64,000 nucleotides of DNA from Pelodera strongyloides (taxonomy: Eukaryota; Nematoda; Chromadorea; Rhabditida; Rhabditidae). Shown in pieces: positions 1 to 64,000 of this stretch; the stretch's first letter is position 1; the number at the start of each line of letters is the position of its first letter. Below the pieces are notes generated by a model that made no database searches, was not told the origin of the DNA, and saw only the letters and a program-made list of their open reading frames with translations. The DNA lies in contig JAANDG010000323.1 in assembly GCA_036852015.1 (NCBI GenBank), forward strand, positions 20,001-84,000. The letters run 5' to 3'. The position numbers and the translations under genes are program-made.

Positions 1-929
1 TTGACAGTAAAGTACAGTGTTTGAACTTCTCATTATCATTTAGTTTCGACTAACTTTCGCATAATCATTTTGTTTCAGTCAACGCTGTAATCAGTCCCGA
101 AAACTGCAAACTCATTTCTGAATAGACTACGGTAGCTCGAAGAGGATTACGGTTCATGAATAACTTGTCAAAATTAGCATATTATGAAGTGTGGTTTTCA
201 CAGTCATGATTCCGCTGTCATGTAACATTTTTTTTGGTGGCTAGAAAAAAACAAACACGGACACACAGGCAGCATACACGTAGACACACAGACACACGCA
301 CAACATCTGCATGATACAAGCAATTATGAGGAAATAGAGTAAGAAAAGATTCCATTCGGGTTGGAAGAAAACAGCACGATACATATCTTCTTGCTCCAAA
401 CTATAAAATCAGTCCATATTATCGCCCAATGTCTTACAAAAAGCTCACTTCATTTTAAGCACCTGTTGGCGTTGATCCTAGCCTGTTTGCGGCGTAATCT
501 GGGGCTAGGCGATTGCATCAAACATGCGCAAGATATGTGCCAAATTTTTGGCAAACTTTGAAGAACATGCTGGCACCTGTGGACGAAATTATCGCATTGC
601 ATATTTTGTGGGCGATTGTAAACAGTTCAGGTTATATTAATATTAAGGATACATACCAAATAACACAACATATAAGTATAAATACATAGGTATAGGTTTA
701 TAGCACAGCACAATCACACGAACTGGGCTGGCTGGATGCTGCGCCGTTTCCCCAGCTGTCCTACCTTCGCGTAGACGGGGAAACTACTTAATTATCTAAT
801 CGCCAGTCTCGCAACCGATGCTCTCAAGAGTAGTTATTCGCGAGACTTCATTCGAATACCGTAGTCACAACTCAATCCCAAATGTGCTCGTCGTGTAGGC
901 TGGAAAAACCGAAAGTTACGTAGGAAATG

Positions 930-1110
930 GGTAACCCATTTGGATCCGGTTCACTGGGTTTTTTTCGTGGGCCTGCCCGTCTGGTGACCAAATCGTGACC
1001 AAATCGTAACAAAGTTTCATCGAACACCGTCGAACCAGTCACCAGATTATTTTCGGAAAAACCATTCTGTGATGGGCCAACGACGGTTTTTTTGTGGTTT
1101 CGGAAATTAT
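930..1110. repeat. Dispersed repeat family with ACGGTTTTT/CCAACGAC motifs
   Basis: The stretch carries phrases such as 'gtgaccaaatcgtgaccaaa' and 'gccaacgacggttttt' that recur, partly rearranged, near 1650-1760, 2540-2645, 22310-22470 and 40665-40855. It has no coding signature. It is a dispersed non-autonomous repeat of unknown class. Confidence 0.6.
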
Positions 1111-1455
1111 TTCGTTTTCCTGTATGCAAGGTAACTGTAAGAAGTCGCGCACACGAGGAAGTCACTTGATTGAAAAACTCAAATGGTGCGACTAAATTAT
1201 GCGAGCTTAACCACGTAAGCCTCATTTCATGCAAAGAACAACACAGCGAGCTTGGCAAAAACTGCCGGCCCGTTCATACCACAGGCGCACAGAAAGTGAT
1301 ACGTTTCATCTGCTGCATATATCGAAAAACCAATTAACTCCTCCAACTATGGTAGTTTCAGATGGTGATTTTTTGTCACATATAACTCGGTTAATTTCAA
1401 ATTTCTCTAACTGGGGTTTACGCAGAGGTAATTGCAGATCTCATGCTCACAATTT

Positions 1456-1606
1456 TTGAAACGCAACTAGTACACCGGCATCATTATGCAGCTTATGCAA
1501 ATGACCATAAATAAAAAAAAATCGAGTTAAATTCGAGTAAATTAGCATCAATACGTAAGAGTTCAGTTGCCCACGATGCGTTTCAAAAACCGGAAGGTAT
1601 TTCGGT
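1456..1606. mobile_element. Inverted-repeat element (GGTTTTTGAAACGCAT family), diverged copy
   Basis: The left arm contains 'tttgaaacgcaactagtaca' and the right arm 'cgatgcgtttcaaaaacc', with AT-rich DNA between. The same arrangement occurs at 24611-24792, 28772-28952, 31962-32102, 40039-40228, 50879-51060 and 56089-56275. It is a MITE-like non-autonomous element with no ORF. Confidence 0.65.
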
Positions 1607-2814
1607 TTGTTCGAAAGGTTGCCTAATTCATTGCTTTTCAAACTTACAACTGACCTTTACCAAAGATTTGGTGACCAGTCTATGACGACTTTCGATGAAA
1701 CCATGGTCACGACATGGTCTCCAAATGGGCTGTCTTACGAAAAAGTTACCAAATGGTTCTCCTATTCCTATTCCTATGATACAGAAAACTCGCCATTCAT
1801 CCTTTGTTAGCTACACAAGCAAAATACGTGTGCCAATGCATGTAACTTGCACTTTTTTTTTCTAGAAGCCATTGCATGTAGCTCTTGTATTTTTCTTATT
1901 ACAGTAATTTCGGTATGAAAAAAGCCTCTCATGAGCCCATACACCACATGTTTTCCATTATAACATACATAAATCCAGACCCATTTCTTGGGCAACGTTT
2001 TGAATACAAATGTCTCATAAAAAGCGAAAAGCATTGTCCTCTATATAGGACTACGGTAGTCTGGCGCAGTTGTTGTCAGGCAACAGAGATGGATGCACCC
2101 AGCTGCCCTAATAAAACGAACATCAAATGTTGGACATGAAACGATGACAGCACTTATGGTTAGTGCACATGGAACATCTACACCAATTTTCACTGCATTT
2201 AACCTGGAAATTAGAAGGTAAATGTCAATCAAACCGAGGTCAGGAAGACCTATAACGATGAAAAAAAGTTTGCCCTATATTAGCAATGGAAACATTGTAT
2301 AATTACTTATGTATGTTATAAGAGTAAAAATATATAATACAGAAGTAGAGAAAATAAAGGTTCTCAGAAAAACCTGACAATGTGATGTCACGCAGAAAGC
2401 TTTAACATGTTGGTTGGACCACGATATACATAGATGCATTCCGTACAGTTATATTCTCATAGCACAATTTGTATAATTTTCATTTCGTTTATTTATATTA
2501 TATGTATGTTCCACAATATATTTTAGTATCAGTCGACCAAATGGTCACTAACCAGTCATAAAAAAAATTCGGTGAAAACCATTCGAGGACGGGTCAGCGA
2601 CGGCTTTTCTACGGTTTCAACAATTATTCCGTTTTTTTTGGGTGATATATTTTGGCTGTTCGGGAATCTACCTCAAGCCAATGAGCGACGGAGAGCTATT
2701 CGTGACGCAAACATTAGAAAATTCTTATTAGAACTTGCATGGCCCGAAAATGTATTCTAAATGAAAAGGGGCTCTGTCAAATATGGTAATATCTGTCTCT
2801 AACCGTGTTGTTAG

Positions 2815-3115
2815 ATTATGTGAGTCGTAAGCCGTATTGTACCTACTTTGGGAAATTTTCATATGATACGAATTTACTACGTATCCAATGCAATTTTTTG
2901 GTGCCCGTCCGAAGCTTCCGGCACCAAATTAACTATAGGACATTCGTATCATATGCAAATTTCCCAGTGCAGGTACAGTACGGCTTTCTGGTTAGGGGAA
3001 TCGATATCTTTGTTCTAACAGTGTTTCTAAATGGATCAGCAAACAGAAAAGTCAAATTTTGCAAGATTGTCAGATTCGGTGGCAGTAGGTACACGTACAG
3101 TAACATGTAAGCCAC
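2815..3115. repeat. Inverted repeat around 300 bp
   Basis: Left and right halves are partly reverse-complementary: 'cgtattgtacctactttggg' versus 'cagtgcaggtacagtacggc', and 'tttcatatgatacgaat' versus 'attcgtatcatatgcaaatt'. The motif of a roughly TCATATGnnAAAT arm resembles the palindromic element at 35363-35533, so this may be a related, older copy. Confidence 0.5.
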
Positions 3116-3699
3116 ATGACATGAAAAGACCTATTGGGTATGCGAAGATGGCCTTTATACTAGGGTTGCACATGTTCGCAGATCATAGCGGACCCCTTCG
3201 GTGACTGAAGGACCAGATTTGGTGGCTGAATTATGTGTACAGAATCATGCAACAGCAAGATATGCAAAGGGAAATTCGTGGAGTTATTTAGCAATAATGT
3301 AATTGAGAGCTTACCGTAATTGAGAAGGGAAACATACGTTTCTCCTGCTTCACTGATTCAGAACCAAAACGAGGTCATACCCTTGCTCCACATGGTATAG
3401 AATAGGAAGCATTAAAGACGAAGGTTCCCGTACACCGCTGGCAACCTTGCTTCCTTCTGTGCCTGCAAGATTTTAGAGGTGTAGCGTATAACAACGGTGT
3501 TTTTGCAACGTATTTTGGATAACTGTCATAAGCAAAAACCTTGAAATTGTACTTTCTCCCTTGAATAAAGGTGCACGCTCTTGAAGCGTAAAACAAATTT
3601 AAATTTAAATTTAATTTAATAACTGCATTCCCATGCATCATATGTCAATGAGAATGTTCAGCACAAAAAAGCGAGCTCAAATCAGGCACAGCGTTACCA

Positions 3700-3970
3700 T
3701 AACTAATGGCCTAGGGGAGGGACGTAGTGCAGTGGCAAGCGCCTTGCTCACGCCGCCGGTCGTGTCGTTGTTCTGCTTCCGGCCGAAACCCCGACACCCT
3801 TCCAAATGTGTACAAGTTGGTAGCTGAGTAAACAGTGCACTGTTTCTGAGGATTCGGTTGATATAACCCGGTACTCGTTTTAACCAGCCCGACGAAGTTT
3901 CCAAGGCGTTGTAGCGCAGCAGTTAGAGCGCTTGCCTCTAAAGCTAGAGGTCGAGGGTTCGAACTAACGG
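3700..3970 (+). mobile_element. tRNA-derived SINE-like copies (two heads in tandem)
   Basis: Two tRNA-like polymerase III heads lie here. The first, near 3718, reads 'gggacgtagtgcagtggcaa' followed by a tail 'gtacaagttggtagctg'. The second, near 3909, has an A-box-like 'gtagcgcagcagttagagcg' and a B-box-like 'gagggttcgaac'. The tail of the first is shared with 10913-11150. No complete cloverleaf can be drawn, so these are SINE-like copies, not tRNA genes. Confidence 0.6.
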
Positions 3971-5069
3971 CACACGATGTAATGATTTTATTAGTTTTTG
4001 TATGTTTCATTCTCATTGTGTATGGTCGAAAACTTGATGAAAGGGGTTTCGTTGCGGACATCCAAGCCTTCAAACTCTTCTCCTTTATATAAGATATGGC
4101 CTAAAAAACTGAGATCACGACTCACAATTTTTCTAATGGTAAGACGTTTTGTGAAGCCTACGAACACGAGAAACGTATCAAAGAAAATATTACTGATCTT
4201 TTTCAAAATTCAGATTAACCCTTCCAAATTACCCAACTTGGCCAAACCAAACCGGTTGATCAAAACATTTCAGTTTTCTTCGATAAAAATATTCCGATTT
4301 TTATCATAATTTCATTAAATGATTTGGGAAGGAGACATAGTCGTCTGAAGCCCATCATAGGAAGTGTAGCTGGAACTTTGAACGCTAATTTTATGTCTTC
4401 TCGCGTTTATTTGTATGTATTTTGACAGGCAGTAGCATCAAGCCCAAGCCAATGGTAAAAAATATGTATGGCTGGACAGATATGAGAGAGATGACTCGGC
4501 TTCCGAGAAGGTTGGCCACCGGGACCTGAATTTGGGCCATGATATACATATTACCTTGCAACTTTCCCTACCACTGTACCGTTTCCGTGGGTTAATAAAC
4601 AGTATGGTGCCAGGCGGTTGAATCATGTTACCATGTGATAGCGCCACGGGAAATACAGAGCGTTTTCATTGAATCTTTACCGTGGAATCACTCAATTGTG
4701 AACCGCCCCTTACTGTAAATGTTTACATGAAACACATTGAAATGAGCGTTCTATTTTCTTACACGTTTTACAGTATGTACTCTATTTTACCGTATTTATA
4801 TTATTGATTACCCTTTTGAGCGTGTCCTTTTGTGGGCGGGCTCCAGGATTTTTCAGGGGCGGGATCAGAAAAGCATCCGCCCCTGGAGACCAACGTGCAT
4901 AAATACTGTGCTGGAGTAGCAACGGTACGTCTTCGCTTCATCTGCACACGACTGCAAGACAAGGACAACCACCACCGGCACCTACTGCAAGTAAGATTTT
5001 CTTTCATTTCTAAAAACTACTGTACAAATCTTTAGTTACTCTCATTAGAACAAAAGAGCCTAATGTAAG

Positions 5070-5290
5070 AAGGGGGCTACTATAAGGAATACGTGGGTAC
5101 TGTAAGAACTAAGGATTTAGTGTAAGAAATAAGGACCACTGTAAGAACTAAGGGGTACTGAAATAACTAGGGATACTACATAATTACTAGGGGGGTACTG
5201 TCCGAAATGCCCAAAGGGGCTACTGAAATAAATAAACGGGTTATTGTAAGAAATAAAGGGTTAATATAAGACAAAGGGTACTGTATAGAG
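5070..5290 (+). repeat. Degenerate short tandem repeat
   Basis: The phrase 'tactgtaagaactaagg' recurs in varied forms (gtaagaaataagg, gtaagaactaagggg, ctgaaataactaggg) about ten times with a period of roughly 20-30 bases. It looks like an eroded minisatellite. I see no gene in it. Confidence 0.6.
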
Positions 5291-8131
5291 GAAAGAAATA
5301 TGTTATTTAGTGATATCAAGAAGTCTTTTTTAGACTGACTGATTAACAGTTTGCTTTCACCGTTCTAAATAAAAAAGTAGCATGATCTCGCTGAAATGTC
5401 TATCTATCTAGGTGACCCAATTCTGAGAAAGAATGAAAATGCTCTTCCTCAATGGAGGGAAGGACCCATCGCTGTTCGTTCTGCTTCTTATGAATATGAT
5501 GCTAGCAGGTGAAAAATATTGCCGGATTCTCTAAGCTTAGCTATCTGCAAGAACCCGACAGAGAAACAGAGTGAGAGAGTGGTAGAATGAGAGGAACTAA
5601 CTCCGGTAACAAAACAACGACAACAGTTCTAATGTGGCAGAGTCATAAGAACTTCTGTTCAAAGTTCAAACCGAACATCGTTAAACGGATCGACTTCGAC
5701 TCGCGTCTGGTTTTCGATGATTCCATGAAAATAAGCGTTATTTGAAAGTGTCGTAATGCACTTTGCTGACGTTAATACTGATAGAGAACTGCTCCGTGAT
5801 GTTCAGTGTTGTCAAGTTTTCGGTTAAAGTTGAAGACAAGTGACCTTGGAGATTTTCGACATCAATGTTGTTCCATGTTTGCAGTTCAATTCCGGGTTGT
5901 AGCAGTTTTAGAGTAGAAGGTAGAAGAAACAAAATGTCTTTTGAGTATTCCAACACGTTCGTCAAAACAATGCCAACCCCCAAAACAACCCATATAGTGT
6001 TGTACACAAGGGGGGGGCAGTTTTTGGCGTATACTTTTCACATAAACAGCTTCCAAGATCTTCGATTCATGCATCTGAGTGGAGCAAGTGGGGTAGATGG
6101 GCAATTCGCGGCGGCCAGGCATGTGTAGAGCCGGAAGTACCGGAAGTAAATACCAAACATCCTCATCGACAGAATTCATAAGCGCGCTCCCAGTTCAACA
6201 TTTCTTCAAGGCTTGGGGACCCCGATGAGGAGCACGCAGTAGCAAAAGTTGCCGGAGTTTCGTCTGCTCTTCTATGCTCGGAGGTCAGCCAAGAGAATTC
6301 ATGGGCGATTCGGTCGTTGACATGTCGACTTGGTGTGTTTGGGCGGCTTGTCGAAAAGATCTGCGGAAATAATCGTCCTCGCTTAGTCGCATTGCATTGT
6401 AGTAGGTGGTGGGTGCTGCAGCACTACGTGTCCAAACATTCTGCAAAATACACGGCGAGCTTCCAAGTATCACCAGACACGGCTGACTATGGTCGCATGT
6501 GGGATCGTATCGCTCGTCACCGTCTATTTTATGGATGTTTGTGCATCCGAGACGGAGAAGAATTTCGATTAACTTGCTTAGTTGCTCGCCACTGATGTTT
6601 CCTACATCGTTACTGTCTTAGCTCTTAGCGTCGGTTTCCACTAGTGTGGACGAAACAATTAAAAAATGACTCCCCGGCAAGGTCGGGCCCACGGATAAAA
6701 AGTTCATTGAATGTTTGATAGTTCGGAAACGCATTCCTAACACCAAGGACCCGCATAGGTACTCCCCCCACAAGCTGTTCGACCAGTTACAGAAGTCTTA
6801 ATTTCGTACACACGTCATCGTGTGCACGAAATTAAATTGACCATCTTTGGCACTGTTTGTTCTTTCGTTGAGGCGAAGATCGCACGGTGTCATGATCCTG
6901 AAGGAAGTAAAAGATTTTTTTTTTAAACACAAACCCCACCGAAGTTGGTAGGGGATCGATTGAGATAATGACGATTGAGATTTCATACCTTAGGTTACCC
7001 AGATTGCGAGCCCTGGGAGGTCGGGTGTTGTCGCCCATATTAACGGAACGAGCTATGAAGTAAAATATGATATTTTTCAGCATATGGACAGACAAGCTGT
7101 CCAAGATGCTACTTAAACACGACTTCAAAGGAACCGTGCGATAAATTACTCGAGAACGAAGCTATGCTGCCAATGACTCTCGCGCTCACCTATCCAACAA
7201 CGACTGACACTGATACTGTAGGCCAATATGCATTTATATTATAGGATTACTTAATTCAGTTTTGTGCATGCTTATGGTTAAAATCTTTGGGTCCAAGGGG
7301 CTGCGATACCATTTGCAAAGCATTCGCATAGCGCGTCAATAATAAGATTCAGTGCGACAGCAGGCTCTGAAATAATTTATGTTTTTACGCTACGTACACT
7401 GAAATGTATTTCACCAGACGGCAATAGCCGCGTGAGGCTATTTTCAAATACCACGCAGGCGATAATTTACAGCATACTTATAGGAAACGCCTGCAATGTA
7501 TCTTCCAAATCTCATGTAAGAAGGATCGATTTATTTTTATTTTTGCCGTAGAAAAATAAACGGTGGAGCTCTTTGGCTTGCTCTACTCTGACATTGAGGC
7601 ACGCAGTGCGTTTTTGCATGGGAGCACTGCGCGAAAAGGTCTGCGGGAAAGCCTGCAGCCAAATGGTGCGGCTCGCCAAAGCGCACAGCCAAATGGTGCG
7701 GCTCTGCGCGGCAAACGTATAAGACGAGGCGCCGAACCTCCTTTTGTACCCTTTATACATATATATACCCTATTCGGAGAATATTCCGTATTAGAAAAAA
7801 AAACGCCCAACAAAGCTCCTTCATTATGTGCCTAGTAATATTGTTGTGGTTCATTTATTAAATCACAATTTTTGAGGAGAAACCGACTACACCCATTCCG
7901 ATACATCGCACAATTACTTCTGATACTCCGATTCCGTCCTCGAAGGATGGTAACATATATGCACATATTTAAAGCTCCTTTCCATGTATATTTATCTGGC
8001 GAGAACTACATACTTAGTCCATGCGTAAAATGTATAATCTACTACAGTTGCGTTATTGATCAAGCTGTAATGCAACAAAATTACCAGTAATCTTGCCCAT
8101 CACTATGATAGTTAAAGATACCTTTTTGAAG

Positions 8132-11100
8132 AGAACTACAACCCCTTCGTCAGCTGGAAAGTGTGGACCAAGAAGGACCTATCCATGCCGTCCAGTGTCT
8201 GGCTTCAACACACGGTTCGTAATATGCACTTTATGTCAGGATGCGGATTATCCTTTAGGTTATGAGTACATAGCAAATGAATACACTAAATTGAGCAAAT
8301 TTGGATAACTAGCGCTGATTGGAAAATGTTTACTTGCAAGAACGGCAATAACGGCATGCCGCATGCGTTTACTTTATGCGTTCGAAAAAGAGGATGTGTG
8401 GAAATGAAGTTGAAAAACATTTGTTAATTTTATTCCTGTAAATAACTGCGTCCGTTTTATTCAGGTCTTTTTGTTTTTTGTTTACGTAATGCATGAAAAC
8501 TAATATTATGTATTAAAAAACTGTTAAGCAATGAAATCGTTTTTTAAAGACCAGCAGTCTGCTGTCATTTCGCCAGCACATACCGTGGAACCAATATCTG
8601 AACTACATTCTACTGCGCCAACCGACGTCCTTACAACTGCTTCTACCGCGGGTCAACATCCTACCATTGAATTGGACCGCTCCACTTCGACAATTACTGA
8701 AGGACAGAAATATTCGTCGACTACTTCGTCTGCTCCTACGCCGTCTGAAAGTGTTGGAACAAAAATGACTTCTGAAACTGCAACCCCGTCGCTAACGGAG
8801 AAAACTCCGGAGAAAACACTTAAGCCAACTGTAACTGCGGAAGAATCAGTGGTATACGATGTGACTTCGTCGGTAAAAGGACACTCCACAGTTCAGTCTG
8901 TTGGTATCGTAATAACTTCTGGTACCGCAACAGGATTGGCCGAAAAGGAAACGACCCACGTTCCTGATGTGACGATAAAGTTTGAAACTGCAAAAACTTC
9001 TTCGGAAACCTCCTTCGAGACGACTTCAATTGAAACCACTCCTTCAAAGACGGCGACCGTGCCCTCATCTACCGCAACGAGCAAGGGAATGCCCTCTAGA
9101 ATGACAGTAAGCTACATATCTTTGGTGTTCCAAGTAAATAACAATATCTTAAAAAAGTTTTATGTTTCAACAATATGAACAAGTTGATGTCGCTTATACG
9201 GGTCACGTTTTATTTAGTTTAGCACATATGTGTATGTGCAATGAATAGTGTGAACTGTCAACATCCATTACTGATTCCTCTTATTTAGGAAACAACAGTC
9301 TTGACTGATGCGATTCAAAAACATATGGAAACTACAAAACAAACCTCACCGACGACCACCGGCAAGATGTCTTCTGTTGAGACCGATTCCCCTTCTTCGG
9401 CTACAACTTCTGTCCAGGACAAAAGGACAACTATGGAAAAGAAACTTGATAGTTCTGCAGGCCTATCCGTCGAGCACCGCAACTCAGGGAAGCAGATCTG
9501 CATCACGAACAGTCGACCATTCTTCAACAAGTGCACATGATATTGCGCTTTCTTCGCACGCCGCGACGGTAACAAGTGATGGCTCCCCCAGTTCAAATGT
9601 AACGTCAACGACTACCGAGGCCACTGTCGGCATAGAAGTGTCTTCTGCGTCACAGCTAGAAGGGCAGACAACAAAGGTTACAGAAACGAGACTGACTTCA
9701 AGCGCCGGCGCAGAACATCTTGCGACTGAGAATATTGAGAAGACCCAAATCACTGAACTTCCAGAACCAACCGAGACAAGTTCACCGAAACTTGATGAAA
9801 CCTCTGCTCAGCAGACTCAATCCGAAAAGCTCGTGACAAGGTCCAGTGCTGATTCGACAAAGCCCACGGAAAGCGCCATGGAATTCGAAAAAGGTTCCAC
9901 TATGGTAGCCGGGCCCCTATATAGCTCACATACAAGCTCAACAGAAATGACAACGAAGGAAACTGATCAACGGACAGAGACGCCGTCTCCACCGACCTCT
10001 TCAAGGACAAGCCAACAAACTGATCACTCCTCAGCTTCAACAGGCGCACGCCCTCTCACTTCTGGATCTTACCAGCGGACAGCCGATAGAACCACTGCGG
10101 AAATGTTCTCAAAATCCGTTGAATCAGCCATGCCGAAAAGCACTCCAGCCCCAAAAGTGAGCAAAAAGCCCATTATATCGAAGTTGCCCAAGCAAACAAC
10201 AGTTGCAAACTACGTGACCACCACGAAATCGCCAGTCTTACTGTTGGAGACGACCCAGGACCGTTCCCTGACAACCCATGTTCCCGATTCCGTAAGTTTT
10301 ACACATTTCTTTAACGGAATGTTTGAACTGCTTATAAGCTGCTTAGTCACAGCAAGATTCCAGTATTTTTTGACCTCGTGATGTCGGGAAACTATGTTTC
10401 AGTTACACAAATATTCAATTCAGGTGACATTCGTCAACATCTTCAAGACCGCCGCCACCACAGAAAGTTTGTTTTTGGTAATATCAGATATCGTGGTTTG
10501 ATCCTAAATGCCCAAAATATGACTCCTTTAACATAAGCGATATATGCGACAGCGGATGTTACGAAAACGTTATGTGGCGCGCATACACAAAGAAGTGGAA
10601 GTAATTTTTGGCATACTAGTATGTAAGTCAAATCGAGCCTAGTTTGAAGACTCACAAAAAGAAACACAAAAAAACCCTTGAATACTGTTTGCATTACAGG
10701 CACTCCTGGGTACTGTGGCCAATCGTGTCCCGATCAGTTCTGGGATTCGGGAGATATGTGCTACCTGCTTGTTCCCCGTCCACAGTCCGTCTCGTATATC
10801 CGTGCGATCAGTTACTGCCAGGTTTGTTCCGCGAACGAGTCGACGACAGTCTTTTACTACCTTATGCAGCATACATAGAGCAATATGCGGTGTTCGTTTC
10901 TTAGCGTCTTAACTTGCATGGCGCAGTCTCCACTGCACCGGTCGCTGGTTCGAGTCCGGCCCGGAACCCCTTCACCCCATTAAAGGTGTAAAAGTTGGTA
11001 GCTGGGTAAAACCGGCGGAGATAAATCGGCTTCCCGAAAAAATTGGCTTCCGGGAAGTTTAAAGGCCAGTTCGTTCGGCTTCAGAAGTGAACCGGACCCC

Positions 11101-14100
11101 GATGCACCGTTTCCGCGGATTCGGTTGATATAACCCGATACTCTTTATCTTTGTATCTTTATCTTAATCTTGCATAACTCTAATCATCTTGTTCCTACAA
11201 AAAATCACATCAACCCACTAACTTTGGCGCAAATGAAATCAAGGAATCGATGGAAAAAAGCAGCCTAAGGTAAATTTGATAATTCAGACCCTGAGTGACA
11301 AGACCGATATGGCTTGGGCGAGAGACTACGTCAATGCCACGTTGAATGAGCAATTCACGAACATGTTGTGAGTTTCTTCTAACTTGTAACCGATGTTTTG
11401 CGTAATGCAACCGACGTTTGACGAGTTATGAAACATCACTTTTTTTGACGAGTTATGGAACATGCACATTTTCCAGGAATGAAGCCGGAATCACTTCACT
11501 ACTGGTCTACTACAACGAAAAGGGTTCCAAGCAATTCCGTGCAAATAAGAAGGTCGTTGCTCTCTTTCAACCATATTTTCATCATTTTTGGTTTTACTAA
11601 TAGTGTAATATATCATACTAACATCAACGATCTCTCCATGGGGGAAGTCCGCCGTTAAAATCACGTGCAGAGCCTTTAGGGCACTCCGAAAAGCCCTGCA
11701 TGTGTTTTAAAAGCTCGGTGCGTGCCTACCGCACTATATTTATTATACTAACGTACATGTGGTAGTAAACACACTTTATCTGTTTCACAGAGAGAAATGA
11801 CGATACTTATCCAAAAGCCTTCTAGATTAATGCCACGAGTCTTTCCGAAATCGACACGAAATACTACGGGATTCTGGACTTCGACGACATCATCAACAAT
11901 CAGATCATAAACCAAAAATCCGACTACGTCAGGAACGACGTCTCTGCCTTCTGCAGAACACCACGTGGGTTGCTAGTAGTGCATGAATAAGAGAGTAGGG
12001 CTCAGGTTTTCATCTAACATTGAAATAAACTATGTGTGTCTATGTGTGTGTGTGTGTGCGTGTGTGTGTGTGTGTATGCGTGTGTGCATCATGAATGGCG
12101 AAGCTTCCATTAGGAAGGCTTACACATTATGACCGCCTAACTCCAGGATACTGCCAGAAGAACCGCTGCGCCTTCTCCGACTTTGTCGACGCCGGAATGG
12201 CTAAAATTGTTGGACTGCCCAACGGAGTGGAGTTCCTGCAAGGTATACTATAGCTTTAGAATATTATCACTCTGGTGTCGGTGCGTTTGCGTTGCGATTG
12301 TCTGTAAGGAGATAGTAATATACGTACGTAGATTTTAATTATTCAGAAGGAGACCAAGTTGTTCTCCCATGCATCCAGAACGACAAAGCTCAGACGGTCA
12401 GAACTCGATGTTCGTCATACGGAACCTGGGTCCCGCACCCGAGCCTGCTGAACTGCGACCCGCCCGGTTTGCTACTTTAAATAATAATAATAATAATTTA
12501 TTACACCACAAAGGTGCGCACAAACATACATAATTAAGACAATACAGTTAAGACAGAAAAACGGGAATAAGGGACATACGGTACATGTGTAAAGGTAAGC
12601 GGAAATGCTGGGGCATCGAACAAAGGTAGTTAGCCGAGCACTGTAAACCCGGCAGCTGGACACTATCGCCACTAACACACATAAGCGTGCACAGACCCAG
12701 GGTTACGTCAGTGGCTAAATTCAGCGAACGACCTAGGCGCAATACTTGCATTTATAACTGTGACACGTGTGAAAGTGAATTGACTGTGCGATCCAATTTG
12801 CTACACAATGGGTTTAACTGGCATAGGCATTAAGTGGAAGTGTGTTCGCCCAGAAGCAATCCATAAGACACACATAAATTGTTCGGGTAAATCGAATAGA
12901 TGTATAAACCAGCCAAGTGGAATAGTAATGGTTAATATACCAGATAATTTACTTTGTGTTGTGTTCGGTACCCCACCCGGTTCGGTAGCATCCAACAAGA
13001 AGTCGATAGTTGTAGGACCGACTAACTTAACATATAATAAATCAATATGTTCAGTTGAGACAATAATTTCGAGGAAACATTTGTAATCTCCAAAGTGCTA
13101 TATTTTGTGGAAATTAAACATTTTAGCGCATCCGATTGAGGAAGAAGAACTGGAGTTGGAAGGAAACCCGAAGCTGCAGACCTCATGTTCTGCGTAAGAT
13201 ATTTTCCATCTGATCAATCTTGTAAAATAACTTTATTCGGATATAAATAAGAAGAGAATGTAGGTACTTGAAAATCCAGCATCCATCTTTTTGAATTATA
13301 GTTGCTACAAATGGGGAACGGACAAATGTGTGCGCCAAGATAATGGACTCTTCCAATGTGTGTGCAAGCCCGGATGGACAGTTAGTTTTTATTTTCTGAA
13401 AACTGAACTTCCAGGAGGCATCTAGAATTAAGATGGAGTCGTCGAGCATAAAATATAAAGTTAATATAGTAGTGATATACTTGCTATCACAGAGGTTCAA
13501 ATGTTGGAAATCACCCAACATGTGCGCAAACGTCACCACGGAATGTGGCGCAGGAAAGTGCCGAAGCCTCGTCGACATGTATGAGTAAGTAATTTCTAAC
13601 TCGCACATCACGGCGTACTTTCGGTGCGCAGTCACCGTTGAGCTTATATATGTTTTCCATAATGTAATTGTCACCTGCTAAAATGAAGTTTTCTCACATT
13701 TATGTTTGGCGGTGCAGATACTTGCCTTGCTGGTGCCCTTGTTGCTTTGCCTCTAGTAAAGCTAATATATTAAAGCTGCGTGTGCCCAGTCACCTTCTTT
13801 GGCGATAAGTGCCAATACAATAAAACATCCATGACCCTCTTCGGAAAGAACAACACGGTAGGTTTTCTTTTTGTTGTCCGTGCCATTCAACCACACTAGT
13901 TCTGAACACATGTGGTCCTGCTCAGTACTCTACCTCTCTATCTCCCTCTCATTCTAAGAATGCGTATCGCCTTCTCATGAAAATATCTTAGGTTGCCTAC
14001 GTGTCCTGGGGCACGATGGGCCAGATCACCATGACCACCACCAACATCCTGCTCCTGATCGCCAAACTCTGCGGAAAGTTCACCCTCATCGATGATCCCG

Positions 14101-17100
14101 AGGTCCTCTATACATTTTGTGTGAATTGGAATCTGGATGTAGTACATAGTAAAATCAAACCTCACGGCTGAGGAGCCTATCAGTAAACTAAATTCACTGA
14201 AGTGGAAAAATTATGCATGGTATAATATTTACAAGTTGAAATTTCCAGCATACTTACAAATTCCATAGTCGCAAATTTGTGAAAAAGCAAAACTTGCCTT
14301 GCAGGATCCCCAGGAAACCTACTGCTTCCTACGAAAGGCGGCACTGAGCGCCGCCGGCTTCGTTGCCGTACTCTGGAAAAACCCACAGCTGCTCGGAGTG
14401 AATATTTGTTTGACTAATTTTAATTTTACTCTTCGTACCTATGGATGCGCTGGAATTAGATTCCACCTTCAGAATATAAAAGCTAGTACAATGTATATTG
14501 TATAGGTGGACAGCGTCAGCTGCCGATTCTTCTGGACGATCATCAATCCACCTCTACACCTTACGGTAATAATTTGATGCTAACATTGAAGTTACCATTC
14601 GGCTTACCTGGGAAATTTGAAAGCAAAATATGCGCTGCCTGAACAAATCAGGAATTATGAAACATGCAAAATACAGCAGGGGTGCAGCACCACTGGCACA
14701 ACATACATGATATGCTGCACATAATAGAGAGGGAAACATACGAATGAGAACTGAAGTACAATCAATTTTGCAGCCCTCTTCATGACTGCCAACGAAGCCA
14801 TAAACTTCTACACGGTAATGGATGGCCTGAGCCGGAACTGGTGGGGCAACTACGAAGGAAAATACACGTGGTACTTCTCGTACCGAGTAGGTCGCTTGGA
14901 CTATTATGATCATGGAAATAGCAGACGTTCTTTTTTCGCGTGCAAGTATTTTCGCGTGCAAGTATATTTAAAGCTATGTTCCCTGAACGATGACATACTA
15001 TAACATTTAGTACCGCGTGTACTACGCAATGTTCGCCCTCGCGGCCTTCTACGGACTGATCTCGGCTGTCTACTGGACCAACGTATGTTTGGTTTTCTGA
15101 TGCCCCATATTCACTGCTCCGATGCCCTCGGAGAAATGTTCCTTGATAAAAATAGCACTCTAATATGAGACGCAGAGAAAAAGACGAGGAATTACGCATG
15201 GGGAATTGAGTGGTGGATGGTGAATGTGGCCTGTGGTTGCAAGTTGCAACTGCCTGAAAATATTAGAAACAAGTGAAACAAGCGCTGGGAAATATTTAGT
15301 TACAGCTTTTAGGCTGTACTATATAAAAATCTTGTTAGCATAAAGACACGTTCTCAGCTCGTCCACCCTTGGACCTGCCTCTCCTCATTCGTGTCACCCA
15401 AGGACGAACTGTGGCTCCTGACCACGTGCATGATGCTAACCCTTGGCTTCTTTGGGACAGCCTTCGGAGAAGCTGGATGCCTGGTTATGAAGTAAGCTAT
15501 GGTATTTGGAATATTGTAAATAAGGAAATCGGTCTTACCGTCAGTTCATTGAATAAAGATAAACGGTTGCATGCTGATTCCGGGAGGCCTGTGAAAAAAA
15601 TCGTAAACGAAAGGAAAAACAAAGCGAGTTCCCATCGAGAAACTGAACAAATACATGCATATCGTCACTTTTAAATCTACTTGCGCATGAAGGCAAGCAC
15701 TGTTGACATAAACAAGAAAAAATGGCATGCTATCAAATGGTAAGAATAATAAGAAGGAAACGTTACTACTTACAATTAAGTTTATTTAATTGCCTTAAAA
15801 ACTAGGACCCGCCCCCACGGACTCATCAAAGTAAAAGCCTACTTCGAGCACCTCTGGCCTTGTGAGAAGGGCATTCTGACCAAGGTTAGTTGAACTTGTT
15901 TAATTTTTTAGAGGTGCGGGCACGGAGAAAAGTAACTGTATGTGTGCACTACAAATATGTAACTTGCTAACGAATTTATCTAAGGAGTTAATTTATCTAA
16001 GGAGTTAAAAAGACAGCTGGCACGGCTAGCTAAAAGATACTGAGGATAGCTGTAGTTGCGTTCGTCGAACCCTATAGCTACTGAGGCCTAGTAATTTTAA
16101 GGTCATCCGGAACAAATTCTACGCTCCACTGATGCCGATGGTACTCTTCTTGCAATGGTACTACCTTGTCCGAAGCACGGATGAACCGAGCTCATACTTC
16201 GACATGCAAGTTGTTTTCATTATCGTAAAGTCTAGAGCAAAATGTAGGTCGTGAGAAGCAACAGTTTATAACGAAAAACCCTCGTTATTGTAATCGTGTC
16301 CTGCTCGATTTTATGCAACACTTAAATAAAAATATTAATCTTTAAGGATGACCTTCATCGTGAGCGCCGTTTACTCGGTGCTGAACGTGCTCCAGACGCT
16401 GCACTGCTCTACCGGATTCGTTCGTTTCACGTTCAATTATACTATTTACGTTGAGACGTTGCCTGTAGGCGATGGAGACAAAGCAAAGTAGGTACCACGA
16501 AAAAGGGTGATCTATATTTAGGTCCGCACCCAGTACGTCATCTTCGCGATGTGCTATCTGCCCAAATGGATGAGCCCCGAGTATGAAGAGGAGAGTTGGA
16601 GGAACCGCGACGAGGTACGAACAATAAATAGCCTTAAAGGATCGCAGTCACTTCAATTTCGCCTTTTTACTTCACTTATCAATTTATATAAAAAGATACC
16701 TAGAAAAATACCTTTCCAATACCGATTTACGGTACATTTATCACAGGGAAAGAAATCCCTTCGGTTGAGCTTTGATTTTAGATAAAATGGGGTGTTTTCT
16801 AAATCGCAGTGGGACTTGGCCGGTTGCCAATGATGACAAAACAAAGAAAAACCGGGGAAGAGGGAAAGTGTCTGCTCTACTGTCTCAGTTGTCGTTGTCA
16901 TACTGTACGTAATTAGAACGCAACCGAGGGAATTTCTTTCCCTGGGTTAATTTTTCAGTAAATTGACACCGGAATGGTATTTTTCTAGGTGCTTTTTCAT
17001 GTTTATGGATAATTGAAGTAAAAAGGCGAATTTGAAGTGACTGCGATCCTTTAACTAGAAACTGCAACATCCTATATAAATTGTTACCTTGTCAATTTTG

Positions 17101-20100
17101 ACGCTCTTGATCATTTTGTAATGCTGAAGTTGTCGAACGAATAGACCACTCATGTTTTATTGTAAAAAAGCAAATACTTGTAGGTTCTCGCCAAGTACCG
17201 GCCACGCCGTTATGCCAGGGAGCAGCAAGAAAAGGAGGACGTCATCAAGGCGGAAAAGGAAAAGGAGCGGGACGAGGTCCGAAAAAAGAACCAGGAGCTC
17301 TTGAAGAAGGTTGATAATTTTTACGTAGACACGGGCATGTTTTTATAATACAGTAAAGGCTCAATGAGACCGCAATGCGTTGTCGGAACCAAGAGAAAGA
17401 CAACTCAGTGCTGGACAGGCGAAGAACACCCGCATGCTTATTGATTTCTTTCAGACCCCGAACCTCCCACAACGACTTCTGTACCACGTGCCAGAAGATG
17501 GACCCGAACAGTGCGAAACTGTCTCACTGGAAATGGACATGACCCTGGATTGGTGGGAATGTTCTTTTGTCTGACACAAATTTAGTGAAGGAGAAGCGTC
17601 AGTACGTGTAATGCGCACAAGAGCGCACCATTTTTTCCACAGTAGATAGCGGTATTTCTTTATTTATATCACGTAAACAAAATCTTTAGCTACATACCCG
17701 ACTACAAGAAGAAGGTCTTCGAAAGAAGATGGACGAGAATGTACCTGGAGTACCGCATGAGGGCATACACTGTGAAGGACTCGATCGCCGTGAGGAATAT
17801 TCCTTCCTACTTTTATTGGAAATGAATTTCTGAAAAAGCAAACATATTTCCTACTCGACTGTAATGTATAATCTGTGTTTGATATAACCATCATTGAACT
17901 TTCCGCTTTAAAGTAGATGGGAAAAAAATCTATCGAGTACTTTACTATAACGTTGAATTTAGCGAGTTCTCATGGAGGAGATGAGAAGGGGCTTGTTGAA
18001 AAAGCACGGAGCGGAGCACGAGATGGAGATCCGGTTGTACAACCATTGGTGTCACACAGTCCCGGACAGGGACCACATCAATGTTCGCAACCCCCACCAG
18101 GACCGAGTGTTCATCGTATGGATTTCGTTTTTGCGAATTTTTCGTTGACCTTTGCAAGAAGCATGCTCATATGAACCCACCAAGCTATCAGTATTCCACC
18201 AGAATTGTCTCCTACGCCCGTTATTTTTGCGGAGCTCATATTAAATGGTCTGAATTCTAAAAAGTTCATGTACAGTAGCCCCTCGTAGTGCCGTTGCTCA
18301 TTTTTCTTCAATTGACTTGCGCCTTCACGAGAGTCTATTCGGATTTTTTTTGTTTATGAATGAATGTATTTGGGCTTATTAGATTGAGCGATAGACAGAT
18401 ACATATCCCGATCCTCGTTTTTTTCTCAAACAAACCACTGCCTTAATGTTGTGCAGAAAAAAACACATATAATGTATTGTATTGCATATACAAATCTTTC
18501 TCCCTTCAGATGCCCGAAGGAACCCCTGACCGTCTCTTCCTGATGAAGTTCGACCGACTGATCAACCGCGTTGTGAACGCTGCCCGCCAAGGACTCTTCA
18601 TGCCCGTTCGACCGAGACAACTGCCGGAAAACCCGGACGTGGTGTGTTATAATTAAATCACATATGCGGGACTCGAACCCGGGTTCCACGGGTCAAAGAC
18701 GATAGCTTAGCCAATGCACCACCCACTGACGTCCTCATAATTAGATAGCTTATGGTTCACACATCAAGTGTTCGTTTTGCAGAGGGAATTCAAGCAAGTG
18801 CTTGACTTCATGAAATGGCAGTTCCCCAACAAACTGGACACGCTCGACTTCGAGACCGCCGACGCGAACATGCACCCGCAAGAACAGACATTCCTCAAAG
18901 GCGCCGACATCGTCATTGAGGAACAGGTAGTAAAGCGGGACACTTTTTACCGGCTATTGTCAATTTGCTGGCCAATTTTATGTTTATGTATGTTGCGATC
19001 TGTACATAAGTTGTTTGCAACTTATTACGGTTGAAAGTTTTGTTTTATGTTGGTTGTAGGTATCGGGCTTTGAAATAAACACGTTTAGTTCGAAGACTGG
19101 GACGCGAAGCTGAAAGAGGCCATGGAGATCGAAAACGAAAAGTTCGACAAGGTATTTGACACCTCTTAATCAAATATGCATATTAGTTTCAAGCTAAAAT
19201 GGCACCTGTGTCAATATTATTAGTTAAAATGGACCTACTTATGTAAAAGGACAAGTGGACATGATAAAAGGTTCCACATGATTTTGTAAAGGTGCATTGT
19301 TTCATTCTTTGATGGTGATTGAAAACAGTAAACACGCGAATTTCACATTTTAGGTCTACGAGGACGACGTTTGCTTCTCGCAATACATCGGCACTCCCTT
19401 CGAAGAGCATGCACGTGAAATCTTCGTATGTTTGTTAGAAGCATGTACAGAACTGAGATGGTTATGTATGTGAAAATGTATATAAAATAATCTACATTCA
19501 TGTACGTTAATGGTATAAACCAGACTTGGCAGGAGGGTTACATTGAAAGCTTTCGTTAATATCATAAACCATACTTGACATTGGGAGGGTTACATTCAAA
19601 GCTTTCAATAAATATTTTTCTTGGTATGCGTCCATACAAGTTCAGAACGTGCGACCGAAGTTCTGCCCCGATGGTGAACGCCTCGCAAACCCTCGTAATC
19701 GACCAATCGACAACCATTTCCAGGACGATCTGATGCCTGGGTGAGCAGTGTTACCATATTTATTTACTAATTTACCGTCATTTATTTATAAATCGTATAG
19801 ATCAATAATTTTATAAGCTGAAGATGGATCTCTAAGGAAGATCTAAGGTACTTAGCTGATTCGTATCCCCTGATTCGTGTCCTATACAGCTTCAAAAAGG
19901 AAAGTTTCATAAACGTCGACAGACGACACAACGAATCTGCGCTAACATTCGAAAACTATTTGTTAATTCCGCTTCCGCATTGTAAAAAAATATCCAGCTA
20001 ATATCGACTTGGTTACAACTGGGCGTATTCCTAGATTTTTACTTTACCTTCGATATACCTAGAGCTCATCCAAATTTCAGTTTCATCGGCCCAGCACCAA

Positions 20101-20604
20101 GGTCCCGCGTCAACTTGGGACCGTACGACGAATTCGTCATAAAGGCCGCCTACTATCAAGGCATCGTGGATGGAGAATGGGACGCGGTATGTTTATTAAT
20201 ATTTGTGAAAGCTCAGCAATTCCACTACTATTTTCTTACCTAAGCAGAGGCATGATATTGCCGTATTTTACCAGTCAGCTTCCAGCTGTTTGCATCGCAA
20301 CAACACTGGTGTATCAATTTGTCTGTAGGTCATTATGACGACATCACGCGAAGTATAGAAGATGCACTTATTCTTGATGCATTGTTTACTGACACCTTTG
20401 TTTGCTCCTTATGCAGTTTATTATATTCTTACATTACAACCAATGAAGATGAGTATGCCTGAATAGGTCCGTGGAAACGCAGCCATTCAACGTCGTGACC
20501 GTCATATGAGGACCGGCCGCGGAGAATTCGAAGGCAACTTCGACAACAATTGGCGCGGCAAGGCCAAGATGTACCTGTGGAGGCTGATAGCCAAAGACGA
20601 CTAA
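8132..20604 (+). CDS. Mucin-like / C-type-lectin-like / EGF / seven-helix receptor (adhesion-GPCR-like)
   Basis: Predicted cell-surface receptor of about 1,600 residues; the true 5' end is not seen. Exons: 8132-8258 (Cys-rich), 8550-9106, 9289-10291 and 10424-10477 (Thr/Ser-rich stalk), 10700-10821, 11288-11367, 11477-11552 and 11826-11964 (C-type-lectin-like; CPDQFWDSGDMCYLL), 12147-12242 and 12347-12466 (Cys module CSSYGTWVPHPSLLNC, hormone-receptor/sushi-like), 13127-13193, 13302-13380, 13493-13584, 13718-13755 and 13790-13857 (EGF-like), then membrane exons 13992-14102, 14305-14397, 14506-14565, 14774-14886, 15011-15082, 15358-15491, 15806-15884, 16102-16247, 16347-16464, 16522-16614. Tail: 17184-17309 (charged helix), 17455-17552, 17690-17789, 17963-18115, 18510-18641, 18783-18926, 19089-19151, 19354-19425, 19646-19740, 20081-20186, 20467-20604 (stop). 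The third helix LFMTANEAINFYTVM resembles class B receptors (E and Y conserved). No GAIN/GPS site is recognised. Phases close everywhere except inside the stalk and at 14565/14774. Ligand and pathway are unknown. Confidence 0.7.
10913..11160 (+). mobile_element. tRNA-derived SINE-like copy in an intron
   Basis: Starts with 'atggcgcagtctccactgca' and a B-box-like 'gctggttcgagtccggc', then a tail 'tgtaaaagttggtagctggg' and 'gattcggttgatataacccg'. The same tail follows the head at 3718. It sits between two lectin-module exons of the receptor gene, in the sense orientation. Confidence 0.65.
12029..12090. repeat. (TG)n microsatellite
   Basis: A run of tg dinucleotides with occasional cg interruptions in the intron between exons 11826-11964 and 12147-12242 of the receptor gene. 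Confidence 0.9.
16634..17054. mobile_element. TTAA-bounded inverted-repeat element in an intron
   Basis: Begins TTAAAGGATCGCAGTCACTT and ends with the reverse complement AAGTGACTGCGATCCTTTAA. The arms extend about 160 bases with mismatches (for example 'agggaaagaaatcccttcgg' against 'ccgagggaatttctttccct'). The interior has no ORF of note. It is a foldback/MITE copy inside the intron between 16522-16614 and 17184-17309. Confidence 0.8.
18662..18735 (-). mobile_element. tRNA-like SINE head, reverse orientation
   Basis: On the minus strand it reads as an A-box-like 'gtgcattggctaagc' followed by a B-box-like 'gggttcgagtcccgc', spaced as in a tRNA. A cloverleaf acceptor stem does not form. It is in the intron between exons 18510-18641 and 18783-18926 of the receptor gene. 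Confidence 0.6.
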
Positions 20605-23215
20605 CTATAAGGATAAAGCCGTATTACGGCCGCTTTTGAAACTTATGATGGAAATCTGCATTCCAAATTTTTTTCAACAATAAGTGTGCTCGAAATTGAG
20701 ACGATTTCTTGTGCCAATATTTTTATTCTAATCGTGCTTATTTGCATATAAAGCATGGAATGAAGTTATCGAAAAGACGTTTCAAAATGGATGTTATACC
20801 GCTTTAGTTTGAAAAACATAATGTGCTTATCAATGAATTGTGGTAGTCTAAAGACGAAGGGTCAAATTCACGAAGATTCCATAGCTTATAAACGCGTGCC
20901 CTGTATTCAATCACGAAAACCGCAGCGACGTGAAGCAGACCCAACGAGTTGTCGTACACTAAAGTACAGGAAAATCAAATCGAGCACATCGTTTGTTTGT
21001 TTTTCGCACTTGGTGGCATGTTCTATGGAAGTAATATCAGCATGTTCTATGGAAGTATAATGTAGCAAAAATTCGGAGAAATTAAATGAAGAAAGTTCGT
21101 CTTTTGCGTAACGATTGTGCTGTGATGTGCTGTGCTGTGACGTGGCGTGACGTGACGTATTGCTTTCATCCGACGTACTTTCTTTTTGGTACACAATAAA
21201 CTCTGGTGTTTTTGAGTTTCACGCGCGGCGGTTTTCAGGATGTACTCGATCGCAAATACTGAAACAGTTTTTGTTTTTGTTTTCGTGAAAATGATCTTTT
21301 TTCTTTAGTGAATATTTGGAAAATGTGATTATTCAGTGTGAATGAGAGAATATTTTTGTTCAGTTCGCCGATCTTGAGAATACCAGTCAAATTCTGAACT
21401 CCTATATGTTTATTGTCTGTTCGAACAAACTATGTTCATTGTAAAATTTGCACGTTACCGTATCTCCTCGAAAGTAATATTGTTGACGAAAATAGATTTT
21501 TTTCACTTTAGCTAAAGCATGAAAGCAATTATCTTCCACGAACAGGGGCATATTACATGTAAACCTGTATGTGCTGCTTCTGATAACGCATTGCTTGCTC
21601 GGGCATACCGCACAATTAGTGCGAACACAGAGTAGAAAGAGAAATATAAGGTAGAAAGAGAAATATAAGGTAGAAAGAGAAATATAAGGTAGAAAGAGAA
21701 ATATAAGGACTTACTGCAGAACACGGTTATTTATGTTCAGTTCACGCCCAGCTTCCGTATTATTTGTGAGAAAGTGCGTAGCATATTGCTAGATTTACTT
21801 TCCATCATTTTTCAAACGTTTACTATCACAAACTTTATTATAAACACTACTAGTGGGAGTTGAAATTAAAGGGAATATGTATGCCCTTTTTGAAGTTAAG
21901 CTGTATCACTATGTTCCTCTCCGACCCGAATCGCCGACCCCAAATAAGAAAATGTCGACGCGTCATTCTCCTCGTGCGCGTCCCGTGTCAGTAAACGTTA
22001 AAGCGGGTCAACGTCGAGTCGGCATACCGACTCTTTGGGGTCAACGTCGGGTCGGAAAATCATTCTTTGGGGGCAGCGTCGGGTCGGCACACAAGCTCGT
22101 CGGACAGCAATGGGTCAAAAAACATTTCACACATAAATACCGTAACCTGACAGTGATCAAAATATGTATAAAAAAACGTTTATTGCGGCTTTGACATAGA
22201 AGAACATTACACATGAAATGCAAAAAAATACATACGGCAGCACATTGCCTATTACATTACAAGCCTACGTCAGGTCAGTGGTCAATGGTGCTGTATACAA
22301 ATAACGAAAATGGATGAACCCATCTGGTGACGGTTCACTGTTTTGTGGTCCAGCCCATTTGATGACCAATTCATGTCCACGTGGTGACCAAATTTTCCCG
22401 AAAACCGCCATCAAATGGTCACGGCGTAGTCTTTTTCCAATTTGGTGACGGGACAACAACGGGTTTTCTGTGATTTCAGCTATTATTCCGTGTTCCTCTG
22501 ATGCATCACAGTACGCTGGGATGTCTTCGGCATCTCATGACCCATGCATCGGAATCGCACTGGCCAAAATAAAGAAGTAAGTTAGTTCAAGTGTCGTTTG
22601 TCTGGTAATGTAATAGAATACAATAAGGCAAAAGACAGAACGTCGATTCTCATAGGGGTCTCTTTCCATCATGGGTCTTTGTACCCAGCTGGCCCGTAAC
22701 CCCTCCGGGGTCTTCACAGGTTGGGATTGTGGTAGCTCAACAGTCCACATTTTTTGCCCATGGCAATAGCAGTTATCGTATTCAGATTGCGCGACGAAAT
22801 ACCATTCATTGCGCGTTAGACTCATTGAGCAGTGGCTCTATGTATGTTGCAGTAATGCGGTGTATATTGTCAAGACCCCTTTTAAAAAAGCTGCGTATTA
22901 TTCTAAGCTTGGCTTCTTTTCAGTATTGTGTGAGCGTGTGTCTAGTATCTATTTTCGGGCAAATCACTATAGTACTAACAGTTTTTGTTCACTAGTTCAC
23001 TCACTGTCAGCCATTATTAACCGTGCGGGCATTATTTTTTTCTTATAGACATATGTTGTGCTCGTGATGTAGGAGTAGATGGAAGATGCGTGAATATTCG
23101 CATTAAAACAGGCCGATCAACTTTGTTCATTATACAATAAGACAACGCGTCAATAATATATCATTACTACGATCGGTGTTTATTTATATATTAAATTGAA
23201 TGTGTTTCTTTCAGG
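20605..23215. other. Intergenic region with short tandem repeats
   Basis: It separates the receptor gene from the F-box gene. Contents are a four-fold 19-base repeat 'gtagaaagagaaatataag' at 21634-21706, a three-fold approximate 45-base repeat built on 'gtcaacgtcgggtcgg' at 22005-22090, and a dispersed-repeat copy near 22310-22470. I see no exon chain. Confidence 0.6.
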
Positions 23216-23271
23216 CCTGTGTAAGGGGCATAATCGCACAGTTCAAGGGACTGTCACTGTCACTGCACAAA

Positions 23272-26200
23272 ATGGAACAGGAAGATAACGTGGATTCTTT
23301 TAGTACACTTCCAACTGAGATTCTGCAAATGATCTTCGCGTATCTTAGACCAAAATTTCTATTCGAGAACGTGCTTCCAGTATGCAGTAGATTCTTTTTG
23401 TAAGTTTATTTTATGTGCTTTTCCCGAGTTTTCTGACAAAAATCGTCGGCATTTGTAAGCATAATTAGCGGTTTATATAAAAAGGAACACATGTAAATTA
23501 TGCAGGCGCATTGTGTGGGACCATATTTTTAAATTTTTAATTTTTTACTCTTCATAAATGTGATCGTGAAGTGAACCCGCTCCTCTAAAGGGACGGGCCC
23601 AGCAAAGTAAACCTATATTTACGATTTCGTCTTAATTTTTGTTAAAAGTGTTTATTACAATATATGCAAACCAAATTTTATCGACATTCACCCAGGGGAG
23701 CTTTTTCCGACGAGCGCATCCGCATATGTATACCGTTGCCTGGCCGTTACTCTCGTTGTCTATCCGCTCTGGTTTTCTGATCTCTCGGTTTTTTTTCTCT
23801 GGCACCTCTTTATTGAGCACTCTCTCTCATGCGTAATGGTGAGACTGTGTTATAACATACGCGAAGCAAAAGAATTACTAGGACTAAATTGATGCAACTA
23901 CGGTACCCTTATAAGTTGGGCTCATCGTAAAAAGTTCCCCGGGGTGAATGTGGATAAAAATTAGTGTGTATATATTGTAATAAACGCTGCTAATAAAAAA
24001 TAACATCGGAAATATATGTTTATTTTGATGGGCCTGTCACTTTAAGGGTCATCAACAACGAACGATGGTGGAACGTCCGAATTCAGGTATCTTATTTACT
24101 TTGGAACATTGTAACCAACTATGCTCCGCAGTGGCCGTATGCACGAACGCGCCGGGAAGCTCCCAGTGGTAGGTGAGAAAAAGAGAGGGATCACACGAAA
24201 CAGAGACACACAAAGACAAACTGTCCCACCCTGGGAGGTTCCCGCTGTTCGTGCATACGGCCACAGGAGCAGGGGTGCGGGAGTATGCCAATATGTATAT
24301 ACCCAGTTTCTTTCCTGACCAATACTATATGTAAATTTTTCATCATGCTTATGACTCAGGACCGCAACTAAATAAATGTTTGCGCTTTAGATATGTTTAT
24401 TGCGAACCTTGTGAGAAAGCCCGCAAAATATGTTTGGGTTCTGACTAGTTTAGAAACGAATTCGCTTTTATTTGGCGACAAGTGTTCTCTGACTTCTGAA
24501 ACTTGAATAAAATATTAATTATGAATTTTCTTATAGAAACTCCAACTGCAAAGGCAATTCTGTGACGCCGAGAGATTCGGCACTTCGCGAGTGAGGTCGG
24601 TTGAGAAGATTTAAAGCGAAACATCGTCCGGTTTTTGAAGCGCATCGTGGACAACTGAATTCTTACGTATCTATGCGAATTTACTCGAATTTAGCTCGAT
24701 TTTTTATTCTAATTTTTGTTCATTTGTATAAGCTGGATGCGAATGCTGGTGACACGATGCGTTCCAAAAACCGGCAGGTATTTCGCTATAAAGACTCACG
24801 ACACATCAAAAAAAGCTTTCCTTTCCCCCAAACTCCCAGATTACTCAAATGTGGCAGCTAAAACGGATGTTTATAATATGCAAAACTGGGGATGTGGATG
24901 TTATTCACAAGGGAAGGTATGCTCAGAAATGAAGCGCAGTTTCTACTTGAAAATGCGTACCTAGCCTAAACTAAAGATCTGTGGCAGCATGAACATGGTA
25001 GAATAAAACTAACAGGAACCCTTCATGGCTGAACTTCTCGCATGCATGCGAAAGCATGCATGTCGTGCGGCAGGAATGCAATCGTGCGGCAGGCATGCTT
25101 TTTTGGGTACGGTTTTGCTGGTCACGCATGCCGCAGTTGTTGCACTAACCGTGCTTCTTCATTGTTTTGGAAAACTTTTTTTATGAGAGGGTTCTTTCAC
25201 TTCTTATGACTTTTTTCATGAAGCCGATAGTAAAACCTAGAAAATAAACAAATAAATCAACGAGCATTTCAATTGCTTCAGGAGCTTGGATGCTGTATGG
25301 AGAGATGAAGATGCCTGGGCAAATTGGGACCAACAGAAGAGGTAACGTTTACTAACAATAAGGACTAGAAAAAATGATGCACACGGTCCCTTGTTAGTAT
25401 GATTGTGTCCCTACCGCCACCAACATCTTAGGGTACCTTTTGGTTTGCGAGCTAATAGCCACTACCGCAAGAACTTTTCTTACTTGACACTAAGACCCGT
25501 TGACTCAATGAGCATTTATCGCATTTATTATTAAAAACAGTGCCAAAGTTATTAATAAGCAATCCTTCACCTTGAACTTTTTATGATGTAATACACTGTA
25601 ACTTGAATCTTGAAATATTTTGTCATGCACTGGTTTAGCAATACCTCATTCGAAGTCGCTAACGTCGTTATTATTTCACAACCTAGCACTTAAGGAACAG
25701 ATGCAGAGACAGTGCACTCGGGGTAAATATTCCCCAAAACGGGTATATCTACCCGAGTGCTGAGCGTGTGGTTTGATATTGATATTTGACGTAATGCTTT
25801 TTCACAATAAAAATAAGAGCAAAAGAACGATGATTTCTCTTGACATCGACCCTGCCAGGTTCTCAATTTTAAAGGGTCAGGCCCATTTCAAATGACCCCT
25901 ATTTTTGATGACTCCATCTGATTATTCATGTCAAATATAGTAGGATGCAATATTTTTCTAATTTTCAAGCGAAAAACAACACACTATTCAGCAATTTACC
26001 GTGGGCAGCCATACCCAACTATCTATCGCAGTTGGCACGCCCATTCGCGCTGATTGGCCAATATCGCAATTACCACGCCCAATAGAGCATATTGCCCAAT
26101 TAGCGCGAAGGAGCGTGACAACTGCGATAGATAGTTGGGTATGGCTGACAGGCTGACTATGGTAAATTGCTGAGCACTGCGTGAATTTTGCGCTTGAAAA

Positions 26201-29200
26201 TTGGAAAATATCGTATCCTACTATGTATGACATGGAGAATCAAATGGAATCATCTCACCCTTGAAATGGGCCTCACCCATTAAACAGACTTTTCAGCTGA
26301 AATCTTTTCCTATAATTATAGACACGTGACTGCCACCGACAAAGGTGCCATAGACGCGGTGAAGCTGTTCAGCAAAACCACCAACCGATTCTGCGTATCA
26401 GCGTCGAGTAGCTACTTGAGGAGCAGATGCACAGACACCACATTTAAAGTGTGGAGCCTTGACAATAGAAGTGTGCGTGATTTTCCTTCCGTTTAGGTCA
26501 TTTAGTTCAAAATAGTTCTTTTTTCAAAAAGGACGCCAACCGATGACCTTCACTTCTCGAGAACCCGCACCTTTGACCTATTCGTGCGAACAGCGGGAAC
26601 CTCCCAGGGTTGAGGGATTTGTCGCGTGATTTTCCTTCTGTTTAGAGCATTTAGTCCTCAATATTTGGCAGGTTGCGCAAATTATTGCGCGGTAAACGCA
26701 GGATTTTGAAGCATTATTCGTTGGACGGGACTGAAATTATACCTATACTACCTTTTCAGGAAAATGACGGTATTTTGTATGAAACGGCAATCGGGCATTC
26801 TAACACCGTTTGCGGTATTGAAATGCATGGCACAGATCAATTCATAAGCGGATCTTTCGACCGCCACGTAAAGCTATGGAATATAGGCAACTCGTCGGTC
26901 AACGTGAGTTGACTTGAATAAGTTGAAAAATATATTTGAATTTGTGTGTTGATTTTGGGTTGATTGTTGGTATAACGTATAACGACAAGTTACTAATGGA
27001 CAAGCTTGATGTGGAATAATAGCCCGTATTCTCGGGTCGACGGGAATGTTTCGTTTGGGAGCTCATTCGTATGCAAATTTTTCCTCCAGCTAGTCTAGAT
27101 AGTCGAGAAATTTGCATACAAAGGATTTCCCAAATGGAACGTTTCCGTCGACCCGAGAATACGGGATAATGAGTTCTCACTAAAAGTGCACGTTCGCAAA
27201 TTCGAAACTGCGAAATAGCTAACTCAAGTCCAGCTTTCCGTATATTAGCATACGCTGGCTGACTTGGGATCGATACGACAGCGCAAAAAAAACTTTTTCC
27301 TTGTTTTCTACAGCAGTCGACAAAGACAAAGTGTTTCTTGTTCACTACGAATCAAAAAGTATTAGCTGCGAACTCTCGGATATAAAAACCGTTTTCAGCT
27401 CTAAAAGAGTGAAATTCGTGAATTTTTGTGTTTTTCGGGTTACGTGGAATTTTCTAGTGCCAAATGATGGCGATTTCAGAAACATTTTGTGAAAACCATT
27501 GTCTGTCTTGGTATGCACAATGAAAAACAGTATTCGTTTTGGCAAAAATTTACTTTCAAAAACTCTATCAATTACGTGATTTTACAGGAAATTGCTATGC
27601 AGCGAAAAGAGGCAATGCTCAGGGATATTGCCTACGAGAACGGCGTGCTGGCCTGTAGCACGGGTATAAGAACTATTACACTTCACGATGTGCGCAATGG
27701 ACTTCAGGCAGGTCATGCATATTTTACCCGAAGATTGTTCTTTCTGGTGTTTCGTAAAAAAAAACTAGAAAAAATACATATTCCTTATATAATTCCCACA
27801 ATCAAAAGGCTTCTTGTCTCCTCAGAAATTTACCGCTGTAATTAAATTTCAAAAAATTCTTTCGCCTTTATTAACCTTTAGAATGTCACGTACACAAGGA
27901 AATGAATGTGTTTTATGTCGCCACACGACTTTACACGAAAGTAGGTAGTAATAGGTATCCGAGCCCGTACATATGAGCCTCACTCAGACTCTCGCTGGAA
28001 CAGCACTTCATTGATGAGCTTATGCATGAAAATACGTGCTCCGATTTATTTCTACCCATTGCCGGTTTCGAATAGAAAGTCGCTTTCAGTATCGCACAAA
28101 ATTTAGAATGTGAATGCTGGTTCACGCTTTCAAAAGCCAGTTTTTAGTCCGCTGTTCTAATTGCCCTCAGAAAATCTACTTGTAGTCCATTATGGGGTCT
28201 CGATGTATGGCAAAAACAGCGCATTTTGCTTCCAAGTATCAAATGTGCATCTCGTGTACGATTTTGCATACACCTTTGAAAGTTAGAAAATGCACCATTG
28301 ATAATACTAGAGGAGGCGAAAATGCACAGTTTATGCACGCTCGAATAAAAATAGTCCTGTGGGTACCGCTGCGGGACTATTTTTTGGCGGTCTGTAGTTG
28401 TTCCCGTGTAGTGCCAATCTACGGTAATTAAAGCCATACTTGGAAGCAATTTTTGCCACACATCGAGACCCCATAAAAGCCAACGAGACCGCGATTAGTT
28501 ACCCCAATATACTTTGCACAATTTTCTCTATTCCACTTTGGCGAAACGCTCAGCGAAAATAATTTTTGGCAAACCTCTCAGCGAAATTATTATTGCGCGT
28601 CTAGCGAAATAAAGTCAATTGTCATGCAAGGAGAGAGTTTATGGAATGAACGTGCGCAGGAAAAATAGCGAAACGCTCAGCGAAAATTATGGCGTTTCGC
28701 CATGGCCATGGGGCGTTTCGCCAAAAAATAAGCATTGAATGCTGTTGTTCACAGTAAATGGAACATTATATTTAAAGCGAAATACCGGCCGGTTTTTGAA
28801 ACGCATCGTGCACAACTGAATTGTTACGTATTTATGCTAATTTACTCGAATTTAGCTCAATTTTTTATTCTAATTTATGTTCATTTGCGTAAGTTGCATA
28901 CGATTCTGGTGTACCCGATGTGTTTCAAAAACCGACCGGTATTTCGCTTTAACGGGGAAGTAGATTAGCTATCTCAATACACCTCACTTTTTTACAATTC
29001 CCTTATCCCTTAATGTACACTTCTTTACAGAAAATCGACCGAACCTCATTTTTGTTTCATGATTACACATGGCCGCTGTCAATCGTATTTAAGGTGAACT
29101 ATTCCTTATAGTGCTTCGTTTCATCAATATTTCTCTTCGTGTTCTCCACTCTATTATTTATGAATTCTGGATGCACATGAAAAATTGGGGTCGAACTGAA

Positions 29201-30462
29201 ATCGAACTCGCATCTGCTGCGATTCGTTAACGCTAACCGTGGGTGCCGCTAGCGTTCGCTAACGCTAGCTGGACCCCCAACCAAATAGCGAGTTAAAGGA
29301 ACGCAACTACGTTATTTTCGCGATTTTTCTTTGATTTTCACAACATGTGGAAATAAAATATTGTGTCACAAAAGATTGTGTCACGTGACACACGTGACAC
29401 CAAATTTGTATCCCCGCTCCTACGCCTTGTCAGATTTTCGAATTTCAGGGTACATTTCTCCACTTGGCGTTCACCGACCCTCTGGTGACCGTGGATATTA
29501 GAAAACTCACTGTTCCTGTCCAGCAACACATGTTTGACAGGTCTTTCGCGCCCAACTATACGGTAGCCATATACATGCACTGGTCCGATGGGCTCCTTCA
29601 ATGTGCTAATCACAAGTACGCTACTTATTATATAAAGTTGGGAGAGTTTGTTTGTTGTTTGAGCGTTTGTTCGTATGTTTGGATGATGTGCGTTGCACTC
29701 AGGAAGTAAGAGTAGTTCAATAGTTCACGTTCGCTGCACTGACCCGTCTCACATATATAGAGCGCCGCACTCACACAAGCTCAAAAAAAGCTGCATGATA
29801 TACGGGATGTGTGTGGTGTATCTCTATGTTTTTTATTTATCACTCTATATTTACTTTATTAGTAGATTTTTTTAATAGATTAAAGGAAGAAAGATTTGTT
29901 TTAGAGGTGACGCGCAGGAATTCGATGCGTCGACACTGGAGCTTCGCCACTCATTCTCCGTATGCAAAGCAGAAGAATGCGTATGTATCCGACCGGTCGA
30001 ACTGTTTAGAAATCGAGGCTCTTTTGTGGCTATCACCGGCACAGTGGTTAAGGTACTGTATATAATTCACAATCAGTAATAAAAATGTATTAGCAATTAC
30101 AGCCTATTATAAACTGCATCCCCTTTTGGCCGAAAAATACAGCGAATATTCAGCGAAACTTATATCATCGAAATCCAGTGGCAAAAATATTCCAGACATT
30201 TCGCTATTTCAACGTCGGCTATACTGTAGTAACGTGTCTTGCGTCTGTCCACGACTTACTAGCAAAAGAAACTCTTGTTTGGACAAATTTATTGCTTAAA
30301 AAACGAACAATTTAGGGATTTTCCCTGAGGCCACCACATGAAAATCTTGGAACTTTCTCTGAGTTTCCTGATAAACAGTATCCCACGGCAATGGACGTCA
30401 GCGAAAGAGACATCGTTGTGGGATGCAACAGCGGCTCACTAATTACTTGGACTAAGGATTAA
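23272..30462 (+). CDS. F-box and WD40-repeat protein, FBXW9-like
   Basis: Predicted 354-residue substrate adaptor of an SCF-type ubiquitin ligase. Eight exons close in phase: 23272-23399, 25282-25341, 26322-26472, 26760-26903, 27588-27707, 29449-29615, 29905-30052, 30316-30462 (stop TAA). Residues 9-42 form an F-box (STLPTEILQMIFAYL), followed by the Trp-rich linker WRDEDAWANWDQQKR seen in FBXW9-type proteins. WD40 blades follow, with signatures FKVWSLDN near residue 105, SGSFDRHVKLWNI near 148 and GSLITWTKD at the C terminus. It is shorter than the human protein, and some blades are weak. Intron 5 needs either a GC donor at 27708 (exon ends CTTCAG) or read-through to a GT donor at 27747. The start ATG follows a splice-acceptor-like TTTCAG at 23211-23216, so a 5' leader exon lies upstream. 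Substrate unknown. Confidence 0.75.
23584..24045. mobile_element. TTAA-type inverted-repeat element (GGGACGGGCCC family)
   Basis: Left end 'ctaaagggacgggcccagca' with 'aagtaaacctatattta', right end 'atatgtttattttgatgggc' with 'cctgtcactttaa'. Related ends occur at 45152-47074 and 49900-50201. It occupies the first intron of the F-box gene. Confidence 0.65.
24611..24792. mobile_element. MITE, TTAAAGCGAAATACCGGCC family
   Basis: Begins TTAAAGCGAAACATCGTCCG and ends with CCGGCAGGTATTTCGCTATAA. The body contains 'ttgaagcgcatcgtggacaa' and 'gacacgatgcgttccaaaaa'. No coding capacity. Lies in intron 1 of the F-box gene. Confidence 0.8.
25869..26283. mobile_element. TTAA-type MITE (GGGTCAGGCCCA family) with a nested palindrome
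   Basis: Outer ends TTAAAGGGTCAGGCCCATTT and AAATGGGCCTCACCCATTAA. Between them lies an inner inverted repeat whose arms are 'cagccatacccaactatcta' (26008 on) and 'tagatagttgggtatggctg' (26130 on). Its right third matches the intron sequence repeated in the 43-45 kb exon array ('gcgcttgaaaat...atcgtatcctac'). Lies in intron 2 of the F-box gene. Confidence 0.8.
27023..27165. mobile_element. Short inverted-repeat element (CCCGTATTCTCGGG ends)
   Basis: Left arm 'cccgtattctcgggtcgacg', right arm 'cgtcgacccgagaatacggg'. A longer relative with the same ends spans 46131-46691. It lies in intron 4 of the F-box gene and carries no ORF. Confidence 0.75.
28193..28473 (+). mobile_element. MITE with TGGGGTCTCGATGTATG ends
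   Basis: Ends are 'tggggtctcgatgtatgg' and 'cacacatcgagacccca'. A copy of the whole unit lies in the opposite orientation at 52374-52662, including the internal phrase 'gcatacacctttgaaagtta'. Intron 5 of the F-box gene. Confidence 0.75.
28772..28952. mobile_element. MITE, TTAAAGCGAAATACCGGCC family
   Basis: Ends TTAAAGCGAAATACCGGCCG and CCGGTATTTCGCTTTAA with 'tttgaaacgcatcgtgcaca' and 'cccgatgtgtttcaaaaacc' inside the arms. A near-canonical copy of the family in intron 5 of the F-box gene. Confidence 0.85.
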
Positions 30463-30561
30463 ACCCAAGCAAATCAATTTTACAATAATAATACTACTAA
30501 TAATGCTAATAATAAATCATTCTTCACTGTCTATGAGATGACGGTAAGATAGCAGAGGCCA

Positions 30562-30687
30562 TATTCACCACTCAATTCCCCGTGGGGAATTCCCCTCTTT
30601 TTCTCTGCGTGTCTCACATTAGAATGTTATTTTCTGTCCACAGGGAATGTTTACCCGAGGGAATCGGAGTGGTGAATATGGACTATG
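30562..30687. repeat. Short inverted repeat related to 15105-15226
   Basis: Contains 'attcaccactcaattcccc' at the left and 'ccgagggaatcggagtggtg' at the right, with 'tctctgcgtgtctcacatta' between. The same elements in opposite order occur in the receptor-gene intron at 15105-15226, so this is a small dispersed MITE. Confidence 0.55.
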
Positions 30688-30802
30688 AATACTACCTCCA
30701 GTGAAGCATGGTACGCGAGCTTGAAATCATATATCACCCCCACTTGTATGGTGAAAATACAACCCCGACACTAGTAAAAAGAGACTGTTAAACAATTTAT
30801 GT

Positions 30803-32429
30803 TCAATTTTTCAAATCTCCCGCTATTTCCTTGGCAGCCGCCGCTTTTAAATCGATAACATATTGATCAAGTTGGTCCATTAGATCCTGTCGGAGAAGTT
30901 TTCGGAAGAAAGGGCGAGTTCGACTCCAAGAAGGCAACACACCCTCTGGCAGATGGGCATCCTCGTACAAGGAGAGATTCAACTGAAACGAAACAAAATT
31001 ATAACAATTATGAAATTGCTTTATTATTAAAACACATACTCCCTACTACTATGTCAAAAAGTCTACCTGTCATCTACCGTTTGTCAACTACTTTGAGACT
31101 ATGTGGTGTCCAAAAATGTGGTCGAAAAGATCTTTTTTGAGATGATTTAGAAAAAATTGAGATGCATGGTTGCCAAGTGCTCCTCAAATGGTTCGGCATG
31201 CATAAAGCAGAGAATCGTCCCCTAATGGCACAACCCCCGTTTTCTATCTTCTATCTATGTAACGACAATGATCACCTTTTCAATTTCTTCTTCGCTCGGC
31301 CATCCACTACGATCAATACGTAGAATTGCCCACTTATATTCACCAATTTGAGGGGCCGTTTGTCTAAAGTATGTTTCTCTACTATGTATAAGGTAACTCT
31401 TTAATCTTTCCGCATCCCCTTCCGCTCTCCCTTGCTGTCTCCACCAGGGGTATACGGATGGCACACGTGTCGCGCTATTCTGGCTCACATAGCGTGTGCC
31501 AATTCAAACGGTGAACGAGGCATGCGCCCAGTTAGACTCAAAAGTTTTGTGTTACCATACCTCTCCTTCCACATGTGAATCCAGTACGAAAGTAGAAGTT
31601 GATCAACGAACCAACTGCTCACTGCTTTCTTATCAGTGTCACCAGAGAGAACCCCTGAATACGTATCTTAAGTAAGGTTCCACCGGTCGCTAAGCGAATG
31701 GTAAGGTCGTTTTGTAAACCTTACCTTGAGGTAAAAGGATGGAACATGGCGTATACTAGATGAGGTACACAGTTACTTTAGAGTGTAGTGCATGCCTACT
31801 ACGTACGTACTGTTCGCTAATATTTGTGTTACCTTTATTATTAAACACAGCTCTGTTGAAATGCTGCAATAGTACATCTTCTATAGCTTCTCCATCTTCA
31901 TAAAGGTCGATGGATTGAGGTCCTAAAATGTACATGAGAGAGAACGACATATGATCACCATTTAAAGCAAATACCGGTCGGTTTTTGAAACGCATCGTGG
32001 ACAACTGAATTCTTACGCATCGACGCTGATCTGCTCGAATTTAGCTCGATTTTTATCCTAATTTATGTTCATTTGCACACGCTGCTGGTATTTCGCTTTA
32101 AATGGGGTTTTACTAATGTGATTTTCGAATTCTTGTTTATGTTTCCTAATGTGGTTTAGCAAATTTATCGCAGTTAACATAACAAAACAAAAAATAAGAA
32201 CTTTAAAAAATAATCAAAAATATCCCACCAATCACCTCTCTCCATGCCTTGACCTGCATGGCTACAGTACATATTGGGTACATTCGGAATGTTAAACCAC
32301 GAAAGTTCACTTGATTACAACATTGTGAATTGAAGATGAACATCTGAAGAGTTTATAATCAGCATAGAAAGCGAGGAGGGTTTTTTGAGATGAAGAGAGA
32401 GAGACAGAGAGGGAGAGAGAGATTGCGAT

Positions 32430-32460
<31 letters not shown>

Positions 32461-33240
32461 ATGAAGAAATAAAGAAAGAGTAGTAGCCATTAACTAAATC
32501 TTACTTGATGTGAAGCATTATTCCAGTGTTTCTCCCTCTTTAGTGGAATATAATCAGCATCAGATGTCAGAACGACAGAGTTCTCCGTCAGAGCCAGACG
32601 ACGAGACAGTGGAGCAAATATACGACACATCTGTGTAGGAAAATTACGTCAGAATATATATTTACGAATTTACTTATTCGGGCAGCTATTGTTAGTTGGT
32701 TAGTTCTATTTAACCTCTCAAAGCGCGTTTGGACACCCATTTCTGCAACGCTATGCTATGAGCGCGTCGAAAATTTAAGTTAATAAACAAGATGTTTATC
32801 ATATATTTGAGTTGATCAAATACCTGAGCCACTGTGTATCCAGGCAGCTCCTGATTTCTGAGAAAAACATGGGAAATATTGTTTTGTTCGAGAAAATTCA
32901 CAAAAATTTTTGCAGTTTCTGTTTGAAATTCGATCGAATCGCCCACAAGACAGACTATAGCTGAAAAGATAGCATTTAGTATTTTTTAATGTCAGGATAT
33001 CTATGCTTCTTTCTCGTCTCAGACTTGAGTAGTTACCTTTTTTTAATAAGCTTTCTTGTTTAAAACATATAATTACCCTAATGTGTGTGTACTACTTATT
33101 TAAGGTAACTTACGTGTTATGCCGAGATTTATCCATGAAATAGCAGCGAGAGGTATAGAGTGTAGATACTGTGGATCGGCTGTAGACGAGAGAGAAGCAT
33201 AGATATCCTGTTTTTGTTCAGTTTCAGTAGGAATGGAATT
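30803..33240 (-). CDS. Putative DxD glycosyltransferase-like protein, copy A (5' exon not found)
   Basis: Eight exons read on the minus strand and close in phase: 33240-33114, 32960-32824, 32630-32505, 32343-32229, 31922-31833, 31654-31561, 31438-31276, 30982-30803 (stop), giving 343 residues without a start. It is a paralogue of copy B at 36858-40342. Shared features in order: AxSWINxG, PIVCLxG, the segment VVLTSDADYIPLKREKHWNN with a DAD (DxD-type, metal/nucleotide-sugar) motif, a double Cys (FNSQCC), MYPICTV, a WFVDQ block, RIDRSGWPSEEEIEK and DAHLPEGV. DxD in such a context suggests a Golgi or ER nucleotide-sugar transferase, but the exact family is not assigned. Copy A has a longer C terminus than B (LKAAAAKEIAGDLKN). 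A MITE sits in its intron at 31962-32102. The signal-anchor exon present in B is not recognisable upstream, so it may be diverged or lost. Confidence 0.7.
31962..32102. mobile_element. MITE, TTAAAGCGAAATACCGGCC family, short copy
   Basis: Ends TTAAAGCAAATACCGGTCGG and GGTATTTCGCTTTAA; the left arm retains 'tttttgaaacgcatcgtgga' but the right arm is shortened. It lies between exons 32343-32229 and 31922-31833 of glycosyltransferase-like copy A. Confidence 0.8.
32390..32465. repeat. (GA)n microsatellite
   Basis: A run of ga dinucleotides with interruptions (gagagagacagagaggg, gagagagagagagaga), in an intron of copy A. Confidence 0.9.
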
Positions 33241-33429
33241 CTAGAAAGAAATATTTATTTCCAAAAAATATGTTGCGGATTCGAGTTAATTGCTACGCAT
33301 AATGTTATCTCTCTATTTCTGTGATTCCGTCTTCCCTTATAGGACAATGGTCACTTCCCTGCCCTCTTCCCTCTACCCTCCTCTCTTTAAAGGAAGAGGC
33401 CCATGAGAAAAAAGTTTTCCTCAAACTAC

Positions 33430-33795
33430 TTGTACAGTATGTCCGGAATTTCAGAAATATTACTGTGAAAACCGCGTTGCTTGAAGCCTAGAACTCGCGG
33501 GGTTATTCCCCGGCAAACAGTTCGGACAGGTACCGTAGTCAGAACGTCAAAACTCGTTTATGCGGTCCATTTGCATTCTTTCTATACATAGAAAATGAAC
33601 AAACGAATAAAAATCATTCCTACGATTATAAATAGGCGTTTCGAGTACAGTAATGCCCTAAAAGCGCAAAAATTGATCCTTACTACGGTACCTGTCCGAA
33701 CTGTTTGCCGGGGAATAACTCTGTGAGTTCAAGGCTTCAAGCAATGCGGTTTTCACAGTAATATTTCTGCAATACCGGACATTCTGTACAAATAA
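33430..33795. mobile_element. Foldback element about 365 bp
   Basis: Left arm 'gtgaaaaccgcgttgcttga' and 'cggcaaacagttcggacagg'; right arm 'cctgtccgaactgtttgccg' and 'tcaagcaatgcggttttcac'. Arms are about 100 bases with a few mismatches. The flanks are also inverted ('tacagtatgtccgg' against 'ccggacattctgta'). No ORF. Confidence 0.8.
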
Positions 33796-35362
33796 ATTGA
33801 AGATAACTTTTTTCTCGTGGGCCAAATTTGCCTTTTAATTTGTTTTTACGCTTCAAGGGCGTGCACCTTTATTCAAGGGTGAAAATACAGGTTCTTTACA
33901 ACGCGAAACTTTGGCCGGTGCGCGTCTGGCATATGGCCGGTGCGCCACGGCGGTTCCCCAATTTCGGGCACAGGCTAGGCCGCGCACCGGTCAAGTTGCC
34001 CCAGTTTACGGGATACATCGGCCAAGAGACGTCATCACCCTGGATTGGAAGCTAAGATGAAGAAACCCGACTTCTGAGAAAAAGGGGACCCTGTATAAAT
34101 ATCGATCAGAATACATTAGATCACCTGAGATTCGGACTGGGCAAGTTCAAATACCACTGCATCTGCGTTGTTCATAGATTCTATGCTAAAATAGGATTTT
34201 TTTAAATTAGGACCTTGTTGGCATACAATATTTCAAAATGTTCTTCTGATAAACTGCGTGTCTACATGTTCATGGATGCTATTTTTCGGGAAAGACTTCA
34301 GTTCGTCTGGCGTTGAGTTCGTTGAGTTCGTCATAAGTTTCCGGGCACCCAAAAAATGTGTTTCTGCTTAGTTTGAAGGAAATCTAATGCAACCACTAAA
34401 TCAAGCATGCCCAAAGGCCCAAACAAAATGATTTTCAGTATAAACAATAAAAAAAGACATAATTACATCTGCCGGCTCCTACTTTTAGTTTATTACAGTT
34501 ATTTTTTACAAGATGTAGCTGATATAGCAAAACATAATATCAATCACCTCGACAAACGTGAAGTCAAAAATAGTAGACAGCAAACGAAAATGGTCAATAA
34601 TCTGAATAGTGAACAGGACCATGACGGGGGCACTGGAGCGGGCATTTATGTTAATTTCCTATATCCAATTACTGTTTCCTGAGAATAATAAACAATTACA
34701 ATAAACTATTTGGGATATTCAAAAAAGCAACTGTTATATAGTAAGACAAAAGAGAGGAAAAGAAATATTATAAATACACTATTTCAAAAAATGCTCACAA
34801 TATTGCATGACGAACAAATTAACGGTACTAATTAATGGTAATTAATGGTAATTAATACTACAAACTACAAGTGATATAAAAAAAACAGCCGCTGCCAATT
34901 GGACTTCTAGTAATCAACATAACCGAAGAAAGCAAACTTTTTTGGAGATCGATAAATTTTATTATTTTATTCTTTCAGATAAAGTATAAATATAGCAATA
35001 TATACAGAAGTGTTCAATAAGTCAATGATATTTACACAGCCTTTGTGGCGTTGCTATATATTCTGAAGCGCGGTCACCTCACAGAAACAGACTCGAAAAC
35101 AAAAAAAATGTTGAATCGTTCGTTTGATAGATACTAACATAGTGAAACATAAGATAATTGTCAGTAGTGAATATCAATTTCGTGTATTTGTGGAAGACTA
35201 CTTAAATGTAAGAGTAAATATGCTGATTTTCAACATGGAATAGTAACTACAGAATACCTTGAATTCTTTGTTTTATCAATTTTGTTATGCAATTTCGTTG
35301 GAACTAAGGATATATCATTAAAACATCGCACGTCCCAACAGTTCTCAAGTAAAGTGTTCTAG

Positions 35363-35533
35363 TTAAAGCGAAATACTAGCTCCTTTGGAAAATTTGCATA
35401 TGATAAGCAAATCCTATGTATCCTATGCAAATTTTGTACGATCGTCCACGGCAATCGTACACAATTAGCATAGGATACATAGGATTTGCTTATCATATGC
35501 AAATTTTCCAAAGGGGCTAGCATTTCGCTTTAA
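35363..35533. mobile_element. 171-bp near-perfect palindrome, TTAAAGCGAAAT ends
   Basis: Begins TTAAAGCGAAATACTAGCTC and ends with GCTAGCATTTCGCTTTAA. Both arms contain 'ttggaaaatttgcatatgat' and 'ataagcaaatcctatgtatc'. The only spacer is a short central segment (gatcgtccacggcaatcg). Copies at 43129-43299, 44162-44332 and 53789-53963. Confidence 0.9.
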
Positions 35534-35836
35534 ATTCTGATAAATAACGTTGAGCAGTTTGTCATAGCTGGAACTCGTCGTCTAGGCCTTATTGTTAGTG
35601 TGAGCATCCAGTATTATATATGCTATGCAATGCACAAACTGTGAAATTTGTGGAATTCCCTTGAATAAAAAAAACTCCTTCTTTGAAACCATATAATTTT
35701 ATGCATAACTTTATTCGTGAACAATGAGACAACATATGAAAAGTTTAAAAAAATAAGCAGTAAAGCTAGAATGTAAAAGTAAAAATTAGTAAACCCGCAT
35801 GCATAATATCATAATACAGTGCAGCGCATATGTATA

Positions 35837-36650
35837 CGGGCACCCAAAAAATCGTGTTTCTACTAGGTTTGGAGGAAATCTAATGCAACCACTAAATCAA
35901 GCATCGCCAAAAACCCAAACAAAATGATTTTCAGCAAAAAGAATAAAAAAATTATTTAATTATATTAATTTTAATGACGCCAAATTGTAAGTCAAAAAAT
36001 GAAATCCAGAGCTCGCACAAACCATTTATATGGGCTTGTAGATCTTTTCATGGCGAGAATTTCTGTAAAAAAATTATAATTTTAGGCGTACTCCGAAGGA
36101 AGTTACGGCGTCTTGAAGTGCGCTCGAATGAGCTGTTTTGATCCCTAGCGTACCCCTTAAACTAAGCTTCGCAATTGCCTAACTTCAAGACGCCGTACCG
36201 TCCTTCGGAGTACGCCTAAAATTATAATTTTTTTACAGAAATTCTCGCCATGAAAAGATCTACAAGATGATGTGGGTGGTTTTTGCGGAATCTGGATTTC
36301 AGTTTTTTTACTTACAGTGTGGGGCAATTAAAATTAATATAATTTAAAGAAAAAATTACTATTTTGTTGAAAATCATCCTGTTTTGGTTTGAGGGCATTC
36401 TTGATTTTAGTGGTTGCGTTAGACCTTGTAGAAACACATTTTTTCGCCCCTGCCTCAATACTTATGACGCGCGTTTTTTGGGGTTTCGTACCCTAATTGT
36501 CCCTAATTTGCCTGAAACTTCTGATTTTTTGCTGAATTTTTTTGTCACTAGGTTTTTGGCCATCCCCGATTTGGTAGGATGGTTGATTTTCCCAAAAAGT
36601 GCTTTTTAGTACTAGATTTGGGGGTGCCCGGATACTTATGACGCGCACTG
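35837..36650. mobile_element. Long foldback element (about 800 bp)
   Basis: Left arm from 'cgggcacccaaaaaatcgtg' through 'aggcgtactccgaagg'; right arm mirrors it from 'ccttcggagtacgcc' (36201) through 'gattttagtggttgcgttag' and 'gtgcccggatacttatgac' (36627). Arms are nearly perfect close to the centre and diverge outward. The repeated flank 'atacttatgacgcgc' appears twice on the right side (36457 and 36632). No coding evidence. Confidence 0.75.
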
Positions 36651-36857
36651 TATGTGTGGCATAAGTAAAAAAGGAAAAATCTTCAAAAATATTGCTTTAG
36701 CAATTCAAAAAAAATGACGTAAAGCATTATTAGACCAGTAACGAACAATTATTTCCAATTTCTACTCGTTCTAACGGACAAAATTATTGGGACCAAAACT
36801 GTTCCTGTCAATCTACCTACCTTTATCAATTCTACATACTTCAATTCTATTAATATG

Positions 36858-39800
36858 CTAATTTTTTAGAGATGCTACATATTCCTGAAGGGCCACAAAT
36901 AGATGTGGACTTAAAAGCTTTAGGAATAAGGGCCTTGTTAAGGGCCATGATTTGGCCACACCGAATGGTAGATGGGCATCCATCCAGTTTGTCAGGTTCT
37001 CCTGGAATAAAATGGGCTTACACTGCACCTCATTAGCATACATTGTACTTACCTAACCTAACTTACACCTTACCGTACTTTACGTAGCATACAGACGTGT
37101 ACGTGTCGTGAGCCCAGCTAGTGCACCTGTGACGCAAATACTGCACACTATACAAAATGTGTGCCACAATAACAGGCGGAGTTTTAAAACTTTGGCGCGG
37201 CACTGGCGCACCGTACGCGCACAGTGGAGGAGTCCAACACCTTTAGTGTTGTTAGATAACTTAATAAATGCACTAACTCTGTTAATTCTTATCTCTGATG
37301 GCCATGCAATTCTGTCCATACGTCCGACAACGTTTTTCTGTTCTACGATCGTTCCATTGTACCTGAAGGATTGTTTTTTTTTTTGGAGGCATGGAAGATG
37401 TATTTTATCTTGGTACAGTAAGGGAAGAGTTTCAATGATTATTAAAGCGAAATACCGGGCGGTTTTTGAAACACATCGAGTACACCAACAATGCTTTAAC
37501 GTGAATACCGGAATACGCGCTTCATGCCGAAGACCGTTTCATGACCAAGTACCGAAAAATTCTAGTTTTCACATTTCAAAAAATCCATCACAACTAACAA
37601 ACTAACTTCTCTTTCCATATATCAATCCAATAGGAGAGAATTTTCTGGTCAGTATACCAATTGGCTGAACCTTTGGCAGTCGATTCTGAACAGAACAGCG
37701 TTAGGTTTAGATAATTACCTTTCCAATACTACACGGGGACTTTTCTGTGTACTCACGAATTTGTATGCTTATAGGAAGCAGCTGAAACGTTCTCACATAA
37801 GATAAGAGCTCACATTAAATAAAATGCAAATCTTAAAGCAACCCCCACCCTCGAAAAAACCGATCCCAAAGAAATCGATTAGTATTGATTCGAGTATCGT
37901 CACATTCTCATACGCATTGCCCATTGTACCTGTAAGTATGTAATTTAACGGCACGGCTCCTTATGCAATTTCGTTGCAGCTAAGGCTAAGGATATATCAT
38001 TAAAACATTGCACACGTCCCAAGAGTTCTCAAAATAAAGTGTTCTAGTTAAATTCTGATAAATAACGTAAGCAGTTTGGCATAGCTGGAATTCGTCGTCT
38101 GAACCTTATTCTTAGTTTATGTGCTTGTGCTTCTGTATGTGAAATAGTTGCACAGAAAGGCACACAAGTTTAAACGCACTGACTCAATACAATACAGTGT
38201 TCAGAATAATCTAGAATTTCAAAAAGCACCTTCCACACCACTTTAAACAAAAAAGAGTACCAAAAATCCTCCTCCAGTCGTCCCTTCGTGCACCAATTGT
38301 ACACATTGGATACATTGGAAATACGCGGTTTTTCACATTCAAATTTCCACAGCAGGCAGAGTTGTAAAGGAATAACTGAAGAATGAAAATAAAGAAAAAT
38401 TACAAATTTTTGTATCCTTTTGAGTTTTGAGTTTAGGACACCGAATGAAACTCAGCTTGCGTAAAACACAAAATGCATGTTATTGTCTAAAGAAATCAAG
38501 ATACCAAGAGCCAAGCTATGCTTGAACGAACGGTTTTCAATGTATAATTGTGGCCTCGGACCTTAGAAGAGGTCTGTATAAGAAAGATAACATCCAACTC
38601 CAAGAAAGAAAAGTGGTTTGGCATACATCGGATCTTGCTTGCCAGTGTTGGTACAGATGAAAGGGAACAAAATCAGCATCTCCGGTTATGAAAATGTCAT
38701 CTGGGAGAAATTCCTCAGAAGTTGCAGGGAACATACGACATGTCTGAAAGAAACTAAATTTCAAGCGGTATGGCACTCGGTTTTAAAACAGGTTCGGCCA
38801 TTCACGGAATGGCACAGAAGTTTCCGTAATGTTACAAAAAACGTGCGGCATCGCTTTTAAATTTACAGGGATGAGTTCAACGTCAAAAATAAGTGAAAAA
38901 TAAATGCAAAAAAACCTTACCTGTGAAATAATATGTGCCGGTATCTTGGTCGGATTGAGAAACCGATAATCTATATTAAATTTCTCAAATAATTTGAACA
39001 CTGGCTGCATTTCTTTGGAGGAATAGTCCTCAGCACGACCGGCAAGGCATACAATTGCTGAAAAAATGAGCAATAAAAGGATAAAGGGTGTCGGGCTGGA
39101 ATTTTCGGGTATTAGGAACAGTAAAATAAAAGATAGAATAAACACAAGAAACGTTAGTTTATGTACTTGTTCGCGTATATTTTTGTCGCCGCCTGTACGC
39201 CAGAACTGCGCGGAAATTTTCTTCGCGAGCGCCCCTGACTCACCAGCGGATGACCGCCATTCATGGGCCATCGACAAGGAGATTTTTCTTAATTTTTTCT
39301 TTATTTTGTTGCCGCAGCTTAATTAGCTACGGATGGCAATGGAGATACACAGTCATCGTATCTCGAGCGCCATCCGACATTAGCTAGCGTATCATACTCA
39401 AGAAACCATCACGAATCCGGTAATAACGTACGCTTAGCTCCAATATTGATCCACGACAACGCCGCAAGAGGTAGAGACAGGAAGTACTGTGTGTGATTTG
39501 TAGAGGACAGAGAAGCAAACACCTAACAAAAATCAATAGTAGACGAAGTTATATATAGAGAAGTTCGTTTAATACATATACATATGTTTAATATAAGAAC
39601 TATAAGAACAGGCAATTTAGTTTAGCTGCAACAAAATGAAAAACCTACACACTACAAACTACAAACTGCGGAAATTTTTTTTTTAATTATTATTTTATTA
39701 AAATACCATCGGTTTTTCTCGTTTCGATATAATTGGTTGTTTCCAAGGTTCATCCTGAGATGGAAGATAACTTTTGTAAACTCGTTCGTCTATTGATATT

Positions 39801-40342
39801 GATCCACTAAACATAGATTATGGGGCTGGGAATATCGCAGTTACGTAAATTACGATTATTAGCATACCACTACGGTATTCGCGGTGAGAATAAAATTACG
39901 GTGGTGATGTAGTAGGTAGTCATAAGTTCTGTTCTATGTCTATTCTTATTGTAATCAGTATTTTGCACTGGTTCAAAGTTCAAGGGAAACAGAATCACAG
40001 TTGTGCAACTTTTAATACATCACGCATTTTTATCTGCTTTAAAGCGAAATACCGTCCGGTTTTTGAAACACATCGAGTATACCTGCATTCTTATGCCCTT
40101 ATGCGGCATATGATTATATGAAAATGAACATAAATTAGAATAAAAAATCGAAGCTAATTTCGAGAACTTAGCATAAATACGTAGAAATTCAGTATGCGTT
40201 TCAAAAACCGGCCGGTATTTCGCTTTAAAACTTATCTAGATATTTCTACAAGTACAAACCTCTCATTGTCCGGTAAGTTGGCATAGAACAGCATAATTAA
40301 AGCTCCGCAAGAAAATCCGAAAATAAATTGCCCTAAACCCAT
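36858..40342 (-). CDS. Putative type II membrane DxD glycosyltransferase-like protein, copy B
   Basis: Complete nine-exon gene of 311 residues, all phases closing: 40342-40256 (ATG), 39522-39432, 39057-38921, 38743-38627, 38375-38261, 37929-37849, 37685-37607, 37362-37278, 37001-36858 (stop TAG). The N terminus GQFIFGFSCGALIMLFYA is a signal-anchor helix after only a few residues, as in Golgi type II transferases. The lumenal part carries PIVCLAG, DDIFITGDADFVPF with a DAD motif, a CC pair, RVFPMYPMCTIGARRDDWRR, NWYTDQKILSYWI and RMDRIAWPSE. It shares exon lengths and phases with copy A (the third exon is 137 nt and the fifth 115 nt in both). The nucleotide-sugar transferase role is inferred from fold-like motifs; substrate unknown. 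Introns carry a MITE at 40039-40228 and a partial MITE at 37443-37475. Confidence 0.78.
40039..40228. mobile_element. MITE, TTAAAGCGAAATACCGGCC family
   Basis: Ends TTAAAGCGAAATACCGTCCG and CCGGCCGGTATTTCGCTTTAA with the usual 'tttgaaacacatcgagtata' and 'gtatgcgtttcaaaaacc'. It lies in intron 1 of glycosyltransferase-like copy B. Confidence 0.85.
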
Positions 40343-42475
40343 CTAAAGAAAATAACTACTTTAAATGATAATATACTAATTACGTATGAAAATTCCTTGA
40401 AAATAATATAAGAAAACAATATGTAAAAGTTATTTTTCGGAGTGAAAATCGGAAGTGCAATCTCCATGTGTACGTAAACGTAGTCAAGCAACGCACATAA
40501 CGTAGTTTTGGGGGTCTTTTTCAGGACAAACCCTTTATTTATTCAGCTTGGAATGTGTCATTTCAATCGTGAAATCACTATTCGCTTAATGGGAACTTTG
40601 TGCTGGTATTGTAAAAATTTTATGAAACATATATTAACGAGCGCATTACCATGTAGTGCATGAACACACCCCAACTTGGATACGGTTCACTGGTTTTTTT
40701 CGTGGGTCTGCCCAGTTGGTGACCAACTCCGACCAATTTTTAGAGAAAACCGTCTACAGATGTTCATCAAATGGTCACGAACCAGTCATCAGATGGTTTT
40801 TTTTCAGTAAAAACCATTTGGTGGCCAACGACGGTTTTTCTATGGTACCGGGTTTTTGGAAATTATATATTTACATGGGAATGCTGTTATTGAAAAATTA
40901 CGTCCATAACCATGCCGCTTCAATACGCTAAACGGGCTCTTCATAATGGGAAGTGCTTACTCTGATAATTAATTTTACAAATGTAAAACTAGGCAGTAAA
41001 GATAAAGATAACGTGCACAGCTTCATTACACACAAAAATTCTATGGGTGGAGTGTTCCCAAACAAGGCAGTTCGTTCAGTCTTAAAGCGGTATGACACGT
41101 GGTTATACTTATGTACAATATGCATATTTCGCCAAATTTGTGTCGTTCCGGCTGAGAAGAGCCCAGGATTCACATGTGTTTCACAATGAACTTGTCCAAT
41201 ATTCGTTGAATGTACGTTTTTTGGGCGATTTTCATTGACTTCCATTCTGTCTCAACGCAGTGTTCGTAAAAAATATTTATTATTGTAATAAAATATCGTC
41301 GAAACTACAAATACAATACACTGCATGATTTGAAACGTGGTAGTAAAGTATTTCAAAAACTATTAAAATGAAACCAAAAAATACAGTGAAAAGAAGAAGA
41401 AGTAAAGGGCGAGGACATACAACGTAATAAACACAAAATCAGGAAGAGGCTCCCGGCAAAGCCTGGCTTTGGGTTAACACTAAAGATATAGACATAGCGA
41501 CAAAGTTACAGAACGATTCATGTCCTAATACCCTTTGCATGTAGCTTAGCCTGCCCTCTACAGTGTGATGAAATCGGTTGTTGCGCTGGAAAAAAGGATA
41601 TACACTCGTCATCACCGGCTGGGTGCAATGACTGCCCTTTCGCGAAAACCGGGCGGAGATTGAGCGAAAGTGCCGCGCAACCTTTTAATCTGTTTCTGCG
41701 TAGAGTTTCACATTTTCGTCAGCTGCGCAGTCCTTTCGCTGGGGAGTACCATGGGAAAACCTGGCGAAGACTGGACGAACTCCTATTTTTTCGCCTTGCG
41801 CTATCAACGTTTGCGTTGTAGACTGTTAGGTCATTTACCCACTCTACAAGCATACTACGTATGTCGCAGGGCAGCTCAGCATTCAAACCATTTCTCACGG
41901 TTAGGGCGAAGTAGTTGCCACGAGCAACTGCTCCTGCTCAGTCGTGCTAAAGATTTGCCTACAGCACATTACTTAGCCTTGTATCACTAATTGTAGTACA
42001 CAAGAGGCACGACAGATGTTCCCACAGTACTTGGGGAAAATTACAATTTTAAATGATATCTCGTCAAGAATGGCGGTCTTCTCCCCAGATATACACCGCC
42101 CATCATACAACATTGATCTCACCATACTAGCTGCTGAAACCTGCTTATGTTCTTGTACGTGGTACATACGGGTGTACGGTAGTTCACACATTGTGACTCT
42201 GCCGTAGTTTTCGGCTTCTGTTTGAGCTTACAACTAGGTTTGGTATGACCTGTACCGAGGCCTTTTGTTTTCTTATGAACTTCCCGTCGTTTATTTCAGA
42301 GAACACTTTTCTTGGGCATTTTCGTAAACTATGCTTCACTAAACGTCAAAAAAGTCTCTGCTCTCCTTGACGCTCGTATTTTCGTGTACATAGCAAAAAG
42401 TAGACAAAGTTCTAATATCCGACAGACTTTATTTATATTATTTCGTACATTACCTGCGAACTAAACTCAATCTCT
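40343..42475. other. Intergenic region upstream of copy B
   Basis: Holds a dispersed-repeat copy at 40665-40855. An open stretch at 41752-41831 starts with ATG and encodes MGKPGEDWTNSYF; it is discussed as a possible first exon but has no phase-matched partner. Otherwise I see nothing coding. Confidence 0.5.
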
Positions 42476-42479
42476 TTCG

Positions 42480-42610
42480 GGATGGGATGAACTTCTAACA
42501 ATTAGATTTTCAATAATTTTAACTTTAAATTGACATTTACTTTTTTTTGTTTTATAACTTACCCGGGTGCGTGATAAGCGGCTTACTCATTGGCAGTTTA
42601 TCCGGCACCC
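42480..42610 (-). repeat. Inverted partial copy of the exon-array unit
   Basis: On the minus strand this reads 'ccgcttatcacgcaccc' then 'gggtaagtta' and 'aaatgtcaatttaaagtta', that is the 3' end of the repeated 54-nt exon, its splice donor and the start of its intron. It lies just upstream of the array in opposite orientation and lacks most of the exon. Confidence 0.75.
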
Positions 42611-42635
42611 CTGTATCTTATAAAAAAATGTAGTG

Positions 42636-42835
42636 TTAAAGGGTCAGGCCCACTTCAGTTAACCATTCTTTTTGAAAACTTCATCTGAGTCTCCATGACT
42701 GCCTTTGGGGTAAATTGTTGGTTACTGCGCGAATTACGCCTGAGAAGAACTTGACCTGTTACAATCGACTATACATGGAGAATCAGATAAAGTCCTCAAA
42801 AATAAGGGTTACCTGAAGTGGGCCTGACCCCTTAA
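42636..42835. mobile_element. TTAA-type MITE (GGGTCAGGCCCA family), full-length 200 bp
   Basis: Ends TTAAAGGGTCAGGCCCACTT and AAGTGGGCCTGACCCCTTAA, arms continuing 'cagttaacc' against 'ggttacctg'. It lies directly upstream of the first exon of the tandem array, whose introns hold half of a related element. Confidence 0.85.
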
Positions 42836-42908
42836 CGTGATTAAAATCCCAACATTGACTTGAAAACAAATGCCACACACTGCCAACTAACCTTAAATTC
42901 CTTTTTAG

Positions 42909-45900
42909 GACGATGCCAAATAGAATGTACGCTCCGGCTTATCCCGCTTATCACGCACACGGGTAAGTTATGAAAATAAATGTCAATTTAAAGTTAAAAT
43001 TATTGAAAATCTAAATTGGTGAATTTTGCGCTTGAAAATCAGAAAAGTATCGTATCCTACTTTATTTAACATGGAGAAACAGATAAAACCATTAAAAATA
43101 GGGGTCATTTGGGCCTGACCCTTTAACGTTAAAGCGAAATGCCAGCTCCTTTGGAAAATTTGCATATGATAAGCAAATCCTATGAATCCTATGCTAATTT
43201 TGCGCGATCGTCCACGGCTATCGCGCAAAATTAGCATAGAATACATAGGATGTGCTTATCATATGCAAATTTTCCAAAGGAGCTGGCATTTCGCTTTAAA
43301 ATGATTGGAAGGTGAATAGTCCCGCGCCGGTAGTCGAATAGTTAGAAGTTAATTGCCATTAGAAACTTATCCTAATCTCGTTTTAGGACGATGCCAAATA
43401 GAATGTACGCTCCGGCTTATCCCGCTTATCACGCACACGGGTAAGTTATGAAAATAAATGTCAATTTAAAGTTAAAATTATTGAAAATCTAAATTGGTGA
43501 ATTTTGCGCTTGAAAATCAGAAAAGTATCGTATCCTACTATATTTAACATGGAGAAACAGATAAAACCATTAAAGATAGGGGTCATTTGGGCCTGACCCT
43601 TTAACGTTAAAATGATTGGAAGGTGAATAGTCCCGCGCCGGTAGTCGAATAGTTAGAAGTTAATTGCCATTAGAAACTTATCCTAATCTCGTTTTAGGAC
43701 GATGCCAAATAGAATGTACGCTCCGGCTTATCCCGCTTATCACGCACACGGGTAAGTTATGAAAATAAATGTCAATTTAAAGTTAAAATTATTGAAAATC
43801 TAAATTGGTGAATTTTGCGCTTGAAAATCAGAAAAGTATCGTATCCTACTATATTTAACATGAGAGAAGAGAAACAGATAAAACCATTAAAGATAGGGGT
43901 CATTTGGGCCTGACCCTTTAACGTTAAAATGATTGGAAGGTGAATAGTCCCGCGCCGGTAGTCGAATAGTTAGAAGTTAATTGCCATTAGAAACTTATCC
44001 TAATCTCGTTTTAGGACGATGCCAAATAGAATGTACGCTCCGGCTTATCCCGCTTATCACGCACACGGGTAAGTTATGAAAATAAATGTCAATTTAAAGT
44101 TAAAATTATTGAAAATCTAAATTTGAAAAAATAGGGGTCAATTGGGCCTGACCCTTTAACGTTAAAGCGAAATGCCAGCTCCTTTGGAAAATTTGCATAT
44201 GATAAGCAAATCCTATGTATCCTATGCTGATTTTGCGCGATCGTCCACGGCTATCGCGCAAAATTAGCATAGGATACATAGGATTTGCTTATCATATGCA
44301 AATTTTCCAAAGGAGCTGGCATTTCGCTTTAAAATGATTGGAAGGTGAATAGTCCCGCGCCGGTAGTCGAATAGTTAGAAGTTAATTGCCATTAGAAACT
44401 TATCCTAATCTCGTTTTAGGACGATGCCAAATAGAATGTACGCTCCGGCTTATCCCGCTTATCACGCACACGGGTAAGTTATGAAAATAAATGTCAATTT
44501 AAAGTTAAAATTATTGAAAATCTAAATTGGTGAATTTTGCGCTTGAAAATCAGAAAAGTATCGTATCCTACTATATTTAACATGGAGAAACAGATAAAAC
44601 CATTAAAGATAGGGGTCATTTGGGCCTGACCCTTTAACGTTAAAATGATTGGAAGGTGAATAGTCCCGCGCCGGTAGTCGAATAGTTAGAAGTTAATTGC
44701 CATTAGAAACTTATCCTAATCTCGTTTTAGGACGATGCCAAATAGAATGTACGCTCCGGCTTATCCCGCTTATCACGCACACGGGTAAGTTATGAAAATA
44801 AATGGCAATTTAAAGTTAAAATGATTGAAAATCTAAATTGGTGAATTTTGCGCTTGAAAATCAGAAAAGTATCGTATCCTACTATATTTAACATGGAGAA
44901 ACAGATAAAACCATTAAAGATAGGGGTCATTTGGGCCTGACCCTTTAACGTTAAAATGATTGGAAGGTGAATAGTCCCGCGCCGGTAGTCGAATAGTTAG
45001 AAGTTAATTGCCATTAGAAACTTATCCTAATCTCATTTTAGGACGATGCCAAATGGAATGTACGCGCCGGCTTATCCCGCTTATCACGCACACGGGTAAG
45101 TTATGAAAATAAATGTCAATTTAAAGTTAAAATTATTGAAAATCTAATTTGTTAATGAAAGGAACGGTCCCATAAAATAAACTTATATTTAGCACGATTT
45201 TATAATTAGTATAAACGGGGATTATTATAATGCCAGCCGTTCGAAGAGAAGGACTGGAGGAATCGACCTTCGGCCGATTGTTACCCTATTTAACAACAGA
45301 ATTTCTACAAAGTTAAACAGACAATTTTCGTATCTCTGTGTAGAGCAGAGGGTTGCCCGTATCAGAAGCTAGCATAGCTCAGCAGGCAGAGCATTGGACT
45401 GTGGATCGAGAGAAAGAGTGCTTGTGGGTTCGAATCCCGCAAGCGGCATTGTATATTCTCTATATTTTCTTTCGATTGCGATCGTATATTTGTGAAAAGG
45501 CTTCGCCCCGTTCACACAAAACGACAATCAAAATGATAAACAAACTCTTCTCCTTTATATAATAAGAAGATATGCACGCTAAATATAAATTTCGGCTAGA
45601 TTTCGGGGTCGAAATTTTTCGGGGTCGACAACAATACCGTTGGCGCAAAACAATTGCACCCTTATTTCCTTACCGGCCGTTCGAAGAGCACTACGGGCTC
45701 TTCTCCGACTGGAGGAATCGGCCTTCGGCCGATTGTTTCCCTATTTAAAAATAGGATTGCTACAATGTAAAAAGTTAACTCTCGTCTCTTTCTCCTCCCA
45801 CATATTCACACGTCTCTGATTGTGGAAACGTATAATAATCAGTTTAGACCTCCACTCGACTAATGCTACCATGCAAATTTGTCATTGTAGTTGCTGTATG

Positions 45901-48900
45901 TAGGGCATGGGATTATCCTCATGATAAGCTAGCATAGCTCAACAGGTAGAGCGTTGGACTTTGAATTGAGAGGTCGTGTGCAGTGGGTTCGAATCCCGCC
46001 AGCGGCAAAGATTTTGTATGCTCTTTCGATCGAAGAATTTTCTTTATGAAGGGATTTCATTGTGCACGTAAAAAACAAAATCATAAACAAAGTCTCTGAC
46101 AAGTCATAAACAAACTCTTCTCCTTTATAGCCCGTATTCTCGGGCTGCACGGAACTTCAAAAATGGGAACATGTTCCGGGAAAATATGCGCGCGGAAATC
46201 TTCCGCTGCGGAACTGGTTCCGCTCTGGATGGGCGCCAGAATACGAATCGAACGGAACATGTTCCATGTAGTTTAAAACTTTCATATTTTGAGTTTATAC
46301 TATAATGTTTTATTGTTTTTATATATAAGTTAACACATATGTTCTTTGTTTAAAGAGTTATAGCAAATTTCTAGCATTTATGTGCTTAATTTTTCATTAA
46401 CGAACTGTAAATTTAACGAAAATTATTCTGTAAAAATAAAAAAGGTGAAAGAAAAACAAATAACAAAAAATTACAAAAGAAATAAAATAAAAATAGAGCA
46501 ACGGAAAATTTCCGTCGTGATTTCCCACCCAAAAACCTCGGGGAAATTTTTGTATGGAAAAAAATTCCGTTTTGCCGAACGGAAATTTGCAGACTACAAA
46601 CTACGCGCTCCGTTTTTTCGAGAATACCACTCTTTTCGCGGAACGGAACGTGTTCCGCGACGGAAAATTTCCGTGCGCCCGAGAATACGGGCTTATATTT
46701 CCTTATGCTTATGAGGTTTGCAAGTATCCCATAAATTCGGTGTGATTCTGTCTACTACCGTATTTCTGCACGAAGCCCGCATATATAATACGAAAAATCA
46801 AAAAATATTACCGCGTGTTCAGGGGGAATATGGCTGTATTATAGACAGATACTCTCCTGAGACACAGAGCCAGTAACCCTCGGGCCACACGGTAAGAATT
46901 AGGGTGCAATTGTTTTGTGCCTACGGTATAGTTATCCGAATATCGAAACCAAAAATTTCAGCGGCATAAAGTCTAGCCGAAATTTAGTGTACATATATAT
47001 AATAATAATCCCACTTATACAAGTTATAAAAACATGCTAAATATGGGTTTATTTTGATGGGCATGTCCCTTTAATAACCATAAAACTTACCCTAAATCTC
47101 GTCTTAGGACGATACCAAATCGGGTTTGCCAGTGCCACATGTGTTGGCCGGCACACAGGTAAACCATATAACCCCAATAACAACAAATCTAAAAAATACT
47201 AATTAAAGGGATCGGTTCACCTTAAATTGTGTCTGTTTTTTTTTGTTTCTTTATTTTCTGTAAGGGATAGTAAAAATTTGGAATAGAAAAAGTGGTGTTC
47301 AATTTCAATACTCACGAAGATATTGGGTGATAAAGTGGTGGATTGATCGGGCCGAAATGCAAAAAGGGCAATTGTCCTACCTTGTTTGTATAGGACAATT
47401 GCCCTTTTTGCATTTCGGCCCGATCAATCCACCACTTTATCACCCAATATCTTCGTGAGTAGTGAAATTGAACACTACTTTTTCTATACCAAATTTTTAT
47501 TATCCCTTATAACTTATAGAAAATAAAGAAACAAAAAAACAGACACAATTTAAGGTGAGCTGATCCCTTTAACCCTGACCTAACCTCTTTTTAGGACGAT
47601 GTGCAATGGGATGCCCGCGTGGGCTCCCGAAAACGAAGAAGAAAGCCCCACGAAGAGTTTCTGGAAAGAGGTGCTGTTCTGAGTACTGAGTGGAGTAAAC
47701 TAAGTAGTACTGTCGTGAGCGATGCAGATGGTCAAATGTTAAATCAGTTGAACAGCAAAGGAAATCGTTTGTAAAATGCATGACTCTAATTCATTGTTAC
47801 GCATTTTGTTGTTGGCGAACCTACATCGGTATCCTTTTTCAGCATGCTGTCATGATGTTGTAAAAGGTAGTTCTTATCGGCTGTCCATACGGTACACTGG
47901 CTGAGTACATTTCGTTGTGGACCAAACATATACATTAAAAAAAAGTTTACATTTTAAAAGGTTGTTTTAGGCAGAGTTGCTGGAAAGACGAATTGAGGAA
48001 CAAGACAGAAGGCTTGAGGTACGCAGTTAATGGGATTTTCTTTGAAGACTAAGCCTAAGCTTAAGCCTGCTACTACGACTAATTGTAAGCGCTAGAAGCG
48101 AATGACTTCAGTTTCTTTCGTATAATGTATTTATTTGAGGCTTTGGGAAGGGCTATAACTAGCTGGCTGCGAAGGAAAGATGAGCTGAACTTGTTTAGCG
48201 AAAGGGAAGCGCCCTGCATCAGGTTTGATTTTACACTGATTATCATTGTCACGACAATGCCACTGGTGAACTGATGGCCAGTTTTTGAAACGTATTTGAA
48301 GCATGTAAATTCTCATATTATCCATGCAAATGAAGATAATTAGTCTAATAATCGAGCAGTGGTCGTGCAGTAATCTATATACACTATAAATTGTTGACTG
48401 TGATCGAAAAATTGGGGTATTGGACGAGCGAGAATCGATCCCAGTGTCTTTGGATTGCCGATCCACTGCGTGAACCACTACGCTACCGCCACCCACCGCC
48501 AAATGTTTCAAGCAGATGCCCGTATGGGCGAGAGGCCTGTATTATTTGCGTGCATTCACTTTGTCACATATAATACACTCTTGGTATTGCGGATCTTAAT
48601 ATGGGATTGTGGTATTTAACCCCCCGGACAGCTGGGCATTTGACTCACGCCTTGGCGAACCTTAACAGGGCTCTCGCCCACACGGGTATGTGATTGAAAC
48701 ATTGGGGGTGGGTGGCGGTAGCGTAGTGGTTAACGCAGTGGGCCGGCAATCCAAAGACGCTGGTTCGACTCCAGCTCCAATACTCCAATTTCCAATACTC
48801 CAATTTTTCGATCACAGTCAAAATATATGAAATTTGGCTCATGTCAGAGCTGCCATAAAGTCCCTTGTATTATTTGCATTCACTTTGGCACATATATACG

Positions 48901-49339
48901 CTATATATCAGGATACAGAGTCGCCCGTACGTTTTAAAACTGACCGTTAACTTATATAGTTCGACTTTCGTATTGCACGCTGACGAAAGTTGGCGTGCAA
49001 GCGGTAGCTTTTCGAAAAACCCAACGGCGTGCAACTTGCCCGTCATTATCATGCCGCAACGTTAACGTAGCCGTTCGCACGCCAATTTACACGTTGAACG
49101 CACAACAACTTGAATATGCTAGTGCGCTTGGGAAAGCACCTTGTCCGTTAAGCATGTAACTTGAGAAGTGCAACCAGAAACTTTGACCAAATAATCGCCA
49201 AGATTATAACAAAACGCGTCTTATAAACTGTTTCAATGCATGTATTATAGTTTTCGTTATTATAATAAATTTGCAATATTTTCTTCAGAGGAGAACCTTC
49301 GGCAAGCCCAGATACGGACCCTTCGGAGGGCTTTGCTGA
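42909..49339 (+). CDS. Gene with seven tandem identical exons encoding an 18-residue Tyr/Pro/Ala repeat
   Basis: Seven 54-nt exons (42909-42962, 43387-43440, 43698-43751, 44015-44068, 44420-44473, 44731-44784, 45042-45095) each follow TTTTAG and end at GG before GTAAGT. Each starts in phase 2 and encodes TMPNRMYAPAYPAYHAHG; the last copy has G instead of R. A 51-nt relative at 47108-47158 (TIPNRVCQCHMCWPAHR) and a 76-nt one at 47595-47670 (TMCNGMPAWAPENEEES) keep the phase. Then come 47971-48018 (AELLERRIEEQDRRLE, charged helix) and 49289-49339 (RRTFGKPRYGPFGGLC, stop TGA). All junctions close. Every array exon contains an in-frame ATG, so translation could begin in the first copy after a noncoding leader; no upstream coding exon is proven. 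If all exons are joined the product is about 200 residues with seven near-identical peptides, like a structural or adhesive repeat protein; function is unknown. Alternative inclusion of symmetric exons is possible. Confidence 0.68.
43129..43299. mobile_element. 171-bp palindrome inserted in array intron 1
   Basis: TTAAAGCGAAATGCCAGCTC at the left and its reverse complement at the right, arms as at 35363-35533 with minor differences (cctatgaatcc, agaatacata). Inserted at the TTAA within 'ttaacgttaa' that unoccupied units keep intact. Confidence 0.9.
44162..44332. mobile_element. 171-bp palindrome inserted in array intron 4
   Basis: Same element and the same insertion point as at 43129-43299, with slightly different arm substitutions (cctatgtatcctatgctgat). 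Its unit also lacks the 'ggtgaattttgcgcttgaaa' part of the intron. Confidence 0.9.
45368..45448 (+). mobile_element. tRNA-like SINE head (His-like anticodon loop)
   Basis: Has an A box 'tagctcagcaggcagagc', an anticodon-arm-like 'ttggactgtggatc' (loop with GTG) and a B box 'gggttcgaatccc'. The acceptor ends GCTAGCA and AAGCGGC pair poorly and the variable part is long, so a functional tRNA is unlikely. It is one of a pair with 45928-46007. Confidence 0.6.
45928..46007 (+). mobile_element. tRNA-like SINE head (Gln-like anticodon loop)
   Basis: A box 'tagctcaacaggtagagcg', arm 'ttggactttgaattgag' (loop with TTG) and B box 'gggttcgaatccc'. As in the copy at 45368, the acceptor strands do not pair well. 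The surrounding 200 bases also resemble those of the first copy ('cggccgattgtt', 'caaactcttctcctttata'). Confidence 0.6.
46131..46691. mobile_element. Foldback element with CCCGTATTCTCGGGC ends
   Basis: Left arm 'cccgtattctcgggctgcac' and 'ggaac'; right arm 'gtgcgcccgagaatacggg', with further inverted 'gttccgcgacggaaaatttcc' and related phrases. Shares ends with 27023-27165. The ORFs inside are Lys/Phe-rich by composition and look non-coding. Confidence 0.7.
47203..47572. mobile_element. 370-bp near-perfect palindrome, TTAAAGGGATCGGTTCACC ends
   Basis: Left half from TTAAAGGGATCGGTTCACCT, right half ending AGCTGATCCCTTTAA. Around the centre at about 47388 the arms match almost perfectly ('gggcaattgtcctac' against 'gtaggacaattgccc' with small changes). 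It lies immediately upstream of exon 47595-47670 and ends 22 bases before it. Confidence 0.88.
48415..48500 (-). mobile_element. tRNA-like SINE head, reverse
   Basis: On the minus strand it reads 'gtggcggtagcgtagtggtt', then 'cgatcccagtgtctttgg' in complement. It is the inverted partner of the copy at 48715-48785; both sit in the last intron of the tandem-exon gene. Confidence 0.6.
48715..48785 (+). mobile_element. tRNA-like SINE head, forward
   Basis: A-box-like 'gtagcgtagtggttaacgca' and B-box-like 'gctggttcgactccagc', followed by 'caatactccaatttttcgat'. It faces the copy at 48415-48500 to form a wide inverted pair. Confidence 0.6.
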
Positions 49340-49899
49340 AAGTATAATAATGTAACAAGAAATAATACATTCACATCGAGCACGGCTTCATTCCCGGCCC
49401 CGTTTCAAAGTCAACCAATTTACCTTTTGCGATATACGCGCTTATCCTTTTGTTAACGCGAATAGCTTTTGAATCGTATTTGGGACACATGTACATTCAA
49501 CCTATAATGTGTGTAAAATTAATATCTTATTATGTAAAAGAGTAACCGTAGCGTAATTTGCATACCGATGTGCGTTACGGAAATGCAAATTTTCGACAAT
49601 GCATAAAAAGAGTGTCGCAGCTCAATATCGAAGTATGCATATGCAATTGTTTCCTATTATGTGAATTTCTTATGATACCTTTGAAACTTTGTATGTAAGT
49701 ATGCCCATACTAAACCAAGCATATTTCCATGTAAGTCGCCTCGCCTCAGGCGGCGTGAGCCGACTGGTTACCAATAATCGCGCAGTAATTTACATACACT
49801 GCATTGGAACTTTTTGGTGTCTGCCATAAGTTTCAAAGCTGGGCATTAATATATTGTTTTAATTTCAATACGAACTTGTTAATCATGTTTCATTTTTCC

Positions 49900-50201
49900 T
49901 TAAAGGGACGGGCCCATCAAAATAAGCATATATTTAGCATGATTTTATAATTTGTATAATTGGGGATTATTATGGCTGTATTATAGACAGATACTCTCCT
50001 GAGACACAGAGCCAGTAACCCTCGGGCCACACGGTAAGAATTAGGGTGCAATTGTTTTGTGCCTACGGTATAGTTATCAGAATATCGAAACCAAAAATTT
50101 CAGCTTGATAAAGTCTAGCCGAAATTTAGTGTACATATATAATAATAAATATACACATTATAAAAACATGATAATATAGGTTTATTTTGACGTCCCTTTA
50201 A
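49900..50201. mobile_element. TTAA-type element (GGGACGGGCCC family)
   Basis: Left end TTAAAGGGACGGGCCCATCA with 'aaataagcatatatttagca'; right end 'tataggtttattttgacgtc' with 'cctttaa'. Its interior repeats the block at 46829-47000 ('tggctgtattatagacagat'). Its right TTAA is shared with the left TTAA of the next element. Confidence 0.75.
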
Positions 50202-50635
50202 AGGGACGCGGTCACCGTTTTGACCCTTATGTATACTTAGTATTTTTATCAACTGCACAGTATGAAAAAGATAGTGTTGGAAAAATTCCGACGAAAAACG
50301 CTGTTTTCAGCGAGAAATTCATTGATTAGAGGAGTTGCGCCAGATCCAAGCTCCACAGATAGCCATAAAAAAAAATGCTATGCCCGCGAGGTATTCGACA
50401 GATTAATTCGTCGAGTCATTATCAGTACGGCCATATATTGGACAATTACTAGGGTTGCGGTGCGTATTGGTTCGAGGACAAAATTTCTCGTCATCATTTT
50501 ACTCGCTGTTGTCGCACTTCTTGCAAAACATTTTCCCAACACTATGCGACTATGCGTTATAAATTATGAAGGTAAAAAAAACACAAAGTATACATAAGGG
50601 CCAAAACGGTGACCGCGTCCCTTTAATTTCCGACT
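50198..50635. mobile_element. TTAA-type MITE (GGGACGCGGTCACCG family)
   Basis: Ends TTAAAGGGACGCGGTCACCG and CGGTGACCGCGTCCCTTTAA, arms about 45 bases ('ttttgacccttatgtatac' against 'gtatacataagggccaaaa'). The 111-residue open frame inside (50262-50597) is basic and shows no known domain; I treat it as chance. Confidence 0.85.
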
Positions 50636-50878
50636 AATTTTGGGTTTATAGTCCGGCAAGTCACCGGGCTACATTTTGTGGAATTTCCTTATTACCAGAC
50701 TAGCGAAATACCGCCCGGTTTTTGAAATACAGTTTGCACAACCTGAATTCTTAAGTAAATTGGGTTAATTGACTAGAATTTAGCTCGACTTTTATTAATT
50801 TATGTAAATCTGCATAAGATGCATAAGAATGTTGGTCTACTCGATGTGTTTCAATAACCAGTCATCATCATTTCGGTT

Positions 50879-51060
50879 TGAAGCGAAATACCGGCCGGTT
50901 TTTGAAACGCATTGCGTACACCTGCTTTCTTTCGCAGCATATGCAAATGAGCAAAAATTGGAATAAAAACTAGACCCCGATTAGACCCCATTTTGCATAA
51001 ATGCTTAGGAAAGCAAATACTTGAGATGCGTTTCAAAAACCGGCCGGTATTTCGCTTTAA
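50879..51060. mobile_element. MITE, TTAAAGCGAAATACCGGCC family
   Basis: Contains AAGCGAAATACCGGCCGGTT at the left and AACCGGCCGGTATTTCGCTTTAA at the right in reverse complement. A diverged neighbour of the same family occupies about 50700-50862, so two copies lie side by side. Confidence 0.85.
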
Positions 51061-51220
51061 TAATGGTTGACATTGCAGTTTTTTGTCGCTTTCCTTGAAT
51101 AAATTCTTTTTTGTCTCTTGTCATGGAACACAGTTTTTGAAGACCTTTGTTTCGTGGATGGGGGGGGGGGGCTTTAGATCAATGAAGCAGGAAATCGGTT
51201 TACGATTTTGAATGGAGCAT

Positions 51221-51676
51221 TTAATTTTTTTGAGATGTGTGTTCTAAGTGTAGTACGGTACACGGTTCTCCTTTATATAAATAGGGCGCGTTCGCGTTGC
51301 TCTTTCCGAAAGGAAAACTTATCGTTCGGGATGGACATTTCCGAAGGGTTCTAATGCTGGGAGAAATTAAAAAATACAGTATGAATTTGCAAAGAATTAG
51401 CCTTTTTAACTTGCAAAAAAAAGTATTTTGGGTATTGGGGTGAAGAATTACTTCATTGGAATATGTAGTCGACCCTTCACGAGGCTCACTAAAGCCCCAA
51501 ACCAAACGCCTGCAATGTAAAATCTGCGTCAGAAGCAGAAGGCACACAGTGAAGGAAATAGGAGCCTGGAATGTCTGAAATTTGCGCAAGGTCTAAGGTT
51601 AAGACAACACACCCTATGATGATTAGAGCTCCCAAATAAAACCCCGAGCGACTTACTACGCTGGTCAATTTCATCT
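51221..51676 (-). other. Possible small secreted-protein gene fragment
   Basis: On the minus strand an ATG at 51674 begins MKLTSV, followed by a GTAAGT donor. A TTTCAG acceptor then leads to TFQAPISFTVCLLLLTQILHC, which looks like a signal peptide, ending before a possible donor at about 51512. No downstream exon is convincing. The frame also stays open without splicing. Treat as a weak candidate only. Confidence 0.25.
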
Positions 51677-51703
51677 TCCTATTGAATTCAGAACCGTTTT
51701 ATT

Positions 51704-51822
<119 letters not shown>

Positions 51823-52373
51823 CCATTTGGAGGCTATTTGTAGTGGTCGAGCTATTATTGAGGTACAAGACGTGTCAGCTTGAAGCCGCGAAATATCTTA
51901 TTTTCCATCAACCTTCTGCGTATGTGGAACGTGAAGGCTCCATAAGTTCGCCGCGTAAATGTTGTGTAGAAGTTATTCTAAACTGATGACCATATCCATT
52001 TAAACAAGTTGTAGTCGTAAGTCCTGTACACATTTGTTTCCTGCTCTCACTTTACATTCACGCTTGCATTATTTTACATTTACTTTCACGTTCACATTCT
52101 GCACTTTAAACGGGCCGTTCGCGGTCCGGCGCGCAGGCGAGACCGCGGACCGGACGCTCTCCTCCGCGTGTCTGTGTGTCTGGTTGTCGGCACTCTGTGC
52201 CTGGCATCCAGCGGCGTTGTGTACCAATCAAAGACCTAAATAGCAACGTAGTAGCACGAGCAATAGTGCACAGTTAGCACCAAAAGAGAGCTAATTGTGT
52301 CTAGTTTGGTGTCTATTGGCGTGTGATTTGGTGCTAACTGCGTACTATTGCTCGTGCTAATACGTTGCTATTT

Positions 52374-52662
52374 ATGGGGTCTCGATGTATGCCGGATTTT
52401 GCTTCCAAGTATGGCTTTAATTACCGTAGATTGGCACTACCCGAGAACAACTACAGACCGCCAAAAAACGGTCCCGCGGCGGTAGCCCCAGGACTATTTT
52501 TTTTCGAGTGTGCATAAACTGTGCATTTTCGCCTCCTCTTATAGTATTATCAATGGTGCATTTTCTAACTTTCAAAGAAAGGTGTATGCAAAATCGTACA
52601 CGAGATGCACATTTGATACTTGGAAGCACAATGCGCTGTTTTTGCCATACATCGAGACCCCA
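52374..52662 (-). mobile_element. MITE with TGGGGTCTCGATGTATG ends, second copy
   Basis: Reverse-complement copy of 28193-28473: left end 'tggggtctcgatgtatg', right end 'catacatcgagacccca', interior 'aaaatgcaccattgataata' on the minus strand. Not within a recognised gene. Confidence 0.75.
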
Positions 52663-53020
52663 TTAGGTCTATGTACTAAATCTGGTCTATTCATTTTGTG
52701 TGTGCTGTTTGATTCACACGCCATTGTTTTTAAAGTATTTGGATGTGTTTTCTTGTTCATTCAATGTTACCTTGTCTTCTAAACAATGTAATAAGTGCAT
52801 ATAATTACTCATATTCGTGGAAATTATTTTTTTTTTTGAAATTGCTTCATTACTCACAAAACTCTTTCCAACTTGAATTTTGCCTATTTTGAATTACTTT
52901 ATTTTTCTCTGGCTCTTTCCAGTTTACGTTAAACGTGTATTGTATCACCATGTCATGTGTTGATTAGTAGCGCTGCGACTCTTTGCAGCTTCAGTTTCAC
53001 CTATTTTATATTGTTTTGTG

Positions 53021-53021
<1 letters not shown>

Positions 53022-53069
<48 letters not shown>
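53022..53069. repeat. Poly(T) tract of 48 bases
   Basis: A pure T run, possibly the poly(A) tail of a retrotransposed copy inserted on the minus strand. I cannot identify the body of such an element next to it. Confidence 0.9.
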
Positions 53070-53070
<1 letters not shown>

Positions 53071-53788
53071 TACTTATTATTATTGGGAATGATCTCAGTG
53101 CCATACGCGGGCAGTTTCTGTGTTTACGTTCGTACTGTGTATTCGTATTATTGCAAAGTATTGTTGTTGACAATAAGCTATCTTTAATCGTTATATTAGA
53201 GTTAGTAAAATTATTGCTTAGTGTGGTCAGTTGGTTGTTTGTTGGACGGTAGCACGTAAGTCATGATTTTTCCCTTGAAGCGGTTCAAACTCCACTGTTG
53301 TGGAATTCAGGAATTCACAGCATCAGTATGTGTTATATTTACAGTTATAGTACTTTTTCTTGTTACACTTCTGACAATGAGAACTGGTTTTGCCTGTCCG
53401 CTTATTTAGTATCATATTGCAATTGACTGTGTTCTTTTCCTGCCACTTATGTTAGAAACGACATTGGTTAATAATAAAGGGTTTATTGATAAAAACGCAA
53501 GTACAAAATAAAAAGGTCTGCCGGTTAATGTCTGCCGGCCCTATTTTTATGGGATTGTATACTCCGTTGTGCTTAATCAGTCAAGTCATTCATTATGTTT
53601 TCTGTTAATAAAACTAGCAATGTAGCTAATAAGCAAGATGTATGATAAATTTTCTTGTTGTTAACAGGGTCACTATCTGGCCATTATTCCACCACTCAAC
53701 TCATCAGCTGTTTTCCTCACTATGGAGCCTGGACTAATCGATGACCTACGCTACATTGCTACAATATGATTAAAGGTGGGTTTCTTCG

Positions 53789-54178
53789 TTAAAGCGAAAT
53801 ACTAGCCCCTTTGGAAAATTTGCATATGATAAACAAATCCTATGTATCCTATGCTAATTTTGCGCGCGCGATTGCCGTGGACGATCGCGCAAAATTAGCA
53901 TAGGATACATAGGATTTGCTTATCATATGCAAATTTTCCAAAGGGGCTAGTATTTCGCTTTAAGGCGCATTTAAGATGGGAAAAGTTTGAAGAATTCTGG
54001 AAAAAGTTGGTTCAAGTTGGAAACGCGAGAAAAGTTGAGAGATAATGTCAAAAGAGAGACCACAGACAAACATAGATGAATATCCTGCTTTTCAGCATTA
54101 TGCAAAATTATGCAAATGTTCCATCTTGAACCAACTTTTTCCGGAATTCTTCAAACTTTTCCCAACTCGAACGCGCCT
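53789..54178. mobile_element. 171-bp-type palindrome plus adjoining inverted repeat
   Basis: 53789-53963 is a copy of the TTAAAGCGAAATACTAGCCC palindrome. Immediately after it, 53964-54178 is a second inverted repeat: 'ggcgcatttaagatgggaaa' and 'agaattctggaaaaagttgg' against 'ccaactttttccggaattct' and 'gaacgcgcc'. Confidence 0.8.
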
Positions 54179-54564
54179 TCAACTGCCAACAGTGTGTATC
54201 ATCTTGCATCATCTTCGTACTTTAAGCTTATTGATCAATTAGACTTGAGACTCTTTATTTCCATTACTTAGCTACTGTGTGTATTCACATTGACTTGTAT
54301 GTGAATTGAGTCTAGCCGTGAGAGACAATTCTTTTAGTATACGCATACTTGGGTAGTGTCTAGTGTCCTGATAATGTGATGAACTGGGGCTGAATGATGA
54401 TGTTCCCTACTGAATGATCACATTCGGGCCACTATTGTAATTTTTCCGTTTGAATTTCGAAGTTTTTCGTTTGGATTTCGAAACTTTATAAAGTTTCAAG
54501 TGCGCTTTCGTCCTTTCGTGAGCGTGGAAGGTGGAAAAGTATAGTTCAAGTACGATTCAAGTAA

Positions 54565-55791
54565 GTGCGAAAGTGTATGAAGCATACCCTGATTAATTAT
54601 TCTATTTCTATTATACATGATCGTCGAGTCGATCGAATGACTGATCAAACTAGCTCACCACTTATCTATATTTTCCTTCTTTATCCAAGTATCCTTGCCG
54701 GTTTGAGTAGCGTTCGCATCCGAGAGATGAAGACTGTAGTTCCATCATATGCATTTGCTATTGAGGTACATTCTCGTTTATTTATATTTAGTCAGACGTT
54801 ATATGTAAATACTTATATTCACGGAACTGCAAAGTGCTCAGAAGAGGTACTTATTTTAGAGTACATGAACAGTTTCCACGGATCCGGATTTAATGATCCA
54901 AACTTCATATTGTTGTTCATTATTGTAAGTTCTCATCTTTGACTACCGTGTCCCATATCCGTATAAATTTCTGCCGAATTTAGAATCATCGATTTATACT
55001 TCATTCGTCGATGTCTATTTGTTTAACTCCTCATCATCACTAATGCATAATTTCGTTCTTTATTACCCTTGCAGATTTCGAGTTTGTATCCAACCAAGGT
55101 AAAGCGGCAAAGAGCACACACAATTGATCAAGAACTGAAGTGTAAGGTAATATTATCTTTTTACTTACCTGTTGCTTTGAATTTATCTATCCCCTCTGAA
55201 TGAGCAAATGCTTGCAATGGCTGTAGTTTTTTCAGGAGCATATAGCGGTGTTAGTGGATCGCTGTGCATACTGCATACTGAATACTGATAAGCAAAGGCA
55301 AATCATTCCTCAGGAGAGAATAAGAGATCAGGTTGGATTTTTTAAACTTATTGTTTCACATTTGTTAATCAAATTGGGAGCGAGGCGCAAACATCGGACG
55401 GTTTTCTGCTGGCATTCAGCACCCTAACTGGTATTGTTATTGTGTGCTTTTTATTGAGTGAACAGTAATACAAGAACCTCAAAGGCAATTGTGCTGCAAG
55501 TTTCAATAAAATAGTTAAATTATTTGTTTGAGCGAGACAACTGTTTCTTCAAAGATTTCGGTTTACTCTGCGGTGGCGCCGGCGTCTCCTGTCTTTGCTA
55601 AATGAATATTACTTGCCATTGTAAAATAAAAGTTACTGGAAAAGCTTATATTTAAGGTTGCGCGCTGTAATACTATACTACTGACTTTATTGTTGCAGGT
55701 TCATTCTTGGCAAACGAGTCTACCGCATCATTGGTCACGCCAGCTCCATAGAGAAGGGATAAAATACAACTACAATTCAATGAGCGGATAA
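54565..55791 (+). CDS. 3' exons of an unidentified gene
   Basis: Four segments stay open and splice in phase 0: about 54565-54924 (5' border unknown), 55075-55146 (ISSLYPTKVKRQRAHTIDQE), 55236-55331 (EHIAVLVDRCAYCILNTDKQ) and 55699-55791 (VHSWQTSLPHHWSRQLHREG, stop TAA). Donors are GTAAGT, GTAATA and GTTGGA; acceptors TTGCAG, TTTCAG and TTGCAG. The third contains a CxxC pair that could bind zinc, as in some transposase C termini. No family is recognised, and the first segment may be noncoding. The start of the gene is not found. Confidence 0.42.
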
Positions 55792-56088
55792 GCGGTATGT
55801 ATGGTACGTCACATTTTGATTCTTCTCTTGTCTTACTATATCACTGTTAGCGTTGCGTTTGAATGCATAGTTGACTTGTCAATGCTTCTTTTCTAAATGT
55901 CTTACCCATTTCTTTTTCGGTCTGTCGATGAAATAGCTAGACGCTAACGGAGTCCCCTTTCACGCTTACTTAATAAGATGTGAATCAGTTGGAGGACGAC
56001 GATAAGGGTCGACGATTACAGTGAGTGCCATTGCCATTTCTATTCTACTCGTCACATTTCTATTCGATTAATGCCATGTCTATCTTTC

Positions 56089-56275
56089 TTAAAGCGAAAT
56101 ACCAGCCGGGTCTTGAAACTCATCTCAAATATCTGCATCCTTAGGCATTTATGCTAAGAGGCGTCGAATTGGGGTCTATTTTTTATTCTAATTTTTGCCC
56201 ATTTGTATATGATGCGTAAGAAAGAAGGGGTACGGTACGCGGTGCGTTTCAAAAACCGGCCGGTATTCGCTTTAA
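56089..56275. mobile_element. MITE, TTAAAGCGAAATACCGGCC family
   Basis: Ends TTAAAGCGAAATACCAGCCG and CCGGCCGGTATTCGCTTTAA. A further half arm ('gcgtttccaaaaccggctgg') lies at 56408-56445. Confidence 0.8.
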
Positions 56276-56459
56276 AGGTATATAACAGTTGGTTTTTCAA
56301 ACGTAAGCGTACGCGTAATTTGCACGCTGTGTATTCATGTAGTGTTCGTCAAGAACTAGTGATGTTCGTTGGTGTTGAATAGGAATGGAAATGGAGTGGA
56401 CCAAAATGCGTTTCCAAAACCGGCTGGTATATCGCTTTTAGCGTTTAGGTTGAGCCGTA

Positions 56460-57340
56460 GCTGTATGTTTATGTGTAGATCCTTCGATCCTTGTTGTAAT
56501 GTATGGTTTGGCAAGCGCTAACAATATCTTTTATTTTACTGTTGACTCGAGTCCTATCTTTGGTCTATGCTTTACTAACAATAGGCTAAATTTATTTTTG
56601 TTGTTCATCAGCGAATGCACATTGTGTATTGAAAATTTTGCCTTGTCCTTTCTCGTGCACATTATTTTTCGGTCATCTCTTACTCTTCTTATATCTTCGC
56701 TGTTCAATACTTCTACTTTGTTGCATCCGTCATCGTCATCCTATAATTCTATTACTAGTTGCTCTTTTTTGTAATATTATGTTGATGATAGCGATAAGCA
56801 ATGAATTAGGCACTATTAGTATACTAATGTTTAATCGGTATCGGGGTAGTTTGTTTTACCACTCCACGTTAAGATAGCATTCGCTGTAATGGGGTTGCCA
56901 TGCTCGCGAATCGTACTTGCGAAAATGACAAATTGACAAATGCCTGTCCGTGTTCTAGTCCATGTAAATTATGTAAATGACTTTGTCCCGGAGCGATTTT
57001 GAATCTAGTACGGACCTGATTCAAATAGCACGGGTCTGCTCCATTTTAGCTGCAGGACCATGTCATTTGTATCATTCAAATGGGTTATGGTAGGCATTTG
57101 GCATGCATGATGCATGTAAAATGACTAACATGGACGGGAATTGTACATTTTCGCATGTGCGGTTAGCGAACATGGAAACCCCATAACGGCCAGTTTTGTG
57201 ACGTGACGTATGTCAGACTCTATTGCTCTATTCCGATGTAGTTAGTGTAGTAGTGTATGCCTGTGTGCAAATTACTGTATCCAGTGCGCCTACTGCTCTA
57301 TTATAAGATCTGACTAGATTAATTTGCATTCAGTATACAG
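56460..57340. other. Gene-free AT-rich stretch
   Basis: No exon chain, repeat family or RNA gene is evident. Open frames here are short and hydrophobic by composition only. Confidence 0.5.
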
Positions 57341-57600
57341 TTGTGAAACTACGCGCAATCGCCGCGCACAAAATAAGGGTCACGCTGGTGCGCGGCGCAC
57401 CCCCAGTATGGTGCGCGGGCGCGGTGGGTGCCCCACAGATGTTCTATTTCACTAGGCGCGCCAGGTAGAGAAGGCGCGAGCGGTGGGCAGCAAATGCGCC
57501 AATGGTGCGCCACGTGGTGTTGGCGCACCTCTGTCGCACCCGATAAGTGGTGCGCCGCGCCCCTGCGGCGCACCTATTTCGTGCTCGACGATGGGGCGGA
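57340..57600. repeat. GC-rich patch built on GGTGCGC/GCGCACC
   Basis: The heptamer ggtgcgc or its complement recurs about eight times (for example 'cacgctggtgcgcggcgcac', 'atggtgcgcgggcgcggtg'), standing out against the AT-rich surroundings. Open frames on both strands are Ala/Arg/His-rich by composition and are not believed coding. Confidence 0.65.
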
Positions 57601-59730
57601 GTTTCACGTTGTAGAGGAATGTACAAGTTCAAAGCACGTTTCAAAAAGATATCGCCTGAAAGTAGCCGCCTGGGCAGAGTCGAGTTTGACATCCTGCCGA
57701 TACTCTTCGTAGCCTTATCATCCGCGCTTCCGTCCTTGACCTACAATGTAATGTGTAGAATAAATATTTTGCTGTGGCTTTTTCTCGTTTGGTACGATTC
57801 AGTTTGACGATTGAGGTTGAAATGTTGATTTTTTTGCAGGGTGATGCTTACTGTGATTGCTCCGCACAAATGGTTTGAGTGGCTTCGAATGGATAGATGG
57901 CAGTTGGACTGATTTCAAATGTTGGTGGTTCAACAATTTAAACTCTTGATGTAAGATAGCTTGTCGTGGGTTGTCTTACCATTTCTTCTGTTCGTATCGG
58001 AAGTTGCCTGAATTTTGGTTCTTTGTATAGTCGAGGTTTACGTTTCTTTTCTCGTTCCCGTGTTCGGTTTACTTGTTTCTCGAGTTGTGATTTTCGGTTT
58101 GTACAGGTTTTGTTTTGCATCTCCCATAGTCCCATGGCTGTTTTTCCACTCTCAACATCAACATTGTTTTTAGAGTCACAAAGGGTTCTTGCCGAAGAAG
58201 ATAGGTGTGTAATAGTTTGTGGATTAGAGGTTAAAATTTCAATGTGCACCGATTTAGGCACGAAAAAACACCCTCGTCTTCTGGATATCCCTCCTGTGTT
58301 CGATGGTCATCTCCTTCTTCGTTCTCCATGGAACTTCTCTCCATCCTTTGTGCAAGGTATTTTTCCACTATTTTCACATAGTGGGCGTTTCGCGAAATTG
58401 TGTATTGCTGGTTTTTGTCAGGGGGTTTTTCCTCTGCTTGTATTTCATTCCTTGTCCTTGCATCAGAATGCTTTTGGTTATGCGTGGGGTTGGTTTTGCA
58501 AATGCCCATGTGGGTTTGTTCTGTATATTCCCGTAAACTCGGACTCTGTCTCAGGTTTTCTAATTCACTTTCGTATTTTGTTTTCAGGGTTTAATGGTTC
58601 GTCCAGTGGTTTGTGTCTGGGGTGCGATTCCGTATGGTGTGAAGACGATGTCCGACCGATGACGGTGGTTCATAATCAAGTGGGTAAAAATTTACATCGG
58701 TTTTGTGTTTGGTTTCAGGAGGGCCACTCTCAAGGTTTTCGGGTGGTGTCAGTCTTTGTTTTTTCGTCTGGACTTCACCTCCGTTGAATACGCCAAACTC
58801 ACCGTATCGCTGTTCTGTTTTCATGGAGTTGTTGTGGTTGGCTCAGGGTTGAATTCGAAGCGAGTGGTGCGTTGGTATCCATCGACAGGCGTTGATGTTT
58901 CAAATGGATGATTTCCAAATGTGTTTGTGTAAATGGTTGAAGTTGAAAAATGGTTTTGGTTCAATTCAGTTTCAAATCTGACAGTCGGCCTGCTACCTAG
59001 TTGTAGGACGAGCAGTGGGGGTACGGGTGGGAGTGAAAAACGGATGGGTACTTGCCATTTCAGAATTTGCAGAATCACCTGTACTTTGTTTCAGGTTGGT
59101 ACCCGCTGGTCTTCCTCCGCTTTGATTCGACTCCGCTGATCGTCCGTGCTCGCGACGCTCGCTTGCGTCGTCGTCGCCGGGTTCACTTCCAGGGAGTGTC
59201 AAGTTCATGTTTGTACGTTCGCTTTCTGTGTGAACAGTATTGTTTGGGTTGCGGATTTCGTAGTTTTCGTTCATTTCGTAGTTTTCGAGAAAGGTTCTAA
59301 GTTCAGTTCGCATGGTTCTGGTTCTGCGTAAAACACCTCAAAGATCGTTGGTGAATACGTAGTTTTCCAAATCGGTTTTTGGTTTGCCTGTAAAATCGTC
59401 GATTTTACACATCGAGTCAAAGAGTCCGCATTCAATTGATTCAAGTCTTGTGATGGTTCTATGAATTTTTTTCATAAGTTTAATAGAGACCGGGTCATTT
59501 TTGGGAAGGTTTTCCAAATTCCGTTTGGGGTAGTTCAAGACTTTGTTGGTTAATGGTTTCGAATCTGGGTTTCCAAAATTCTAGGGTGTCCTCGAGAATG
59601 AGCGCTTTGAATGAAAGGTTGCCATTTCCAGGTGACCTCGCGACGACGACAAAGAAACAAGACAATGATGGTTTTCAAAGGATAATTGATTAAGAAGCAA
59701 TCACGAATAAAGTTTTTTTATTCGCGGTCA

Positions 59731-59754
59731 CCGGTTCGAATCTTCGGGACACCA
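59731..59754 (-). other. Primer-binding site-like sequence
   Basis: On the plus strand it reads 'ccggttcgaatcttcgggac' then 'acca', the form of a tRNA 3' end (T-loop TTCGAAT and terminal CCA). On the minus strand it begins TGG next to the LTR, as primer-binding sites do. The spacing between T-loop and CCA is shorter than in a standard tRNA, so the amino-acid identity is not assigned. Confidence 0.6.
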
Positions 59755-59755
59755 A

Positions 59756-60104
59756 TGTTAACCACAATTGCCAAGCAGACCAATGTTCAAGGAGAGGTTC
59801 TGAGGAGCTCCGTGCCGGCGACAAGTAGTAGCAACTGAGGACTAACCAATTAAGTAAACAACAACAAACAATAGCGATCAATAACCAAATCAATCAATAA
59901 CAAGACAATTTGGTTAGAGGTTTATTGGTTGGTCACAATTCAATACAATACAGTAATAAAAATAAACGTATAAAGTAATCAATAGGAGAATCAATGGTCT
60001 ATTTCAAATAGAGCGATCACCAGAGTATGGTGGCTTCCTCTAGACGCCGATTAGTTTCCGGCAAATATCGGACAGTCCAAAGGGGGCGTTAGCAACCGTT
60101 AACA
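59756..60104 (-). repeat. 349-bp LTR (TG...CA)
   Basis: Bounded by a perfect terminal inverted repeat TGTTAAC...GTTAACA, starting TG and ending CA in both orientations as expected of LTRs. On the minus strand it contains an AATAAA polyadenylation-like signal ('ccaaccaataaacctc'). The primer-binding-like sequence follows after one base. A second LTR copy is not found. Confidence 0.7.
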
Positions 60105-60395
60105 CAATGTGCACGTCTAACTTGGAACGGAACCAGGACAATAATTATATCGAGCCTTAATAGACTTAATTAGGAAAACTCAATATGCCAATTAGAAGGG
60201 TAAATGATACACAGGTAATCGAGTGTGGTTACGGTAGTGAACTACCACAATAGAAAGGAAGAAGTAATAATTAGAGAAATTAACCTAGGTTTAAAACGGT
60301 GGGCCTGACTTAATTCATCAACAGGACGTGTAATTCATCAAAAAGCGTAAACAAATCCGGTTCGTAAAAATAAATAAATGGAAATATTTCACTTT

Positions 60396-62135
60396 TTAGT
60401 GAGTACTTCTCTGAATTCCTTGACCCATGAGATGCTCATATCTTTCGAGCTTGTCTTGCTGCTTATCATATGCCACCTTCATTTCCTTGATCTGAATAGA
60501 GAAAAAAATGAAATAACGCGTGTTTATTCCTTTTCAATCAAATGCAACAGTTACGCTAAATAATTGAATCCAACGCTTTATAGAAGAATCAAAGTCATCT
60601 TTATATTTTCTGGTACTTTAAAGATATGTGTTACCTTGCTTTGCATGGTTTTCTTTTCTTGTTTTAGAGTCAGATTCGCTTCTTCGAGCTAAATGAAATG
60701 ATTTTGGGATGGGCAAAGTAGGGTCATAGCTACTTTGGCACTGAGTGAGCTGCTTGACCTACTGTCGAAAATGGAACACCTTTGTTAGCACCATTATAAA
60801 CTCTTTAAGAGTACATATACATATGAATTGCTCGCCAACTACCATGTTTAGGGCGCAAAATAGCGACATTTCGCGAAATAATCAGTTCGAGTTCACTGTT
60901 AGCCCTTACTAGATTGATTATTTCTGATAATTCTCGTTTTTCGCCTAGTAATTTTCCATTGAACCGTTCCAGTTTTGAGCGAAAACGTTTAGCGAGGATA
61001 GAAGGTTGAAGGAGGAGAGTAGAAACGATACGGAGAAAATATAAAGCAGCTACCTACCTTCTTTACTGTACTATATTCTAACAAAAGCAGATCAGTAACG
61101 AAGTGAGTTTACGATTTACCTTTTGGGCGATGTGATTGACCTGCGGATCCTGGTACTCCGCCAGACACGTGATGAGACGTTCCTAAATGTGAATTCATTG
61201 CTGTGACCGTCCGGTACTTGAAAACCCAAAAAAAAACACAGAAAATTATATAAAAGAGCTGCAAATGAAAAAAGTAAGCAAAATGTAAGCGAAAAGGTGT
61301 AAACGCTTACAAGATAAAACTGCCAGTCCTCGCCGGGCCTCTTCTCCAAAGCAACTCCCTGTGCGGCCTGTGCCTAAACTTTTAAAGGTTTAAATCTACC
61401 TAGTAACCATTGCTCTTAAATACGTGCATTTCTGTATCGCTCGGCGAATATACATATGATATGGATACCACTATATTGTGGCACGCCGTGGCATGTTTGC
61501 AAGATGGTAGAACTGGGCGGGATTCGAGCCTGGGTCGCATGGGTGAGAGACGAGAACTTTGCCAGTGAGACAACGCGCTACTACTTTGCTCTACCTACGT
61601 GCTCCTTGATTTTGCGTTGCTTACTCATAAGCACTGATTTTAAAAAGAAGCTACCCTTCATAGGTTTGAAAAGGAGGAAGTGCGTGCAAATGCTACTGAC
61701 AATTCAGTAAAAAATCTCTCGCCATTACGCAAATTGATATATACTAACCGTTTGTACCGGAAAAAATAACTGGGCCTGTCCATAACCGTAGTACACTGGT
61801 TGCCCAGACCAATGTTGTCCAGCATAGTTCTGTTCGAAGTTGTAGGGGAGAGCAGGGACATGCGGAGCTCCTTGTCCAGAATAGACAGCGTTATCGTTCG
61901 CATTCTCTGCGACGTTGTAGGGGACATTCTGAAATGAAAAGCATTATTGCTTTTAATTACAAAGTTTAGCTCAATTCGTTTTTCGCAGTCTCATGTCCTT
62001 AATATTTACTTTCAGATCGATGTATTTTCCCTTGACGCCTTTCCCGCAGGTCTGTCTGGACGTCTCCCAGTAATCTCCGGATTCGAATAATACAAAACTA
62101 ACCAGATCATTTTGTTCTGCGCTATTTCCGTACAT
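60396..62135 (-). CDS. Tyr/Gly/Gln-rich plus coiled-coil protein, about 241 residues
   Basis: Seven exons in phase 0 on the minus strand: 62135-62010 (ATG; MYGNSAEQNDLVSFVLFESG), 61928-61749 (Pro/Tyr/Gly/Gln-rich: NVPYNVAEN, PALPYNFEQNYAGQHW, PVYYGYGQAQ), 61373-61311 (VALEKRPGEDWQFYL), 61182-61120 (ERLITCLAEYQDPQVNHIAQ), about 61053-60910 (its 5' border is uncertain; ends EKRELSEIINL), 60688-60635 (LEEANLTLKQEKKTMQSK) and 60491-60396 (IKEMKVAYDKQQDKLERYEH, stop TAA). Exon 2 is low-complexity and aromatic-rich, as in proteins that self-associate. The last three exons form a heptad-like coiled coil. No catalytic motif is seen and no family is recognised. It lies just upstream of the LTR element, which is in the same orientation and starts about 290 bases past the stop. 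Confidence 0.62.
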
Positions 62136-63080
62136 TTATCCTCTCTGGCAATGTTGATTAGGTACTGAAATAACTACACATAATCCTTTAAAAATAAAAC
62201 AACCATTCACATGAATTAAAACGAAGAACAACACTGCAACCTATAACAATTAGCTAATATGATGATGTGTAAATAAAATAATTGGATTCGAAATTCTATT
62301 GATCTTATTTTTGAAACACCTAACACACCTTTCCTTTTCTACGGTATGCGCAGCACGTCTCAGTATATTTAAATCGCAAAAAGAGTAAACAATTCACAAT
62401 ATATAATACGCAGTCCGGTCTGTCTGTCTGTGAGATTTCAGTGCGTGCAGTTAACGTAAAAGGCCTTAGGGCGCATTCGAGATGGACATTTTCCGGAAAA
62501 GAAAAGAAAAAAGTGGTTCGAGATGGACACAGAGAAAAAATAATAATACATGCAAAATAATTGCCGAAAATGCAAATGTACCGTAATTGAAACTAAAATC
62601 AATCGATCATTTGCATGTAAATGCGTGGCAATTGCATTCTTTTCAGGTGAAATACATCTCGAACCAAATCTTTTCCTTTTCTTTTCCGGAAATGTCCATC
62701 TCGAATGCGACCTAAGACTGCTTAGGCAAAAGCTAGAAATAGCTTCTTTTTTTTGATAATCGATATCTTATCAGATTATCGATCTGGCGAAGTGTCAAAT
62801 TTTCGAATGCCTGATTCCTATCGTAAACGTAAAACTTTCGGTAGAAACGAATTTTGTTCTAATCAAAAATCGATAAATCGATAATCTAAATTTTGGCAAC
62901 TTGCCAACTGAACTTAACGGCCATCCCAAACACAGTGAAATCGACCAAAAACGTCGAAAAATTTATCGAGAGATTCTGGCCTGGCTTGTTATAAACTTGT
63001 CAACTGATTTGGTATCTTTTGCGCTTAAAGCAAATGCACCCTGTCTAACGTTCGTCTTCTGGAGAACGAAGAATGTTGGC
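62136..63080. other. Upstream flank with an inverted repeat
   Basis: Contains an inverted repeat at 62465-62722 ('gcgcattcgagatggacatt' and 'gaaaagaaaagaaaa' against 'ttttcttttccggaaatgtc' and 'catctcgaatgcg'), and AT-rich DNA with several 'atcgata' motifs. No gene is apparent. The promoter of the 60.4-62.1 kb gene should lie within the first few hundred bases, but I recognise no specific element. Confidence 0.5.
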
Positions 63081-63099
63081 ACAGAAAAAAAGCAATAAT

Positions 63100-63780
63100 C
63101 AATCGATAATTTTTCCGAGAGCCAAAAACCGCCTTAGGAGTCGAGATAGAGTCTCGAGCCCTCTGATCGATATTCATCAACTTTGCAAGACGAGTTGAAT
63201 GGAGAAATTCAAAAAATCGGTATCGATCGATAATCTATAGAAGTAGCAAAAACCGCCTTAGGAGTGAAGATAGAGACTTGAGCCCTCTGATCGATATTGC
63301 TCAACTTCGGAAGATAAGATTAATGGTCAAACTCAAAAAATCGATATCGATCGATAATCTATAGAAATAGCACAGACCGCCTTAGGAGTGAAGATAGACA
63401 CTTGAGCCCTTTGATCGATCTTGCTCAACTTTGAAAGATAAGTTGAATGGTGAAATTCAAAAACCGATATCGATCGATAATCTATAGAAACAGCAAAAAC
63501 CGCCTTAGGAGTGAAGATAGCGACTTGAGCCCTCTGATCGATATTGCTCAACTTCGAAAGATAAGATTAATGGTCAAACTCAAAAAATCGGTATCGATCG
63601 ATAATCTATAGAAGTAGCAAAAACTGCCTTAGGAGCGAAGTTGAGACTTGAGCCCCCTGTTCGATATTGCTCAATATTGAAAGATAAGTTGAATGGTGAA
63701 ATTCAAAAAAACAGCAAAAACCGCCTTAGGAGTGAAGATAGCGACTTGAGCCCTCTGATCGATATGCTCAACTCCGAAAG
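63100..63780. repeat. Tandem repeat of about 122 bp, roughly six copies
   Basis: The phrase 'accgccttaggagtgaagat' recurs at about 63128, 63250, 63377, 63499, 63624 and 63720. Each unit also carries 'gagccctctgatcgatatt', 'gctcaacttc' and the palindromic 'atcgatcgataatctatag'. Copies differ by scattered substitutions; one is shortened. Satellite-like and noncoding. Confidence 0.88.
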
Positions 63781-64000
63781 TTAACATAAATACTAAATAT
63801 TTATTGACACATTAATCTGTGTGCATCAGTATGATGAAAGATATTCAGCGACAATTGAATGACCGTAGTTTTAATTATCTTAAAAAAAATTAATGTGAGT
63901 GTTCGTACATTACCATTAACATTAACATAATTAATGTGAATATTCGTACATGTACACGTACATTAAAGGAAGGCAGTCACGATCAATTTGTCGTTTTTAT

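Follow-up and report, generated by a model that had tools for sequence, protein, structure and literature searches.

A putative repeat-protein gene with tandemly duplicated 54-nt exons and two paralogous loci in the nematode Pelodera strongyloides

In fibrillar collagens, Gly-X-Y triplets are encoded by 54-bp phase-0 exons, and these genes grew by exon duplication. Tandemly repeated exons encoding 81-base repeats were reportedly described in a schistosome by Davis in 1988, to judge from the title of that work. In the schistosome mucins named SmPoMuc, which form a multigene family, a short exon together with its flanking introns makes up a near-identical genomic tandem repeat; the number of repeats sets the length of the repeat domain, and the repeats undergo concerted evolution (PMC2576457). 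There, exon 2 is 27 bp long and occurs in units of ~1 kb, in up to ~20 copies, after the signal peptide, and polymorphic transcripts were shown (PMC2576457). Schistosome MEG genes have many small exons, most of them in multiples of three and mostly of 15 bp, and encode a signal peptide (PMC10526429, PMC4015677). In the spider silk gene MaSp2 of Argiope, repeat units are bounded by homogenised introns, and some genes have alternating exon and intron types (PMC9779670). The first-pass annotation of the DNA analyzed here had called growth by whole exon-intron duplication uncommon; SmPoMuc and the Argiope silk genes (PMC2576457, PMC9779670) are clear precedents for it.

We analyzed a 64,000-nt stretch of the P. 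strongyloides genome (hereafter the window; C323:20001-84000) and searched the genome itself (159,866,919 bp in 1,171 contigs). The window contains seven 54-nt segments, all of them (7/7) flanked by TTTTAG on the 5' side and GTAAGT on the 3' side, at all seven places where the annotation had put them (Table 1). It had further assigned one 18-residue peptide to all seven and described units of a 311-bp type. The first of these statements holds for copies 1 to 6, which are identical in sequence and encode TMPNRMYAPAYPAYHAHG, but not for copy 7, which encodes TMPNGMYAPAYPAYHAHG and carries one silent change besides the replacement of R by G. The second holds for three of the six copy-to-copy spacings (478, 311, 317, 405, 311 and 311 bp). 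When the 159.9-Mb genome was searched with the repeat-start pattern AGRRYGATGCCMAAYVG, 17 places were found, 16 of them in three loci, and the reversed control gave 0. The window array is confirmed as real and as more than a chance occurrence. The seventeenth place, on C597, was taken as unrelated, with an E of 1.1 against the exon profile and no array seen by eye in the 3 kb around it.

This array resembles SmPoMuc in having near-identical exon-plus-intron units in tandem inside what appears to be one gene, with exon lengths in multiples of three. It differs in the size of the exon (54 nt) and of the unit (~0.3 kb), in a probable coiled-coil tail and in that no signal peptide was found, and it is known from genome sequence alone. 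Small exons in multiples of three, as well as tandemly repeated exons that are on record, also recall the MEG genes, but most MEG exons have 15 bp and a signal peptide is present there. As in the fibrillar collagens, the exons of the array have 54 nt and appear to have multiplied by duplication; however, TMPNRMYAPAYPAYHAHG has no Gly-X-Y triplets and its exon is in phase 1 rather than 0, so that the array is not of the collagen type. The mode of growth itself is not new, having been described in schistosome mucins and in spider silks.

Table 1. Positions of the repeat array, its neighboring elements and the downstream exons in the window
Feature	Position	Strand	Description
Inverted repeat-unit fragment	42502..42581	-	3' exon end, donor and intron start; just upstream of array; profile E 4.5e-5
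TTAA-bounded element	42636..42835	.	inverted ends, read by eye; between inverted fragment and repeat exon 1
Repeat exon 1	42909..42962	+	54 nt, phase 1-1, TMPNRMYAPAYPAYHAHG
Palindromic TTAA-flanked element	43129..43299	.	171 bp, intron after repeat exon 1
Repeat exon 2	43387..43440	+	TMPNRMYAPAYPAYHAHG
Repeat exon 3	43698..43751	+	TMPNRMYAPAYPAYHAHG
Repeat exon 4	44015..44068	+	TMPNRMYAPAYPAYHAHG
Same palindromic TTAA-flanked element	44162..44332	.	171 bp, same intron place, after repeat exon 4
Repeat exon 5	44420..44473	+	TMPNRMYAPAYPAYHAHG
Repeat exon 6	44731..44784	+	TMPNRMYAPAYPAYHAHG
Repeat exon 7	45042..45095	+	TMPNGMYAPAYPAYHAHG, one residue differs (R to G)
Peptide type from predicted repeat region of window gene			YAPAYPAYHAHG
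Cys-containing exon	47108..47158	+	51 nt, phase 1-1, TIPNRVCQCHMCWPAHR; C193 homologue of 52 nt, C74 homologue of 51 nt
Linking exon	47595..47670	+	76 nt, TMCNGMPAWAPENEEESPTKSFWKE, phase 1-0; homologue on C193
Coiled-coil exon (predicted)	47971..48018	+	48 nt, AELLERRIEEQDRRLE, phase 0-0
Coiled-coil end exon (predicted)	48140..48222	+	83 nt, ALGRAITSWLRRKDELNLFSEREAPCI(R), phase 0-2
Last coding exon (predicted)	49289..49355	+	GEPSASPDTDPSEGFAESIIM and stop TAA 49353-49355; C193 counterpart REPSASVGPTEGFDGGIF-stop

The two other loci were found on C193, by a DNA search of the genome with one window exon, and on C74, by a genome search with a C193 exon. The C193 locus lies on the minus strand (96709 to 94616) and begins with three 54-nt repeat exons; its tail consists, in this order, of a 52-nt exon, a 64-nt linker, coiled-coil exons of 48 and 80 nt and the last exon, REPSASVGPTEGFDGGIF-stop. 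Unless it is dead or left out by splicing, the 52-nt exon breaks the frame, which is open only without it. The C74 locus, also on the minus strand, starts from 302770 and has nine repeat exons of 54, 57 or 60 nt that begin xMPN, xMPY or xMSN. Its Cys-containing exon (51 nt) is the second in order; another 51-nt exon reads TMANEMRSSVVDFLSPE, and a coiled-coil tail is present as well. The Cys-containing exon thus lies before most of the array on C74 and after the array in the window. What C193 has in common with the window is exon order, phase and tail; what C74 has in common is the type of repeat. Because the paralogues share splice boundaries, phase, the start of the repeat and the C-terminal heptad pattern, they make a strong case, at the level of sequence comparison, for reading the window exons as coding. 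As independent evidence of coding exons, they also favor the in-phase, skippable exons of a repeat protein that the annotation had proposed.

No fourth locus was found among the candidates scored in protein and DNA searches with pieces of the tail; short tail exons could be missed in this way, since the same searches failed to link the three known tails either. No processed copy was present among the candidates scored, and a profile scan of the examined stretches gave no further good copy beyond the inverted fragment upstream of the array. Matches on C126 (E 1.68) and C1116 (retroelement-like frames) were taken as unrelated to the family. The C1116 stretch (L029, C1116:1-10000) contains two long facing open frames of retroelement-like sequence.

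Downstream of the array, the 51- and 76-nt exons were found where the annotation had described them. The clean stop that it had placed right after the 76-nt exon was not there; by homology to C193, the TAA comes three exons later. These last three exons were recognised through the comparison with C193 and not from the window sequence alone, and the chain is stop-free from 42909 through 49352. A 59-residue model of the tail, with the 83-nt exon skipped and another acceptor used for the last exon, was ruled out by the same comparison; a PDB search with this superseded model had given one match, which was not meaningful (E 1.2). The a/d positions of the window tail are L4, I8, Q11, L15, L18, I22 and W25, and those of the C193 tail are M4, L8, Q11, L15, L18, I22 and M25, the kind of residue being kept between the two; the C74 tail has a heptad run of its own. 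With 4-3 heptads (register set by hand) and mostly apolar a/d positions that are kept between paralogues, the window tail looks like a coiled coil. The predicted repeat region is rich in Ala, Pro and Tyr, and this composition suggests an unstructured segment.

The proposed frame contains no stop in 143 codons of the window (counted without the identical copies), 136 codons of C193 (without the 52-nt exon) and 296 codons of C74, and the other two plus-strand frames contain 4 to 11 stops each at the three loci. None of 2000 within-exon shuffles was free of stops at any of the three loci (0/2000 each), although this control is optimistic because exon boundaries were chosen to keep the frame. It should be noted that the 143 codons of the window chain are free of stops in one antisense frame, too; the best antisense frames have 2 stops at C193 and 7 at C74. 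Among 17 aligned repeat-type exons (not counting the two linkers, five identical copies from the window and exon 11 of C74, which has GTAGGT as its donor), AG before and GTAA after are present in all 17, and 16 have 51, 54, 57 or 60 nt, the exception being the 52-nt exon of C193. Short exons in multiples of three that make up most of the coding region, the trait of SmPoMuc and MEG genes, are therefore found here as well. Linker and tail exons have 48-118 nt and are not all symmetric. Compared with shuffles, the tail exons of the window and C193 gave z values of 5.2, 2.9, 6.0, 2.7 and 1.7, and eight non-exon stretches gave -0.3 to 2.7, so that only three of the five tail exons are above the best of these. 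Synonymous/nonsynonymous comparisons all involved few counts: the ratio was 0.43 for the window and C193 repeat exons (P 0.17), pS was 0.07 and pN 0.24 for the 48-nt exon of the same pair, and the other comparisons ranged from 0.39 to 3.24, the highest being that between exon types on C74 (P 0.20). With so few sites in the window, C193 and C74, purifying selection is not shown by these counts alone.

The array might instead be a noncoding tandem repeat that spreads a dead exon, i.e., a satellite-like expansion in a decaying gene whose copies are not all used, or not used. Such an expansion would account for the near-identity of whole units, introns included, and agrees with the mobile elements in two array introns, the inverted exon fragment and rearranged sequence directly upstream, the frame break in one C193 exon and the synonymous/nonsynonymous counts. 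However, splice signals and frame are kept in 7/7 window copies, the downstream exons of the window are intact and match C193, and C74 keeps nine diverged repeat exons, all of them in frame. We consider a noncoding origin of the array improbable.

Growth by duplication of whole exon-intron units, as the annotation had proposed, is supported by the near-identical units and by the paralogues on C193 and C74. In the window, the near-identity of the units covers exons and introns alike. On their outer sides, copies 1 and 7 do not match the other units, a pattern expected from unequal exchange. Single units also bear private marks: 6 bp are inserted after copy 3, single changes are seen after copy 6 (two) and in copy 7 (two), and the intron after copy 4 is ~73 bp shorter than the others, aside from its inserted element. 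The 171-bp element is missing from the introns that follow copies 2, 3, 5 and 6, where the empty site is seen. Its two copies differ at 4/171 sites, in contrast to the identity of exons 1 to 6; this is compatible with homogenisation around an older insert, duplication of copies 1-3 as a block to give copies 4-6, or separate insertions. Near-identical tandem units are hard to assemble, and the copy number could have been inflated by the assembly; but the private marks (the elements after copies 1 and 4, the insertion, the deletion and the single changes) tell the units apart, the window contains no N, and the C74 and C193 arrays cannot be assembly copies because they are diverged. An inflated count is very unlikely.

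On C74, two exon types alternate: exons 4/6/8 share 89-95% identity, exons 3/5/7 share 84-88%, and identity between the two types is 74-81%. Exons 4 and 6 are followed by introns that are identical over 100 nt; no clear alternation is seen in the other introns. Alternating exon types and one intron repeated identically are reminiscent of Argiope MaSp2, but there two intron types alternate, whereas on C74 identity is confined to this one pair of introns. The identical tract on C74 is 143 bases long: it begins with the last 3 nt of exon 4/6, spans the 100-nt intron and ends 40 nt into exon 5/7. The 54 nt before it contain 5 differences, and the 17 nt after it contain 7. In sequence, it looks like an exchange or conversion tract. 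Change between these units is concentrated in the exon (12/114, versus 0/100 in the intron; Fisher P 0.0005); diversifying selection was considered for this excess and rejected, since 40 nt of the exon belong to the identical tract and exchange or conversion accounts for the excess. Whole exon-intron units thus appear to multiply singly in the window and, in part, in pairs on C74.

Taken together, the data make it likely that the array belongs to a protein-coding gene of a three-locus family, in which a Tyr-, Pro- and Ala-rich repeat is carried on a coiled coil and has grown as exon-intron units were duplicated and homogenised. Short symmetric (phase 1-1) exons would be joined to the tail, each adding an 18-residue repeat of the xMPNx... 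type, if splicing is additive. The tail would comprise the Cys-containing exon, the linker, a two-exon coiled coil and a short C-terminal extension. Tandem duplication, presumably by unequal exchange in the near-identical introns, would have extended the repeat region, and exchange or conversion would have homogenised the units. With symmetric exons, the gain or loss of any one of them would alter the protein by 18-20 residues and leave frame and tail untouched. An ATG is present near the 5' end of the repeat exons, and ATG ATG opens the first of them on both C193 and C74; translation may therefore begin in the first repeat exon, and its ATG is our guess for the start. These ATGs and the skippable, symmetric exons would also suit mutually exclusive exons or alternative first exons in place of additive ones, but a choice among six identical exons leaves the protein unchanged, and this is the least probable of the readings considered.

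In the coding model, the protein may be a multivalent scaffold, an oligomer that presents many copies of the short Tyr-, Pro- and Ala-rich segment and whose valence is set by the number of exons. A more far-reaching and rather doubtful extension is that the three loci of a lineage-restricted family turn over their exons independently, that repeat number varies between individuals and transcripts form a length ladder, and that exon gain acts as a valence dial on the oligomeric scaffold, similar to SmPoMuc but in an unrelated protein. If transcribed as modelled, this would be an unusually clean case of a protein lengthening exon by exon, with three stages in one family: three diverged exons (C193), nine partly of two types (C74) and seven near-identical ones (window).

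The region upstream of the arrays was compared among the three loci. In blastn and tblastn searches (up to 59.5, 58 and 20 kb), no shared upstream exon was present among the matches listed, which were interspersed repeats, known exons and weak matches. Comparison of in-phase donors across the three loci gave no shared first-exon candidate. A scan of the signal-peptide type, reaching up to 13 kb upstream, searched for hydrophobic stretches with an ATG that precede an in-phase donor and found 1, 1 and 5 at the three loci, none in common. The secreted or adhesive role suggested in the annotation thus found no support, in that no signal-peptide-type exon common to the loci was found. Approximately 5 kb upstream of the C74 paralogue and in the same direction, two stretches of the minus strand (L028:2336-2563 and 2780-2974) are exons of a sodium:dicarboxylate symporter of the SLC1 type (PF00375, the first above and the second below cut-off). 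They were rejected as the N-terminus of the C74 gene, as no convincing match was seen near the other two loci among the matches listed. A possible decayed 3' end of a C193-like repeat exon at window 42596-42615 (plus strand) was not significant (5.2 bits, E 4.4).

No protein at E<=10 in a 5.8-billion database and no Pfam family above cut-off matched the window family, so the family may be confined to a narrow lineage, or its relatives may be absent from the database. In the same searches, which may not have covered schistosome proteins, no match to MEG or SmPoMuc proteins was seen (no Pfam above cut-off, no protein at E<=10). The family is named in no title or abstract start of the literature searched, which is weak evidence, as subscription papers are poorly covered there.

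Several other features were observed in the window. The intron before 47595 contains a ~370-bp inverted-repeat element (47202-47572); C193 carries a ~90% identical copy near 91.6-92.0 kb. Sequences resembling tRNAs, which may be tRNA-derived repeats, are located at 45368-45445, 45930-46010 and 48717-48777; the first and third had Rfam tRNA matches, the second was recognised by eye, and ARAGORN called none. On the minus strand, 30800-33240 and 36860-39520 appear by eye to be two tandem gene copies, with exons ...TSDADYIPL... and ...TGDADFVPF..., and the ten ORFs of this region had no Pfam family above cut-off. Open frames at 8528-9175 and 9305-10378 (plus strand) are Ser/Thr-rich and mucin-like, with no Pfam family above cut-off. 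Finally, a 124-bp tandem repeat of approximately five copies is present at 63123-63710.
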